From positions 22,502-86,501 of the forward strand of contig JAUWYX010000007.1 of the NCBI GenBank assembly GCA_030615625.1: a stretch of DNA of 64,000 bases. The letters run 5' to 3'. The position numbers and the translations under genes are program-made. Under the pieces are notes generated by a model. The model was given only the letters and a program-made list of their open reading frames with translations, searched no databases and had not been told where the DNA came from. Shown piece after piece: positions 1 through 64,000 of this stretch. Position 1 is the first letter of the stretch; the number at the start of each line of letters is the position of its first letter. The stretch is from Dehalococcoidia bacterium (GTDB lineage: Bacteria > Chloroflexota > Dehalococcoidia > GIF9 > AB-539-J10).

Positions 1-2
1 CA

Positions 3-1871
3 CCGCTAATTATCAGTGGTGCTGCCGAGGAAGCAACTAAGAGGTATTACACCTTTGCCCAGCTAGTTTCCCACCTTAGCAAAGATGCAGACTATACCAT
101 TGACGAGCGTACGCGTACTACCAACCTTACCGAGATTGGCATGACCAAGATGGAGAAGATGCTAAAGCGGGAGGGCTTGCTCAAAGCACCTGACCTTTAT
201 GACCCCTCCAACTACTTTCTCACTCAATATCTGGAGAGTGCCCTTAAGGCTCGTGTCTTGTTCAAGAAGGACAAGGACTATGTGGTTAAGGATGGACAGG
301 TCATCATCGTGGATGAATTCACTGGCAGATTGATGTTCGGCAGGAGGTATTCTGAGGGATTGCATCAAGCCATCGAGGCCAAAGAGAGGGTAAAGATTCA
401 GCGAGAATCAGTTACCTTAGCCACTATCACATTCCAGAACTATTTCCGCCTGTATCAAAAACTGGCGGGCATGACCGGTACCGCGGCCACGGAAGCCGAG
501 GAGTTCCACAAGATTTATAAGCTGGAAGTGGTAATCATACCCACAAACAAGCCCTTGATTCGCACTGAATACCCTGACCAGATTTACAAAGACGAGAAAA
601 CCAAGTTTGCCGCCGTAGCCAGGGAAATCAAGCAATTAAATGACCAGAGAAGGCCTGTCCTTATCGGCACGACCTCTATTGAGAAATCAGAGGATTTATC
701 TGACCTCCTGAGGAGAAATGGCATCCCCCATCAAGTGTTAAATGCCAAGAATCACGAAAAGGAGGCAGCCATAATCGCTCAAGCCGGAAGTCTCGGAGCG
801 GTAACTGTGGCCACAAACATGGCTGGGCGGGGTGTGGATATCATACTTGGTGGCAATCCTGAGGGGCGTGGTGAAGCGGAATGGCAGGAAGAGCATAATA
901 AGGTGGTTGAGCTTGACGGACTTCACATTGTAGGTACTGAACACCACGAAGCCAGACGCATTGATAATCAGCTCCGGGGAAGGGCAGGAAGGCAGGGAGA
1001 CCCGGGTAGCTCTCGTTTTTATGCTTCCTTAGAAGATGAAATTCTTCGCCGCTTTGGCGGTGAACGTGTTAAGGGAATTATGCAGTGGGCAGGTATGGAT
1101 GAAAATACCCCCATTGAACATCCCTTTGCCACTAAGGCTGTGACCAATTCCCAGGTCCAGACCGAAGGCTATCATTTCAATATTCGTAAACACCTTGTGG
1201 AATATGACGATGTCATCAACAAGCACCGCGAGGTGATTTACGCCGAAAGGAGAAAAATCCTCAGTGGCGCCGACCTTAAGGCAAATATAATATCTATGGT
1301 TCAGGATGAAATCCAAAGCCTGGTAGCCAAACGTCTCAGCAGCGCTAGCTACGAGCTGGAAGAAGAGCAATCCAATTTATCCGGCTTACTTGAGGATGTA
1401 TCCACCATCTTCCCCTTGCCTCCGCACTTCAGAAGCGATGGGCTTTCCGAACTCAGCGCCAAGCAAATCGCAGAAAAGTTGACCAATTATGCCACCGAGC
1501 TTTACAACCAGCGGGAGCAAGAGCTAGGTCCTGATAATATGCGAATAGCGGAGCGACTGGTAATGTTGCGAGCTATTGACCTGTTATGGAAGGAGCATCT
1601 TACTGACATGGATCACCTGCGCCAGGGGATAGGTCTGCGGGCTGTCGGTCAAGAACAGCCGCTGATGGTGTATAAGAGGGAAGGTCATGCCTCTTTTGAA
1701 GCCCTCTTAGCTGGCATTCAGCATGACGTTGCCCATACCATTTACCGCGTCGGTATTGCCAAAGAAGCTCCAAAAAAGAAGGAAGCGGTTATGGTGGGCA
1801 AAAAGGTTGGGCGTAATGACCCCTGCCCGTGCGGCTCAGGCAAGAAATACAAGCATTGCTGCGGGAAATGA
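3..1871 (+). CDS. secA: Preprotein translocase subunit SecA, 3' part (5' end outside the window)
   Basis: Frame is open from base 3 (PLIISGAAEEATKRYY...) upstream of the listed ORF; VATNMAGRGVDI, GLHIVGTEHHEARRIDNQLRGRAGRQGDPG and the C-terminal zinc motif CPCGSGKKYKHCCGK. Confidence 0.97.
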   Translation, partial: PLIISGAAEEATKRYYTFAQLVSHLSKDADYTIDERTRTTNLTEIGMTKMEKMLKREGLLKAPDLYDPSNYFLTQYLESALKARVLFKKDKDYVVKDGQVIIVDEFTGRLMFGRRYSEGLHQAIEAKERVKIQRESVTLATITFQNYFRLYQKLAGMTGTAATEAEEFHKIYKLEVVIIPTNKPLIRTEYPDQIYKDEKTKFAAVAREIKQLNDQRRPVLIGTTSIEKSEDLSDLLRRNGIPHQVLNAKNHEKEAAIIAQAGSLGAVTVATNMAGRGVDIILGGNPEGRGEAEWQEEHNKVVELDGLHIVGTEHHEARRIDNQLRGRAGRQGDPGSSRFYASLEDEILRRFGGERVKGIMQWAGMDENTPIEHPFATKAVTNSQVQTEGYHFNIRKHLVEYDDVINKHREVIYAERRKILSGADLKANIISMVQDEIQSLVAKRLSSASYELEEEQSNLSGLLEDVSTIFPLPPHFRSDGLSELSAKQIAEKLTNYATELYNQREQELGPDNMRIAERLVMLRAIDLLWKEHLTDMDHLRQGIGLRAVGQEQPLMVYKREGHASFEALLAGIQHDVAHTIYRVGIAKEAPKKKEAVMVGKKVGRNDPCPCGSGKKYKHCCGK

Positions 1872-1877
1872 TTAGTA

Positions 1878-1900
1878 TCCTCTCCCTTTGTGGGAGAGGA
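1878..1900. terminator. Perfect 9-bp hairpin after secA (weak terminator candidate, no clear U-tract)
   Basis: TCCTCTCCC tttgt GGGAGAGGA immediately after the secA stop; a similar hairpin lies at 25098-25119. Confidence 0.45.
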
Positions 1901-1940
1901 TTAAGAGCATATCTTGAATTTATCGAAGGAGGATGGTGCA

Positions 1941-2201
1941 ATGCCAATTTATGAGTATAAATCAAAAAACGGTGCTCATTGCAGACTGTGTAAAGGAAAG
2001 TTTGAGGTCAGGCAGGGAATAAATGACAAGCCACTTAGCAAATGCCCCGAATGCGGCGCCGAGATAAGGAGGCTCTTTTCCCGCCCATTCCTAGGCCGAA
2101 AAGAATCCTTTAGCCATGAAGGCCCCTTCAATTATATGGAGAACGAGGCCGACGAATTAGGGCTGGAAGAAGACCTCGCCGAAGACGAAGTCTGGGAGTG
2201 A
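1941..2201 (+). CDS. FmdB-family zinc-ribbon protein
   Basis: MPIYEYKSKNGAHCRLCKGKFEVRQGI...KCPECGAEIRRLF, typical FmdB/CxxC zinc ribbon; start set at MPIYEY. Confidence 0.8.
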   Translation: MPIYEYKSKNGAHCRLCKGKFEVRQGINDKPLSKCPECGAEIRRLFSRPFLGRKESFSHEGPFNYMENEADELGLEEDLAEDEVWE

Positions 2202-2242
2202 GTGGGCTGGGTGGGAAAATGTTGCTGTGGAAGGTAAGGCTT

Positions 2243-2482
2243 ATGACCAATAAAGAACTACAAAAGGCAATCAAGGACGCAACTGATGATGTGAAGAGTT
2301 TATCTTCGTCTCTACTTAGTGGGCCTTTCCCGCAACAAGAGGTAAGGTGCAGGGAAATGATTTTATTGAGGCAATTGACTCTCTACAAGATAGAGGATGC
2401 CAGGAAATGTAAAAGAAAAGACTTGGAGCGCTTTAATTCTGAAATTTACAATTTAATAACAGCTTTTGTAAAGTCACAGTAG
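2243..2482 (+). CDS. Hypothetical protein
   Basis: Short ORF in a tandem gene series; start inferred at MTNKELQKA. Confidence 0.45.
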   Translation: MTNKELQKAIKDATDDVKSLSSSLLSGPFPQQEVRCREMILLRQLTLYKIEDARKCKRKDLERFNSEIYNLITAFVKSQ

Positions 2483-2499
2483 TAATCTGATAGTACGGA

Positions 2500-3387
2500 A
2501 TGACATTGAGTGATTATTGGTTAGTCGTAGGTTCTCCCCACAATTGGAGAACTGCTTTTGAGCACAAAAACATTTGGGGCCTAAAACAAACACAAAGACA
2601 TCTTTGGGAGAGACTAAATGAAGGAGATGTGTTGTTTTTTTATGTCACAAGCCCTGTCAGTGGGATAATCGGCCATGGCATTGTTCGTACAAAATTTCAC
2701 CAAGATCAACCTCTATGGCCTCAGGAGATTAAAGAAAAGAAGGTTATATGGCCATTGCGCTTCGAATTTAATGTGGAGCGTTGCCTTCCCCTTAATAAGT
2801 GGCAAGCATTCAAAATAACTTCTGGGGAACTGTTTCCTCGGGGAGGGTTCCAGGCGTTAGATCATGGCATAGCCCGGCAACTTATTTCAAAGTTCACATC
2901 CTTACCTAAAGAATATCGTGTGGAGACTCCGACGCCAATCTCCCTAACAGAGACTCCTTCTATCTATCTTGGCGAACCCCAGCAAGTAGAGCAAGCTTTA
3001 CCTTCGCACGATGAGCTTAAACATAGACTGGTGGAAATTGGGCAACTTCAAGGTTATCTTGCCGATGAGGAATATGTCTTTGATATTGGCAAGCTTGATG
3101 TCGTGTGGAGGAGAGTAGTACATTCCGTACCTACCTATGCTTTTGAAATTCAGGTTGGTGGAGACGTATACCATGCTCTAGCAAAACTAAAGCATGCCTT
3201 CGATTTATGGAATAGCCACATCTTTCTCGTCGCACCTCAAGCGGATCATGGTAAGGTTGAGAATTTGCTATCAGGGACTTTTCATGAGATTAGTAGTCGG
3301 ATCAAATTTATTGAGTTGGAAAAGGTAGAGGAGCTTTATAGACGTAAAAAGGCCTATTTAGACTTTGAAGAGGAACTGGGCATATAG
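2500..3387 (+). CDS. EVE-domain protein with C-terminal restriction-endonuclease-like domain
   Basis: N-terminus YWLVVGSPHNWRTAFEHKNIWGLK...GDVLFFYV...GIIGHGIV is EVE/PUA-like; C-terminus LDVVWRR...YAFEIQVGGDVYHALAKLKHA resembles a PD-(D/E)XK core (D...ExQ...K). Confidence 0.6.
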   Translation: MTLSDYWLVVGSPHNWRTAFEHKNIWGLKQTQRHLWERLNEGDVLFFYVTSPVSGIIGHGIVRTKFHQDQPLWPQEIKEKKVIWPLRFEFNVERCLPLNKWQAFKITSGELFPRGGFQALDHGIARQLISKFTSLPKEYRVETPTPISLTETPSIYLGEPQQVEQALPSHDELKHRLVEIGQLQGYLADEEYVFDIGKLDVVWRRVVHSVPTYAFEIQVGGDVYHALAKLKHAFDLWNSHIFLVAPQADHGKVENLLSGTFHEISSRIKFIELEKVEELYRRKKAYLDFEEELGI

Positions 3388-3427
3388 TTTTTCTAGGAAG
3401 AAATAGATTTGTCGAAAGAGGCAAAAG

Positions 3428-5381
<1,954 letters not shown>

Positions 5382-5463
5382 CTAGAGCCTGTTCAGAAGC
5401 TCTTAGATAGGAGTCCCGACAAAGGAAAGGGCCACTTTGCTCATATCCTCAGCTATCTTGAAC

Positions 5464-5970
5464 TTAAGTTTCGGCTATGCCGCACTCGCCTGCTTGGCCT
5501 TTAAGCGTTTCCACAGCATGAGGCAGCGCCGGCAGTATCACTTCAAGGCATTCGCGTACTGCCTTGGGGCTTCCCGGCAGGTTGATAATTAAGCATTTCC
5601 CGCGAGTGCCCGCAACTGCCCGACTGAGCATGGCCATGGGGGTTTTCTTCAGGCTCTCAGCCCTCATCGCCTCGGCAAAACCGGGGACAATTCTATCCAC
5701 CACGGCAAGAGTCGCCTCAGGAGTAACATCTCTAGGAGTAAGTCCTGTTCCTCCCGTGGTGATGAGCACGTCTAAATCATCTTCATCTACCCACTTAACC
5801 AGCTTTTCAACAATAAGCTCCTTCTCATCAGGAACGACGTCGTAATTTACAATGCGGGCATCCATACTGGAGAGGATTTCTCGAATAGCCTCTCCGCTCT
5901 TATCCTGACGCTCCCCTCTTGAGCCTTTGTCACTGATGGTTAATATCCCTACGGTAAACATTTTCTTCAC
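5464..5970 (-). CDS. MogA/MoaB-type molybdenum cofactor biosynthesis protein
   Basis: VGILTISDKGSRGERQDKSG...DVLITTGGTGLTPRDVTPEAT...INLPGSPKAVRE. Confidence 0.92.
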   Translation of the reverse strand: MKKMFTVGILTISDKGSRGERQDKSGEAIREILSSMDARIVNYDVVPDEKELIVEKLVKWVDEDDLDVLITTGGTGLTPRDVTPEATLAVVDRIVPGFAEAMRAESLKKTPMAMLSRAVAGTRGKCLIINLPGSPKAVRECLEVILPALPHAVETLKGQAGECGIAET

Positions 5971-7793
5971 CTAACCCTTTTCCTTCCTCGGGGTAGAAAG
6001 GCACCGTCCTGGCTTTTCAACACAAAATTCTTTTCTATAAAATCAGCCACTGTTACTGTATCACCCCATGGAAGCTGAGGGATATCAGTATCCAATGACC
6101 CATCAGTAACAATAGCCGAAAGTTCCTCGGGAGAACACAATAAGTCATCGCCGAGTTCTTTTTTATGCACTTCGATTTTAGGAGTTTTGCTTTTCCTGAA
6201 TCCTTCGACGAGGACGAGGTCGAATTCAGCGCCAACAATGGGCATAATTTCCTCAATATCAAGCTCGTGGTCCAAACTTTTAATAAAGGCAAGCTTGCCA
6301 GGCGAGCTAACAAATACGGCATCGCTGCCCGCTTGAGCAAACCTCCAGCTATCTTTTCCGGGGTGGTCTATTTCCATCCTGCCTCGACTATGCTTTAAGG
6401 CAGCGACTTTATATCCTCTTCCTTTAAACTCGGCAATAAGTTGCTCCATAAGCACTGTTTTACCAGATCGTGATTTGCCCACGATTGAAACAATCGGCAA
6501 CGTTTTCACCTCGCCTTGCCCCTCTCCCCAATCCAACATCTGCACCTCGACCATGTCTCCGGCCTTAACCCCCTTGCTACTTTCGGGGATAACAGCCAAA
6601 CCATTGGCTCTGGCCATGGATGTAAGGATTCCCGAGCCCTGGGGGCCGGTGACGGAGGCATGATATTGACCACCGCGCCTGGTTACATTTACCCTGGCAA
6701 AGAGGCGGCGGCCATCAGTATTCACAACATCATCCTCAATAACCGCTCGGACGGCTGGCTTTGCCAGAATTTCCTTACCCAGCATTTTTAGTATGGCAGG
6801 ACGGGCGAATTGTTCAAAGGTAATCATGGAGCTGACGGGATTGCCCGGCAATCCCAAATGAGGCACCTTCCCCTTTTTCCCTCCTTCCACCTTCTTCATA
6901 ACCCCAAAGGCAAGCGGTTTTCCGGGCTTCATACAAACCGTCCAGAAACCAACCTCCCCATGCTCTGCCAGGACATCCTTTACTATATCGTAGTCTCCCT
7001 TGGACACACCGCCGGAGGTAATGAGCATATCTGCGTCCAAACCCTCATCGATTTTCTCGGTTAGAGACCGAACCGAATCGCGCCCTATGCCCAGGATTTT
7101 GGGAATCCCACCATAGCGAGAGACTTCGGCGGCAATGGCATAGTTATTGCTATCATGAATCTTACCCGGAGCCAATGGCTGGTCAACACCAATGAGCTCG
7201 TCTCCCGTAGCTAGAATAGCCACAATCGGCCGACGGATAACCAGCGCAGTGGAGAGCCCCAGGGAGGCCAGCACTCCTATCTCTTGAGGGCGAAGCACCT
7301 TTCCTTTTTTAAGAATTAAATTTCCCTTGGCAATATCCTCACCTCTACCTCGGACATTCAATCCCTCCTTCGCCTGGCACAATATACCGATTTGCGACAA
7401 GTCTCCCCTAGCTGATTTGCGGCTAACTTCATCGGTGTCCTCAAATCGAACTACGGCATCAGCCCCTTCAGGCAATGGCGCTCCTGTCATAATGCGGATA
7501 GCCGTCCCCGGCCTGACTTCTTTTGTGGGCATAGACCCGGCAGCAACCTCTCCGACCACGACCAAATATCTCGGTGATGATTCACCAGCCCCCCGAGTAT
7601 CCTTGGCTCGCAGGGCATAACCATCCATGGCGGAATTATCCAGCGGGGGAATATCTATAGTGGAATAGACATCCTCAGCCAGAACCTGTCCCAGGCAGTC
7701 CAAAATAGGCTTCCGCTCGGGCTCAAGAACCTCAACATAGCTCAAAACCTTCTCCAGGGCTCCTTCCACAGAAATCATGCGGTAAACTCCCAA
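5967..7793 (-). CDS. MoeA-MobB fusion protein (molybdopterin molybdotransferase + MobB GTPase)
   Basis: MoeA: PPLDNSAMDGYALRAKDT, TGDELIG, TSGGVSKGDYD, GLPGNPVSS; C-terminal MobB: IVSIVGKSRSGKTVLMEQLI...LVLVEGFRKSKTPKIEVHK. Confidence 0.92.
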   Translation of the reverse strand: MGVYRMISVEGALEKVLSYVEVLEPERKPILDCLGQVLAEDVYSTIDIPPLDNSAMDGYALRAKDTRGAGESSPRYLVVVGEVAAGSMPTKEVRPGTAIRIMTGAPLPEGADAVVRFEDTDEVSRKSARGDLSQIGILCQAKEGLNVRGRGEDIAKGNLILKKGKVLRPQEIGVLASLGLSTALVIRRPIVAILATGDELIGVDQPLAPGKIHDSNNYAIAAEVSRYGGIPKILGIGRDSVRSLTEKIDEGLDADMLITSGGVSKGDYDIVKDVLAEHGEVGFWTVCMKPGKPLAFGVMKKVEGGKKGKVPHLGLPGNPVSSMITFEQFARPAILKMLGKEILAKPAVRAVIEDDVVNTDGRRLFARVNVTRRGGQYHASVTGPQGSGILTSMARANGLAVIPESSKGVKAGDMVEVQMLDWGEGQGEVKTLPIVSIVGKSRSGKTVLMEQLIAEFKGRGYKVAALKHSRGRMEIDHPGKDSWRFAQAGSDAVFVSSPGKLAFIKSLDHELDIEEIMPIVGAEFDLVLVEGFRKSKTPKIEVHKKELGDDLLCSPEELSAIVTDGSLDTDIPQLPWGDTVTVADFIEKNFVLKSQDGAFLPRGRKRVR

Positions 7794-7952
7794 ACCTGTA
7801 TTATAGATTATCTTTGTCCTCTATACCAACTTCCTTGAGGACAAACTAGCTTGGTGATAATACTGCCCAAGAGCAGGCCGGTGCCTCAAGTTCAGCTTAA
7901 GTTGACAATTGGCAGCTTTAGCCCTATTATTTAACAAAGTAAGGAGGTAGAA

Positions 7953-8171
7953 ATGCGAGAAAAGGTACAAGCAGCCCTGGAACAAGTGAGACCGGCATTG
8001 TTAGCTGATGGAGGGGATGTCCAACTAATAGATGTCAAGGATGGAGTGGTGACATTAAGGTTGACTGGTGCCTGCGGTGGCTGCCCCATGGCAAGTATGA
8101 CCTTGAAGGATGGGATTGAACGGGTGCTCAAGGAACAGGTGCCTGAAGTTAAGGAGGTAGTAGCCGTCTAA
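7953..8171 (+). CDS. NifU C-terminal-domain (Nfu-type) Fe-S scaffold protein
   Basis: [45 protein letters not shown]. Confidence 0.93.
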
Positions 8172-8224
8172 CCTGCGGCAGCATTTCAAAAAGAGGTCAG
8201 AAGTGAATCAGGCTGGAGATTTAA

Positions 8225-8458
8225 ATGCCCCAGGGATACTTTATCTGCCACTCTTGTGGTAAAACGGTAGAACATACAGGAGAGGAGCGACCTTGCCAGG
8301 TGCTCAATGGTTGGCTCATGGTTTCACGATGGAAAGGTCCAGGAACAGTTGAGCATTATAATTTTTGCTCCTCGATTTGTCTCAAAAGATGGACGGATAC
8401 CCAGGTTCCTCAAGTCCCTGACGTATTCTTAAGAGCTTTTGAGCAAGGAAAGGATTAA
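8225..8458 (+). CDS. Small zinc-finger-like hypothetical protein
   Basis: CHSCG...C...FCSSICLKRW cysteine pattern; tightly placed between nfu and fmdB. Confidence 0.6.
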   Translation: MPQGYFICHSCGKTVEHTGEERPCQVLNGWLMVSRWKGPGTVEHYNFCSSICLKRWTDTQVPQVPDVFLRAFEQGKD

Positions 8459-8460
8459 AA

Positions 8461-8694
8461 ATGCCCATCTATGAATATTTTTGCCCTGATTGTAACTTCA
8501 AGTTTGAATTGCTTCGCCACCAAGCCCGAGCAAACGAAAGTGCCTCTTGCCCCCACTGTCACAATGGTGCTAAACGGATATTCTCTTCTTTTGCCTCTTT
8601 TTCTAAAAGCAGTGAAGGGCCATCTACCCCGATTGGGGGAAGTTCCTCTTGTAGCTCCTGCTCTGCCACAAGTTGTGAAACCTGCCAAATATAG
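8461..8694 (+). CDS. FmdB-family zinc-ribbon protein
   Basis: MPIYEYFCPDCNFKFELLRH...SCPHCHNGAKRIFSSF. Confidence 0.85.
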   Translation: MPIYEYFCPDCNFKFELLRHQARANESASCPHCHNGAKRIFSSFASFSKSSEGPSTPIGGSSSCSSCSATSCETCQI

Positions 8695-8795
8695 CTCCCT
8701 CAACAAGAAACTGTAAATAGCCCAAATTAAGAGAACACTAAATGACCGGCCTGTGAAAATAAATCCCAAACATGTAACCACATTGGTGAGCCGAG

Positions 8796-9164
8796 ATGAT
8801 TGAGGTAAGAAGAGAAGACTTCTCCATCGATGAGATAACCAAGAAGATGAAGGACCCCAAAATAGGGGCGATATCAATTTATCTAGGCACTGTACGTGAA
8901 TTCCCTTCGGGTAATGGACTGGAATTTGAGGACGATAACCACGCTGTCCGGAAACTAGAGGAGATAGAAAAAAGAGCAATCGATAGATTTGATGTCGAGG
9001 ATGTAGCCATAATACATCGAGTGGGTTTCTTAGGCATATCAGCCAATATTCTATTAGTAGCAGTTTCCGCCTCTCACAGAGAGCCAGCTTTCGATGCTTG
9101 CAGAAGCATAATAGACGATATAAAGGATTTCCACAAATCATGGAGAAAAGAAGTATCGAAATAG
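8796..9164 (+). CDS. moaE: Molybdopterin synthase catalytic subunit MoaE
   Basis: GAISIYLGTVREF...LEFEDDNHAVRKLEEIEKRAIDRF...IIHRVGFLGISANILLVAVSASHREPAFDACRSIIDDIK. Confidence 0.9.
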   Translation: MIEVRREDFSIDEITKKMKDPKIGAISIYLGTVREFPSGNGLEFEDDNHAVRKLEEIEKRAIDRFDVEDVAIIHRVGFLGISANILLVAVSASHREPAFDACRSIIDDIKDFHKSWRKEVSK

Positions 9165-9823
9165 AAACTTTAGGAATTTCCAAGGATGCTAAGTGGAGGA
9201 AGACAGATGAGCTTGCCCATGAAGAAGAGATTATCGTTAAGCTCAATGGAGAAATTCAAAAATTCTACTGCATTCCCGTTGACCTGGAAGAGATGATAGC
9301 TGGCTATTTGAAATCAAGAGGCATAGACCCTTCTTTGTCCCGGATCAAGAAACTTAGCAGCAGCGAGTTTGAGGTAAATTTTTCTGAAGAATTGGTTAAG
9401 ACTCCCCAGAACTGTGATTCGAAGAAAAAGTTAACCAAAAGCGAAGTTTTTAATTTGGTAAAAAGTCTCAATGAAAACAGTTTTTTGTATGAAAAGACTG
9501 GCTGTACACATGTTATTGGGATCTGCGAGGACAAGGAGATTTTTGTAGAGGACGTAAGTAGACATTGCGCCATAGATAAAGCCATCGGCCTGGCAATTAG
9601 AGATGGAATCAATTTGGCAAACAGTTCCCTGATTACCTCGTGCCGACAAACGGCTTCCATAATAAGAAAGGCGATCTTTTGCCAAATACCAATAGTTATA
9701 AGCATCACTGCCCCCACGGACCTAGCTATAAAAGAAGCCAATAAATACGGGATAACACTTATAGGTTTTGCCAGTTCAAAAATGTTTAACATATACTCCC
9801 ACGATTGGAGAATCGAAACCTAA
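9140..9823 (+). CDS. fdhD: FdhD-like formate dehydrogenase accessory sulfurtransferase (divergent)
   Basis: EDVSRHCAIDKAIG...SITAPTDLAIKEANKYGITLIGFASSKMFNIYSHDWRI match FdhD; start at MEKRSIE overlaps the moaE 3' end. Confidence 0.8.
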   Translation: MEKRSIEIETLGISKDAKWRKTDELAHEEEIIVKLNGEIQKFYCIPVDLEEMIAGYLKSRGIDPSLSRIKKLSSSEFEVNFSEELVKTPQNCDSKKKLTKSEVFNLVKSLNENSFLYEKTGCTHVIGICEDKEIFVEDVSRHCAIDKAIGLAIRDGINLANSSLITSCRQTASIIRKAIFCQIPIVISITAPTDLAIKEANKYGITLIGFASSKMFNIYSHDWRIET

Positions 9824-9947
9824 AAATATATAGAGTGGGGAAATAACAGGTTTTATCGTACCGCGGTATCCAAACTGGAACCTTTCGCTGGATTGAAATT
9901 AAAGCAGGGAGTAGTTTACAATATAGCAGCTTGCTTTGCTTCACCAA

Positions 9948-10289
9948 ATGCATGAACTTGGAGTAACTGAAAACATAGTTAATATTGCTTTAGCCAAAGC
10001 TGGTGAGGCGCAAGCTAGCAAGGTCATCCAAATTAACTTAGTAATTGGCGAGATGTCAGGATTTGTCCCCGATTGTATTCAGTTTTATTTCGATCCTCTC
10101 AGCAAAGATACCATCGCTCAAGGAGCAGTACTCCACTTTGAATTAGTGCCAGCTCAATTGCGTTGTCGGAATTGTTCCACGATTTTCCACCCCCAAGATA
10201 CTCTGTGGGCTTGCCCCAAATGCCGGGGCCAGAGCGTAGAAATATCCAAGGGACGAGAACTCTATATTGAAAGCATGGAAGTAGAATGA
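9948..10289 (+). CDS. hypA: Hydrogenase nickel incorporation protein HypA
   Basis: MHELGVTENIVNIAL...VIGEMSGFVPDCIQFYFD...RCRNCSTIF...WACPKCRGQSVEISKGRELYIESMEVE. Confidence 0.95.
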   Translation: MHELGVTENIVNIALAKAGEAQASKVIQINLVIGEMSGFVPDCIQFYFDPLSKDTIAQGAVLHFELVPAQLRCRNCSTIFHPQDTLWACPKCRGQSVEISKGRELYIESMEVE

Positions 10290-10960
10290 AAAAAATAGAG
10301 GTTATCCAGAACGTTCTGGAGGCTAATGAGACCATAGCTAAGCGAAATCAACAGCTATTGGATAGGCACAGGGTTTTTGCTATTAACATTATGTCAGCTC
10401 CAGGTGCCGGCAAGACGAGCCTTATTCTACAAACTCTGACGAGGCTGAAAGGCAGGCTGAACATGGCTGTTATCGAAGGCGATGTTGCTTCCACAGTAGA
10501 TGCTGAGAAAGTGCAGAGCGAGGCAAAAGCAGTAGTTCAAATAAATACCCGAAATATGCCGGAAAGTTGTTCTTTAATGGCTGCCATGATTGAGTCAGCT
10601 CTAAAGGACATGCCCCTGGATAACATAGACCTACTCTTAATCGAGAATGTAGGCAATCTCATTTGCCCCTCCGAATTTACCCTGGGAGAACACAAACGAA
10701 TGGTGATTTCCAGCCTGCCTGAAGGGGATGATAAACCCATTAAATATCCCTTGATCTTTATCGATGCCGATGCTGTGATAATAAATAAGATGGACCTTCT
10801 TCCCCATGTTGATTTCGATATTGCCGCCTTTCACCGTTCCGTTGAAGGACTAAATCCTAAAGCCGAGGTTTTTCAACTTTCCTGCAAGACCAGCGAGGGG
10901 ATAGAAAGGTGGTGCTCCTGGGTATTAGAACAAGTGAAAACCAATGCCATAAAGCGATAG
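10286..10960 (+). CDS. hypB: Hydrogenase nickel incorporation GTPase HypB
   Basis: INIMSAPGAGKTSLILQTL, IEGDVAST, LLIENVGNLICPSEFTLGEHKR, VIINKMDLLPHVDFD. Confidence 0.96.
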   Translation: MKKIEVIQNVLEANETIAKRNQQLLDRHRVFAINIMSAPGAGKTSLILQTLTRLKGRLNMAVIEGDVASTVDAEKVQSEAKAVVQINTRNMPESCSLMAAMIESALKDMPLDNIDLLLIENVGNLICPSEFTLGEHKRMVISSLPEGDDKPIKYPLIFIDADAVIINKMDLLPHVDFDIAAFHRSVEGLNPKAEVFQLSCKTSEGIERWCSWVLEQVKTNAIKR

Positions 10961-11190
10961 AAGTTTCACATATCTGGTAAACCTCATCATCTTGAGAACG
11001 TTAAGCGACACCAAGGCAACTAGCTGATATTCTGTCTCCGTGCAAAGGTGGAAAATAGGGGGGCTTGATAATTTCCGGCGGATGATATATAATTCATGTC
11101 AAGCTTTTGAGGAAACTAAGCTATTACAGCTAAGTAACCAGCCCTGAAATAGAATCCCTCTCAGCAGAGAAGCTGTTTACGCGGTAAAGC

Positions 11191-11703
11191 ATGAAGTTTC
11201 TAATTACAACGGCAGTCGCTTATGTGGTTTATCTCCTTCTCACTATTGGTAGCGGCACCGTTTTTTTATGGAGTAATGCCGAGCTCATCATCGGGGCAGT
11301 GTTCGCCGTGGTGGTTGGTGCCCTGCTCAAGAACCGGTTCATCGGCAAAGACCTGCGCATGCTGAACCCGGTGCGGTGGTTTACCTTCCTCGTTTACCTG
11401 TTCCCCCTTTTCTTTGCCATGGCCAAGGCCAATGTTGACGTGGCCTACCGTGTCATCACCGGCCGGATTAATCCGGCCATCGTGAAGATAAATCCCAACC
11501 TGAAGACCGACTTGTCACTTACCATCCTGGCCAATTCCATCACCCTGACGCCCGGAACACTGAGCGTGGACGTTGACGAGAAAACCAACGAGCTATATGT
11601 TCACTGGATAAATGTTGACCCTGAGGTGCTCAAGGACATGCCGAGAGACTACCATCCGATATGCCACAATTTCCCTGACTGGGCGAGGAGAATCGCGGGA
11701 TGA
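11191..11703 (+). CDS. mbhA: Membrane-bound hydrogenase/antiporter subunit, MrpE-like (MbhA)
   Basis: MrpE-family: RMLNPVRWFTFLVYLFPLFFAMAKANVDVAYRVITGRINPAIVKI...LTILANSITLTPGTLSVDVD. Confidence 0.9.
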   Translation: MKFLITTAVAYVVYLLLTIGSGTVFLWSNAELIIGAVFAVVVGALLKNRFIGKDLRMLNPVRWFTFLVYLFPLFFAMAKANVDVAYRVITGRINPAIVKINPNLKTDLSLTILANSITLTPGTLSVDVDEKTNELYVHWINVDPEVLKDMPRDYHPICHNFPDWARRIAG

Positions 11704-11954
11704 ACTGGCTTCCGGCGGTCATAGTTATGGCGGTGTGTATTATCATCGCCGTGGCACGCATCCTTATCGGGCCGGGAGCGCCGACGAGGCTGGTGGCTTT
11801 TGACACCACCAACACTCTGGTGGTGGCCAGTCTGGTCATTGTGGGGATGATGTTCAATCATGCGATTTTTATTGACGTGGCCATCGTGTATGCTTTGCTC
11901 TCGTTCACCATGACGCTGTATGTGGCCAAATTCATTGGGGGGAGCAAGTTTTAG
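11700..11954 (+). CDS. mbhB: MrpF-like subunit (MbhB)
   Basis: Short hydrophobic ARILIGPGAPTRLVAFDTTNTLVVASLVIVG; position in operon, 4-bp overlap with the previous gene. Confidence 0.88.
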   Translation: MNWLPAVIVMAVCIIIAVARILIGPGAPTRLVAFDTTNTLVVASLVIVGMMFNHAIFIDVAIVYALLSFTMTLYVAKFIGGSKF

Positions 11955-12313
11955 TGGCGGCGCTGAACATAGTAACCTATATATTCATAGGAATTGGCCT
12001 TTTCTTCAATCTAATCGGAGTCGTCGGTCTCCACCGTTTTCCCGACATGTACACCAAGCTGCATGCCGCTACCAAATGCACCACCTTTGGCTCCATCTTC
12101 CTCATCATGGCGGTAATCATGCAGGCCGCCGGAATCTGGGCACAGGGAGGGACTTCTCAGTCTGTAATGTGCGTACATGCAGTGCTGGTGCTGGTGGCGC
12201 TGCTGGTCACCAATGCCACCGGCGCTCACGCCATTGCCCGGGCGGCGCATCGCAGCGGAGAAAAGCCCGCCAGGGCGGTGGTGGATGACCTGGGAGGGAA
12301 AGAGAATGATTGA
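11954..12313 (+). CDS. mbhC: MrpG-like subunit (MbhC)
   Basis: GIGLFFNLIGVVGLHRFPDMYTKLHAATKCTTFGS, classic MrpG signature. Confidence 0.93.
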   Translation: MAALNIVTYIFIGIGLFFNLIGVVGLHRFPDMYTKLHAATKCTTFGSIFLIMAVIMQAAGIWAQGGTSQSVMCVHAVLVLVALLVTNATGAHAIARAAHRSGEKPARAVVDDLGGKEND

Positions 12314-12551
12314 AGCTGGGCCTCTGCATATCATTATACCGGTGGTACTGGTTGTCTGTGCCATATTTGTCGCCGTATCTCGGGATCTCTTGTATGCGGT
12401 CGTGGCGCTGGCTGTGCTGAGTCTGTTGTTAGCCTTTCAGTTTTATCTTATGAAGGCTCCTGACGTGGCCATTGCCGAAGCGGGAATCGGGGCGGCTGTG
12501 ACCACAGCTATCCTTATCATCACCATCAGAGCGACCAAGCGTATGGAGTGA
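12306..12551 (+). CDS. mbhD: MbhD-like subunit (DUF4040)
   Basis: VAVSRDLLYAVVALAVLSLLLAFQFYLMKAPDVAIAEAGIGAAVTTAILI; true start at MIEAGPLH within the listed ORF. Confidence 0.88.
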   Translation: MIEAGPLHIIIPVVLVVCAIFVAVSRDLLYAVVALAVLSLLLAFQFYLMKAPDVAIAEAGIGAAVTTAILIITIRATKRME

Positions 12552-12554
12552 ATA

Positions 12555-12839
12555 ATGAGACAAGTTACAGGCCTGATTTTGTTGCTTGTTCTGGTAGCCC
12601 TTCTGGTGTGGGGGGTGCTGCCTCCAATCATGCGTGACTTTGGTTACCCTCCATCCGATATGGACGATTATATAATTGAGAACGCCCAAGAAGAAACCGG
12701 GAGCAACAACGTGGTAGCGGCGGTGCTCTTTGACTACCGCGCGCTTGATACACTGGGGGAGGCCACGATACTGTTCACGGCGGTGATGGGGGTGTTGCTT
12801 CTGTTACGAACATTGAAACGCAAGGAGGAGAGTTCCTGA
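12555..12839 (+). CDS. mbhE: MbhE-like subunit
   Basis: NVVAAVLFDYRALDTLGEATILFTAVMGVLLLL, MrpA C-terminal/MbhE-like. Confidence 0.87.
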   Translation: MRQVTGLILLLVLVALLVWGVLPPIMRDFGYPPSDMDDYIIENAQEETGSNNVVAAVLFDYRALDTLGEATILFTAVMGVLLLLRTLKRKEESS

Positions 12840-13300
12840 TGCTGTCAAAGATTGTGCGCACCGTGGCCAACCAGCTTATCCTGTTCATCCTCATCTTCGG
12901 CCTGTATGTTATTGCACATGGACATATTACCCCGGGCGGAGGCTTTCAGGGTGGTGCTATCATCGTTTCCGGTGTAATCATGTTGCTGGTGGCCTTCAGC
13001 TCTAAGGAACTTAAAAAATCGCTGCGTGAGCGTGTTTTATCAATAATGGAAAGCACCGGGGCCTTAATCTTTGCCGCCCTAGCTTTTGCCGGGATAGGCA
13101 CTGTCTTTTTTTATAACTTCCTAGTGGGCACGCCAATCTTCGGCAGGATTCCTGTCCCCGGTCCTGGCCCGGGGGATATCTGGACGGGAGGGGTCATTCC
13201 CCTGATGAACTTCGCTGTGGGCCTTAAGGTGATAGCCGGCCTTTCAGCAGTGGTTCTGGCTATAGCGCTATTTTCCAGTGGTGAGGAGGTGGAAGAATAA
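12839..13300 (+). CDS. mbhF: MrpB-like subunit (MbhF)
   Basis: ANQLILFILIFGLYVIAHGHITPGGGFQGGAIIVSGVIM, MrpB signature. Confidence 0.93.
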   Translation: MLSKIVRTVANQLILFILIFGLYVIAHGHITPGGGFQGGAIIVSGVIMLLVAFSSKELKKSLRERVLSIMESTGALIFAALAFAGIGTVFFYNFLVGTPIFGRIPVPGPGPGDIWTGGVIPLMNFAVGLKVIAGLSAVVLAIALFSSGEEVEE

Positions 13301-13653
13301 TGGAGTACATTCCTCTCAATTTCCCCTTTCTAGCGGCAGCGCTGCTGGTGGGGGTATCTTTTTATATAATCATATTCAAAAAGAATTTGATTAAGCTCAT
13401 TATGGGCATTGCCATGCTGGCGGCAGGGGTCAATCTGTTTCTGGTGTCGCTGGGCTACCGGGCAGGAGGGACGGCTCCTATCTATACCGATGTGCCAGAA
13501 GGACCCATGGTCCTGTCCGTGCCCCAGGCACTCACCCTGACCAGTATCGTCATCAACGTTGCAGTGTTGGCCTTGATGCTGACCATGGTGATACACATTT
13601 ACCGCCATACCGGAAGCCTAGATTCAGAAAAATCTAGAAAGATGAAAGGATAG
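13300..13653 (+). CDS. mbhG: MrpC-like subunit (MbhG)
   Basis: KNLIKLIMGIAMLAAGVNLFLVSLGYR...DPVPQALTLTSIVINVA-type MrpC/NuoK signature (PQALTLTSIVINVAVLALML). Confidence 0.92.
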   Translation: MEYIPLNFPFLAAALLVGVSFYIIIFKKNLIKLIMGIAMLAAGVNLFLVSLGYRAGGTAPIYTDVPEGPMVLSVPQALTLTSIVINVAVLALMLTMVIHIYRHTGSLDSEKSRKMKG

Positions 13654-13657
13654 TGAT

Positions 13658-15226
13658 TTGGATACTCTAATAACTCACTCCTCCATCTTGATTATAGCCA
13701 TACCTCTGGTGACAGCATTTTTAATACCACTAGTAGGTATGACAAGTAAAAAAGCCAGAAATGCACTTGTAATAGTTAGCCTGGCATTTGTAGCATTTCT
13801 GGTTTTTGCTCTGGCAAAGGATATCGCCATCAATGGAATCCACATTTATACTCTTGGTGCCACTTCCCCTGACCTTACTACCCCCACGGGATTCATGGCG
13901 CCGGTGCGGATAATCCTGGAAGTAGATGGCATGTCCATACTTATGGGCATAATTTGGTCGATTGTTTCCTTAGCTGCAGCTATATTTTCTTTTTCTCATA
14001 TAGCAAGTGAGACAGGACAAAACAGGTTCTATACCCTTTTATTGCTTATGGTGACCGGCGGTTTCGGAATGATGTTCACTGGTGATTTATTCAATTTGTT
14101 CGTCTTTTTAGAAATAGCTTCTATTTCTGGGGCAGCGCTGATAGCTTTCAGAACCAAGTTTGCCGACACCCAAGAAGGCGGATTCAAATACATAGTCGTA
14201 TCTGCCATTGCGTCTCTGATGGTTTTATTTGCTATTGGTCTACTTTATGCCCAGTATAACTCGCTCAATATAGGGGCTCTCGCCCAGGTAATTCAATATA
14301 CAACGCCAGACAAGATAGCCTTAGCCCTGTTATTAATAGCGTTTACCATGAAAGCGGGGATGGTACCCTTACACCTGTGGTTTCCTGATGCCTATTCCGT
14401 TGCCCCGGCGAGTATAACTGGCATGCTGGTAATAACAAGCCACGCTTGTATGTATGCTGCTTTCAGAGTTTGCTTTACCCTATATGGGGGTATGCTAGGC
14501 ACGTCTGTGGTGGGTTGGATACTAATAATCTTCGGGCTACTAAGCATGTTTGTTGGAGTTACCATGGCTGTCTTTCAGAAAGATGTCATGCGCTTTATGT
14601 CCTATCATGCTATCTCTCAGCTGGGGTATATGTGGGTTGGGGTAGGTGTGGGGCTGGCTGTTTTGGGCAACCCAGCACTTCTAGCCACCTATGGTAGAGA
14701 CGCTATAAGCGGAGGTATTTTCCATATCTTAAATCATGCCATGTATAAGCCACTTCTATTCTTCACTGGTGGAGCTCTGTTCTACTGCACCGGTACCAGA
14801 GACCTTACCAAAATGGGTGGCTTAGCCCACAAGATGAAGTGGACTACTATACTGTACATAATTGGAACCTTGTCTATTTCCGGTATCCCTCCTCTCAACG
14901 GATTTTCATCAAAAATACTAATTTATGAGTCTGTGTACCAATTTCATCCAATCCTTACTATAACAGGTATAATAGTCTCGATCTTGACTCTGGCATCCTT
15001 TACCAAGGCTTTTCATTCAGCATTTATGGGAGCGGAACTGCCTGAATATAAAGAGGTGAAAGAGGTTCCGAGGTCCATGATAATTGCCATGGTGATACTA
15101 GCTGCAGGCATTATCTTCATTACTCTGTTTCCAGCGCTAATTGTTAATTGGATAATTAACCCTGCTGCCGATGCTTTAATAAACCAGGGAGCATATATCA
15201 ACGCAGTTACGGGAGCTACACCATGA
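13658..15226 (+). CDS. mbhH: MrpD/NuoN-like proton-translocating subunit (MbhH)
   Basis: 522-aa polytopic protein: GFGMMFTGDLFNLFVFLEIASISGAALIAF, FTMKAGMVPLHLWFPDAYSVAPASITGM, DVMRFMSYHAISQLGYM. Confidence 0.95.
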   Translation: MDTLITHSSILIIAIPLVTAFLIPLVGMTSKKARNALVIVSLAFVAFLVFALAKDIAINGIHIYTLGATSPDLTTPTGFMAPVRIILEVDGMSILMGIIWSIVSLAAAIFSFSHIASETGQNRFYTLLLLMVTGGFGMMFTGDLFNLFVFLEIASISGAALIAFRTKFADTQEGGFKYIVVSAIASLMVLFAIGLLYAQYNSLNIGALAQVIQYTTPDKIALALLLIAFTMKAGMVPLHLWFPDAYSVAPASITGMLVITSHACMYAAFRVCFTLYGGMLGTSVVGWILIIFGLLSMFVGVTMAVFQKDVMRFMSYHAISQLGYMWVGVGVGLAVLGNPALLATYGRDAISGGIFHILNHAMYKPLLFFTGGALFYCTGTRDLTKMGGLAHKMKWTTILYIIGTLSISGIPPLNGFSSKILIYESVYQFHPILTITGIIVSILTLASFTKAFHSAFMGAELPEYKEVKEVPRSMIIAMVILAAGIIFITLFPALIVNWIINPAADALINQGAYINAVTGATP

Positions 15227-15564
15227 CGTTAATTCTAGAATCTGGCTACGCCTTTTGGAACCCTATCATCTTGATCATTGCTTTTGCAGTAGTGATGGTA
15301 GTAGTCTACTTCTTCAGGAGGCGAGGACAGAAAAAATATAAGAAGGATACGGCTCAAACACAGATCTTTCTATGTGGGGAAGAGGTTCCCGAAGCAGGGC
15401 AGCGCCACATAAGGGTAGGCAATATATACTGGGGATTCTTTGAAACTCTTAAGGAATACTATAACCAGGTCCTAAGACCCCATACTGGAATAATAAATGA
15501 CTATGTACTCTGGTTCGTAGCTGTTACGGCCATAAGTGCCATAATACTCCTTATCGCGGGCTAG
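15223..15564 (+). CDS. mbhI: MbhI-like subunit
   Basis: Two terminal TM segments around HIRVGNIYWGFFETLKEYYNQVLRPHTGIINDYVLWF; located between MbhH and MbhJ. Confidence 0.85.
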   Translation: MTLILESGYAFWNPIILIIAFAVVMVVVYFFRRRGQKKYKKDTAQTQIFLCGEEVPEAGQRHIRVGNIYWGFFETLKEYYNQVLRPHTGIINDYVLWFVAVTAISAIILLIAG

Positions 15565-15596
15565 CTAAATAGTTTGAACTAATATAGGAGAGATAT

Positions 15597-16028
15597 TTGA
15601 GCTTAAAGGCATTTAAAAGAGCATTGTGGGTCTACCACCTTAACACTGGCTCGTGCAATGGATGCGATATCGAGATTCTAGCCGTGCTTACCCCCCGTTA
15701 CGATGTCGAGCGCTTTGGCATCATGCTGGTGGGCTCACCCCGCCATGCCGATGTATTACTGGTGACGGGTCCGGTGGTTAAGCAGATGGTGCCGCGAGTC
15801 AAGCGCATATACGAACAAACACCTGACCCCAAGCTGGTCATGGTAGTTGGTAACTGCGGCATAGAAGGGGGGGTATTCTACGAATCGTATAATTTGGCGG
15901 GACCCGTAGACCAGATTATACCGGTGGATGTGTATGTCCCGGGATGTCCGCCGCGGCCGGAGGCCATTATTCACAGTGTGGTCATGGCCTGGGTAAAGCT
16001 CGAGAAAGCTGAGCAGGGAGTAAGCTAA
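15597..16028 (+). CDS. mbhJ: [NiFe] hydrogenase small subunit, NuoB-like (MbhJ)
   Basis: NTGSCNGCDIEILAVLTPRYDVERFGI...VGNCGIEGG...VPGCPPRPEAI, the [4Fe-4S] cysteine pattern of energy-converting hydrogenase small subunits. Confidence 0.95.
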   Translation: MSLKAFKRALWVYHLNTGSCNGCDIEILAVLTPRYDVERFGIMLVGSPRHADVLLVTGPVVKQMVPRVKRIYEQTPDPKLVMVVGNCGIEGGVFYESYNLAGPVDQIIPVDVYVPGCPPRPEAIIHSVVMAWVKLEKAEQGVS

Positions 16029-16565
16029 ATGGAATTACTGACTCCTGAAAAAATAATTGATAGCTTCAAGACAGCTCTGGGAGATAGCTTTATTGACGCC
16101 AAAATCTATCAGTGCGAGGTTGCCGTCAAGAAGAATAAGTTCCGCAGCCTCTGGGTCGAGGTGAAAAAGAGCGCCTTCCGCGACGCTGTTGACCATATCT
16201 GCCACCTCCAGCAATACCCCCACCTGGCCATTATCTCCTCGAGCGACCTGGGCGCTGAGGTAGAGCTCATCTACCACTTCACCATTTACTATGGCCATCA
16301 CCTGGAGGAGTTGAGCCTGGGGCTGCGGGTGAAGCTGCCCAAGAGTGACCTGAAGATACCAACGATTACCGACCTCATCCCCGGGGCACTATTTACCGAG
16401 CGTGAAACCCAGGAAATGATGGGAGTAGAGGTGGTCGGTATCCCGGATAAAAGACGATTATTCCTGCCTGAGGACTTTCCCGAAGGTGCTTATCCCTGGA
16501 GAAAAGATGAGAAGGGCCCACCGAATGACATGCTTAGGGTTCTGCCGGGAAGGGAGCCAAAATGA
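16029..16565 (+). CDS. mbhK: NuoC-like subunit (MbhK)
   Basis: IPTITDLIPGALFTERETQEMMGVEVVGIPDKRRLFLPEDFPEGAYPWRKDE, NuoC/30 kDa signature. Confidence 0.93.
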   Translation: MELLTPEKIIDSFKTALGDSFIDAKIYQCEVAVKKNKFRSLWVEVKKSAFRDAVDHICHLQQYPHLAIISSSDLGAEVELIYHFTIYYGHHLEELSLGLRVKLPKSDLKIPTITDLIPGALFTERETQEMMGVEVVGIPDKRRLFLPEDFPEGAYPWRKDEKGPPNDMLRVLPGREPK

Positions 16566-17806
16566 CACTGGAAGAGACGAAAAAGGCAACGTATACCATC
16601 CCTGTAGGTCCAATTCATCCGGCGCTGAAGGAACCGATTCGGCTTGCTCTTAGCGTTGATGGTGAAGAGATTGTGGATGTGGATATCTTTGCGGGACAGG
16701 TTCACCGCGGTATCGAGTGGCTCGGTATGAATAGAAATAACCCTATCCAGAGTATATACCTAGCGGAACGGATATGTGGTATCTGCAATATATGTCATCC
16801 GTTCGCATTTGTTATGGCTGTTGAGCACGCTGCTGGAATCACTCCACCGGCGCGTGCTGAATATATAAGGACGATTACCGCTGAAATGGAGCGCATACAT
16901 TCCCATCTACTGTGGGCTGGGATTGCCGCTCACGAGATTGGCTTTGACACCATTTTTTATCTTGCCTGGCGGGTTAGGGAAGAAATAATGGATTTAATTG
17001 AATACGTGACCGGAAACCGGATTACCAAGGCTATGTTTCAAATTGGTGGGGTGCGGAGAGACATTACTGAAGAGCAATTCCCCAGGATTAGACAATCCTT
17101 GGATTACTATAAGAGCCTATTTGGCCAGCTAAAAAGGGTATTCTTAGACGATAGGACGATACGGATGCGGACAAAGAATGTAGGCGTCCTGAAGAGGGAA
17201 GATGCGTTGAAATTGCTCACGGTTGGACCAACAGCCAGGGCAAGCGGCGTCCCCAAAGATGTGAGGCAGGACCAGCCTTACGCTGCCTATGCCGATTTGG
17301 ATATCAAAGCCATGACTCCAGACATGGTCAGCGGGACTGTAGTCGGCGATGTGTATGACCGGATTATCGTTCGATTACTGGAGGTTAAGCAGGCGATTGA
17401 AATCATTGAGCAGTGTTTGGAGAAAATGCCACCCGGTCCGATACTGGCACAACCAAAGACAGCGGTGCTTTTAAAGACGCTGACCCAAGCAGAAGGTGAA
17501 GGTATCGGGCGAGCCGAAGCACCTAGGGGTGAAGTCATACATTATGTTCGTCTGGAGGCTGGGCAGAGCACCCTGGCCACCTGGAAGGTGAGGGCGCCCA
17601 CCTATGTTAACCTGATGGCGGTTCCCACTATACTCAAAGGCATGCAGATTGCCGATGTGCCCATCGCTTTTGCCTCCATTGACCCGTGTATGTCCTGCAC
17701 CAACCGGATTGTGGTAACGGACAGAGCCGTCGGCCGGAAGTCGGTGGTGGGCTACGAGGAACTCCACCGGCTTTCTGTAGAAAAGACGAAGGAGCTGCCG
17801 CGATGA
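16562..17806 (+). CDS. mbhL: [NiFe] hydrogenase large subunit, NuoD-like (MbhL)
   Basis: GPIHPALKEP, VHRGIEWLGM; both NiFe-site motifs present: ERICGICNICH (L1) and DPCMSCTNR (L2). Confidence 0.96.
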   Translation: MTLEETKKATYTIPVGPIHPALKEPIRLALSVDGEEIVDVDIFAGQVHRGIEWLGMNRNNPIQSIYLAERICGICNICHPFAFVMAVEHAAGITPPARAEYIRTITAEMERIHSHLLWAGIAAHEIGFDTIFYLAWRVREEIMDLIEYVTGNRITKAMFQIGGVRRDITEEQFPRIRQSLDYYKSLFGQLKRVFLDDRTIRMRTKNVGVLKREDALKLLTVGPTARASGVPKDVRQDQPYAAYADLDIKAMTPDMVSGTVVGDVYDRIIVRLLEVKQAIEIIEQCLEKMPPGPILAQPKTAVLLKTLTQAEGEGIGRAEAPRGEVIHYVRLEAGQSTLATWKVRAPTYVNLMAVPTILKGMQIADVPIAFASIDPCMSCTNRIVVTDRAVGRKSVVGYEELHRLSVEKTKELPR

Positions 17807-18834
17807 ACTTACTGGGAGAAAATATCTGGATAAACGGCGTGATTATCATTGTTGGCTCCGCCGTACTGGTGTTCATCGGCGGTGTTTTCGGCATGCTCTA
17901 CCGCGGCATCGACCGCAAGCTGGTGGCGCATATGCAGGGGAGGGTGGGACCTCCCATAGTGCAGCCCTTCCGAGACGTGCAAAAGCTGCTGATGAAAGAG
18001 AGCATCATACCTGATGGTGCTGTCTCCTGGCTGTTCACGGCAGCCCCATTTATTTGCCTGATAACTTCGGCTTTACTATTACTTTACATACCTTTGTTTG
18101 GGCTGCAAGCGCTTTTAGGTGGATTTGGTGATGCCCTATTAATAGTATACCTGTTGATACTACCGTCTCTTGCTTTTGCCGTAGGTGGTTTTGCCTCCAG
18201 TTCACCATATGCCACCGTGGGGGCACAGCGGGAGATGGTCGTCTTGATGAGCTATGAATTCCCTCTGGCAGTAGCTATAGTTTCTCTCGGCTGGCGCATA
18301 GGTCACGTTACCACTCAGCTAACTCCACCCGCCAACCCATTTATGTTTTCTACGATTGCCGAATATCCTATATGGAGTTTGGTTGGCCCGCTAGGAATAA
18401 TCGGCTCGCTGATTCTGGTATTTACCCTCCTGGTGGTTACATCAGGTAAAGGTGCCAAGGTGCCATTTGATGTAGCTGAGGCTGAAACTGAACTCGCTGG
18501 CGGAATACTGGTTGAATATTCGGGCAGAAACCTGTGTTTGTTCTACCTCGCTGATATAATAAAGGCTTTTGCCATGTCATCATTAGTAGTGGCTCTATTC
18601 ATTCCATATAACCTCTCCCCTTTGGTTGGAATTGGCACGCCAGTCCTCGCCGGCATAGTGGATGGCTTATTCTTTCTGGTCAAGGTCTTTGCTGTGATGT
18701 TCATTAGTATGTCGGTGATACGCACGGCAATGGCACGATTCAAGATAAGTCAGGTAAGCTGGGTCTACATAATAGCCATGACCCTCATCAGTCTCGTCGG
18801 TCTGATACTGATAGCAGTCGATTTGATGGTGTGA
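17803..18834 (+). CDS. mbhM: NuoH-like membrane subunit (MbhM)
   Basis: GRVGPPIVQPFRDVQKLLMKE...VPFDVAEAETELAGGILVEYSGRN; start at MNLLGENIW within the listed ORF. Confidence 0.95.
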   Translation: MNLLGENIWINGVIIIVGSAVLVFIGGVFGMLYRGIDRKLVAHMQGRVGPPIVQPFRDVQKLLMKESIIPDGAVSWLFTAAPFICLITSALLLLYIPLFGLQALLGGFGDALLIVYLLILPSLAFAVGGFASSSPYATVGAQREMVVLMSYEFPLAVAIVSLGWRIGHVTTQLTPPANPFMFSTIAEYPIWSLVGPLGIIGSLILVFTLLVVTSGKGAKVPFDVAEAETELAGGILVEYSGRNLCLFYLADIIKAFAMSSLVVALFIPYNLSPLVGIGTPVLAGIVDGLFFLVKVFAVMFISMSVIRTAMARFKISQVSWVYIIAMTLISLVGLILIAVDLMV

Positions 18835-19316
18835 TGAAAATGTTTGAAGCAGCAAGAACGATATTAAAGCAGCTCTTTCTAAATCCAGCGACAAATAAGT
18901 TTCCGGCAAAATATGCTCCAGCATCAACCATTCAATTCCTAAACAGTGTTACAAAAGGCGAATTGAAGATGATTCCGCCAGTGCCGGTGCCGTCTAAATT
19001 TCGGGGAAAAATCGCACTTAATAAGGAGAGGTGTACCGGATGCAGGTTGTGCATTGAGGTCTGCCCGACAAAAGCCATAGAATTTATACCCGAAGAGAAA
19101 AAGGTGAAAATATTCGTCTCCAGATGTTGCTTCTGCGCTCAGTGTGTTGAAATCTGCCCACCCAAGGTGCTATCCATGACAGAAGAGTTTCTGCTAGCCA
19201 CCTATGATAAGTACGCCGACGAGCTGGTAATCGTTGACAGCGGCGGGCTACCGGGCTCGGTGGAGAGAAAGGAACCAGACACCGGAGCCGCAGAGAAGCC
19301 GGCCGAGCAGAGCTAG
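18831..19316 (+). CDS. mbhN: NuoI-like 2x[4Fe-4S] ferredoxin subunit (MbhN)
   Basis: CTGCRLCIEVCPTKAIEF and CCFCAQCVEICPPKVLSM. Confidence 0.95.
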   Translation: MMKMFEAARTILKQLFLNPATNKFPAKYAPASTIQFLNSVTKGELKMIPPVPVPSKFRGKIALNKERCTGCRLCIEVCPTKAIEFIPEEKKVKIFVSRCCFCAQCVEICPPKVLSMTEEFLLATYDKYADELVIVDSGGLPGSVERKEPDTGAAEKPAEQS

Positions 19317-19321
19317 CTCCT

Positions 19322-19816
19322 TTACCCCAGCAGCGGAATTTCAGCTATCCGTCCTTCCAGAATAGCCTCAGCCAGTTTCTTCACGCTTTTGCGCACCGCT
19401 TTGGAAATACCACTGCCTGTCTCTGTCCGCTCAGGCTGCACGCCGACAAGCAGGACCTTCCCGCAAAATTCCTTTACATAAGATATAAACATGGAAAGGG
19501 GCATGTGGTGTGTGGAAAAGGACAAAATGCTGATTTTCTCTGGCGCGATTGTGCGCAGAGCACCGGGGGGTAAGCCCATATCGGCGGCATCTACCAGTAT
19601 CAATAAGTCAGGCCGGTGCTGGCGGATAACCGAGGTATAGCTTTCCGGAGCAGTGCCAGCGTCTATGGCCATAATCTCAGTGGGGAGGAGAGACTTGGCT
19701 CTGTGCCGCCTCCGGTTGAGCATGTCCACCACACAGGTGCCGGCGGCGTCATCGCCGCCCAGCCGGTTGCCGATGCCCAGAACTATCGTACCGCTCACCT
19801 GCTGTCCACAGCTCAC
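19322..19816 (-). CDS. Hydrogenase maturation endopeptidase (HycI-like)
   Basis: VLGIGNRLGGDDAAGTCVVDML...IDAGTAPESY...LLILVDAADMG...FSTHHMPLSMFI...LVGVQPE. Confidence 0.93.
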   Translation of the reverse strand: MSCGQQVSGTIVLGIGNRLGGDDAAGTCVVDMLNRRRHRAKSLLPTEIMAIDAGTAPESYTSVIRQHRPDLLILVDAADMGLPPGALRTIAPEKISILSFSTHHMPLSMFISYVKEFCGKVLLVGVQPERTETGSGISKAVRKSVKKLAEAILEGRIAEIPLLG

Positions 19817-20132
19817 AACTTTCGACCATGCTTACTTTTGTGAGTATTCTATTCCCATTTCACGCCTTTTAGCAACAAGACCTTTCCCCAAACTAATTGA
19901 CACAACGCGCTTCTTGGTGGCTTGACCGTGTGGGAAGTATATGTTATAGGCTGGGATTTCGGAAAGCTAAACTGTTATCTTTTAGCCGTTGACAAGCCAC
20001 TGCTGTGGGTGTTAACATCTCACTGTTTCTACTGGTGCGGCGCTTTGCGAGCTGCCCGACTGAAAGGAGGAGGTATAGCGATATTAAAGAAATCATGGCG
20101 CCGGTGGAAAATCTCAAAACAAGGAGGAACTC

Positions 20133-20909
20133 ATGGCTTATGAGAATTTAATTGTAGAACGAGAGGAAAATGTCGGCATAATCACCTTGAACCGGCCGCC
20201 GGCAAATCCGATAAATCTGGCTGTGCTTGATGAGCTGGATACGGTTCTGACCGAGTGGGAAAAGGATAAAGCGGTGAGAGCCATAATCATCACCGGAGCC
20301 GGCGAAAGAGGATTTTCAGCCGGCTTTGATTTAAAAACGGCCGGGACGCCGGAGGGTGAGAAGTCTATGTCCCGGGGGCAAGAGGTGTTCAGCCACATCG
20401 AAAAGTATCCCAAGCCGGTAATCGCTGCCGTGAATGGCTTTGCCCTCGGTGGTGGTTGCGAGCTGGCAATGTCCTGCCACTTTAGGATAATGCTCAACTC
20501 CGAGCAGGTGGTGATGGGACAGCCCGAGATTGACCGAGGTATTATACCTGGCTGGGGTGGCACCCAGCGGTTGCCCAGGCTGGTGGGGAGGACCAAAGCA
20601 CTTGAAATGCTTCTACTCGGCACCAGAATCAACGCTCCCGAGGCTTTGAGCATCGGGCTTATAACCAGGGTGTCTCAGCCAGGGCAGTTGATGAATGATG
20701 CTAAAGAACTTGCCAGGGCGCTGGCGAAAAAGGCCCCGGTTGCTATACAGGTAATCCTCGACGCAGTGACCCGGGGACTTGAGACCACCACTGACCAGGG
20801 CGTGAAAATAGAACTGGAAGGCTCACAACGGATAAGCAAAACGAAGGACGCCATGGAAGGCGCGATGGCGTTTATTCAGAAACGAGAGCCGGTCTTCACC
20901 GGAGAATAA
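20133..20909 (+). CDS. Enoyl-CoA hydratase/isomerase family protein
   Basis: LNRPPANPINLAVLDEL, FSAGFDLK, KPVIAAVNGFALGGGCELAMSCHFRI, GQPEIDRGIIPGWGGTQRLPRLVG. Confidence 0.95.
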   Translation: MAYENLIVEREENVGIITLNRPPANPINLAVLDELDTVLTEWEKDKAVRAIIITGAGERGFSAGFDLKTAGTPEGEKSMSRGQEVFSHIEKYPKPVIAAVNGFALGGGCELAMSCHFRIMLNSEQVVMGQPEIDRGIIPGWGGTQRLPRLVGRTKALEMLLLGTRINAPEALSIGLITRVSQPGQLMNDAKELARALAKKAPVAIQVILDAVTRGLETTTDQGVKIELEGSQRISKTKDAMEGAMAFIQKREPVFTGE

Positions 20910-20951
20910 CTTTCTGGGGCGAAAGTAAAAAATAAAAGGAGGTTTTCTGTT

Positions 20952-22100
20952 ATGAAAGTTGAAGACATCAAGAAAATTGCGGTTATGGGGGCTGGCGACA
21001 TGGGACATGGCATTGCCGAGGTGGCGCTGCTTGCGGGCTACAAGGTAGCACTGCGGGACATCGAGCAAAGATTTGTTGACAGGGGGCTTTCCAGAATTAA
21101 GGAGAGCCTGGATAAGCTCGCGGGAAAGCAGAAAATCACTGAAGAGAACAAAAAGGCGATGGTGGCTAACATCACGACCTTTGTTGATATTGCTGAGTCT
21201 GTTAAGGACGCTGATTTTGTTATTGAGGCAGTTCCCGAGATTATGGACCTCAAGAAGCAGGTTTTCCAGGCGCTGGATGCAGCCGCTCCAAAACATGCCA
21301 TACTGGCTTCGAATACCTCCAATATGAGCATCACGGAGATTGCCGCGGCTACGAAGAGGCCGGAGCAGGTCGTCGGCATGCATTTCTTTAACCCGGCTGT
21401 CCTGATGAAGCTCGTCGAGGTCACAAAGGGAGGAAAGACAACCGAGGAGACAATGCAGGTGGCATATAATCTGGCGCTGAAGATGAACAAGGTGCCGGTC
21501 AGGGTTGAGAAAGACTCTATCGGATTTGTTTATAATCGGATCAACGCGCCGGCCCAGATTCTACTTAGCCTGATGGTAGAAAAAGGCGTGGCTGCCCCGA
21601 TGGAAATCGATGCCAAGATGAGAAAGATAGGTATGCCTATGGGGCCATACGAGCTGATGGACTATGTGGGGCTGGATGTCGCCTATCACGGCGCTCTTTA
21701 TTTTGCTGACAAACTCTCTCGCGACTACGCGCCGCCCAGCTGGCTCAAAGCTAAGATTGACGCTGGTACGCTGGGGAAGAAGACAGGAAAGGGCATTTTT
21801 GACTGGTCTAAAGGCAGGCCAGAGATAGACTTATCCAAGGCGAAAGAAGACTTCGACCCCACTGCCTTGATTGCCCTTCAGGTTAACGAGGCGACAAAGT
21901 TGCTCGAGGCCGGAGTAGTCAAGAGTCCGGACGAAATTGACAAGGCGATGGTTAATGGAGGCGGTTCGGTGATTGGTCCCTTTCAGCTTGCCAAGGGGAT
22001 AGGGTATGATAAATTAGCCAAAATATGTGAAGACCTTGCCCAAGAGTTTGATGTCAAAGTTTTCGAGCCCACTGAGACATTGAAGAAGGGGAATATCTGA
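20952..22100 (+). CDS. 3-hydroxyacyl-CoA dehydrogenase
   Basis: IAVMGAGDMGHGIAEVALLAGYKVALRDI, ASNTSNMSITEIA, GMHFFNPAVLMKLVEV, DSIGFVYNRI; two C-terminal helical domains. Confidence 0.95.
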   Translation: MKVEDIKKIAVMGAGDMGHGIAEVALLAGYKVALRDIEQRFVDRGLSRIKESLDKLAGKQKITEENKKAMVANITTFVDIAESVKDADFVIEAVPEIMDLKKQVFQALDAAAPKHAILASNTSNMSITEIAAATKRPEQVVGMHFFNPAVLMKLVEVTKGGKTTEETMQVAYNLALKMNKVPVRVEKDSIGFVYNRINAPAQILLSLMVEKGVAAPMEIDAKMRKIGMPMGPYELMDYVGLDVAYHGALYFADKLSRDYAPPSWLKAKIDAGTLGKKTGKGIFDWSKGRPEIDLSKAKEDFDPTALIALQVNEATKLLEAGVVKSPDEIDKAMVNGGGSVIGPFQLAKGIGYDKLAKICEDLAQEFDVKVFEPTETLKKGNI

Positions 22101-22656
22101 TTAAGAAGCATAAGGGCCTGCTTAAGTGACTTGAATCAAACCAGGGGCTGCATCACAAGAATTGCTTCTCTTTTGGTGTGGCCTTGGTTCGGTTGTGGTG
22201 TCAACCTTCTTCATAGTCTGGCTTTACCTCCTTCTAAAGTTGAGCTTGTTTAATAATCCTCTCTGCGATTCTGAGGTCGCCCTGGGCAGCCGAAGAATAT
22301 AGAGACCCTCTCCTTCGGTTCACTCAGGGTCAGGGTGACAATTAAACGGTCTAAAGGTTTAACCAGACCAAATCATAACTTTCGGTTAGATTTTAGATGA
22401 TTTAAACCACCACTCATAATTTGCCGACTTTTTTTACCGGATGGCATGAAATTCTGGAAGAATCCTGAAAAAACCTGACAGTGTGGGGATGATATACTAT
22501 AAGCAGTTTGGGCAGTATTTGTCACTTTACTGTGAGTGGACTGAAGGATTATAGACAGTCTGTTCAGTGACAAAAGAGAGGTTAATAAAAGGCAAGAGTT
22601 TTAAGGTTTTATCGTAAGAGAGTAAAAATAATGGCTAATTTAACGGATGAGAAGAG

Positions 22657-24987
22657 ATGAAGAAAGAGAAAAAGCTTCTATTGTTCTTAGCACTGATTCT
22701 TGTTGGTGTGCTGCTTTTTGGCGCTGTCCCGGCTTTGGCCGGTGAAAATCCTGGTCGTGGAAAGTCACTGGCGGAAGCCAGAAAGGCGCTGGAACAAGAA
22801 CTTTTGCCTCTGGCGGGAGCCGGCTTTGTTGGCATCGCCCATTCGGAAGCTGAGGGCGAAATCACCGTCTTTGTCGAGAATGAACAGACGAAGCAAAGAG
22901 TGCCGCGCTCCTTTGAAGGCTACGCGGTGCGGACGGAAGTTACCGGGAAAATACAAGCATTTTCTACTCAGGTAGCGGAGCCCCTAAACGGCGTTAGTCC
23001 TGAGAGACGACACGAGGTCAGCCCTCTGGTTGGCGGGATAAGCCTGTCAGCCTACGTCCCGGACCTGTATTATGCCGGAACCCTGGGCATGGTCACCTAT
23101 GACGACAAGATTCTGTCTAATGCCCACGTTATCGCTATGGATCCGGATACGCATGAGTTTCTCGCCCTAGGAACAGACATCATCCAGCCCGGAAGTGGCG
23201 ACGGAGGAAATATGGGAGATCGGGTGGGGGAACTAGAAGCATACATACCTATTGACTTTGACCCTGGTGCGGAAAACTATGCTGATGCTGCTATAGGCAG
23301 TATTGATGAGGGTGTTGATGCGTCCTACGGTGAGCAGTTTGATGAAGGAGATAATTACTGGGTTGAAGGGTGGACCGAGGTCTCTACGGGAGATATCGTA
23401 CGAAAATCTGGGCGCACGACTGGAGTAACCACCGGCGAGGTGTATCAAACCAATGGCTCTGTCTGGGTTGAGTACGACGGCCAAGCAGCTCATTTCGTGG
23501 ACCAAATTATAGTAGAGCAAGTGAATTGGTCCTTCTCAGGGCACGGTGATTCAGGCTCCGCGGTGGATAAAGATGGAGAGTTCGTGGGGCTGGTTTTTGC
23601 TGGCTCCCACGACTACGCGTTCATTAACAAGGCAGGGCACATTATTAATGGGCTTGGTATCGCTGTTGAGCCTCTGGAGGGTCAGTATAGCCTCTCCATC
23701 TCCAGCACCCCTGGCGGTGAGGTGACCACCCCCGGTGAGGGAATGTATATCTACGATGCCGAGGAAGTGGTCTCCCTTGTCGCTGAGGCTGACGTTGGCA
23801 ACCACTACCACTTTGTGGAATGGACTGGCGATGTGGAGGAAATCGACAATCCTGAGGCTGCCTCGACCAACATAACCATGAATGACTCTTACTCCATCAC
23901 CGCTAACTTTGAACTAGACCCAGGTTGGTATAGCCTCACCATCTCCAGCACCGAAGGCGGCTCGGTAACCGAACCCGGTGAAGGGCCTTTTATCTATGCC
24001 GCTAGCATGGTGGTCAACCTTGTTGCTGAATATGACGAACACTACCACTTTGTGGAATGGACTGGCGATGTGGATGAAATCGACAATCCTGAGGCTGCCT
24101 CGACCAACATCACCATGAACGGCTCCTACTCCATCACCGCCAACTTTGAACTAGACGAAGGTTGGCATAGCCTCACCATCTCCAGCACCGAAGGCGGCTT
24201 GGTAACCACCCCCGGTGAGGGGACTTCTGTCCATGCCGCTAACACGACGGTCGACCTTGTCGCTGAGCCTAACGTAGGCTACCAGTTTTTGAGGTGGACT
24301 GGCAATGTAAGTACCATCGCCGATGTCGATGCTGCCGAGACCACCATCGCCATGAACGCTTCCTATTCCATCACCGCCACTTTTGAGACGTCGCACCCCG
24401 AACCCATCATGGTGATATTGACGGTATCCAGCACCACTGGTGGCTCGGTAACTACCCCCAGTGAGGGGACATTCTCGTGTCCTCTCGGCTCTGCAGTCAA
24501 CCTTGTGGCTGAGGCAGTGAGTGGCTACCGGTTTACCAACTGGTCGGGCGATGTGGGCACCATTGCCGATGTTAACGATGCCACCACCACCATCACCATG
24601 GACAGCTCCTACTCCATCATAGCCAATTTTAGTGGGGCTGGCTCGCGGTGCTTCATCGCCACCGCAGCCTACGGCACGCCCATGGCAGAGGAAATAGAAA
24701 TTTTGCGTGACTTCAGAGATGAATACTTGCTCACCAGCCCGGTAGGGAAGGCTTTGGTGGAGTTTTACTACAGGGTCAGCCCACCAATAGCTGAGTTCAT
24801 AACTGAGCATCCCAGCCTGAAGCCAATAGTGAGGGCTGGGCTGCTGCCGGCTGTGGCCATGAGCACCATAGCCGTCAACACTACTCCGGCCGAGAAGATG
24901 GTTATAGCAGGCTTGCTGGTGCTGGTTTCAGTGGCACTGGCTGTCTGGGCAACGAGGCGGCGAGATAGAGGCCCAGAGTATACCTAA
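22657..24987 (+). CDS. Secreted trypsin-like serine protease with four InlB-type repeats, CFI-box domain and C-terminal TM/Arg tail
   Basis: Signal peptide; LSNAHVIAMD (His), NYADAAIG (Asp), GHGDSGSAV (Ser); ~80-aa repeats LTISSTEGG..T.PGEG...VAE...YHFVEWTGDV...TNITMN.SYSITANFE; CFIATAAYGT...; TM MVIAGLLVLVSVALAVWATRRRDRG. Confidence 0.85.
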   Translation: MKKEKKLLLFLALILVGVLLFGAVPALAGENPGRGKSLAEARKALEQELLPLAGAGFVGIAHSEAEGEITVFVENEQTKQRVPRSFEGYAVRTEVTGKIQAFSTQVAEPLNGVSPERRHEVSPLVGGISLSAYVPDLYYAGTLGMVTYDDKILSNAHVIAMDPDTHEFLALGTDIIQPGSGDGGNMGDRVGELEAYIPIDFDPGAENYADAAIGSIDEGVDASYGEQFDEGDNYWVEGWTEVSTGDIVRKSGRTTGVTTGEVYQTNGSVWVEYDGQAAHFVDQIIVEQVNWSFSGHGDSGSAVDKDGEFVGLVFAGSHDYAFINKAGHIINGLGIAVEPLEGQYSLSISSTPGGEVTTPGEGMYIYDAEEVVSLVAEADVGNHYHFVEWTGDVEEIDNPEAASTNITMNDSYSITANFELDPGWYSLTISSTEGGSVTEPGEGPFIYAASMVVNLVAEYDEHYHFVEWTGDVDEIDNPEAASTNITMNGSYSITANFELDEGWHSLTISSTEGGLVTTPGEGTSVHAANTTVDLVAEPNVGYQFLRWTGNVSTIADVDAAETTIAMNASYSITATFETSHPEPIMVILTVSSTTGGSVTTPSEGTFSCPLGSAVNLVAEAVSGYRFTNWSGDVGTIADVNDATTTITMDSSYSIIANFSGAGSRCFIATAAYGTPMAEEIEILRDFRDEYLLTSPVGKALVEFYYRVSPPIAEFITEHPSLKPIVRAGLLPAVAMSTIAVNTTPAEKMVIAGLLVLVSVALAVWATRRRDRGPEYT
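23686..24640 (+). repeat. Four tandem ~80-codon InlB-type repeats
   Basis: Repeat starts near 23686, 23929, 24166, 24416; repeats 1 and 2 nearly identical over the FVEWTGDV.EIDNPEAASTNITMN block. Confidence 0.85.
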
Positions 24988-25097
24988 GGGTGAGATTGTA
25001 CATTTGCCTGCTGTAATACCTCCACGACCCTGGCAGTGCTCTGCAATGGCGAAATAAAGGAATGTAATTGCCATGCTTTGTTCACCCTCACTTTAAT

Positions 25098-25119
25098 CCT
25101 CTCCCATCAAGGGAGAAGA
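25098..25119. repeat. Hairpin resembling the one after secA
   Basis: TCCTCTCCC atcaa GGGAGAAGA; compare 1878-1900. Confidence 0.4.
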
Positions 25120-25169
25120 GATGCCCCTTTTAAGAAAGTCCGTTTTTTGCTACAATTGTCCACCGAGCA

Positions 25170-28100
25170 ATGAGTTATTTCCTGGGCGTAGATATTGGAT
25201 CTGTCAATGCTAAGCTGGCGCTCATAGACGAGAACTGCAGGGTCGTTCAGTTTGATACTGAGAAAGTAAGCTCCAGCCCCAGGGCCGCCGTCAGTTCACT
25301 TATCGCCAGGCTGGGCGAGAGATTCAATGTTGAAGAGATTGTCGCTGCTGGTGTATCCGGCTCAGGCAGGGCTGTTATCCCCAAGGAGCTTGGCTGGACG
25401 GAATACAGCAGCTCACTGGCGATTGCCTCTGGGCTGCTCCATCGTTACCCCGACGTTAAAACTATCATACAAATCGGCGGCCAGAGCACCCTGGTGATAG
25501 AGCTGGAAGATGGCTTGAGAAAACCGTGGAAGGTGGCATCCAATCCCCTTTGTGCTGCGGGCACGGGAAGGTTCCTGGAGCAACAGGCCTACAGGATTGG
25601 CATCAGCATGGAAGACTTCGCCACCCTGGCCCTGAAATGTAAGGGCACTCCTCCTAGGATAGCCGCCCGATGCAGCGTCTTTGCCAAGACCGACCTCATC
25701 CACCTACAGCAGAAGGGAGCCCCGCTGGACGCCATGCTCTACGCACTCTGCGAAAGCGTGGCCCGAATGGTCGCCTCTTTGAAGAAAGGAACTTTCCAGG
25801 AGCCGGTCTATTTTGTGGGCGGCGTTGCCGCCAATCCTGCCGTGGCCAAATCCCTCAACGATATGATTTCTGCCAGGAATGGGCATCCCGTTGAGATAAT
25901 CATTCCCGAAGATTACCTTCACATGGAGTCCCTGGGTTCGGCATTACTGTCCATAGGAAAAACTTCTCAGGGCGTTACGCTGTCAGGAACAGATGCCAGG
26001 CAGCGCCATTTTGAAATGCCCAGGCTGGAAATTGTCGCCGTTCAGGACGGTAAGGATGGTCAGAGGATAGAAGAACCATGTGTTGGCTACCTCGGGGTTG
26101 ACGTTGGCTCCACCAGCACCAAGGCTGTGATAATGGATGAATCGGGCACACGATTGCTGGGGAAGAACTACCTGATGACTGCGGGAAGGCCAATTGAGGC
26201 TGTCAGGCAGGTCTTCAGAAACTTGCTTTGGGAGGGTGCAGACAAGGTCAAGATAGCTGGCGTCGGCGTTACCGGCTCTGGTAGATATCTGGTGGGTGGC
26301 TTCATCGGGGCAGACTTGATTAAGAATGAGATAACGGCACAGACCAGGGCTGCCGCCGAGTTGGACACTGAAGCAGACATTATCGAGATTGGTGGGCAGG
26401 ACTCCAAGCTGGTCATCAAGAGAAACGGCGTGGTCGTGGACTATCATATGAACAAGGCCTGTGCCGCGGGGACAGGAAGCTTCATTGACGAACTAGCCGA
26501 GATGCTCGGCATTTCCGTGACCAATGGTGAGTTTGCTGACCTGGCATTTGCTGCCCCCCATACCATTGAGCTGGGGACGAGATGTGCTGCTTTTATGGGT
26601 CAGGCGGTGGCCTCGGCACAGCAAGAAGGCGTGCCGCTGGAAATAATCACGGCCAGTCTGGCTAACTCCATAGCTAAGAACTATCTCTCCAAGGTGGTGG
26701 AGCACAGAAAGCTGGGCGACAAGGTTATCCTCACTGGAGCGGTATTCTACAACAAAGCCGTAGTCTCTGCCTTCCACCAGCAGCTTAAAGGTAAAACATT
26801 GACCGTGCCGGAGCACAAGGAAGTCAGCGGCGCCATAGGCGCAGCCCTACTGGCAAAAGAGGCCATGGCCGGCCAGGAATCGAAGTTCAAGGGCTGTCAG
26901 GAGGTTGTGGACAGAGAGTGTAAACTTACTACATTTGTGTGCAAAGGGTGCGACAACAACTGCACCATTACCAGGATGGAGATGCCCGGTGAAGAGCATA
27001 GCTATTATGGCAGCAGGTGCGACAAGTACGACGCCATAGCCAGCCATGCCAAGAGAGAGACCTTCTTCGATAAGCGGGAACAGTTGCTCTTTCGAGAGTA
27101 CAAAAAGGATTCCGGCACAGGGCCTGTGGTGGGCATTCCCAGAGCATTGCTGGTCTATGACTATGCTCCGCTTATTATCGGGTTCCTTAATGCCCTCGAC
27201 GCCAAGGTTGCCCTTTCCAGCCAGACCAACAACGCAATCATGGAGCAGGCCATCGAGCTAAGCTACACCGACAGTTGTTTTCCCATGAAGCTTCTCCACG
27301 GGCATGCGGCAATGCTTAAGGATGTGGATTACATCCTTTATCCCTGCGCCATTCGCCTGGGTAGCAAAGATGGGGATGCGAACCAGAAATACTCCTGTCC
27401 CTTAGTTCAGGCCTCTCCGTTCATAATACGCAATGTGCTTGGCTTTGGGGAACGGCTGTTGATACCCATAATTGATTTCAGTCGAGGCGATGACGATGTG
27501 ATAAAGAACCTGGCGGATGTCGCCGTGAAGATGGGGTTCAGTAGAAAGAAAGGCAAGGAAGCAGCCCTGGCTGGCATTGAATCTCAGCGGAGATTCGAGG
27601 CCGACCAGGCAGTGCTGGGCAGGGAACTATTGAAGCAACTGCGCCAAAGCGACCAGTTGGGCGTGGTCCTCTTCGCCAGGTCTTATATGTCGCAGGATGC
27701 CGGGGCAAATCTGGGCATAGCGGAGAAGCTCGCTCAGCTTGGGGTGGTGCCCATACCGCTGGACTTTTTGCCCCTGGAGTCGGTGAATGCCAAGGATTAC
27801 TCCGACCGACCGTACTGGTTCTATGAGAACAAATATATAGCCGGCGCGGCTATAACTGTCTCAGACCCGCAGCTTTATGGGTTGTCGCTGACAAACTTTG
27901 GATGCGGCCCGAACTCCTTTATCCTCCACCTTGTAGAAGATATCATGGGGGGCAAGCCTCTGGGGCAGTTGGAAATAGACGAGCATGCCGCTGAGGCTGG
28001 TATCGTTACCCGCCTCGAAGCCTTCGTCGACACCATTGAAGGATTTGCCCACTCTGCCGGGAAGCAGGAAGCGCCACATAAAGAAGATATCTATCGGAGA

Positions 28101-29309
28101 GCATTTCCGGCCGTCATTGATACCGCGAAGACCTTCATTATTCCCAGGATGGCGCCGCACATTGAGCTTGTAGGTGCGCTTCTAGAGGGCAGCGGCTTCC
28201 GAGCAGTTGTGCTTCCTGAGGCCAATGAACGCAATCTACTCTATGCTGATAAGATAACATCGGGCATGGAATGTTTGCCCTATCGGGTAACCCTGGGCGA
28301 CTTTCTGAGGTTCAGTTACGAAGATGGCACTGACTTGAAAAACGTAGAGGCAGTTATGGCGGGGGCATATGGTCCCTGCCGCTTTGGGAAATATGCGCTG
28401 GAACAAATCAAGATACTTAAGGACGTGGGCATTGACCTTCCCATACGGACCACTGTGTCGAACAATGCGTATCGGGATACAGACATTAGCCCTCGTTTTG
28501 CCCGCCTCGCCTGGAAGGGCTGCGTGGCTATTGACTATCTCCAAAGGTCACTCTGGCGCACTCGCCCTTATGAAAAGAAGTCGGGCTCGGCAGACGAATT
28601 GTTTGATGAATATCTGGGCAGAATTGTCGGTCGCGTCCGTAAGAAAGAAAGTCTCGATGATATCCTGAGCCACGTAAATTCTGATTTTAGGTCTCTCATT
28701 GACCCTGAACTGCCCCGCAAGCCTCTAGTGGGCATTAATGGCGAAATCTTTTTGCGCTCCAACAGATTTAGCAACCAGGACCTGGTCAGGGAATGTGAAA
28801 AGGCTGGATTGGAGGTCGTCGTCTCTTCCATAGGAGAATGGATAAAATATATCTTCTACCGGCATGTTGAGGATGCTGTAAGGGACCGCAAATTCCTGAA
28901 GGCGCTGATTAGCTATATTATAAAACGTGTCTGGGAACATGACGAGCACAAGGTAGTCAAACATTTCCAGAACCTCGTTGATATGAAAGAGCCCTCAACG
29001 GAGGAAGTACTGAGGTGGACAAGTGAGTGGCTTTCCCCAAAATGCGGAAGTGAGGCAGTTCTCAGTATAGGTAGTGGAGTCGAATGGATGGAGAATCCTA
29101 AGTTTGCTGGTGTGATATCAGTAATGCCCCATGGTTGTATGCCCGGTGGAATTGTAGCTGCGATGTCAGAAAAATTCAGTGTTCTGTATCGTAAGCCCTG
29201 GATCAATCTCACATATGACGGCTTTGTGGAAAGCACCAACCTTACGAGAATCAATAATTTTGCCGAGGTGCTTAGATTTTGTAGCCAGGAAAGGAATGAA
29301 GGTATTTAG
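25170..29309 (+). CDS. Giant acyl-CoA dehydratase activase (tandem BcrA/D-BadF/G ATPase domains + DUF2229/HgdB-like region)
   Basis: First ATPase GVDIGSVNAKLALID...NPLCAAGTGRFLEQQAYRIGI; second GVDVGSTSTKAVIMD...MNKACAAGTGSFIDELAEMLGI; then CKGCDNNCTI and VGIPRALLVYDYAPLIIGFLNAL...SYTDSCFPMKLLHGHA. Confidence 0.93.
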   Translation: MSYFLGVDIGSVNAKLALIDENCRVVQFDTEKVSSSPRAAVSSLIARLGERFNVEEIVAAGVSGSGRAVIPKELGWTEYSSSLAIASGLLHRYPDVKTIIQIGGQSTLVIELEDGLRKPWKVASNPLCAAGTGRFLEQQAYRIGISMEDFATLALKCKGTPPRIAARCSVFAKTDLIHLQQKGAPLDAMLYALCESVARMVASLKKGTFQEPVYFVGGVAANPAVAKSLNDMISARNGHPVEIIIPEDYLHMESLGSALLSIGKTSQGVTLSGTDARQRHFEMPRLEIVAVQDGKDGQRIEEPCVGYLGVDVGSTSTKAVIMDESGTRLLGKNYLMTAGRPIEAVRQVFRNLLWEGADKVKIAGVGVTGSGRYLVGGFIGADLIKNEITAQTRAAAELDTEADIIEIGGQDSKLVIKRNGVVVDYHMNKACAAGTGSFIDELAEMLGISVTNGEFADLAFAAPHTIELGTRCAAFMGQAVASAQQEGVPLEIITASLANSIAKNYLSKVVEHRKLGDKVILTGAVFYNKAVVSAFHQQLKGKTLTVPEHKEVSGAIGAALLAKEAMAGQESKFKGCQEVVDRECKLTTFVCKGCDNNCTITRMEMPGEEHSYYGSRCDKYDAIASHAKRETFFDKREQLLFREYKKDSGTGPVVGIPRALLVYDYAPLIIGFLNALDAKVALSSQTNNAIMEQAIELSYTDSCFPMKLLHGHAAMLKDVDYILYPCAIRLGSKDGDANQKYSCPLVQASPFIIRNVLGFGERLLIPIIDFSRGDDDVIKNLADVAVKMGFSRKKGKEAALAGIESQRRFEADQAVLGRELLKQLRQSDQLGVVLFARSYMSQDAGANLGIAEKLAQLGVVPIPLDFLPLESVNAKDYSDRPYWFYENKYIAGAAITVSDPQLYGLSLTNFGCGPNSFILHLVEDIMGGKPLGQLEIDEHAAEAGIVTRLEAFVDTIEGFAHSAGKQEAPHKEDIYRRAFPAVIDTAKTFIIPRMAPHIELVGALLEGSGFRAVVLPEANERNLLYADKITSGMECLPYRVTLGDFLRFSYEDGTDLKNVEAVMAGAYGPCRFGKYALEQIKILKDVGIDLPIRTTVSNNAYRDTDISPRFARLAWKGCVAIDYLQRSLWRTRPYEKKSGSADELFDEYLGRIVGRVRKKESLDDILSHVNSDFRSLIDPELPRKPLVGINGEIFLRSNRFSNQDLVRECEKAGLEVVVSSIGEWIKYIFYRHVEDAVRDRKFLKALISYIIKRVWEHDEHKVVKHFQNLVDMKEPSTEEVLRWTSEWLSPKCGSEAVLSIGSGVEWMENPKFAGVISVMPHGCMPGGIVAAMSEKFSVLYRKPWINLTYDGFVESTNLTRINNFAEVLRFCSQERNEGI

Positions 29310-29338
29310 GCAACCTTACCTCCAGCTAATGTGCAATT

Positions 29339-31483
29339 TCAACCCTGGGTTTGTGTTGGACTTCTAGTTCTTCTGCCCCTTCTACGCACGAGATAAATCA
29401 CCAGTCCCACTACTACTGCCGCCGCTATAATGCCGCCGATGAGAGCCCAATTTATCGGTGGTTTCCGCTCAAAGTTAGCTGTTATAGAATAATTATCGGT
29501 CATGGCGATGATGGTTGTGGCGGCATTCACATCGAAGATGGCACCCACGTCACCCGTCCAGTTGACGAAGCGGTAGCCCGCATCGGGTTTGGAAACCAGA
29601 TGAACCATCGCCCCGGCATTATAATCGAACGACTCCTCGCCAGGGGTGATTACGGCCCCGCCAGCTGTACTGGATATGGTAAGGGTGTGGTGGGTGATAG
29701 TCCCCAGATTCCATTTGACAAACTCGACCCCGGCGCCTGCGGCGACCGCAGTGCCGTCAGATTTGAGCCCCACCGTGTGCCCGGCTGCGGCGACCTGGAC
29801 GATATCTCTCCAGTCGCTGACATCGCACTGCTCAAAGAAATTACGCCCCACGGCGACCACGGTGCCGTCCTCCTTAGCTCCCACCGTATAATCATAGCCA
29901 GCGGCGACCTGGACGATGTCTCTCCAGTCGCTGATATCACACTGCCCCCGGTTGTTGTATCCCACGGCGACCACGGTACCGTCGGATTTAAGCCCCACAG
30001 TGTGCTCGCTACCAGCGGTGACCTGTACGATGTCGCTCCAGCCGCCCTCGCATTCCCCAGCGTAGTTAAGTCCCACCGCGACCGAGACGCCGTCGGCCTT
30101 AAGCCCCACCATGCACCGGTCGCCTGCGGCGACCTGTACGATTTGTATCCAGTCACCGACATCCAACTGCCCGTAATCGTATCCCACGGTGACCAGGGTG
30201 CCGTCGGACTTAAGCCCCACTGTGTAAATGTCGCCTGCGGCGATCTGGACGATGTTTGTCCAGTGACTGACATCGCACTGACCGTAGTATTTGTATCCCA
30301 CGGCGACCACGGTGCCGTCCGCCTTAGCCCCAGCGGTATGGTAGCCGCCTGCGGCGATCTGGACGATGTTCGTCCAATCGCCGACATTGCACTCCCCATA
30401 CTCGTTTCTTCCCGTGGCGACTACGGTGCCGTCGGCCTTAAGCCCCACCGTGTGAAGCCCGCCTGCGGCGATCTGGACGATGTCTGTCCAACCACTGACA
30501 TCGCACTGCCCCTGGTCGTTGGATTCCACGGCGACCACGGTGCCATCGGACTTAAGCCCTACTATGTGATCCCTGCCAGCGGTGACTTGGACGATGTCCG
30601 TCCAGCTGCGCACATCCATCACCCCAAAGCGGTCGGGTCCCGCGACGACCACTGAGTCGTTGCTCTTAAGTGCCACTGTATGCTCGTAGCCTGCGGCAAC
30701 CTGGACGATGTCCTTCCAGTTACTGACATCACATTGTCCCTGGTCGTTTGATCCCACGGCGACCACGGTGCCGTCGGCCTTAAGCCCCACCGTGTGAAGC
30801 CCGCCTGCGGCGACCTGGACGATATCTGTCCAGTCGCCGACATTGCACCTTCTGTCATCATTGTATCCCACGGCGACCACGGTGCCGTCGGATTTAAGCC
30901 CCACCGTGTGCGCCTTGCCCGCGGAGAACCGGACGATGTCTGTCCAGCCGCCGACGTCGCACTCCCCGCAGTAGTTTTGTCCCGCGGCGACCACGGTGCC
31001 GTTGGATTTAAGCCCCACCGTGTGCGCTCCACCTGCGGAGACGCGGACGATGTCCGTCCAGCCATCGACATCACATTGGCCATATTCGTTGTATCCCACG
31101 GCGACCACGGTGCCGTCGGCTTTTAGCCCCACAGTATGACCCCCGAAAGTTTCGCCGCCTGCGGCGACTTGGATGATGTCCGTCCAGTCACTGACGTCAC
31201 ACTCCCCCCGGTAATTGTATCCCACCGCGACTACGGTGCCGTCGGATCTAAGCCCCGCCGTGTGCCTCCAGCCTGCGGCAACCATAGGCGTTACGTTTCC
31301 TTGAAGGGTGTTCAATGCCATTGTGAGAATAAGACTGGGGTTATCTACCGTCGAATGACTAATAGAATGGTCATCTGTCACAGGCACAGCTGCCGAAGCC
31401 GCTGCCATCGATACAGGAAGAATCGGACTGAAGACCAGAACAATGGAAAGTAAAACTCCTGGGAAGCTCCTCCTTTTCTTCAT
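29339..31483 (-). CDS. Secreted RCC1-like repeat protein with InlB-type repeat and C-terminal TM/Arg anchor
   Basis: Signal peptide (MKKRRSFPGVLLSIVLVFSPILPVSMAAASA); ~13 repeats of HTVGLKSDGTVVAVGYNxxGQCDVSDWTDIVQVAAG; LTISSTAGGAVITPGEESFDY...; TM LIGGIIAAAVVVGLVIYLVRRRGRR. Confidence 0.88.
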   Translation of the reverse strand: MKKRRSFPGVLLSIVLVFSPILPVSMAAASAAVPVTDDHSISHSTVDNPSLILTMALNTLQGNVTPMVAAGWRHTAGLRSDGTVVAVGYNYRGECDVSDWTDIIQVAAGGETFGGHTVGLKADGTVVAVGYNEYGQCDVDGWTDIVRVSAGGAHTVGLKSNGTVVAAGQNYCGECDVGGWTDIVRFSAGKAHTVGLKSDGTVVAVGYNDDRRCNVGDWTDIVQVAAGGLHTVGLKADGTVVAVGSNDQGQCDVSNWKDIVQVAAGYEHTVALKSNDSVVVAGPDRFGVMDVRSWTDIVQVTAGRDHIVGLKSDGTVVAVESNDQGQCDVSGWTDIVQIAAGGLHTVGLKADGTVVATGRNEYGECNVGDWTNIVQIAAGGYHTAGAKADGTVVAVGYKYYGQCDVSHWTNIVQIAAGDIYTVGLKSDGTLVTVGYDYGQLDVGDWIQIVQVAAGDRCMVGLKADGVSVAVGLNYAGECEGGWSDIVQVTAGSEHTVGLKSDGTVVAVGYNNRGQCDISDWRDIVQVAAGYDYTVGAKEDGTVVAVGRNFFEQCDVSDWRDIVQVAAAGHTVGLKSDGTAVAAGAGVEFVKWNLGTITHHTLTISSTAGGAVITPGEESFDYNAGAMVHLVSKPDAGYRFVNWTGDVGAIFDVNAATTIIAMTDNYSITANFERKPPINWALIGGIIAAAVVVGLVIYLVRRRGRRTRSPTQTQG
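29735..31282 (-). repeat. 13-14 tandem ~114-bp (38-codon) RCC1-like repeats
   Basis: Recurring coding unit counted by eye; corresponds to 13 full plus one truncated repeat. Confidence 0.88.
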
Positions 31484-31626
31484 TGCCATCCCTCTTATTT
31501 GTGCGCGCTGTTTCATTTTGGGCAGTTTTGACCGCCAAAATGTCTGGCTTTTAATATTATATCATACGCTCCGTATAATCCTTGCCGTGTTGACAATTAG
31601 ATTTTAGATGATATACTAAAAGGGTT

Positions 31627-31959
31627 ATGGCTCAATCTTATGTTCGCCTATTGTTAAGGGGTGTCGTGGAGCCTTTGCTGCTCTTTATTATAGGCGAATT
31701 ACCCATACATGGCTATGAGATTGCCAGAGAACTAGAGCGGAGGAGCGAAGGCTACTTTGATCTTACGGCAAGCACCCTTTACTCCGCATTACGCCGTTTG
31801 GAGAGCAGAGGACTTGTGGCAAGCTCGTGGCAGCTAGTTGCCAAGCAAAGGCGCCGATGTTATGAGTTGACCGAGAAAGGTCGTCAGATTCTGGCTGAAG
31901 AATTAGCTCAGTGGCAGAAGTTTCTTGGTGCTACTGACAGAGTTATAGACAGCCAGTGA
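31627..31959 (+). CDS. PadR-family transcriptional regulator
   Basis: LLFIIGELPIHGYEIARELERRSEGYFDLTASTLYSALRRLESRGLVASSW. Confidence 0.9.
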   Translation: MAQSYVRLLLRGVVEPLLLFIIGELPIHGYEIARELERRSEGYFDLTASTLYSALRRLESRGLVASSWQLVAKQRRRCYELTEKGRQILAEELAQWQKFLGATDRVIDSQ

Positions 31960-31960
31960 A

Positions 31961-32737
31961 GTGGAAATTCAAATCTTAGGGGCCCATCAGCTCGAGTTAA
32001 AAGGGGCGCGGCTAACTTCTCTATTAATTGATGGTACTTTGGTTGTAGACGCTGGTGGACTCACTTCGGCTCTTTCTCTGGCTGAACAGAAAAAAATAAA
32101 GGCCGTTTTGCTTACCCATCACCACTTCGACCATATTCGGGATCTGGTTACTCTGGCTGCTAACGCTGCTTACTATTGGCGAGGGCAACTAGTAGCCTAC
32201 GCCTTGCGCTACACGCTTGATATTGTCACTACTGGCCTTTTTGATGGCCAGATATATGCCAATTTTCTGGAATATCCCAGTAAAGAGAAGCCGACTCTCA
32301 TACTCAAGGCTATTGAGCCTTATAGCAGAAAAACTATCGCTGGTTTTGATGTCTTAGCAGTGCCGGTAAAACATTCCGTACCTGCTGTCGGCTATCAAAT
32401 TACCTCTTCGGATAATAAAAGCTTGTTTTACACCAGCGATACCACAGTGGGAATATCCGATTGCTGGCAGCATATTTTCCCTCAGTTGCTTATTACTGAA
32501 GTTGCCGGACCCAATAAGTATGGGGACTGGCTCAAGAAAGCTGGCCATCTTTGTGCTGAGTTTCTAAAAGAGGAACTCATACAATTTCGCCGACTCAAAG
32601 GGTATTTACCTCGCGTCATTGTTATTCATATCGGGAATCCTTTTGAGCAAGAGATTAAGGAAGAAGTAGCTCGAGTGGCTCAGGAACTAGAAGCTGATAT
32701 AAGCCTGGGCTATGAAGACATGAAAATTACCTTGTAA
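31961..32737 (+). CDS. MBL-fold metallo-hydrolase
   Basis: TSLLIDGTLVVDAG, LLTHHHFDHIRDL, LFYTSDT; GTG start. Confidence 0.88.
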   Translation: MEIQILGAHQLELKGARLTSLLIDGTLVVDAGGLTSALSLAEQKKIKAVLLTHHHFDHIRDLVTLAANAAYYWRGQLVAYALRYTLDIVTTGLFDGQIYANFLEYPSKEKPTLILKAIEPYSRKTIAGFDVLAVPVKHSVPAVGYQITSSDNKSLFYTSDTTVGISDCWQHIFPQLLITEVAGPNKYGDWLKKAGHLCAEFLKEELIQFRRLKGYLPRVIVIHIGNPFEQEIKEEVARVAQELEADISLGYEDMKITL

Positions 32738-32845
32738 TTGCCACCCATGGAGTTACTGTTATTCTTTTCTACTGGCAAGTATTTATGGCGTTGCGCCTGA
32801 AGGCTGGCGCCATGGCAAGAGTTGCTATGGCGCCAGCAGTTTTCT

Positions 32846-34210
32846 TCAGCCTACCTTGGGCAGTTCAAGCTGGGCCTTCCTTACTTCTTCCTCGGGATAG
32901 GCATAATCTTCAAGTTGCCCCGTTAGGTATTTCTCATAGGCAGCCAGGTCAAAGTGCCCGTGCCCGCTATGGGCGATAAGGATGGTCTTTGACACACCCT
33001 CTTTTTTGCACTTAAGTGCTTCATCAATAGCTACCTTGAGATTGTGGCATGGCTCAGGACCGCTGATAATGCCCTCGGTGCGGGCAAAGTGTACTCCGGC
33101 GGCAAAGGCGGCAGTTTGAGGCACAGCTACAGCTTCAACCAACCCCAGTCTATGGAGGTGGCATATAGTAGGTGCCATGCCATGATAGCGCAGTCCGCCG
33201 GCGTGAATTGGTGGCGGGATAAAGCCGTGCCCCAGGGTATACATTTTAATCAGGGGCGTCATCCCGGACAGGTCACCAAAATCATAGGCATAAAGTCCCT
33301 TGGTCACACTAGGACAGCTTTCCGGCTCACAGCAGATAATGCGCATGTCTGGCTTCTTGCCGCTAATCTTATCCCGAATCCAGGGGAAGAATTGCCCGGC
33401 GAAGTTTGAGCCACCGCCAATGCAGCCGACAATAATATCAGGGTAAGCGTCTGCCATCTCCATCTGCTTCCGGCATTCCTCCCCGACGATGGTCTGATGG
33501 AGCAGGACATGGTTAGCCACGCTGCCAATCGAATATTTAAAGTCTGGATGTTCTATCATATAATCTACTGCCTCGCTAATAGCCAGACCTAGACTACCGG
33601 GACAATCAGGCCATTTTTCCAGCATAGCTCGCCCTGACTTGGTCTCTGTACTGGGGCTGGGGACACAGTTAGCCCCCCAGGTCTCCATGGCGATGCGGCG
33701 ATAAGGCTTCTGGTCATAGCTAATCCTGACCATATAGACCTTTATCTCTAAACCAAAGAATGCGCCGGCCAGAGCCAGGGCACTGCCCCACTGCCCGGCA
33801 CCGGTCTCAGTACATAAGCCCTTGAGCCCTTGTTTCTTGGCATAGTATGCCTGAGCCGTGGCGGTATTGGGCTTGTGGCTCCCCGCTTGGTTTGTCCCCT
33901 CGTATTTATAGAAAATCTTGGCTGGAGTATCCAAGGCTTTCTCCAGCCGATACGCCCGGTGCAACACCGTTGGTCTCCAGGTACGGTAGACCGCCTGCAG
34001 TTCCTCAGGGATTTCAATCCAGCGGTCTGTGGTGTTGAGCTCTTGCTCGGCACATGCCCTGGAAAATAGACCGGCGGCGTCATCTACGGTTGCTGGCTTT
34101 CCCGTTCCTGGGTGCAAAAGTGGCGGCATTGGCTCGGGCATATCAACCATAATGTTATACCACTTGGTTGGCATGTCCTTTTGGTCAAGAAACCACATTG
34201 CTCTTTCCAT
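32846..34210 (-). CDS. trpB2: TrpB2-type tryptophan synthase beta chain / TrpB-like PLP enzyme
   Basis: YEGTNQAGSHKPNTA, CTETGAGQWGSALA, CIGGGSNFAGQFFPW, ~454 aa with long N-terminus typical of TrpB2. Confidence 0.93.
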   Translation of the reverse strand: MERAMWFLDQKDMPTKWYNIMVDMPEPMPPLLHPGTGKPATVDDAAGLFSRACAEQELNTTDRWIEIPEELQAVYRTWRPTVLHRAYRLEKALDTPAKIFYKYEGTNQAGSHKPNTATAQAYYAKKQGLKGLCTETGAGQWGSALALAGAFFGLEIKVYMVRISYDQKPYRRIAMETWGANCVPSPSTETKSGRAMLEKWPDCPGSLGLAISEAVDYMIEHPDFKYSIGSVANHVLLHQTIVGEECRKQMEMADAYPDIIVGCIGGGSNFAGQFFPWIRDKISGKKPDMRIICCEPESCPSVTKGLYAYDFGDLSGMTPLIKMYTLGHGFIPPPIHAGGLRYHGMAPTICHLHRLGLVEAVAVPQTAAFAAGVHFARTEGIISGPEPCHNLKVAIDEALKCKKEGVSKTILIAHSGHGHFDLAAYEKYLTGQLEDYAYPEEEVRKAQLELPKVG

Positions 34211-34279
34211 TTCTCCTCCTTTCGATTTCTTGTTCGGCTAACATTTCGGAACTAAGTTACCCTACATATTGACCTCCTT

Positions 34280-35053
34280 TTACAATAAGGCAGCTCTCAG
34301 GCATTTAATAAAAGAGCAGGCACTTCCAAGTGACTTGTCCTCGTCGAGCAACTGTATAATACGGCTGCCCACGATGACCCCATCGGCTACCTTGGCTATT
34401 CTTCGGGCTTGCTCTGGAGTGGAGACTCCAAAGCCAACACAAAGGGGTTTTTCAGTCCTCTTTCTCACGTTGGCTACGAAGCTTTCCAGTTCCTCGGGGA
34501 GTTTAGCCCTGGCGCCAGTGACACCGGTCAGCGAAACTAAGTAGATAAAGCCGCTTGACCTGCTGGCCACTAGTTGGATGCGTTCTTCGGTGCTAGCCGG
34601 GCTGAGAAGATAAATAAGGTCGAGCCCGTGCCTTTTAGTTGATTGTTCCAGGTCCTTTCCTTCCTCGGGTGGGAGGTCAGGTATTATTAGCCCATCAATC
34701 CCCACCTCGGCGCACTTCGAACAGAATTGCTCCAACCCGAACTTCAGCACAGGGTTGTAATAGGTCATAAACACCAGCGGAATTTCTACTCGCTGCCTTA
34801 GCTCTTGGACCAGTTCAAAACAGAGTTTGGGGGTAATGCCTTGCCTGAGCGCTTCATAACTTGCTCGCTGGATGGTGGCACCGTCAGCCAGGGGGTCGGA
34901 AAAGGGGATGCCAAGCTCGATGATGTCACACCCGCTGCTGGCAAAAAGAGGCACTACTTTCAAGGTTGTTTCAACACTGGGATAACCTACTGTGATGTAG
35001 GGAATAAGAGCAGTATGGCTTGCTTGGGCAAAAGATGAAGCGATGCGGCTCAA
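34280..35053 (-). CDS. trpA: Tryptophan synthase alpha chain
   Basis: [71 protein letters not shown]. Confidence 0.97.
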
Positions 35054-36255
35054 AGCTTCACCCCCAATGCCTTGACTACAATATCCATATCCTTATCGCC
35101 ATGCCCACTCAAGTTGACTACAATAATTTGTTCCTTATTCAGGGAACCTGCCATTTTGGACGCATAGGATATAGCGTGGGCTGGTTCAAGCGCCGGAACA
35201 ATGCCTTCGGTCTGGCAGAGAAGCTGGAAAGCTTTCAGCGCCTCCTTATCATCCACTGCCACATAGGTGGCACGTCCAATACTCTTGTAGTAACTATGCT
35301 CGGGACCTACTCCGGGATAATCCAGCCCGGCGGAAATGCTTTGAGTCCCCAGGATCTGTCCGGCATCGTCCTGGAGGACATAGGATTTCGTCCCATGCAA
35401 AACTCCTACCGTACCGGCAACCAGAGAGGCGGCGTGTCTTCCAGTCTTGATTCCCCTTCCTGCCGCTTCTACCCCGATGAACTTGACGTTTTTATCGTTC
35501 ACAAAGGGGTGGAAAATCCCGATGGCGTTGCTTCCTCCGCCCACGCAGGCGATGATATAGTCAGGCAAACGATTGCACTTAGCTAAAATCTGCTCTCTGG
35601 CTTCTTTGCCTATGATTGATTGAAAATCACGCACCATTACCGGGTAAGGATGAGGCCCCACTGCCGAGCCCAGAAGGTAGTAAGTATTTCTGACGTTGGT
35701 CACCCAATCTCTAATCGCCTCATTGATGGCGTCTTTCAGGGTTCTGGTACCTGAGGAAACAGGACGCAGCTCGGCACCTAGCAGCTTCATACGGAAGACG
35801 TTGAGGGCTTGACGCTGCACATCTTCCTCACCCATATAGACAATACAATCCAGGCCCAACTTGGCACATATGGTGGCAGCAGCTACCCCGTGTTGTCCAG
35901 CACCAGTCTCAGCAATAATCCTTCGTTTTTTCATCCTCCTGGCGAGGAGACCTTGTCCCAGAGCATTGTTTATCTTATGGGCTCCAGTGTGAAGCAGGTC
36001 CTCCCTTTTAAGGAAGATTTGTGCCCCCCCGCAATGCTTGGTAAGCCTTTCAGCGAAATAAAGTGGCGTTGGCCTTCCCGAATAATCACGGGACAGGGAA
36101 TCGAATTCAGCCCAGAAGGACGGATCACGCTTTGCCTCTTCGTAAGCTGTTTCCAGTTCGCCCAAGGCCGGCATAAGAGTTTCAGGCACGAATTTGCCGC
36201 CAAATTCCTCGAAATAACCGTGAGAATCAGGTAGCTGCTTGTCTTCTCTCATCAA
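35050..36255 (-). CDS. trpB: Tryptophan synthase beta chain
   Basis: [63 protein letters not shown]. Confidence 0.98.
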
Positions 36256-36910
36256 CTTTCCTTACCTCTTCGATGAACGTTCTTATTTTGGCTATATCCT
36301 TGACCCCTCCCGTCTCTACGCCGGAGGAGACATCCACTCCCCAGGGTGCCACCCTCTGGATTAGCTTAGCTACATTCTTCGGGTCGAGTCCACCGGCAAT
36401 AATGACCGGAAACCTCTTAGCTACCTGCTGAGCTAAGTTCCAGTTGAAGCTTTCTCCTGTTCCGCCATATTTGCCTTCAACTTGGGAGTCAAGGAGGGCG
36501 ATAAACCTTTGTGCGGGAAGTAATTTGCCTCCGGCGGATAGTTCAGCGTAGAGTTCTGCGGGGGATTGCTGGTCTATTCGAATTGCCTTGATAACCGGTC
36601 TAACAACCTCGCGGCAATACTCCCAGGATTCATCGCCACTTAGCTGAACCCAATCTAAAGCACAGAAATCGGCGAGCTCATTTACCTGGGAACCCGGTGC
36701 ATTGACAAAGACGCCGACCACTTTTGTGGCATTGCTGCTTTTTTTAACTGCACTGGCTATCTCACATGCCTTGGCAGGACTTACCTGTCGTTGACTGGGA
36801 GCGAAGACTAACCCGATAAAATCAGCACCAGCCTCAACCGCTGCTAGAGCATGGGTCTTATCTCTAATCCCGCAAATCTTGACACGGGTAGATGATGAAA
36901 ATTCCTTCAT
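36227..36910 (-). CDS. trpF: Phosphoribosylanthranilate isomerase
   Basis: [36 protein letters not shown]...[11 protein letters not shown]...[16 protein letters not shown]. Confidence 0.96.
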
Positions 36911-37674
36911 CTTAGCAACTCCTTCATCTTAGCCAGGACATCACCGGCGGTAACCAGAGCCTCGCCAACAAGTACAGCATCAACTCCCCATTTCCCGAGC
37001 TTTTCAATATCTCTTTTGCTTTTAATGCCGCTCTCGCTAACTACAATCCGCTCCTGGGGAATGAGAGGCCGCAATCGGCGGGTCATATTGATGTCAATAG
37101 AAAATGTATTGAGGTCTCGATTATTAATTCCGATGATTTCCGCTTCACTGAGAACTGCTCTTTCCACCTCGCCTTTATTGTGCGCTTCAACTAGGCACCT
37201 TAAACCAAGGCTGTGACTCAGCGAGATGAGTTCCTTAAGCTGTTCCTGGCTCAGGATGGCTACTATTAACAACAAAGCATCAGCGCCATAGGCCCGAGAC
37301 TCATATACCTGATAAAGGTCGAAGATGAAATCCTTTCTCAGCAATGGAAGCCCAACCACTTCTTTGATTGCTGCTAGGTGCTCAATGCTGCCCATAAAAT
37401 AATTTGCCTCAGTGAGCACTGAAATAGCAGCAGCACCACCTTCGGCATAGGTCTGGGCTAACTCGATGGGGTTGAAGTTGGGACTTAGCATCCCCCGTGA
37501 TGGGGAGGCTTGCTTCACCTCAGCAATCAGTCGAATGTGGTCGCCCTTGAGAGCCAGGGCGAGGTCAAGCGCCGGCTTCTGCCGGGCAATATGTTGTTGC
37601 AAATAAGTTATGGTAGCTACCTTCTTTCTTTGCTCAACCTCTTCCCTTTTTTGAGCGATAATTTTATCCAACAT
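36907..37674 (-). CDS. trpC: Indole-3-glycerol phosphate synthase
   Basis: LIAEVKQASPSRGML, PLLRKDFIFDLYQVYESRAYGADALLLI, IGINNRDLNTFSIDI, VSESGIKSKRDI. Confidence 0.97.
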   Translation of the reverse strand: MLDKIIAQKREEVEQRKKVATITYLQQHIARQKPALDLALALKGDHIRLIAEVKQASPSRGMLSPNFNPIELAQTYAEGGAAAISVLTEANYFMGSIEHLAAIKEVVGLPLLRKDFIFDLYQVYESRAYGADALLLIVAILSQEQLKELISLSHSLGLRCLVEAHNKGEVERAVLSEAEIIGINNRDLNTFSIDINMTRRLRPLIPQERIVVSESGIKSKRDIEKLGKWGVDAVLVGEALVTAGDVLAKMKELLR

Positions 37675-37726
37675 TTCCTTTTCCCAGCTTCCAGCAATCA
37701 GTTACCAGCTAAACGCCGAATGCTGG

Positions 37727-38752
37727 CTACTCCTCATTTAGGCTGTGGCTGAGCTTGATTAGCTCGTCGAGTTTAGCCAAAGCTTTTCCATTGTCGAGCG
37801 TCTTCTCGGCAATGGAGGCACCTTCTTTGAGGTCTGATGCTTGGTTGCCAGCCACCAGCGCGGCAGCAGCATTCATGATAACTATGTTCCGCCTGGCTCC
37901 CACCTCTCCGCTTAATATGCCGCGCAGTATCTTAGCATTTTGCCTGGCTGTTCCTCCCTTAATTTGGGTCATGCTTGCCTTCATAAACCCCAAATCATCA
38001 GGAGAAACTTCGTAGGGTGGCGATACTCGATGTTGAGTGATATCCCACACCAGAGATTTCCCACTGATGGAGATTTCATCCATGTCATCTGTGCCGTGTA
38101 CCACCAGGGAATGCTCTGTGCCCAGACGGTGGAGAACAGAGGCAATCTTCTCTCCCAGTTCCTTAGAGGGAACACCGATGACCTGAAACTTGGCTTTGGC
38201 GGGGTTAGTAAGGGGACCGAGAATATTAAACACAGTACGAATTCCGATTTCGCGTCGGGGGGCAGCGGCATATTTCATCGCTGGGTGAAAGCTGGGAGCG
38301 AATATGAAGCCGATGCCTATTGTCTCCAGACATTGAGCGACAGCCTCAGCATCAAGGTCAATCTTCACCCCCAATGCCTCCAGGACATCGGCACTGCCGC
38401 ACTGGCTGGATATTGCCCGATTACCATGCTTGGCCACCTTGAGTCCTGCGCCGGCGACAATGAAAGCGGCTGTTGTGGAGATATTAAAGCTAGAAGAGCC
38501 ATCGCCCCCTGTCCCGCAAGTGTCAACCACTGGTGAAGTGACCTGAACCGGCGTTGCCTTAGCCTGCATGACGCTGGCTAAGCCAGCAATCTCGTCCACC
38601 GTCTCTCCTTTAATACGCAGGGCGGTGACGAAAGCGGCAAACTGGGCTGGCGTGGCCTCGCCAATCATTATCTCCTCCATTACGGCTGCCCCCTGCTCAA
38701 AGGTCAGCGAGCGACCGTTGACCACAGTTTCAATGGCTTCTTTAATCATCAC
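37727..38752 (-). CDS. trpD: Anthranilate phosphoribosyltransferase
   Basis: DTCGTGGDGSSSFNISTTAAFIVAGAGLKVAKHGNRAISSQCGSADVLEALG...RTVFNILGPLTNPAKA. Confidence 0.97.
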   Translation of the reverse strand: MMIKEAIETVVNGRSLTFEQGAAVMEEIMIGEATPAQFAAFVTALRIKGETVDEIAGLASVMQAKATPVQVTSPVVDTCGTGGDGSSSFNISTTAAFIVAGAGLKVAKHGNRAISSQCGSADVLEALGVKIDLDAEAVAQCLETIGIGFIFAPSFHPAMKYAAAPRREIGIRTVFNILGPLTNPAKAKFQVIGVPSKELGEKIASVLHRLGTEHSLVVHGTDDMDEISISGKSLVWDITQHRVSPPYEVSPDDLGFMKASMTQIKGGTARQNAKILRGILSGEVGARRNIVIMNAAAALVAGNQASDLKEGASIAEKTLDNGKALAKLDELIKLSHSLNEE

Positions 38753-38842
38753 TGTGCTCCTTGTTTTAGAAAATTCTTCAACAAACCTTTCCCACGACGG
38801 TCATAATTAATTCAGGGCAAAACCGAACGCGTAAAAGCATAG

Positions 38843-40270
38843 CTAATCAGCCTCCGCTTGGTCAATAGCAGCGAGCAATGCTTGCGCTTTTGTCAGGCTT
38901 TCCTGGTATTCGCGCTCAGGGATGCTATCGGCGACGATGCCAGCACCCGCTTGGATATAAGCGATGTTATCTTTGATAATAACGGTACGTATAGTGATAG
39001 CGGTATCCAGGTTGCCCGAGAAGTCGAAATAGCCTACTGCGCCGGCATAGGGTCCCCGTTTCTCTCTTTCCAGTTCGGCGATGATCTCCATAGCCCGAAT
39101 TTTGGGAGCGCCGGAAACAGTGCCGGCAGGAAAGCAAGAGCGGAGGGCATCAAACTGAGAAAGTCCAGCCCTGAGCCTGCCCTGAACGTGAGATACTAGA
39201 TGCATAACATGGGAATAGCGTTCCACATCCATAAGCTGAGTTACCTCGACTGTGCCCGGCTCGCTAATTCTCCCGATGTCATTACGCCCCAGGTCAACGA
39301 GCATGATATGTTCAGCACACTCTTTTTTATCCTTCTTGAGTTCCTCTTCCAAAGCCAGGTCTTCAGTGGTATCCTTACCCCGAGGGCGAGTGCCGGCAAT
39401 AGGATGAGTGGATACTATGTCATCCTCGACTCGCACCAGAAGCTCGGGAGAGGCTCCGGCGATATAGAAATCACCTAAGTGGAGGTAGTACATGTAGGGA
39501 GAAGGGTTAATAGAGCGCAACGCCCGATATATGGCAAAGGGATTGGCATAGGTAGGTCTTGCCAACCGCTGTGATAAGACAGCCTGAATTATATCGCCGG
39601 CATAGATATACTCCTTGGCTTGAGATACTATAGCCTCGAACTCTGCCGGAGAAAAATTTGATGACACTTCAGACCTATTTGGTGGCGCATTCTTAAGAGT
39701 CTTAGAATGAATCGGCTGCTCCAACCTGTCCACCAGGTCGTCAATTTTACAAGTTGCCTCCCGATACGCTGTGTCAACATCCCCATCTAAGTGAACGTGA
39801 GAGACAACCTTGATTTTGTGGGTAATATGGTCGAAAACAAGCAAGGTATCTGCCAGCATCAACACAGACTCGGGGAGTCCTTGGGGATCTTGATCGGGAC
39901 AGGGCAGTCTCTCAAAGTGGCGGGCAACCTCGTAGCTCAAGTAGCCAACCATGCCACCATGGAATCGGGGAAGGTCGGCAACGGACACGGGACGAAGTCG
40001 AGCGAACTCCCTCTCCACCAGATTCAATGGGTCAACGGGATTCTCATTTCCTGTCCTTAAGACAAGAGAGGGCTCGGTGCCAATGAAGCTATAGCGGGCC
40101 AGTCGCTCACCACCCTCAACACTTTCTAGAAGGAAGGAGTAATTGCCGCGGGCTATCTTAAGGTAAGCGGATACCGGCGTCTCCAGGTCGGCCTGAATGT
40201 CACGGCAAACTGGTACCAAATTGCCATACTTCTTCAGTTGGCGAACCTCTTCCAGTGTTGGATAATACAT
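38843..40270 (-). CDS. trpE: Anthranilate synthase component I
   Basis: SFLLESVEGGERLARYSFIG, GAsPELLVRVEDDIVSTHPIAGTRPRGK, MLVDLGRNDIGRISEPGTVEV, FPAGTVSGAPKIRAMEII. Confidence 0.97.
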   Translation of the reverse strand: MYYPTLEEVRQLKKYGNLVPVCRDIQADLETPVSAYLKIARGNYSFLLESVEGGERLARYSFIGTEPSLVLRTGNENPVDPLNLVEREFARLRPVSVADLPRFHGGMVGYLSYEVARHFERLPCPDQDPQGLPESVLMLADTLLVFDHITHKIKVVSHVHLDGDVDTAYREATCKIDDLVDRLEQPIHSKTLKNAPPNRSEVSSNFSPAEFEAIVSQAKEYIYAGDIIQAVLSQRLARPTYANPFAIYRALRSINPSPYMYYLHLGDFYIAGASPELLVRVEDDIVSTHPIAGTRPRGKDTTEDLALEEELKKDKKECAEHIMLVDLGRNDIGRISEPGTVEVTQLMDVERYSHVMHLVSHVQGRLRAGLSQFDALRSCFPAGTVSGAPKIRAMEIIAELEREKRGPYAGAVGYFDFSGNLDTAITIRTVIIKDNIAYIQAGAGIVADSIPEREYQESLTKAQALLAAIDQAEAD

Positions 40271-40283
40271 ATCACCTCACAAT

Positions 40284-40314
40284 AAAAAAACCTCTCGCCA
40301 AGGGGCGAGAGGTT
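40284..40314 (-). terminator. T-box-associated intrinsic terminator
   Basis: Minus strand AACCTCTCGCC ccttGGCGAGAGGTT TTTTT: strong stem followed by U-tract. Confidence 0.93.
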
Positions 40315-40551
40315 TAACCTTCGCGGTGCCACCCTTTTTCGGCCTTTTCGGCCATCTCTTTTCAGGTACAGCCCAATTTGGCGATACCCTAAGCTGTGAT
40401 AACGCTGTCCCTGCGACAAAGCCTACTAGGTGTTAACCTTTCGGTTTGCGGCTCCCAGGTCCATTCCAGCCTCGCGCAAGTATCGGCTCACACCTTCCCC
40501 GACTCTCTGAACTCCGCCTTAAGCTGTACTAGTCCTGTTCTCAGCCTTTTC
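40284..40551 (-). promoter_or_regulatory. T-box leader of the trp operon (Trp specifier UGG)
   Basis: Minus strand contains the T-box AGGGTGGCACCGCGA (40320-40334), Stem I motifs GGTGTGAGCCG and a specifier-loop-like GGAATGGACCTGGGAGCCG with TGG at 40461-40463, then a terminator hairpin just before trpE. Confidence 0.93.
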
Positions 40552-40659
40552 CCATATTTAATTGTTTAAAATATAAACCTTGTCCTTTAGTTTGTCAATA
40601 GCGTGATTTAAATGGGGCTCAATGGATAGAATAAAGGACCTTCAGTATAGTGTTCAGCC

Positions 40660-41277
40660 TTATTTTTTATTTGTGTTTTCGGGCCAGTATCTAGGGATAA
40701 GGTCACAATGAGTATGAGTCAAACTCCACCGCATATCTTGCCGGCTCGTGCTTTGCTTGTCTCCTTTGGCTATCGTTAGTGTGAGCGAGCCAGTATAAAA
40801 GGCGTCATTGTCAAACGATATGGGAAAAATTACGCTCATTGCAAGGTCAGCAGCATTATCATCTCTCCGAGGGTCAATTATGGAGAAGTGTGCGGCTACC
40901 TTATGTCTCCATAGATAGACCTGGGGTAAAACACGCTCCATATATTCTCGGGCCTTACTTGAGTCGCCATTATTGGCCAGCCAACCCACCATCTTCACAT
41001 AGTTGCATGCTGTCACTGCGTACCAGTGGAAAGCGCATGCCACTAAGTTTTGGTTAATTCCTTGCATCTCTGGGGCATTACCAAACATAACAACCTGTTT
41101 GTTCTCCGGTAATCTCTTAATTACCTCGGCTTCCACCCTTTGCACTTGCTCATATAAAAACCTAAGGCCCATGGCGAGATAAGCTAAGGAGTGAACTTCG
41201 TTAAAGTACTCTTTTTCTTGTTCGTCCGACAGTTTGAGATTAGCGATATGGTCGATAACTCTCACGAGGCCCTCCAA
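40660..41277 (-). CDS. Hypothetical protein
   Basis: 205-aa ORF without a recognised domain; no competing ORF. Confidence 0.6.
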   Translation of the reverse strand: MEGLVRVIDHIANLKLSDEQEKEYFNEVHSLAYLAMGLRFLYEQVQRVEAEVIKRLPENKQVVMFGNAPEMQGINQNLVACAFHWYAVTACNYVKMVGWLANNGDSSKAREYMERVLPQVYLWRHKVAAHFSIIDPRRDDNAADLAMSVIFPISFDNDAFYTGSLTLTIAKGDKQSTSRQDMRWSLTHTHCDLIPRYWPENTNKK

Positions 41278-41391
41278 TAATATCTTTAGCTACTTCGCTA
41301 AATTCTGCAGGTGAGAAATGATGCCTTATTTCTAGCTCACCAAAATTGAAAAAACTAGTCGGGGAAACTAATAATGGGGGAAACCTCTTCC

Positions 41392-42219
41392 TCATTGAAG
41401 CCCAAACACTCGTTTGGCATTGTCACAGAGGAACAATTTCTTCACGTCATCGCTGAGTTCAAGGGTATCAAGGTCTTTTAAACACCTCTCTGCTGTAACC
41501 ATCGGGTAATTAGTTCCGAACATAACCTTCTTTTTGCCGTTCTTCTTCATGTAATTCACTAATTCCACCGGATATCTTTTAGCGATATAGGCCGAGGTAT
41601 CTATGTATACATTTTCGTGTTTCGTTGCCACCGCTATCATTTCCACCGTCCAGGGATACCCGATGTGCCCCCCCACGATTTTGAGTTCGGGAAATTCAAT
41701 GGCTACCTCATCAATATAAGGGATAGGCCGTCCTGGTTCGGAAGGACAAAGAGGACCAGTATGGCCGACCTGGCAACAGAATGGAATCCCAAGCTCGATA
41801 CACTCGGCGTATAGGGGATAATAGCGCCTGTCAGTCGGGGGCAGGTTCCAGTACCATTGGACAATTCTCAAGCCCTTAAAGCCAAGCTGACGCACGCAGC
41901 GTCTCAGCTCTCGAATGCCATCCATAGGTCGGTACAAATTAACCGACGCTATGCCCACAAAGCGGTCAGGATACTGTTTGACAATAGCTGACACCTCGTC
42001 GTTTGATATGGTTGGCCCCTGAGGGCCCCACCAGGCACATATTAGACCCAACTGAACACCCGCTTCATCCATGGCACCGATGGTGAGTTCTACCGGAACA
42101 TCCTCAGTCAATTCCCCTGTGCCTGTCCATCTGCGAAGAGAATCAAAAATAGGCTGGTTTAAATGTTTAGGTGTCGGGTGCTGCATCCAGACATCAATGA
42201 TTCCATAATCTTCTGCCAT
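41392..42219 (-). CDS. Amidohydrolase-family (TIM-barrel) metal-dependent hydrolase
   Basis: IDVWMQHPTPKH..., FVGIASVNLYRPMDGIRELRRCVRQLGFKGLRI, KIVGGHIGYPWTVEMIAVATKHENVYIDTSAY, VMFGTNYPM. Confidence 0.88.
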   Translation of the reverse strand: MAEDYGIIDVWMQHPTPKHLNQPIFDSLRRWTGTGELTEDVPVELTIGAMDEAGVQLGLICAWWGPQGPTISNDEVSAIVKQYPDRFVGIASVNLYRPMDGIRELRRCVRQLGFKGLRIVQWYWNLPPTDRRYYPLYAECIELGIPFCCQVGHTGPLCPSEPGRPIPYIDEVAIEFPELKIVGGHIGYPWTVEMIAVATKHENVYIDTSAYIAKRYPVELVNYMKKNGKKKVMFGTNYPMVTAERCLKDLDTLELSDDVKKLFLCDNAKRVFGLQ

Positions 42220-42364
42220 GATATCCTCCGATTGGTAACACCTTAAATCTTATGCCTTGGACATATTACAATTATAATAGGAAAATTGCAACGTGGCCCT
42301 TTCCCCAGCCCTCTGTGATAAGCCCTGGCTGCCGACCTAAGTGAGGTGAATAAAATTAACGAGA

Positions 42365-42441
42365 TGGTGGGCCATGATGGACTCGAACCATCGACCCCGG
42401 CCTTATCAGGACCGTGCTCTAACCAACTGAGCTAATGGCCC
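42365..42441 (-). tRNA. tRNA-Ile (GAT anticodon), 3' CCA encoded
   Basis: Minus strand GGGCCATTAGCTCAGTTGGTTAGAGCACGGTCCTGATAAGGCCGGGGTCGATGGTTCGAGTCCATCATGGCCCACCA; complete cloverleaf by eye. Confidence 0.97.
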
Positions 42442-42487
42442 TTAGCAGTTAAAATATAGCCTTTGTGGTAAGCGACTGTCAAGCTAT

Positions 42488-43660
42488 TCAAACCATGGAC
42501 ATGAATATTCCAGCAACCACTGAGGTGGCGATGGCACCCGCCATATTGGGCCCCATGGCGTGCATCAGCAAGAAGTTTCTGGGGTTCGCCTTTTGCCCCT
42601 GTACCTGAGCTACCCTGGCTGCCATGGGAACCGCCGAGACACCTGCTGCACCAATCAACGGATTTATCTTCTCTTTTAAGAATAAATTGGCTATTTTCGC
42701 TCCCCAGATGCCGCCAGCGGTACCAAAGGCAAAGGCTACTACAGCCAGACCAATAATTATCAAAGTCTTGGGATTCAAGAATACCGCCGCCGGCATCAGT
42801 GCCCCAACGGTCAGCCCTAACAAAAATGTTGGTACATCTACGAATACGCCACCTGCTGATGTTGCTAACCTATCAGTAACGCCGGTAACAGAAAGTAAAT
42901 TGCCAAACATAAGCATGCCGATAAGAGGTGCTGAGGCAGGGACAAGTAAAGCGGACACCACGAAGACGGCTATAGGGAATATGACCTTCTCTAACTTGGA
43001 AACCTCTCGCATCTGGGGCTTCATATATATCTGGCGCTCCTTCTTCGAGGTAAGCAGCCTTATTACCGGTGGCTGGAGTATGGGTACCAGCGCCATATAA
43101 GAATAAGCTACCAGCGTAATAGGGCCCAGCAACTGGGGCGCCTTAGCTACGGTAAGGTAAACCGCAGGAGGACCATCGGAGCCCCCGATAATACCAACAC
43201 AGATGGCTTCGTTGATGGTGAACCATCCTGTAAGGTAAGCAATAAGGAATACAATGAAAACTCCTAGCTGTGCCGTAGCCCCGAACATAAAAGACAAGGG
43301 GCGAGCTATAGCTGGGGAGAAATCCGACATGGCACCAATTCCGAGGAAGATAAGTAAGGGAATTATTTTGCTCTCTAACCCATACCGGTAAAGCAAGTTT
43401 AAGAGTCCTATTTTCCCTTCGGCTATCTCCTTCAGTCCGCCTGAGGCTGGCAGTGGGATAGCACCGGGCTCTGCTGGGGCATAAACCATTAATCCAGCAA
43501 AGGGTATATTAACCATCATGATGCCTAGACCGATGGGTACTAATAAAACGGGCTCCATCTTCTTGGCTACGCCAAGATAGATGAGGCCACCCCCGATGAA
43601 GAGCATCAGGATATTGCCCCAGGTTAACCCGCCAAAAGCCATTTCGTATAAGCCAAACAT
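42488..43660 (-). CDS. Sodium-pumping decarboxylase beta subunit (OadB/GcdB/MmdB family)
   Basis: LLIFLGIGAMSDFSPAIARPLSFMFGATAQLGVF, CVGIIGGSDGPPAVYLT, GAAGVSAVPMAARVAQ, LMHAMGPNMAGAIATSVVAGIFM. Confidence 0.95.
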   Translation of the reverse strand: MFGLYEMAFGGLTWGNILMLFIGGGLIYLGVAKKMEPVLLVPIGLGIMMVNIPFAGLMVYAPAEPGAIPLPASGGLKEIAEGKIGLLNLLYRYGLESKIIPLLIFLGIGAMSDFSPAIARPLSFMFGATAQLGVFIVFLIAYLTGWFTINEAICVGIIGGSDGPPAVYLTVAKAPQLLGPITLVAYSYMALVPILQPPVIRLLTSKKERQIYMKPQMREVSKLEKVIFPIAVFVVSALLVPASAPLIGMLMFGNLLSVTGVTDRLATSAGGVFVDVPTFLLGLTVGALMPAAVFLNPKTLIIIGLAVVAFAFGTAGGIWGAKIANLFLKEKINPLIGAAGVSAVPMAARVAQVQGQKANPRNFLLMHAMGPNMAGAIATSVVAGIFMSMV

Positions 43661-43687
43661 CTTAAGTTATACCTCGATCAATTAAAT

Positions 43688-43825
43688 TCAGCCCTTATCC
43701 CTTGGGGCTCTTCTTCGTACCACAAGCCCTATTATCCAGATTATAATACATAGAATCGCCAGGATGAGGAGGGTAGATCCAAAACCACCACCAGCGATTT
43801 TTGCGATTAATTCCCAGTCTATCAT
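43688..43825 (-). CDS. Small OadG-like decarboxylase gamma subunit (45 aa; below the ORF-track length cutoff)
   Basis: Translated by hand: MIDWELIAKIAGGGFGSTLLILAILCIIIWIIGLVVRRRAPRDKG*; single TM with basic tail, directly upstream of the beta-subunit gene. Confidence 0.7.
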   Translation of the reverse strand: MIDWELIAKIAGGGFGSTLLILAILCIIIWIIGLVVRRRAPRDKG

Positions 43826-43826
43826 C

Positions 43827-44300
43827 CTAGCCTTCTTCCCTTTCCTGCCAGACAAGAGCAGCCGTATGCTTTATGACTTCGTAACTAAAACCGCGGTAAG
43901 CAAGGTAACTTGATAGACGTCGGTAAAAGTCTGGATAATCGAGATAGGCAAGGGCAGGCATCCGACTAGAGCCTAGCTTATAAGCAATCTCTTCGTCATC
44001 TATGTCCTCAGTCACCTGTTCAATGATTTCTGCGGCTACTTTTTTATCTCTTAATTCCTTTTTTATCAATCTTTTGCTCTTAGGCCTGAATGATAAGCGG
44101 TTATCCTTCCAGAATTGGGCGAAGGTAAGATCATCGATCAAGTTTTGCTCCCTGAGTTTGACAATTGTTTTCTCTGCCACTTCATTAGCAAAACCGCGCC
44201 GGTGAAGCCACTGCCTGATTTCCCCTTCGCTGCGCGGGCGATAACTGAGATAATAGTAGGCTGTATTGAGACAGTCCTGCAAGGAATTATTATCTGTCAA
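43827..44300 (-). CDS. recX: Regulatory protein RecX
   Basis: AYYYLSYRPRSEGEIRQWLHRRGFANEVAEKTIVKLREQNLIDDLTFAQFWKDNRL...LIKKELRDKKV; adjacent to recA. Confidence 0.92.
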   Translation of the reverse strand: MTDNNSLQDCLNTAYYYLSYRPRSEGEIRQWLHRRGFANEVAEKTIVKLREQNLIDDLTFAQFWKDNRLSFRPKSKRLIKKELRDKKVAAEIIEQVTEDIDDEEIAYKLGSSRMPALAYLDYPDFYRRLSSYLAYRGFSYEVIKHTAALVWQEREEG

Positions 44301-44321
44301 CTGGCTTCTTCCTGAATCACA

Positions 44322-45359
44322 TCAATCTTCTTGTGATAAGGTTTCTGAACCTTTTTCGAGAGAGATGCTGGGAATAGCTGTTGAAGCTCTTATTGTGCTT
44401 TCTAGTTGTGCAGCTAGTTCAGGGTGCTGCCTCAGGTAATCCTTGGCATTTTCCCTGCCCTGCCCCAACTTCGTATCACCGTAAGTAAAGAAGGCACCAG
44501 CTTTCTTTATCACACCTGTTGCCACCCCAAGGTCAACCAAATTTCCCTCCTTGCTTATCCCGTGATTAAACATAATATCAAATTCAGCGCTGCGGAAGGG
44601 AGGAGCTACCTTATTCTTAACCACCCTGGCCCTTACCCTTGTGCCTACCATTTCTGTGCCCTGCTTGATGGATTCACGCCGCCTTAAATCTATCCTCACC
44701 GAACTATAGAACTTAAGCGCCCTTCCCCCGGGAGTTACCTCCGGATTACCGAAAACAATGCCCACCTTTTCTCGCAACTGGTTAATGAAAATAACCGCTG
44801 TTTTAGACTTACTGATAGCAGCACTCAATTTTCTCAGTGCCTGGGACATCAATCGTGCCTGCAAACCAACATGGGCATCGCCCATCTCGCCTTCTATCTC
44901 AGCTCTGGGCGCTAGGGCGGCCACACTGTCGATGACTACTACATCTACAGCACCGCTTCTCACCAGGGTTTCAGTAATTTCCAGGGCTTGCTCGCCGGTG
45001 TCAGGTTGGGAGATAAGTAAATCGCGCAGGTTGACACCGCAGTTAGCGGCATATCTAGGGTCAAAGGCATGCTCAACATCAATATATGCAGCAATACCGC
45101 CAGTTTTTTGAGTTTCAGCGATTATATGCTGGGCGAGGGTAGTTTTACCTGAAGCCTCAGAACCAAATATCTCGGTAACTCGCCCTTTAGGTATGCCACC
45201 TATTCCTAAAGCCAGATCGAGAGCCAGTGCCCCGGTGGAAATGGCATCTCCAGCTACTCTGGCTGGAGCTTCGCCTAACTTCATAATCGAACCCTTGCCA
45301 TATTGCCTCTCGATTTGCTCAATGGCCAATTCGACTGCCTTCTCTTTCTCAGTAGCCAC
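44322..45359 (-). CDS. recA: Recombinase RecA
   Basis: [76 protein letters not shown]. Confidence 0.99.
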
Positions 45360-45484
45360 TCCTTAAATATTGTATCATGGGGACTATAACCCAATCAATG
45401 GGGAAATAATGCAGGGCCCTTTTTAGCGTGAAAATTTGCCTTAGTTTACTATTGTCGCTAAAAATCGAAGCTTTTCAAGGGCAA

Positions 45485-46159
45485 CTACTTATAGCCTAGG
45501 AGTTCCTCCAAGCCTTTAGCTTGTTCCACGTGATAAGGGCCCACTCTAGTGCGGCGAACTTCCACTACAGTAGCGCCCACCCCGAGTTTCTCTCCGATAT
45601 CATGAGCAAGACTTCTAACGTAAAATCCTGAAGACACCTCACAGGCAAAAGCGAAATAGGGAAACTGGAACTCCTTGAGTTCCAGAGAATAAATGCTTAC
45701 CTTTTTAGGTGGTATATCTACGATGATACCCTTTCTGGCTAGTTGGTAAGCTTTTTGACCTGCCATTTTTTTAGCTGAAAACGGTGGAGGGGTCTGCCAA
45801 ATATCACCATAAAATTCCTTCAAGACCCTTTCCAATTCCTCTCTGGTTACTTCGTTATCGCTTCGCCGCAAAACCCTTCCTTCAGAGTCAAAGGTATCTG
45901 TCTCGATACCGAGAACAGCCTTAACTTCGTAAGCCTTGTCCAGCTTAAGAAACAAAGAGGCGTTTTTCGTCCGCTTGCCGGTGAGAATAACTAAAAGCCC
46001 CGTAGCTAGGGGGTCTAAGGTCCCCGTATGACCAGCCTTCACGTTGAATTTCTTTTTTATCCGCTGTACCACTCGGGAAGAGGTAAGCCCTTTAGGCTTG
46101 TCCACCAGTAACATTTCGTCCATCCCCCTAAGTATACCGAAAAACCTGGAGCTTATCAC
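45485..46159 (-). CDS. truB: tRNA pseudouridine(55) synthase TruB
   Basis: LLVDKPKGLTSSRVVQRIKKKFNVKAGHTGTLDPLATGLLVI; start probably at the internal ATG MDEMLLVDKP or MISSRF. Confidence 0.96.
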   Translation of the reverse strand: MISSRFFGILRGMDEMLLVDKPKGLTSSRVVQRIKKKFNVKAGHTGTLDPLATGLLVILTGKRTKNASLFLKLDKAYEVKAVLGIETDTFDSEGRVLRRSDNEVTREELERVLKEFYGDIWQTPPPFSAKKMAGQKAYQLARKGIIVDIPPKKVSIYSLELKEFQFPYFAFACEVSSGFYVRSLAHDIGEKLGVGATVVEVRRTRVGPYHVEQAKGLEELLGYK

Positions 46160-46175
46160 TCCCCATTTTAGGTTT

Positions 46176-46310
46176 TGTCATTGCGAGGCTGAGGAAGTCA
46201 GCCGAAGCAATCTGGGAGGTGGTAATGAGATTGCCGCGCACCTTTCAGGTGCTCGCAATGACAAGTGAGGTGCTCGCAATGACAGCCCGCTGGCAATGAC
46301 AAAAGAGGTG
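46176..46310. repeat. Dispersed intergenic repeat (TCATTGCGAG.../CTCGCAATGACA family)
   Basis: TGTCATTGCGAGGCTGAGGAAGTCAGCCGAAGCAATCT...GGTGCTCGCAATGACAAG...GTGCTCGCAATGACAG; related to 48058-48180 and 50110-50305. Confidence 0.75.
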
Positions 46311-46439
46311 CATGGTAAATCAAACAACTACAAAAATCTGGGCGAGATACGCTGCTTTACTTCGATTTTCTCAATGGATATGCTAAGCTGATTATGATAC
46401 ACCAGGTGAAATCCTACTATTTTTGATTTCGGTATCGGA

Positions 46440-48026
46440 ATGGTAAAGCTTACGTTCTACGGAGGCGTCAGGGAAATCGGAGGCAATAAAATCCTCCTTG
46501 AAGATGATAAGGGGAAGCTTTTCCTGGACTTTGGCTATCCCTATAGTAAGTATCGAGTCTTCTACGAGGAATATTTAAAGCCTCGACCCGGAGCAGGACT
46601 CCTCGACCTGTTAGTAATGGGGCTGCTTCCCCAGCTTGAGGGCATTTACCGCACTGATTTAGAGACAGAAAACCTGTGGCAGCAGTTTCGCCGAGCCGAG
46701 CATTATCGCAAACTTGAGGATATAGATGGAATTTTGTTAACCCACGCCCATCTCGACCACTCAGGCCACATATCTTTCCTGAGAGAGGACATTTCGGTAT
46801 ATGCCACTGCGACCACAGCATTTATCGCCAAGGCAGTACAGGACTCAGGCACATCATCCTTCGACCAGCAGGTGTGCTATTTCACCCCTAGGATGGAGGA
46901 ATGTTTGAAGGGATGGAAGCAGGGGGCTTATGTTGCCAGCAGCAGTGGTGACCGTCAACGTCGCTTCTGCGTTGCTGATAAGCTCGAGCTGAGTGAGGAG
47001 GCCGAAAATTTTTGGGGAAAAGCTACCCGACGGAAAAAGCTTGCCTCACAACTGCTGGGCGATATTAGTAAATGTAGCTTTAAGCTGCGTTGCTTCCCCG
47101 TAGACCATTCCATTCCCGGTGCCTGTTCCTGGGGTATTGAGACAAGCTCTGGTTGGGTGATTTACAGCGGCGACCTGCGACTTCATGGTAGGCACGGTAA
47201 ACTTACCGAGTCAATGATAAAGGAGGCAGCTCAGCTACATCCCAGGGCATTAATCTTGGAAGGCACTAATGTCGACAAAGCGGCGAATGTTTCCGAGCAG
47301 GAGGTATATGAAAATGCCTTCAAAGCTATTAACGATGCCAGGGGCCTGGTCATTGCCGATTTTCCTCCCAGAGATGTAAATCGCTTGCTTACCTTCTTGC
47401 AGGTTGCCAGAGACACAAAAAGGAAGTTAACCATTTTGCCCAGGGACGCTTACCTTTTAAAGACCATGCGCCTTCTTGAGTCAGAGATACCTGACATTGC
47501 CCAGGAGGATGCCATTGTCATCTATCAAGAAACAACCGCTAGCAAGACTCCTGCTTTATGGTTGCGAAATATCTACCAGGACTACTCCAGCAAAATTGTT
47601 CTGGCTAAGGATGTTCGTTCTAACCAGGGTGATTTCATCCTCTGCTTCAGCTTCTGGGATTTGAATGAACTGCCCAGCATACAGCCCCGGGCAGGCAGCC
47701 GTTATGTCTTTAGCTCTAGCGAGCCTCACAACGAAGAGCAAGAGATGGACTTCCGGCGTTTGCACCACTGGCTCGAGCGCTTCCAATTACGAGCATTCGG
47801 ACTCCCTGTGGAAAGAAATGGCGAATGGGAAATACCTGAGGAAGAGAAAGGACTGCATGCTTCGGGCCATGCTTGTGGTCCAGACCTGCTGAGAGTTGCT
47901 CGTGAGATTCAACCAGAGGTGCTTATACCGGTGCACTCTGAGAAGCCCGAATTCTACGTGGATAATCTGAGTAACAGCGGGATAAATGTCATCCTTCCTA
48001 CCGAAGATGGAACGGTGGAAATATAA
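46440..48026 (+). CDS. MBL-fold / beta-CASP-like metallo-hydrolase (RNase J-like)
   Basis: KLTFYGGVREIGGNKILLEDDKGKLFLDFG, LLTHAHLDHSGHISFL, DHSIPGACSWGIETSSGWVIYSGDLRLHG, ILEGTNVD. Confidence 0.85.
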   Translation: MVKLTFYGGVREIGGNKILLEDDKGKLFLDFGYPYSKYRVFYEEYLKPRPGAGLLDLLVMGLLPQLEGIYRTDLETENLWQQFRRAEHYRKLEDIDGILLTHAHLDHSGHISFLREDISVYATATTAFIAKAVQDSGTSSFDQQVCYFTPRMEECLKGWKQGAYVASSSGDRQRRFCVADKLELSEEAENFWGKATRRKKLASQLLGDISKCSFKLRCFPVDHSIPGACSWGIETSSGWVIYSGDLRLHGRHGKLTESMIKEAAQLHPRALILEGTNVDKAANVSEQEVYENAFKAINDARGLVIADFPPRDVNRLLTFLQVARDTKRKLTILPRDAYLLKTMRLLESEIPDIAQEDAIVIYQETTASKTPALWLRNIYQDYSSKIVLAKDVRSNQGDFILCFSFWDLNELPSIQPRAGSRYVFSSSEPHNEEQEMDFRRLHHWLERFQLRAFGLPVERNGEWEIPEEEKGLHASGHACGPDLLRVAREIQPEVLIPVHSEKPEFYVDNLSNSGINVILPTEDGTVEI

Positions 48027-48028
48027 GA

Positions 48029-48180
48029 GGGGTCAACTCTATTTTTCTCCACCCCGCTCGTCATTGCGAGCGAAGCGTGGCAATCTCGTTGGCCCCATGA
48101 GATTGCTTCGGCACTGTCGTGCCTCGCAATGACGGTGGGGCGCTCGCAATGACAGGAATGGAAGGTGGCTCAGAATGACA
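48029..48180. repeat. Composite intergenic repeat (GGGGTCAACTCTATTTTTCT + TCATTGCGAG inverted repeats)
   Basis: 20-mer at 48029-48048, then CGTCATTGCGAGCGAAGCGTGGCAATCTC...GAGATTGCTTCGGCACTGTCGTGCCTCGCAATGACGG; same architecture at 50081-50305. Confidence 0.85.
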
Positions 48181-48229
48181 CCCCCCTCGGTCGGGTTACC
48201 GCCCCCGGCGGTGCTGGAGATGGTCACTC
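48181..48229 (-). pseudogene. Out-of-frame InlB-type repeat remnant
   Basis: Minus-strand GTGACCATCTCCAGCACCGCCGGGGGCGGTAAC = VTISSTAGGGN, shifted relative to the adjacent C39-like peptidase gene and directly after its stop. Confidence 0.6.
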
Positions 48230-49321
48230 CTACGGGCCGGGGTCAACGGCATGGAGGCAAATCCAGTTCGCCCACGGTATGGCTATATTCTTGGGAGTGT
48301 TCGGCCAGTTATCATAGACGATAACATAGTCGCCTAAAGGTAACGAACCTGAACCATCAGGGTCCCAGTTTAGCTTATATCCTACGCCGGTCACGGCGTG
48401 CCCAATTAGCCCCTCCTCCCAGTACTCTTCAGGGTTAGGATAGGATGACCCACCATAGTTCGTCCCCCAATCATGTACACTTATCGTCTCTCCGCTTTGT
48501 GGGTCAGTGAAATTTATTCCGAATACCGGGTTCCAGTAGTCGAAAGAAACTACCAGAGGTCGGCCGGCATCAATCTCAGCCGTATAAATAGCAAGGCTCA
48601 AATTATAATCGGTAGTACAATTGGAAGTCACCGTCCAATCATAACCGAGTTTCCCAGCAGGGCGAACAGGAGGAGGGGTGAGGAATGGGTTGGCACCATC
48701 CCAGCGGACAAATTCCAAAGTCCCCAGATCTATATCAAGATCGAGGGTTCCGGGGAAGCCAGGGTTGGCTCGGGCTGGGCTGCCGGTATTATTGGTATCC
48801 ATAAAATAGCCGAGGTACTCCGCCACTGTCTTAAGATTAGGAGGTTGTTGAAAGGCAGTTAAATTCTGAGCGTTAGAATGTCCCATGACAGCATCCCAGT
48901 ACCCCAGGACGTTGACCATCGCCATCGGGGCACAGTAACTAGTACCTGGAGGAGTAGATGGTATGGTTGCAGTAGGTGGCTGGCTTGTATCGGGAACATC
49001 GTCTATGAAAGTCATATCAAAGCCGAAATTAGTGCTGATAGTGTAGTCACCGTTCATGGTGATGGTGGTGGTGGCAGCATTAACATTGGCCACGTTACCA
49101 GTCCAGTTGACAAAGTGGTACTCAGCATCTGGAGTCGCCGTCAGGTTGACCACCACACCTGCGGAATAGGTATGCGCGCCTACTGCAGGCGTGACCGAAC
49201 CACCCGCCGTGCTGGTGATGGTCAGTGTATACGTGGTTGTTGGGGTGCAAGCAATGCTGTTACCTAAAACCATACATAGTAGGATTGTGATTAAAGCGAC
49301 TGAAATTAATTTGTGTTTCAT
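48230..49321 (-). CDS. Secreted C39-like peptidase-family protein with N-terminal InlB-type repeat
   Basis: Signal peptide/lipoprotein-like N-terminus ending IAC; YTLTITSTAGGSVTPAVGAHTYSAGVVVNLTATPDAEYHFVNWTGNV; SYCAPMAMVNVLGYWD (Cys), GHAVTGVGYKLN (His), VYDNWP. Confidence 0.8.
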   Translation of the reverse strand: MKHKLISVALITILLCMVLGNSIACTPTTTYTLTITSTAGGSVTPAVGAHTYSAGVVVNLTATPDAEYHFVNWTGNVANVNAATTTITMNGDYTISTNFGFDMTFIDDVPDTSQPPTATIPSTPPGTSYCAPMAMVNVLGYWDAVMGHSNAQNLTAFQQPPNLKTVAEYLGYFMDTNNTGSPARANPGFPGTLDLDIDLGTLEFVRWDGANPFLTPPPVRPAGKLGYDWTVTSNCTTDYNLSLAIYTAEIDAGRPLVVSFDYWNPVFGINFTDPQSGETISVHDWGTNYGGSSYPNPEEYWEEGLIGHAVTGVGYKLNWDPDGSGSLPLGDYVIVYDNWPNTPKNIAIPWANWICLHAVDPGP

Positions 49322-49435
49322 TTCCCCTCCCTTGTAATACTTCGGTCGTCTTCGGAGTAAAAGTTTAGTTTTCCCGAAGTCTTACTTGATACTATTAATG
49401 CTATACCTCACCCCCCGCCCTGTCAAGACTAAAAA

Positions 49436-49455
49436 GGGGTCAACTCTATTTTTCT
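49436..49455. repeat. GGGGTCAACTCTATTTTTCT direct repeat copy
   Basis: Identical 20-mer to 48029-48048 and 50081-50100. Confidence 0.9.
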
Positions 49456-49469
49456 CGCTATGAAGTGTC

Positions 49470-49988
49470 TCACTTCAATGAAACCAGCCACTCGCAAGAG
49501 ACGATGGCACGTGTACCTTCAGGTCTGGCTTCAGGCGGGGTAAAAATCCTCTGGGCCTTTGCCTTAGGGTTAATACCTTTAAAGAAACCGCTGCGAATCC
49601 GCAGGCCTCCAGTTCTACAATCATAATACTCCATCCCCCATCTCTTCGCTGCACTTTGCGCTGAACAATCGAGTGTACGCATTCTGAAACTGTTTGCGGT
49701 CAGTTCCGCTATTTCGATATTCTCAAAAATAGCCCAGTGAGAATATTTTAAAAACTTAATCAGGTCCTTGACTTCCTCTCTCGGAAAACCCAAAACTTTG
49801 ACCAATCGCCTGGCTTCCTCCGAACCATACTCTTCCATAAGCTGATAATATTCCTCACTCATATATGCTTCGGGAGCTTTCACCCGTATAAAATCTTCGA
49901 ACCTCATCCACATGTAATTAAGGCTATACAACTGCTGGAGCATGACGTTATAGAGGGCATCTTTTTTAATTGCACGGATGTTTAACAT
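49470..49988 (-). CDS. Hypothetical protein (possible DUF6125-like)
   Basis: 172-aa ORF: LQQLYSLNYMWMRFEDFIRVKAPEAYMSEEYYQLMEEYG...LDCSAQSAAKRWGMEYYDCRTGGLRIRSGFF. Confidence 0.7.
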   Translation of the reverse strand: MLNIRAIKKDALYNVMLQQLYSLNYMWMRFEDFIRVKAPEAYMSEEYYQLMEEYGSEEARRLVKVLGFPREEVKDLIKFLKYSHWAIFENIEIAELTANSFRMRTLDCSAQSAAKRWGMEYYDCRTGGLRIRSGFFKGINPKAKAQRIFTPPEARPEGTRAIVSCEWLVSLK

Positions 49989-50080
49989 CTTTTATTCCTC
50001 CGAGGTAATGGTCTAAATTTTCCAAAATATTAGTTCGTATTATATCACCCCCGCACTGTCAAGCGTTTTCTTGGCAAAAG

Positions 50081-50305
50081 GGGGTCAACTCTATTTTTCT
50101 GTACCCCACTCGTCATTGCGAGAGAAGCGTGGCAATCTCATTGGCCCCACGAGATTGCGGAGCTTGTTCCGAAGCGTAAGCGAAGAATCTCGCTCCTCGC
50201 AACGACAGAGGGGAAGAGATTGCTTCGGCACTGTCGTGCCTCGCAATGACAAAAAAGTGGGGTGCCCGCAATGACAGGAAGGGGAGGGTGGCTCGCAATG
50301 ACAAA
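50081..50305. repeat. Composite intergenic repeat, longer copy
   Basis: GGGGTCAACTCTATTTTTCT then TACCCCACTCGTCATTGCGAGAGAAGCGTGGCAATCTC...ATTGCTTCGGCACTGTCGTGCCTCGCAATGACAAA...CCGCAATGACAGGAAGGGGAGGGTGGCTCGCAATGACA. Confidence 0.85.
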
Positions 50306-50345
50306 AGACTATAGTATTTTTAATCGTTTGGGTATAATGCCTTAA

Positions 50346-51209
50346 GTGATTATAGATTTTCATACCCATATATTTCCCCCCTGGCTGAGGGAAAGGCGTG
50401 ACGAATATATCAAATGCGACCCTTGCTTTTCCTTGCTTTATTCTCAGCCGAAAGCCAGGATGGCAACGGCGGAAGAGCTGCTTGCCAGCATGGATGAAGC
50501 CGGAATTGGTTTGTCCGTCGTTCTTAATGCCGGCTGGGTAAGCCATGAACTCTGTGTGAAAACAAACGATTACATTTTAGATTCAGTATCACGCTATCCG
50601 ACAAGGCTTGTCGGCTTTTGTGCGATTCAACCCAGGGCTGGAGATGCTGCCATAGCTGAGCTGGAGCGATGTGCTAAAGCTGGGGCTAAGGGAATTGGCG
50701 AATTAAGGTCTGATGTGCAGGGCTTCGACCTCACTGATAAGACAACAATGAAGCCTCTGGTTGACGCCGCGCTAAAGCATGACTTGATTTTTCTGACCCA
50801 CTCTTCTGAGCCAGTGGGGCATGAGTACTCCGGCAAGGGTAGTATCACCCCTGACATTCTCTACTCCTTTATCACGGGTTTCCCGAATTTAAAGCTTGTT
50901 TGTGCGCACTGGGGTGGAGGGTTGCCTTTCTACGCCCTGATGCCTGAAGTAGCCCAGGCCTTAGCCAATGTCTTCTTTGATACCGCGGCCACCGTTTTCC
51001 TTTACAAGCCCGAGATTTTTAAGCAGATGAGTCACATCATCGGCAGTGATAAAATCCTCTTTGGCACTGACTATCCTCTTATGCACCAGAATCGAGTGAT
51101 TGCTCAAATCCAGTCTTCGCAGCTTCCCGAGGAAGATAAAGCTAGAATTTTGGGGGCTAATGCCCAAAAACTGCTATGCCGGGATGAAAGGAGCGGAAGT
51201 GTCACATAA
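50346..51209 (+). CDS. Amidohydrolase-family (TIM-barrel) metal-dependent hydrolase
   Basis: IIDFHTHIFPPWL, RLVGFCAIQPRAGDAAIAELERCAKAGAKGIGELRSD, LKLVCAHWGGGLPFY, ILFGTDYPLM. Confidence 0.9.
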   Translation: MIIDFHTHIFPPWLRERRDEYIKCDPCFSLLYSQPKARMATAEELLASMDEAGIGLSVVLNAGWVSHELCVKTNDYILDSVSRYPTRLVGFCAIQPRAGDAAIAELERCAKAGAKGIGELRSDVQGFDLTDKTTMKPLVDAALKHDLIFLTHSSEPVGHEYSGKGSITPDILYSFITGFPNLKLVCAHWGGGLPFYALMPEVAQALANVFFDTAATVFLYKPEIFKQMSHIIGSDKILFGTDYPLMHQNRVIAQIQSSQLPEEDKARILGANAQKLLCRDERSGSVT

Positions 51210-51792
51210 TCCTGAGCAAATCCGTTCCTTTATTGCCATTGAACTGCCTGAGGAGGCTAAGGAGGGATTAGCCAGGCTGAGAAAAGAATTGGAGAGGGAT
51301 GAACATAAGTTCGTCAAGTGGGTAGCCCCGGGGGGAATTCACCTGACCTTGAAGTTTCTGGGCAATATTCCTTCTAAGCGGGTAACAGAGATAACTGAAG
51401 CTATAGAAGAAGCTACACAGGGGATTTCTCCGTTCCATTTAGAAATTTCAGGCCTGGGGGCTTTCCCCAGCCTAAGGCAAGCTCGGGTCTTTTGGGTCGG
51501 CATCGGTGGGGAGGTGGACAAGCTATCCAGGTTACAGCAAAACATCGACTCCGCGCTCGCCGCCCTGGGATTTGCCAAGGAGGAACGCTCATTTGTGCCA
51601 CACTTGACTCTGGCTCGCATCAGGCAAGGAGCATCACCACCGGAAAGAAGGAGCTTTGGCGAACTTGTGGGCTCTACCATTTTTGAAGATAAATATCATG
51701 TCGAAGTCGAGGCTATCAGATTAATGAGAAGCCAACTGACGCCGGCCGGGGCTATTTATACCTGCCTGTCGGCGGTTGGGCTGGGCCATTAG
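51184..51792 (+). CDS. thpR: RNA 2',3'-cyclic phosphodiesterase (ThpR/LigT family)
   Basis: RSFIAIELPEEAKEGLARLRKEL, GGIHLTLKFLGNIP, FVPHLTLARIRQG (two HxTx motifs). Confidence 0.93.
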   Translation: MKGAEVSHNPEQIRSFIAIELPEEAKEGLARLRKELERDEHKFVKWVAPGGIHLTLKFLGNIPSKRVTEITEAIEEATQGISPFHLEISGLGAFPSLRQARVFWVGIGGEVDKLSRLQQNIDSALAALGFAKEERSFVPHLTLARIRQGASPPERRSFGELVGSTIFEDKYHVEVEAIRLMRSQLTPAGAIYTCLSAVGLGH

Positions 51793-51917
51793 GAAAATCT
51801 AAAGAAGAATCTAAAAAATTTGGGTTTATTCGGGAAGTGGCCTTGCAAACGAATTTTTGATAGTATATACTTACTACTTTTGATACAGGCAAATAAATTT
51901 AATCGTGGAGGTGGAAC

Positions 51918-52142
51918 TTGGAAAACGGTCCATTACCTAAGTGCCAAAAATGCGGAAAGGGGGATTTAGTGCCTCTGTCTGACTTTGGTAGTCAAGGGGC
52001 ACCGATTCACTACAAGGCTTGGGTGTGTACCCGTCCTGATTGCGGTTTCAATTTAAAGATCAGGAACGGTGAAATATACCTTGATGAGCCTATTCTTAGT
52101 GGAGAACTTCATACCCGCACACGCCGAGAATACACTCCTTAG
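51918..52142 (+). CDS. Small zinc-ribbon protein
   Basis: CQKCGKGDLVPLSDFG...WVCTRPDCGFNLKIRNGEIYL. Confidence 0.6.
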   Translation: MENGPLPKCQKCGKGDLVPLSDFGSQGAPIHYKAWVCTRPDCGFNLKIRNGEIYLDEPILSGELHTRTRREYTP

Positions 52143-52150
52143 CAGAGGAT

Positions 52151-52855
52151 TTGCTTCGTTCAGGTAAATTAGTTGAGCTGGCGGTGGACTCTTTTTTCCC
52201 GCGCCGATGCGTTGGCTGTGGGAAAGTAGGCGGTTTTCTTTGCCCTCAATGTCTTGGAAAATTACCAAGGCTAGTGCCCCCGTTTTGCCCCAACTGTGGC
52301 AGGCCTCAGGCTAGCGGTATCGTATGCCCAAGCTGTCGGCAAAGGCAAACTAAGATTGACGGCATCCGTTCTCTATTTAGGTTTGACGAAGTAATACGGA
52401 AAGCCATTCATCAGCTGAAGTATCGAAATTTGAAGGCAATCTCTCCCTGTCTGGCTGAATTACTAGCTGATTATCTCAGGTCAAATCCCTTGCCTGGCGA
52501 AGCCTTGGTTTGCGTACCTCTTCACCCACGGCGATTAAGAGAGAGGGGTTATAACCAGTCCAGCCTTCTCGCCAGGGAGTTGGGCAGGCGCATTGATTTG
52601 CCAGTGATTGAGGATTGCCTCATTCGGGTTAAGCAGGCACAACCTCAGGTGAGGGCAGTTGATGTAGAAGAGCGCTGGAGGAATGTAGCCGATGCTTTTG
52701 TGTGCCGTGATGAAAAGGTAAGCGGTAAACAAATTATAATTATAGACGATGTATGTACCTCTGGAGCCACGCTGGAGACCTGTGCCATAGCTCTCAAGAA
52801 CAAGGGCGCCGCGTCTGTTTGGGGCTTAACCTTAGCAAGGGAGATTTACAACTGA
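52151..52855 (+). CDS. comF: ComF-family phosphoribosyltransferase
   Basis: FFPRRCVGCGKVGGFLCPQCL...FCPNCGRPQ..., VPLHPRRLRERGYNQSSLLAREL, IIIIDDVCTSGATLETCAIALKNKGA. Confidence 0.94.
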   Translation: MLRSGKLVELAVDSFFPRRCVGCGKVGGFLCPQCLGKLPRLVPPFCPNCGRPQASGIVCPSCRQRQTKIDGIRSLFRFDEVIRKAIHQLKYRNLKAISPCLAELLADYLRSNPLPGEALVCVPLHPRRLRERGYNQSSLLARELGRRIDLPVIEDCLIRVKQAQPQVRAVDVEERWRNVADAFVCRDEKVSGKQIIIIDDVCTSGATLETCAIALKNKGAASVWGLTLAREIYN

Positions 52856-52865
52856 AGGAGGAGAA

Positions 52866-53414
52866 ATGAAGCTACAGATTATCGCTAAGAATAATGTGGA
52901 GGTCTCTGAAACATTAAAGGCGTATGTTGAGAAGAAGGTTGGCAAACTGGGTCGTTACCTACCTACCATTGATGAAGGCAAGGTGGAGATTTCCAGGGAA
53001 GGTGCAAAGCTGCCTGAGCAGCGATTCATTGTCCAGGTTACCCTTGACAGCAGAGGTGTCTTAATTAGAGCTCAGGAAAAGTCTAAGGATATTCGCACAG
53101 CCATTGCCAAAGTAGTGAATGTGCTGTCTAAGCGAATCGAGCGATACAAAGGCAAATTATATGATAAAGGCAGAGGCGTTTCTTTTGCTCGGCAAGGAGC
53201 AGCAATCGAGGCGGAGGAAATCGAGGCTCCCAAAAGAGTGGTAAAGAGTAAACGCTTCTTGGTCAAACCCATGCCTGTAGATGAAGCTATAAGACAAATG
53301 GAGCTTTTGGGGCATGACTTCTTTCTTTTCATAGATGCCGATACTGAGAGACTCAATCTGCTATACCGTCGTGAGGATGGCAACTATGGATTGATCGAAC
53401 CAGAGATGGGGTGA
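52866..53414 (+). CDS. hpf: Ribosome hibernation-promoting factor, long form
   Basis: LQIIAKNNVEVSETLKAYVEKKVGKLGRYL...; C-terminal VKSKRFLVKPMPVDEAIRQMELLGHDFFLFIDADTERLNLLYRREDGNYGLIEP. Confidence 0.96.
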   Translation: MKLQIIAKNNVEVSETLKAYVEKKVGKLGRYLPTIDEGKVEISREGAKLPEQRFIVQVTLDSRGVLIRAQEKSKDIRTAIAKVVNVLSKRIERYKGKLYDKGRGVSFARQGAAIEAEEIEAPKRVVKSKRFLVKPMPVDEAIRQMELLGHDFFLFIDADTERLNLLYRREDGNYGLIEPEMG

Positions 53415-53593
53415 TCAACAATACGGTTTTAAGTTCGAATCCTGCTAGGGGAGGCATTTTTGGATAAAAGGTAAAACTCAGCAATAACAGCGCGTTCCTC
53501 CAATGTTGGCGATACGGTAGCGCATTGATTATAATAGATATAATAGTGGGGGAACTGCGCAGAGAAGTGTCCTATGACTAGGAGACGAGGGGC

Positions 53594-54649
53594 TTGGTTT
53601 TGGGTAATGGCATAAGGCATGGCAGGAAAGCTCCAAAAGTTGGGGAAGTGGGCATATTAGGGGAACACGAAGCCCAAGGGAGGGAAGCCATTGCTACATA
53701 TAAAGTTGTTTTCCATAAGAAAGTTCTTATTATGGAGAAAGGAATATGCACCAAGAACCTTTATATTCCCTACACCTCCATCAAGGAATGCGGTTACTAC
53801 AACCGTACATGGTTTCGCTCTTTCACCTGTATCATAAAATATGTTGACGATCAGGGAAAGAATAAGGAGGTTAAGTTTCGGAGTCGTGCAGATTGTCCGT
53901 TTGCAGTGCTAAATCTATATACCGATATTCTTCGAATTTCAAAGCAATATGGGCACAAAATAGCGCAGAAGCCAGATGAAAAACTGATCAACTTAGCAAA
54001 TCAGCTAAAAGACCTTAATGTAGAATCTGAATTTATAGAAGCTGATGTTCAACAAAATAAAGCATCAGAGGGAGTAAAATGGAGTGGAAATTTTTGGCAG
54101 AGAGATGTGGGGGGGCTCAAGCTTAGCTGTAGTAATGTCGAGAGGATAAAGGTAACTGAGAGTGGAAATTTAACCATAAATCCAGGCTCAACATATGTTC
54201 CTGTTAATCAATATAATTATGAGACTCGATACCATACTGACTGGGTGATTCCAGTTGAGCAAACTCTCAGTATTGACTGTGTTGGCAGGCCCAAGAGGAA
54301 ATTTCCAAGAGGACTAGTTGATTATGAATGGCAGGAAGGCGGGCTTGCTCAAGAGCCGAAGCAAGACATGACCTTGCGTGAGATAATGAGCCAAAGCAAG
54401 AAACCTACTTGGAGTGAAGCTAACAAGCTGGTAGAAGGGGAAGCTGACTCCGGCCGGCGAGGGCATAAACTTACCCAAAGGCTAAATCAAGACGGTCAAT
54501 TGCGTCAGATGCTTATAAAAGCCAAAGCACCTGCTATAAGAATCACAGGAAATCACATATATATTGAAGATAAGAACTTCCCTAGCCAGAAGCTCTCACA
54601 GTGCGTTGACACTATTGCTTGTTATATTCGACAGGAAGCTGGTTGGTAA
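53594..54649 (+). CDS. Hypothetical protein (N-terminal PH-like character)
   Basis: 351-aa ORF without a recognised family; N-terminal YKVVFHKKVLIMEKGICTKNLYIPYTSIKECGYYNRTWFRSFTCIIKYVDDQGKNKEVKFRS is reminiscent of a bacterial PH domain. Start uncertain. Confidence 0.6.
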   Translation: MVLGNGIRHGRKAPKVGEVGILGEHEAQGREAIATYKVVFHKKVLIMEKGICTKNLYIPYTSIKECGYYNRTWFRSFTCIIKYVDDQGKNKEVKFRSRADCPFAVLNLYTDILRISKQYGHKIAQKPDEKLINLANQLKDLNVESEFIEADVQQNKASEGVKWSGNFWQRDVGGLKLSCSNVERIKVTESGNLTINPGSTYVPVNQYNYETRYHTDWVIPVEQTLSIDCVGRPKRKFPRGLVDYEWQEGGLAQEPKQDMTLREIMSQSKKPTWSEANKLVEGEADSGRRGHKLTQRLNQDGQLRQMLIKAKAPAIRITGNHIYIEDKNFPSQKLSQCVDTIACYIRQEAGW

Positions 54650-54807
54650 GGCGTGTGCGCTTGATGATAGTTGTATGAGAGCCGAACAAATAACTCAATA
54701 CACCAACGCAAAGGTCTTCTCGAAAGTCTTGGTTTTATCTTTTATCCTAAATGGTGAGAAGATTTCTTTGTGAGTGTGCTATAATTGGGTAGATGGGAGA
54801 AAGAATC

Positions 54808-55032
54808 ATGTTGAGAAGGTTTCGTGTAATTCTTGAACCCAATGAATCAGCTGGATACACAGTTACGGTTCCCCTGCTACCCGGGTGCATAAGTGAAGGT
54901 GATACCAGAGAGGAAGCGCTGGCTAATATTAAGGAAGCTATCGAACTTTATTTAGAGAGTCTTCAAGCTGATGGCGAGCCGCTTCCTGCTGAGGAAGCTA
55001 TTGAAGAAGCGGTTATAGAGGTTACCGCGTGA
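54808..55032 (+). CDS. hicB: HicB-family antitoxin
   Basis: FRVILEPNESAGYTVTVPLLPGCISEGDTREEALANIKEAIELYLESL. Confidence 0.93.
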   Translation: MLRRFRVILEPNESAGYTVTVPLLPGCISEGDTREEALANIKEAIELYLESLQADGEPLPAEEAIEEAVIEVTA

Positions 55033-55250
55033 GGCTTCCGCGAGTCAGCGGCAAGCAAACCGTCGATGCACTCCTGCAAGCTGGTTTCATCATACACCGA
55101 ATTCGGGGAAGTTACTATATTCTTAAGCACCCTGAAACAGGCCGGAGAGTAACAATTCCTTATCATCGACGAGAGCTTGCCTTAAAGACATTGGACTCGA
55201 TTTTGAAGCAAGCGGCAGTCAGTCGTGAGACGTTTTCCAGACTGTTGTAA
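55029..55250 (+). CDS. hicA: HicA-family toxin (dsRBD-like), catalytic His substituted
   Basis: RLPRVSGKQTVDALLQAGFIIHRIRGSYYILKHPETGRRVTIPYHRRELALKTLDSILKQAAVS; 4-bp overlap with hicB. Confidence 0.9.
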   Translation: MRLPRVSGKQTVDALLQAGFIIHRIRGSYYILKHPETGRRVTIPYHRRELALKTLDSILKQAAVSRETFSRLL

Positions 55251-55330
55251 AGTACCAAACTGTTTAAAACTGGATAACCCACCTCTCAGTCTTGCATCCG
55301 AAATAGCGACAATAACTCAGACATCGACAA

Positions 55331-55445
55331 AAGTTCGGATTTCCCCCCAACGCGGGGAGCAATTGCGCTTTTTCGAACCTAACTAGATACAAAGTAATCC
55401 GAACTTGTGTGGGGTGAAGGCGCTTTTTGCTCCAGTAAAGCGCAA
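55331..55445. other. Interleaved inverted repeats (possible pseudoknot RNA or regulatory/TIR element)
   Basis: AAGTTCGGATT 55331-55341 / AATCCGAACTT 55396-55406 interleaved with TTGCGCTTT 55363-55371 / AAAGCGCAA 55437-55445. Confidence 0.55.
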
Positions 55446-55818
55446 CTGGGCTAGAAAAATAATCTGGGAGTAGAAATCGGCATTAAAGATTCCTCATATC
55501 ATATTAGAGCCAAAACAATTTATAGTGTTCCGCATAATCTCGTATAAAATCCCTCCTATTTTTCTGCTCAGGAATGCCTGCCACGATAGATTTCTTAAGG
55601 CGTTCTTGCCACAGAACATGCTATGGAGCCAGCCAAGAGTTGACGGTTACTACCTGGGGATGATATCCTTGAGACAGGTTATCTCTGGTCATGAAATCAT
55701 CCAGATTGGAGGCAATAGAGATAAGAGATGAACTAAAGCTTAAACCAGAATCTGGCTGTTTCTCACTACCACATCGGTCCTGCGTAACTGCAGGAAATTC
55801 TGAAAAGGGAGGTCCAAT

Positions 55819-56583
55819 ATCAGCGATTTATTTGATTTGACAGGCAAGACTGCTATCGTAGTCGGCGGCGCTGGCGGCATCGGTCGTGCGCAGGCTCTGG
55901 GCCTGGCGGAGGCTGGCGCCGATGTCGTTGTGGCCAGCCGTAACCTGGAGCATCTAAAGCCGGTAGCTGAGGAGATACAAGCTCGGGGTAGAGAGTCACT
56001 GGCGGTTACCGTGGAGGTTACTGATGAGAAATCAGTAGCGGCTATGGTCGATAGTGTCCTGAAGAAATTCCCTCACATTGATATTCTGGTAAACGCTCAT
56101 GGTCTGGCGATCCGCAAACCTGCCGATACCTTTCCAATTGACGAGTGGCAGCAAGTTATGGATATCAACACCCGCGGAACATTCATCTGCTGCCAAGTGG
56201 TTGGGCGGGTGATGATCAAACAGCGTAGTGGCAAGATCATAAACGTATCATCGGTGAGAGGTAGATACGGCCTCCCTGCAAATTACGCTGCTTACTGCGC
56301 CAGCAAAGGAGCTGTAGATACTCTGACACGAACGCTCGCTTGCGAGTGGGCTAAGTATAATGTGCTGGTGAATGCGGTCGCGCCCACTATTGTGGAAACC
56401 GAACTTACCCGTCCTGCCTTGGCCAACCCCCAGTTTGCCCAGCAGATGAAGTCTCGTATCCCGCTCGGCCGCTGGGCAATGCCGGAGGATATTGTCGGGG
56501 CTACCGTATTCTTTGCCTCAAAGGCGTCAGACTTCATTACAGGGCAAATCCTTTACATTGACGGTGGCGTGACTACTTGGTAA
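55819..56583 (+). CDS. SDR-family oxidoreductase; candidate phloroglucinol reductase-like
   Basis: ISDLFDLTGKTAIVVGGAGGIGRAQALGLAEAGADVVVASRN...YAAYCASKGAVDTL...YIDGGVTTW. Listed ORF begins at TTG 55837; SD GGGAGG and the N-terminal motif point to 55819 (ATC). Confidence 0.85.
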   Translation: MSDLFDLTGKTAIVVGGAGGIGRAQALGLAEAGADVVVASRNLEHLKPVAEEIQARGRESLAVTVEVTDEKSVAAMVDSVLKKFPHIDILVNAHGLAIRKPADTFPIDEWQQVMDINTRGTFICCQVVGRVMIKQRSGKIINVSSVRGRYGLPANYAAYCASKGAVDTLTRTLACEWAKYNVLVNAVAPTIVETELTRPALANPQFAQQMKSRIPLGRWAMPEDIVGATVFFASKASDFITGQILYIDGGVTTW

Positions 56584-56622
56584 TAGAATAATTGATAGTT
56601 AAAATTTAAGGAGGTATATGTT

Positions 56623-57429
56623 ATGGGGGAAGAAGTTTTAGTTGATTTGAGCCATCCGTTTGGTGCTGGTTCACCCCTGTGGCCGTATTTTGAAGATGTT
56701 AAAATCGAAAGAATGCACTATATGGCAAAGTCCGGCGTTCTGTCCCAGAAAATAACGACCGTCATGCATTGCACCACCCATGCCGATTCACCAGGGCACG
56801 TATTTGAGGGCGGTTTGTTTACTCACGAAATTCCCCTGACCTGCTACTATGGCGATGCTGTAGTCTGGGATATCCCAAAGAAAAAATGGGAGCTCATCAC
56901 CGCCACGGATCTCGACGCGGCGAATAAGAGGTTGCCCATGAAGGCGGGCGATATCATTATTGTCCATACCGGTTGGAATAAATATTGGGGCGATAACACT
57001 ACTTATTTCTGCTATTCGCCCGGATTGGGCAGAGAAGCTGGTGAATGGTTCGTATCGCATAAAGTTAAAGCTGTCGGCGTGGACCAGCAAGCTCTGGACC
57101 ATCCGCTCCACACCGCTATTGGACCTCATGGTCCTGGGCCGCTGCGTCCAGACATCTGTGCCGAATATAAGAGAGAGACCGGACACGACGTACTGCAAGA
57201 CTTCCCGGAGTGGGAACCCTGTCATAACCTGATAATGAGAAACGGTATCCTCGGCTGGGAAAACGTCGGTGGCGATATCGCTAAAGTGGTCGGGAAAAGA
57301 TGTAGACTTTCCGGTTTCCCGATTCGATGGTACATGGGTGATGGCTCCATCGTTCGTATGGTTGCCTTCATTGATGAGAAGGACCTCAACGACGTCCCGG
57401 ATCGCGTTTACAAGTACGGCACACAATAA
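56623..57429 (+). CDS. Cyclase-family (kynurenine formamidase-like) metal hydrolase; candidate dihydrophloroglucinol cyclohydrolase
   Basis: VDLSHPFGAGSPLWPYFEDVKIER, TVMHCTTHADSPGHVF (HxTHxDxPxH-like motif), GDIIIVHTGWNKYWGD, AVGVDQQALDHPL. Confidence 0.85.
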   Translation: MGEEVLVDLSHPFGAGSPLWPYFEDVKIERMHYMAKSGVLSQKITTVMHCTTHADSPGHVFEGGLFTHEIPLTCYYGDAVVWDIPKKKWELITATDLDAANKRLPMKAGDIIIVHTGWNKYWGDNTTYFCYSPGLGREAGEWFVSHKVKAVGVDQQALDHPLHTAIGPHGPGPLRPDICAEYKRETGHDVLQDFPEWEPCHNLIMRNGILGWENVGGDIAKVVGKRCRLSGFPIRWYMGDGSIVRMVAFIDEKDLNDVPDRVYKYGTQ

Positions 57430-57477
57430 CCCGGATTATTCACGACTCGAGTAATTTGCAATTAAAAGGGAGAAAAT

Positions 57478-57810
57478 ATGAAAAAGATTAGTTTAGCTCA
57501 GGTCAAGCCATATGAGGCTCCCGGTCATTCCAAGATGGTTGCGCTCAAGCTAAGCGGCAAAGATGAAACAGGGGCTGAGAAGTTCTGGGTGGGCATGTCC
57601 CATTTCCTTCCCGGCGGTGGGGCTGAATTCGGCGCTACGCCAGCGGAGAAATACTACTTTGTCCTGGACGGAGAAATCACGGTCAAGACCGAGAAGGAAG
57701 AGGTAACCCTCGGCCCATGGGATTCAGTCTACATCGCTCCCAACGAAGGAAGGGAAATCATCAACAAGACCAATAAGCCAGCGAGTATGCTGGTAGTTAT
57801 TAACTATTAG
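57478..57810 (+). CDS. Cupin-domain protein
   Basis: GAEFGATPAEKYYFVLDGEITVKTEKEEVTLGPWDSVYIAPNEGREIINKTNKPASMLVVI, single cupin fold. Confidence 0.85.
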   Translation: MKKISLAQVKPYEAPGHSKMVALKLSGKDETGAEKFWVGMSHFLPGGGAEFGATPAEKYYFVLDGEITVKTEKEEVTLGPWDSVYIAPNEGREIINKTNKPASMLVVINY

Positions 57811-57892
57811 GCTAATTTTCCATTTCTCTGAACAGTTGTGTTTCTAATTGCCCCATAGAATTGTATAGACTACGGGAAACGAGAGAAGGGCT

Positions 57893-58846
57893 TTGATAAG
57901 AGCTGAAGATGTTAGCAATATTGCCGTGATTGGCGCGGGCATGATAGCGCCCGGCGTTGCTCAAGTCTTTGCCACCAAGAACTACAATGTTCGTATCTTT
58001 GCCAGAAGGCAAGAGGCATTGCGAGCGGCTATTGAAAGAATCAGGTCTGCCCTCTCAACAATGGCTGAAAGAGGGATTGGTTTACAGAGTGAAATCGAGC
58101 CAGCCATAAGCAGGATCAAAACCACCACCGAACTGAGCGAGGCCGCCGCCGATGCTCACTTGGTGATTGAGTGTGTCTCCGAAAATCTGGAGTTAAAGCA
58201 GCAGTTCTTTCATAATCTAGACCGGCTCTGTCCTCCAGAGACTATTCTGGCTACCAATACGTCGGTGATTAGCATAACCGAAATCGCGGCCAAGGCTCGT
58301 GTGAAAGAGAGAATTCTGGGGACTCATTTCTGGAACCCCCCTTACCTGATCCCGCTCGTGGAAGTTACCAAGGCAAGAGATACCTCTGACGAAGCCATGG
58401 AGGCGACTTATCAGCTCATGAAAAACGCAGGGAAACACCCGGTGAAGTGCATGAAGGATGTGCCTGGTTTTATCGCCAATCGGCTGCAACACGCCTTGTG
58501 GCGGGAGGCTATCTCCATCGTGGAAAATGATATTGCAGACGCCGCTACTGTTGATGAAGCTATCAAGAACGGTTTTGCTGTTCGGTTGCCAGTTCTGGGA
58601 CCTATTGAGAACGCCGACATGGTCGGACTCGACCTAACCCTGTCTATCCACGACTATATTCTCAAGCATCTTGAATCTTCTCCGAATCCCTCGCCCCTCC
58701 TAAGGGAAAAGGTGAAAAGAGGGGAGCTGGGATTCAAAACAGCGCAGGGTTTCTATACCTGGTCTCCCGAAGAGATCAACAAGTCCAAGGAAAGGCTTCT
58801 AGAATACCTCATCGAGTGGACCAAGAAAGAACAGGGCAAAGCATAG
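57893..58846 (+). CDS. 3-hydroxyacyl-CoA dehydrogenase-like NAD-dependent dehydrogenase; candidate 3-hydroxy-5-oxohexanoate dehydrogenase
   Basis: IAVIGAGMIAPGVAQVFATKNYNVRIFAR, IECVSENLELKQQFFHNLDRL, NTSVISITEIA, GTHFWNPPYLIPLVEV, DVPGFIANRLQHALWREAISIVE; TTG start. Confidence 0.88.
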   Translation: MIRAEDVSNIAVIGAGMIAPGVAQVFATKNYNVRIFARRQEALRAAIERIRSALSTMAERGIGLQSEIEPAISRIKTTTELSEAAADAHLVIECVSENLELKQQFFHNLDRLCPPETILATNTSVISITEIAAKARVKERILGTHFWNPPYLIPLVEVTKARDTSDEAMEATYQLMKNAGKHPVKCMKDVPGFIANRLQHALWREAISIVENDIADAATVDEAIKNGFAVRLPVLGPIENADMVGLDLTLSIHDYILKHLESSPNPSPLLREKVKRGELGFKTAQGFYTWSPEEINKSKERLLEYLIEWTKKEQGKA

Positions 58847-58921
58847 AACGACCTTGAGTGATCATGCAGAAAGCTATTGCATTTGGTGCAATGAGATACA
58901 TCTTGTAGGAGGAGTGAGCAG

Positions 58922-59857
58922 ATGGAAAAGCTTATCATAACGGCCGCCTTGACTGGCAATATCACCCTGCCGACTCAGACACCTTATCTACCGCTGACAC
59001 CGCAGCAAATCGCCGAGGAGGCGGTAAGGTGTGCCAATGCTGGCGCGGCTTCGGTGCACGTCCATGGTAGAGACCCGCAGACCGGCAAACCGACTACCGA
59101 CCCGGCAGTCTACCGGGAGATTGCCACCCTCATTAAGTCAAGAAGCAATGTTATTGTCTGCGTGACCACCGGCGGCACCATGGAAATGACAGCGGCGGAA
59201 AGGATAAGGGTTGTCCCGGCTCTCAAACCGGAGCTGGCTACATTTAACATGGGCTCGATCAACTTCTCAATTCACCCGATTACAGAGCGATATAAGGACT
59301 CGGACTACAAGTATCCCTGGGAGAAGGATTTTGCCGCCGGAACCATAGATTTCATCTTCCGTAATACCTTTGGTGATATCGAGCACTTCTGTAAGACCAT
59401 GACTGAGAATGATACCAAACCCGAACACGAAGCATATGACGTAGGGCACCTGTACAATATACAGTATTGTATTAGGAGAAAGCTCGTGCAATTCCCCATC
59501 TGGGTGCAATTCGTCACCGGAATTCTGGGTGCGATTGGCGCCCATTTAGAAAATATCATGTTCATGAAACAAACAGCTGACCGACTGTTCGGGCCGGAAA
59601 ACTACAAGTGGTCGGTAATTGGCGCCGGCTACCCCGCCGAGTTTAACCTGGCGACACTATCCATAATGATGGGTGGGCATGTCCGCGTGGGCTTTGAAGA
59701 CAATATTTATGTCCGCAAAGGTGTATTGGCTAAGAGCAACGCCGAACTGGTAGAGAAGGTAATCAGAATCGCCCGGGAGCTTGAACGGGAAATAGCTACG
59801 CCCGACGAAGCAAGAGAGATCCTTGGCCTAAAAGGGAAGGGCAAGGTCAACTTCTAG
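58922..59857 (+). CDS. BKACE/DUF849 beta-keto acid cleavage enzyme; candidate triacetate acetoacetate-lyase
   Basis: KLIITAALTGN...PLTPQQIAEEAVRCANAGAASVHVHGRDPQTGKPTTDPAVYREI, VTTGGTMEMTAAERI, VGAGYPAEFNLATLSIMMGGHVRVGFEDNIYV. Confidence 0.92.
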   Translation: MEKLIITAALTGNITLPTQTPYLPLTPQQIAEEAVRCANAGAASVHVHGRDPQTGKPTTDPAVYREIATLIKSRSNVIVCVTTGGTMEMTAAERIRVVPALKPELATFNMGSINFSIHPITERYKDSDYKYPWEKDFAAGTIDFIFRNTFGDIEHFCKTMTENDTKPEHEAYDVGHLYNIQYCIRRKLVQFPIWVQFVTGILGAIGAHLENIMFMKQTADRLFGPENYKWSVIGAGYPAEFNLATLSIMMGGHVRVGFEDNIYVRKGVLAKSNAELVEKVIRIARELEREIATPDEAREILGLKGKGKVNF

Positions 59858-59916
59858 AAGAACCGGACATAATACCCCACAAAAAAGTCTCTTCGATTCT
59901 ATTTTGTTTTTTGAGC

Positions 59917-60483
59917 CTAGCAACCTTCTGTGGGCGACTCGTAGGTGGCCACTTCACGGCTTTTGCAATCTGCAAGCTTGGACACGTTTGAAGGGGATTG
60001 TGTCAAATCAGCGACGACCACAAATTCGTACTCAGGGAAATGCCTCTGAAGTGCTCCTTTTAACGAACTCCTTACTACTATGAGCACGTTGACTGGTGAA
60101 GCTAGGGCTAATTCGACTGCGGGCATAAGCCCTTTGCCACACAGTTCCAACGGGCCGACCTCATCGATGACCACAAAATCGTATCTGCTCTCGACCGCCC
60201 GTTTAATAGCACCGCAGGCAAATAATATCCCGTCCCTGCTAATGGTATAGTCACCAACCATTTCACCTCCCTTGAAACATCTATGGCATGATAGCCGGGC
60301 AAATGGGATCTCTTGGCCGGTAAGGAGGTCAAGTGCATTAGAGCCAACTCGTTGTCCTTGCTTCTCAATCGCCGGAGAGAGGATTCCGCCAACGCTGGAA
60401 CCAGATTTTCGCCGCCAGTCAATGTATCCCCTGCACCAACTGGTCTTGCCTGACCTTGGTTCACCTACAACGAGCAGTCTCAC
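59917..60483 (-). CDS. THEP1-like nucleoside-triphosphatase
   Basis: LLVVGEPRSGKTSWCRGYI (Walker A), GGILSP, FVVIDEVGPLELCGKGL (Walker B). Confidence 0.75.
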   Translation of the reverse strand: MRLLVVGEPRSGKTSWCRGYIDWRRKSGSSVGGILSPAIEKQGQRVGSNALDLLTGQEIPFARLSCHRCFKGGEMVGDYTISRDGILFACGAIKRAVESRYDFVVIDEVGPLELCGKGLMPAVELALASPVNVLIVVRSSLKGALQRHFPEYEFVVVADLTQSPSNVSKLADCKSREVATYESPTEGC

Positions 60484-61250
60484 TAAAGACCTAATGCGAA
60501 GGCAACTGCTGCAATAATCCAGCAGGAGACTATGGTAGCTGTAGTGCTAGCATAGAACAACCTTGGCTTTGTGCTGCTGAGTTGCCAGAACTTGGGTCGG
60601 AGCTGCATGCCTACCAGGTGTCCCAGTAGCAGCAGACAAGTACCTACAATGGCTAGACCTGTACCATTGGCAAACACTGAACTGAGTCTCTCAGCAAGTC
60701 CCCAGGATGCCCAGTTACCCATACCTATGGCCGATGCTAGGATGGCGAAAAGGATGATGCTCAGGTATCCCGCTGCAACACCAGCGCCAATGCGCATCTT
60801 GATACTACTTTCAAAACCTTTAAACAGCAGGCTGACCACCAGGCTGAAGGCCAGTGCTTCCAGAAGGATTGCCGAGGCAGGGTTGACCACGAAGGGAGCA
60901 AAGATAGGTTGGCCATAAATCACGGCGCTCAGCGGCTTGAACAGGGCGGCGATCACTCCAATCCAGAATACGAGCTTGGGCCGCCGATAGGTGACGACAA
61001 ACGCCCCCATAATTGATATGCCGATGCCCCCCGTAATTGCTCCTTTGTAGGCGAAGTGGATAAGGTGCAAAGAACCTCCCAGAGTGGCCTCCACAAGGCC
61101 CCAAATTGAGCCAAAGAGTACAATCCCGACGATGGCGCTCAAAATGTTTCCTGACTGTGAGTGTGTTCTCAGTTTGTTAAATACCTGCATGTTCCACCTC
61201 TTCATTCGTAAGCTTGTACTTAAGTATATCAAACAGAGATTTTTAGTCAA
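60483..61250 (-). CDS. Polytopic membrane protein of unknown function
   Basis: Multiple hydrophobic segments (IVGIVLFGSIWGLVEATLGG..., FVVNPASAILLEALAFSLVVSLLF, LSIILFAILASAIGMG); 1-nt overlap with the downstream NTPase gene. Confidence 0.75.
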   Translation of the reverse strand: MTKNLCLIYLSTSLRMKRWNMQVFNKLRTHSQSGNILSAIVGIVLFGSIWGLVEATLGGSLHLIHFAYKGAITGGIGISIMGAFVVTYRRPKLVFWIGVIAALFKPLSAVIYGQPIFAPFVVNPASAILLEALAFSLVVSLLFKGFESSIKMRIGAGVAAGYLSIILFAILASAIGMGNWASWGLAERLSSVFANGTGLAIVGTCLLLLGHLVGMQLRPKFWQLSSTKPRLFYASTTATIVSCWIIAAVAFALGL

Positions 61251-61300
61251 TATAGTGTTGACTCTTTTGAGTCCATCATATTAGAATAATAGACTAAGTC
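61245..61300 (+). promoter_or_regulatory. Putative promoter/operator region of the Mo-oxidoreductase gene
   Basis: TTGACT (61258-61263) - 18 nt - TAGAAT (61282-61287); overlapping palindromes AGTCAA-N7-TTGACT, GACTC-TTTT-GAGTC and GACTAAGTC. Confidence 0.5.
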
Positions 61301-61324
61301 AGACGAAAAAAGAGGAGGAAGAAT

Positions 61325-63913
61325 ATGGCCCGTTCTACGAAAGACGAACAAGTTTTTACAAATTGTACCGTCGGCGGACCGGTTTATGTCTACGTCAAAA
61401 ATGGAAAAATAACACGCGTTGAACCTCTGCAGCTCAGCCCCGATGATGCCAAGTCTTGGGTCATCGAGGCACGAGGAAGAAAGTTCTCTCCTCCAAGAAT
61501 AGCGATGGTCTCTCCGTATACTCTGGCTGAGAGGTCAAGAATATACGCACCTAACAGGATTCTTTATCCCCTTAAGAGGGTGGACTTCAACCCTAAAGGA
61601 GACAGGAAAGCTGAAAATAGAGGTAAATCAGGCTATGAGCGAATCAGCTGGGATGAAGCTTTAGATATTCTCACTCGCGAAATAGAGCGTGTTCACTTAA
61701 GTTATGGGCCGGGAGCCATTTTAAGTACGGCTTCCTCGCACCACAACTGGGGGAATATAGACTATAGACACAGTACCTACTTCCGGTTTATGGGAATCCT
61801 TGGCTATACTTACGCCGACCACAACCCCGATAGCTGGGAGGGCTGGCACTGGGGGGCAATGCATACGTGGGGGTTTGCCTGGAGGTTAGGGGTCCCTGAA
61901 CAATACGACCTTCTAGAAGACGCGTTGAAAAACACGGAGATGATAGTTTTTTGGTCCAGCGACCCTGAGTCCACGAGCGGAATATACTGCGGGCAGGAGT
62001 CAACCATATGGCGTTTCTGGCTTAAAGAGCTGGGAGTGAAAGTGGTCTTAATAGATCCTTACTATAACTTCACTGCCATAAACCTTGCTGACAAATGGTT
62101 TGCTCCAAGACCTGGAACCGACACGGCTCTAGCAGCAGCCATCGCTTATGTCTGGCTCACCGAAAACCTATACGATAAAGACTACATCGAAAAGCGTACC
62201 AGCGGATTTGAAAAGTGGCGAGACTATATTCTAGGTGAGGAGGATGGTTTTCCCAAGACCACGGAATGGGCGGAAAAGGAGACAGGAATACCAGCCCGGG
62301 AGATTAAAGCCCTGGCAAGGGAATGGGCGAAAAGGAAGACCATGCTGGCGGCGGGGGGGCTTGGTGGCTGGGGAGGAGCCTGCAGAACGGCCTATGGAAC
62401 GGAATGGGCGAGAATGATGGTTCTGCTCCAGGCGATGCAGGGTCTGGGCAAACCGGGCATAAATATATGGTCAACAACGGGAGGTGTCCCGTACAATGCC
62501 GACTTCGTATTTCCAGGATATGCTGAAGGGGGAATATCAGGTGACCCACTGAACTCTGCCGCCCACTTCCAAATGATCTCGCGAGGCATGACGAAGCATC
62601 CGGTGAGGTCGGCGATAAACGATCCGGGCGGGCAACATATTCATAGACTCCTAGTTCCTGAATGCGTTTTAAATCCGACCCAAGCGTGGCGGGGGAAGGG
62701 CTTCTGCGGCGCCTCCACCGAAACTCAGTTTAAGAAGTATAAGTATCCTGAAGACGGGTTCCCAAAGGTACGAATGTTCTGGCGGTATGGTGGCGCTTAC
62801 CTTGGCACCATGACCAACACGAACCGGTGGGTTAGGATGTACCGAAGCCCCAAGCTGGAATTTGTGGTTAACCAGTCCATCTGGATGGAGGGGGAGGCTA
62901 AGTTTGCTGACCTGGTGCTTCCAGCCTGCACCAACTTTGAAAGGTGGGATATCGGTGAGTGGGCTCACTGCTCAGGCTATATACCCCACTCATCCTATGG
63001 CACAAACCATCGGATAATAGTCCTGGAAAAGAAGTGTATTGAACCTCTTGGAGAATCTAAATCAGACTATGAGATATTTGCCATGATGGCTGAGAGGCTC
63101 GGGTTCCACGACAAGTTCACCGAGGGAGGCCTAACAGAATTAGACTGGATTAGAAGAATGTTTGAAGTCAGCGACCTACCCAAGTACATTTCATGGGAAG
63201 AATTCGAGAAGAAGGGCTACTTTGTTGTTCCTCTGCCCAAAGACTATAAGCCGACACCGGCCCTGAGGTGGTTTGCTGAGAATAGAAAACGGGATACACC
63301 GGACTGGGGGCCTGTTGGAGGGGGAGTAGAAGGACTGCCCGACAGGGAAGGAAACCTGGCAACCCAGAGCGGGAAAATAGAGTTTGAATCGCAGAGCCTC
63401 AAACGTTTTGACCCGAACGACGCTGAGAGACCGCTTATTCCCAAGTATATTCCTTCATGGGAAGGTCATCATACCAAGGAACTTGTATCCAAATATCCTC
63501 TGCAGCTGATTTCACCTCATCCAAGGTTCAGCTTTCACACCCATTATGATGGTAAGGAAAGCTGGATGAATGAAATACCGGAACACAGAGTTAAGGCGAA
63601 AGACGGACATTACTACTGGGTGATCCGGATAAACCTGGAGGACGCCAATAAAAGAGGCATAAAGGACGGCGATATAGTTAAAGCCTACAATGATAGGGGA
63701 GTCGTTTTATGTGCTGCCCAGGTTACCGGGCGCGTCCCAGCTGGAGTAGTTCATTCCTACGAGTCCTGCGCTATTTACGAACCAATTGGAGAGCCTGGTG
63801 AATCACCGGACAGAGGTGGATGTATTAACCTGTTGACACCTCACCGCTTCATGTCTAAGAATGCCTGCGGGCAGGCTCCGAACTCATGCCTAATTGAAAT
63901 AGAGAAGTGGTAG
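61325..63913 (+). CDS. Molybdopterin (DMSO reductase family) oxidoreductase, pyrogallol-phloroglucinol transhydroxylase large-subunit-like
   Basis: FTNCTVGGPVYVYVKNGKITRVEPL...YERISWDEALDIL...SSHHNWGNIDYRHSTYFRFMGILGYTYADHNPDSWEGWHWGAMHTWGFAWRLGVPEQYDLLEDALKNTEMIVFWSSDPE...LAAGGLGGWGGACR; closely resembles remembered Pelobacter acidigallici AthL. Confidence 0.9.
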   Translation: MARSTKDEQVFTNCTVGGPVYVYVKNGKITRVEPLQLSPDDAKSWVIEARGRKFSPPRIAMVSPYTLAERSRIYAPNRILYPLKRVDFNPKGDRKAENRGKSGYERISWDEALDILTREIERVHLSYGPGAILSTASSHHNWGNIDYRHSTYFRFMGILGYTYADHNPDSWEGWHWGAMHTWGFAWRLGVPEQYDLLEDALKNTEMIVFWSSDPESTSGIYCGQESTIWRFWLKELGVKVVLIDPYYNFTAINLADKWFAPRPGTDTALAAAIAYVWLTENLYDKDYIEKRTSGFEKWRDYILGEEDGFPKTTEWAEKETGIPAREIKALAREWAKRKTMLAAGGLGGWGGACRTAYGTEWARMMVLLQAMQGLGKPGINIWSTTGGVPYNADFVFPGYAEGGISGDPLNSAAHFQMISRGMTKHPVRSAINDPGGQHIHRLLVPECVLNPTQAWRGKGFCGASTETQFKKYKYPEDGFPKVRMFWRYGGAYLGTMTNTNRWVRMYRSPKLEFVVNQSIWMEGEAKFADLVLPACTNFERWDIGEWAHCSGYIPHSSYGTNHRIIVLEKKCIEPLGESKSDYEIFAMMAERLGFHDKFTEGGLTELDWIRRMFEVSDLPKYISWEEFEKKGYFVVPLPKDYKPTPALRWFAENRKRDTPDWGPVGGGVEGLPDREGNLATQSGKIEFESQSLKRFDPNDAERPLIPKYIPSWEGHHTKELVSKYPLQLISPHPRFSFHTHYDGKESWMNEIPEHRVKAKDGHYYWVIRINLEDANKRGIKDGDIVKAYNDRGVVLCAAQVTGRVPAGVVHSYESCAIYEPIGEPGESPDRGGCINLLTPHRFMSKNACGQAPNSCLIEIEKW

Positions 63914-64000
63914 TCAGACGCACTTAACCATTTGCAAGGCAGGGCGCATTACTGTACAATGTGCCAGAAAAAGGCAAGAGGGGAAGAATATGACGCATTC

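Follow-up and report, generated by a model that had tools for sequence, protein, structure and literature searches.

Gene arrangement and host

The window, which is the whole stretch of 64,000 nucleotides that was analysed, comes from an uncultured Dehalococcoidia MAG (Chloroflexota) of 1.62 Mb, a host that, as the original prediction had held, does not resemble the classical fermenters known for phloroglucinol catabolism. The locus comprises the following features.

55819..56583, + strand: SDR, predicted phloroglucinol reductase (PGR); start at TTG 55837 according to the ORF tool, ATC 55819 probable
56623..57429, + strand: cyclase-family metal hydrolase, predicted dihydrophloroglucinol cyclohydrolase (DPGC), with W20, Y22 and an HxTTHxD motif
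57478..57810, + strand: small cupin, conserved in such clusters, with no assigned function
57893..58846, + strand: 3HCDH-family protein, predicted (S)-3-hydroxy-5-oxohexanoate dehydrogenase (triacetate-forming dehydrogenase, TfD)
58922..59857, + strand: BKACE protein, predicted 3,5-dioxohexanoate (triacetate):acetyl-CoA cleavage enzyme, 311-residue clade
59917..60483, − strand: P-loop NTPase (PF03266/DUF2478), paired with the adjoining membrane protein, beside the transhydroxylase gene
60483..61250, − strand: membrane protein with no Pfam family, partner of the NTPase
61325..63913, + strand: Mo protein, predicted transhydroxylase large subunit (AthL/PgtL type; PF21423, PF00384, PF01568)
63914..64000, + strand: contig end, with no AthS start and a new ATG within the last 11 nucleotides

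All eight genes are intact and lie on the strands originally given, with the five genes from the SDR to the BKACE protein adjacent on one strand, followed by the divergent pair and the Mo enzyme. The intergenic gaps in the five-gene run are 39, 48, 82 and 75 nucleotides, and Shine–Dalgarno-like sequences (AGGAGG/GGGAGG) precede most genes of the locus; the short gaps and these sites are arranged as in an operon, among whose genes neither a transporter nor a regulator was seen. The SDR frame opens at a non-standard ATC at 55819, located behind GGGAGG, and the homologue in the L006 locus has ATG at this position; ATC 55819 is probably the start codon. The NTPase and the membrane protein also occur together near the transhydroxylase in related loci, and the AlphaFold model of the membrane protein (pLDDT of 42) was useless. 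A literature search on the cupin in such clusters found no paper.

Enzymes of the five-gene run

Comparison of the sequences established the family, the clade and the key residues of each enzyme, as well as a gene set that recurs elsewhere. A tree with 31 background SDRs places the window SDR in a clade (support 98/97) that also holds the crystallised PGR 5g4k; this clade comprises 22 SDRs from clusters of this kind and one Rhizobium SDR encoded beside cyclase genes. All 22 cluster SDRs have an Arg at the third position past the Ser of the catalytic loop, as does one of the 31 background SDRs (the Rhizobium protein, beside a cyclase gene), and a Thr after the Pro of NxxxP is found in 18 of the 22 and again in this Rhizobium SDR alone among the 31. 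The NADPH motif TR(S/N), which is TGRN in 5g4k, reads ASRN in the window SDR, with the Arg and Asn kept and the Thr changed, and the protein shares only 33% identity with the solved PGR. The best PDB matches are gluconate 5-dehydrogenases, yet the tree and the residues side with PGR, and a plain FabG or gluconate dehydrogenase was rejected. The SDR is predicted to be a PGR that would act on phloroglucinol, and the phylogeny bears out this original assignment over a plain FabG-like one.

The cyclase (PF04199, 118 bits) retains the metal-site motif HCTTHADSPGH. The characterised CsDPGC carries Trp20 and Tyr22 where isatin hydrolase has Ile and Leu (PMC10470551), and the window cyclase has W20 and Y22, as in CsDPGC, and lacks the isatin hydrolase residues. 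W20/Y22 is found in all core clusters, whereas among eight background cyclases Trp occurs in some and the WPY triplet in none. In two genomes of the same genus (L003 and L004), the cyclase slot is filled by a clostridial-type DPGC that is 69–70% identical to Acetoanaerobium DPGC, and elsewhere in the genus (L129–L131) a divergent module beside AthL has WPF or WPW in place of WPY. Kynurenine formamidase was ruled out for the window protein (40 bits against a cut-off of 223). The cyclase is a predicted DPGC, as originally proposed, which would have the ring-opening activity.

The 3HCDH-like protein keeps the catalytic residues S117, H138, E150 and N188. The CoA-contacting K56 and N221 are replaced by Ile and Ala, respectively, and both are also lost in 3-hydroxy-5-oxohexanoate dehydrogenase, the predicted function of this protein here and in the original prediction. 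The NAD-binding Asp31 is replaced by Ala, followed by Arg-Arg. The ordinary 3HCDH encoded elsewhere in the window (20952–22100) retains K56 and D31.

The assignment of the BKACE protein (PF05853, 353 bits) as a triacetate acetoacetate-lyase (TAL) held in part. Its best NCBIfam model is NF053538 (3,5-dioxohexanoate:acetyl-CoA acetone transferase), with 410.8 bits against 286.3 bits for the model of KCE (3-keto-5-aminohexanoate cleavage), and the KCE-defining Glu14 is Ile, whereas His46 and His48 are kept. However, it falls 19 bits short of the NF053538 cut-off of 430, which is passed by 3lot (448) and 3e49 (545) of the same clade, and it stands apart from the clostridial TAL clade, in the 3lot/3e49 clade of the 311-residue type (support 100/99). 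The Trp that marks the Clostridium scatologenes-type TAL at the Glu14 position is missing. In view of Ile14 and the separate clade, the protein is not classed as a CsTAL orthologue, and KCE was rejected by the loss of Glu14 and the clade. The structure 3lot is presumably that of an Archaeoglobus fulgidus protein. A phloroglucinol cluster has been reported in Archaeoglobus (Zhou et al., 2023; PMC10470551). The BKACE protein is predicted to be a 3,5-dioxohexanoate:acetyl-CoA cleavage enzyme.

The Mo enzyme and its small subunit

The resemblance of the Mo enzyme to the Pelobacter transhydroxylase, noted originally, extends over the full length: AthL and the pyrogallol transhydroxylase share 59.7% identity across 846 residues, and the match scores 1172 bits, with the next family at 265. 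All seven probed residues are kept (H144, Y152, D174, S175, W354, Y404 and Y560), positions which we take to be active-site residues of the 2004 transhydroxylase structure. The enzyme is predicted to be the large subunit of a pyrogallol–phloroglucinol transhydroxylase. The contig (C2) stops at the end of the window, 87 nucleotides past the AthL stop codon, and there is no AthS in these 87 nucleotides; the contig end was also compared with the other contigs for a DNA overlap that might lead to AthS, and none was found. In the genome, the only full AthS found is encoded on contig C9, where it adjoins a second AthL gene.

These observations bear on whether the route starts at pyrogallol or only at phloroglucinol (for example, from flavonoids), with the window AthL being an orphan without a small subunit or catalysing another reaction. 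The contig end without AthS and the AthL–AthS pair on C9 favour a start at phloroglucinol, but in three close relatives (L003–L005) AthS directly follows AthL, on its 3' side, at the same locus. Moreover, Tyr404 is kept in the window AthL and replaced by Asp in the C9 AthL; judged by this residue, the window protein is the better transhydroxylase, and it could pair with the C9 AthS in trans. We consider a start at phloroglucinol unlikely and prefer a start at pyrogallol. Of the claim that the whole route is encoded at the locus, the enzyme set stands, supported by clades and residues, whereas AthS is not beside AthL.

Recurrence of the gene set and the proposed pathway

A Syntrophorhabdaceae genome (L008) carries, on one strand, BKACE, cupin, SDR, TfD, acetoacetate-CoA ligase, AthL, AthS and FmdE genes, and a Clostridia locus (L125) has DPGC, TAL, TfD and SDR genes plus AthL–AthS. 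The Pfam families alone would permit ordinary fatty-acid or lysine-fermentation genes (FabG, kynurenine formamidase, HBDH and KCE) adjacent by chance, but the residues and trees set each enzyme outside those functions and chance grouping is ruled out by the recurrence of the same gene set in other phyla, which leaves this explanation with a negligible probability. Within one genus, two DPGC types occupy one slot and two TfD types another, with conserved flanking genes. Such replacements indirectly support the interchangeability of the enzymes and aid the annotation of distant relatives.

The module without AthL is also found in aerobes next to hydroxyquinol-pathway genes, including two alphaproteobacterial modules near hydroxyquinol dioxygenase genes, and a related ring substrate is therefore possible. 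The substrate of both AthL and the five-gene module would then be a phenol with substituents or with another hydroxylation pattern that can tautomerise to a 1,3-diketone (such as a hydroxyhydroquinone product or a methylated phloroglucinol), and the module would degrade it with unchanged chemistry. That the SDR shares little identity with the assayed PGR is compatible with this, and the WPF/WPW modules beside AthL in the same genus suggest that substrate shifts seem to occur. However, the window agrees with the characterised enzymes in W20/Y22 and in the residue pattern of TfD, its relatives have a clostridial-type DPGC in the cyclase slot, and AthL retains every probed residue of the pyrogallol enzyme; a different ring substrate is quite improbable.

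It is very probable, judging from the sequences, that the locus encodes an anaerobic route for the degradation of pyrogallol and phloroglucinol. The Mo enzyme would shift a hydroxyl group to convert pyrogallol to phloroglucinol, which the SDR would reduce with NADPH to dihydrophloroglucinol. The cyclase-family hydrolase would open the ring by a retro-Claisen reaction to (S)-3-hydroxy-5-oxohexanoate; triacetate (3,5-dioxohexanoate) would arise when the 3HCDH-like enzyme oxidizes this product as the free acid, and the BKACE protein would convert triacetate and acetyl-CoA to acetoacetate and acetoacetyl-CoA. Acetoacetate-CoA ligase and thiolases, both encoded elsewhere in the genome, would then yield acetyl-CoA. 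The ligase scores 828 bits (cut-off 521, passed by none of 14 control genomes). The search of the genome for a CtfAB-type CoA transferase gave one frame of 600 amino acids with two matches on C13, and the ligase is preferred for acetoacetate uptake because this frame is not of CtfA or CtfB size. We infer these substrates, and likewise an NADP(H) balance between the SDR and TfD steps. A fuller proposal is tentative and, taken as a whole, somewhat doubtful: that pyrogallol fermentation to acetyl-CoA in these Dehalococcoidia is redox-closed (NADPH for PGR against NADP for TfD, in keeping with the Ala and Arg-Arg at and after its Asp31 position), that the BKACE lineage gained the triacetate step separately from the clostridial enzyme, and that single enzymes of the route were traded with other anaerobes while the locus stayed in place.

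The predicted route would extend a polyphenol pathway to Chloroflexota living in anoxic sediments, a setting in which phenols of plant origin are believed to persist. Transhydroxylases have been predicted in Chloroflexi related to Dehalococcoidia, in RBG-1351 and RBG-2 (Hug et al., 2013; PMC3971608) and in DEH-C11 (Wasmund et al., 2016; PMC4959651); ring-opening genes are not identified in the available text of either paper, and both predate the enzymes with which the phloroglucinol ring-opening pathway was established in 2023 (PMC10470551). The L004 contig (RBG_13_51_36), of the same genus as the window, holds a syntenic locus and possibly represents the RBG-1351 lineage. The window locus supplies genes with which the use of pyrogallol, suggested for this lineage in 2013, can be tested.

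Among known systems, the PGR–DPGC–TfD–TAL cluster of C. scatologenes (Zhou et al., 2023; PMC10470551) has the same four activities as predicted here; clostridial clusters with a 5g4k-type SDR were used as stand-ins for its sequences. The window shares the DPGC and TfD diagnostic residues, its SDR lies in the PGR clade, and the cupin likewise occurs in those clostridial clusters of this type that the analysis found. In contrast, the window has a BKACE protein of another clade (that of NF053538, with 3lot and 3e49, which it also matches in length, with a score below the cut-off), an operon with neither CtfAB nor thiolase, an acetoacetate-CoA ligase at another site in the genome, an adjoining transhydroxylase and a Chloroflexota host. 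Compared with AthL/AthS of Pelobacter acidigallici (PDB 4v4c), the window AthL is alike over the full large subunit, whereas AthS is not adjacent in the contig and a second AthL–AthS pair is present elsewhere in the genome. The pathway is already known, but such a host and such a mixture of enzyme lineages have not previously been described as a complete set.

Locus and reference set

Every gene named in the original prediction of a complete anaerobic pyrogallol/phloroglucinol locus was found, intact, by gene calling and family search of the window:

55819–56583, forward strand: short-chain dehydrogenase/reductase (SDR), predicted phloroglucinol reductase (PGR)
56623–57429, forward strand: cyclase, predicted dihydrophloroglucinol cyclohydrolase (DPGC)
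57478–57810, forward strand: cupin
57893–58846, forward strand: dehydrogenase, predicted triacetate-forming dehydrogenase (TfD)
58922–59857, forward strand: BKACE-family (PF05853) protein, predicted triacetate acetoacetate-lyase (TAL)
61325–63913, forward strand: AthL, predicted large subunit of pyrogallol–phloroglucinol transhydroxylase

The gaps of 39–82 nt between the five genes from SDR to BKACE, on one strand, suggest that this set forms an operon. The assembly, a Dehalococcoidia MAG, comprises 1.62 Mb in 19 contigs and is 97% complete, and the window is the terminal part of contig C2 (bases 22502–86501 of 86501). The locus is rare in Dehalococcoidia: a cyclase of the window family was found in eight of 393 genomes sampled across the class (E ≤ 1e-40) and in five of 52 genomes of the host's taxonomic family (E ≤ 1e-30), counts that partly include a divergent variant or the clostridial type.

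Zhou et al. 2023 (PMC10470551) established the four Clostridium scatologenes enzymes PGR, DPGC, TfD and TAL and reported residues diagnostic of them. Clusters from Clostridia with matching gene content (L122–L128) served here as stand-ins for the C. scatologenes sequences. As the L126 SDR matched the crystallised PGR 5g4k with 347 bits, the sole PDB family below 1e-40 in the PDB sequence search, the L126 cluster was taken as the characterised type.

Predicted reductase and cyclohydrolase

Gluconate 5-dehydrogenase was the top match of the window SDR in the PDB sequence search (198 bits; 139 for 5g4k), an assignment overturned by the tree. Against a background of 31 other SDRs, most from the same genomes, the window SDR, 5g4k and every SDR of such clusters form a single clade (support 98/97), which supports the reductase assignment first made by analogy; a Rhizobium SDR adjoining cyclase genes also falls inside it. 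An Arg three residues past the catalytic-loop Ser is present in 22 of 22 cluster SDRs versus one of the 31 others, and the NxxxP proline is followed by Thr in 18 of the 22 versus one of the 31, the sequences being related and the counts therefore non-independent; the lone background SDR with both residues is that from Rhizobium. The clostridial clusters L122 and L123, whose cyclases are 86% and 85% identical to that of Acetoanaerobium, are otherwise alike but differ in their SDR, which is window-like in one cluster and PGR-like in the other. At the start of the window SDR frame (55806–55840) an ATC follows GGGAGG; the homologue at locus L006 has ATG at that site, and the SDR of the relative's locus L003 likewise lacks an ATG at its start position.

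Trp20 and Tyr22 of the window cyclase lie at the exact positions reported for CsDPGC (PMC10470551), and the WPY triplet is kept in all core-cluster cyclases and in none of eight background cyclases. In L003 and L004, syntenic loci of two genomes of the same genus, the genes flanking the cyclase slot are 85–95% identical to those of the window (L003 SDR, 87%; cupin, 85–90%; BKACE, 94%), yet the cyclase is 44% identical to that of the window and 69–70% to that of Acetoanaerobium. In these relatives a predicted DPGC of recognisable clostridial type thus occupies the slot of the window cyclase, and together with Trp20 and Tyr22 this favours the DPGC function originally proposed by analogy.

Predicted dehydrogenase and lyase

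The window dehydrogenase retains Ser117, His138, Glu150 and Asn188 (HBDH numbering) and has lost both CoA-contacting residues, Lys56 and Asn221; an ordinary 3HCDH in the window (20952–22100) retains Lys56 and Asp31. The window dehydrogenase has Ala at position 31 and Arg-Arg directly after it, so its cofactor is probably NADP instead of NAD. The same slot holds the window type in the relative's locus L005 (95%) and a different type in L003 and L004 (60%).

The BKACE tree separates three clades: one of 3-keto-5-aminohexanoate cleavage enzyme (KCE), one of clostridial TAL and one of 311-residue proteins (support 100/99), this last comprising the window protein, those of Syntrophorhabdaceae and other delta-group genomes, those of Novosphingobium/Rhizorhabdus clusters, and PDB entries 3lot and 3e49, from Archaeoglobus and Paraburkholderia, respectively. 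The best model for the window BKACE is NCBIfam NF053538, named for 3,5-dioxohexanoate (410.8 bits, below the cut-off of 430), with which 3lot scores 448, 3e49 545, the Novosphingobium protein 504 and clostridial TAL just 233 bits. Judged by the clades and these scores, the window protein is not a CsTAL orthologue. KCE needs Glu14 for the amino group and CsTAL has Trp at this position (PMC10470551); the window protein has Ile. The proposal of a lyase analogous to TAL stood in part: Ile14 and the separate clade argue against KCE, and the clade and the clostridial TAL score speak against the CsTAL type. From its clade name, residue 14 and context, the protein is a predicted triacetate lyase.

Predicted transhydroxylase, gene context and known systems

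The noted resemblance of the molybdenum enzyme to the Pelobacter transhydroxylase was confirmed, with 59.7% identity over 846 residues and all seven probed residues (His144, Tyr152, Asp174, Ser175, Trp354, Tyr404 and Tyr560) retained; a divergent paralogue, L004b (39%), has lost Tyr152, Trp354 and Tyr404. The small subunit, AthS, lies directly 3' of AthL in L003–L005 and was not found directly after the window AthL in the sequence up to the contig end. A second pair on contig C9 (L092, 1817–5235) adjoins a branched-chain-type ABC transporter; its AthL is 77% identical to that of the window, with Asp in place of Tyr404, and its complete AthS scores 208 bits against Pelobacter AthS. A pair of genes, for an NTPase (PF03266/DUF2478) and for a membrane protein of no Pfam family (59917–61250), accompanies the transhydroxylase locus here and in L003, L004, L005 and L129; since a fragment adjoining the pair in L129 resembles, by eye, a molybdenum-cofactor nucleotidyltransferase, a role in cofactor supply is possible.

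In Syntrophorhabdaceae (L008), BKACE, cupin, SDR, TfD, acetoacetate-CoA ligase, AthL, AthS and FmdE lie on a single strand, with the cyclase (70%) on a different contig. CoA-transferase genes sit between TfD and BKACE in L006, and AthL–AthS adjoin the pathway genes in the clostridial L125. Thiolases and an acetoacetate-CoA ligase are encoded in the window genome; the ligase scores 828 bits, and the cut-off was passed in none of 14 control genomes. The 110-residue cupin (homologues in L088–L095 and L122–L131) is present in nearly all such clusters, of aerobes and anaerobes, and is without the usual HxH metal motif; the word 'cupin' is absent from the 2023 pathway paper (PMC10470551). A cyclase–cupin–SDR–dehydrogenase set, in some cases with BKACE, is carried on alphaproteobacterial plasmids (L089, L091, L093, L094 and L095) of Novosphingobium, Rhizorhabdus, Aminobacter and others, close to hydroxyquinol-pathway genes in Rhizorhabdus and Aminobacter.

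Three genomes of the same genus (G436, G434 and G433; L129, 6890–16001, L130 and L131) hold a divergent copy of the module adjoining a transhydroxylase, with the following order in L129:

6890–16001: BKACE, cyclase, SDR, cupin and HAD, then ADP-forming-type CoA ligase, FmdE and AthL

Its cyclase has WPF or WPW in place of WPY, its dehydrogenase carries S117T, E150D and N188S, and its BKACE belongs to a different clade; the module may encode a sister route that acts on some other polyhydroxybenzene.

Pyrogallol transhydroxylases were predicted in Chloroflexi RBG-1351 and RBG-2 in 2013 (PMC3971608) and in DEH-C11 in 2016 (PMC4959651). Zhou et al. 2023 list many groups as cluster carriers, with Chloroflexi unnamed in the main text (PMC10470551). 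As far as these texts go, the pathway itself is a known one, and for a host of this lineage they describe just its first enzyme.
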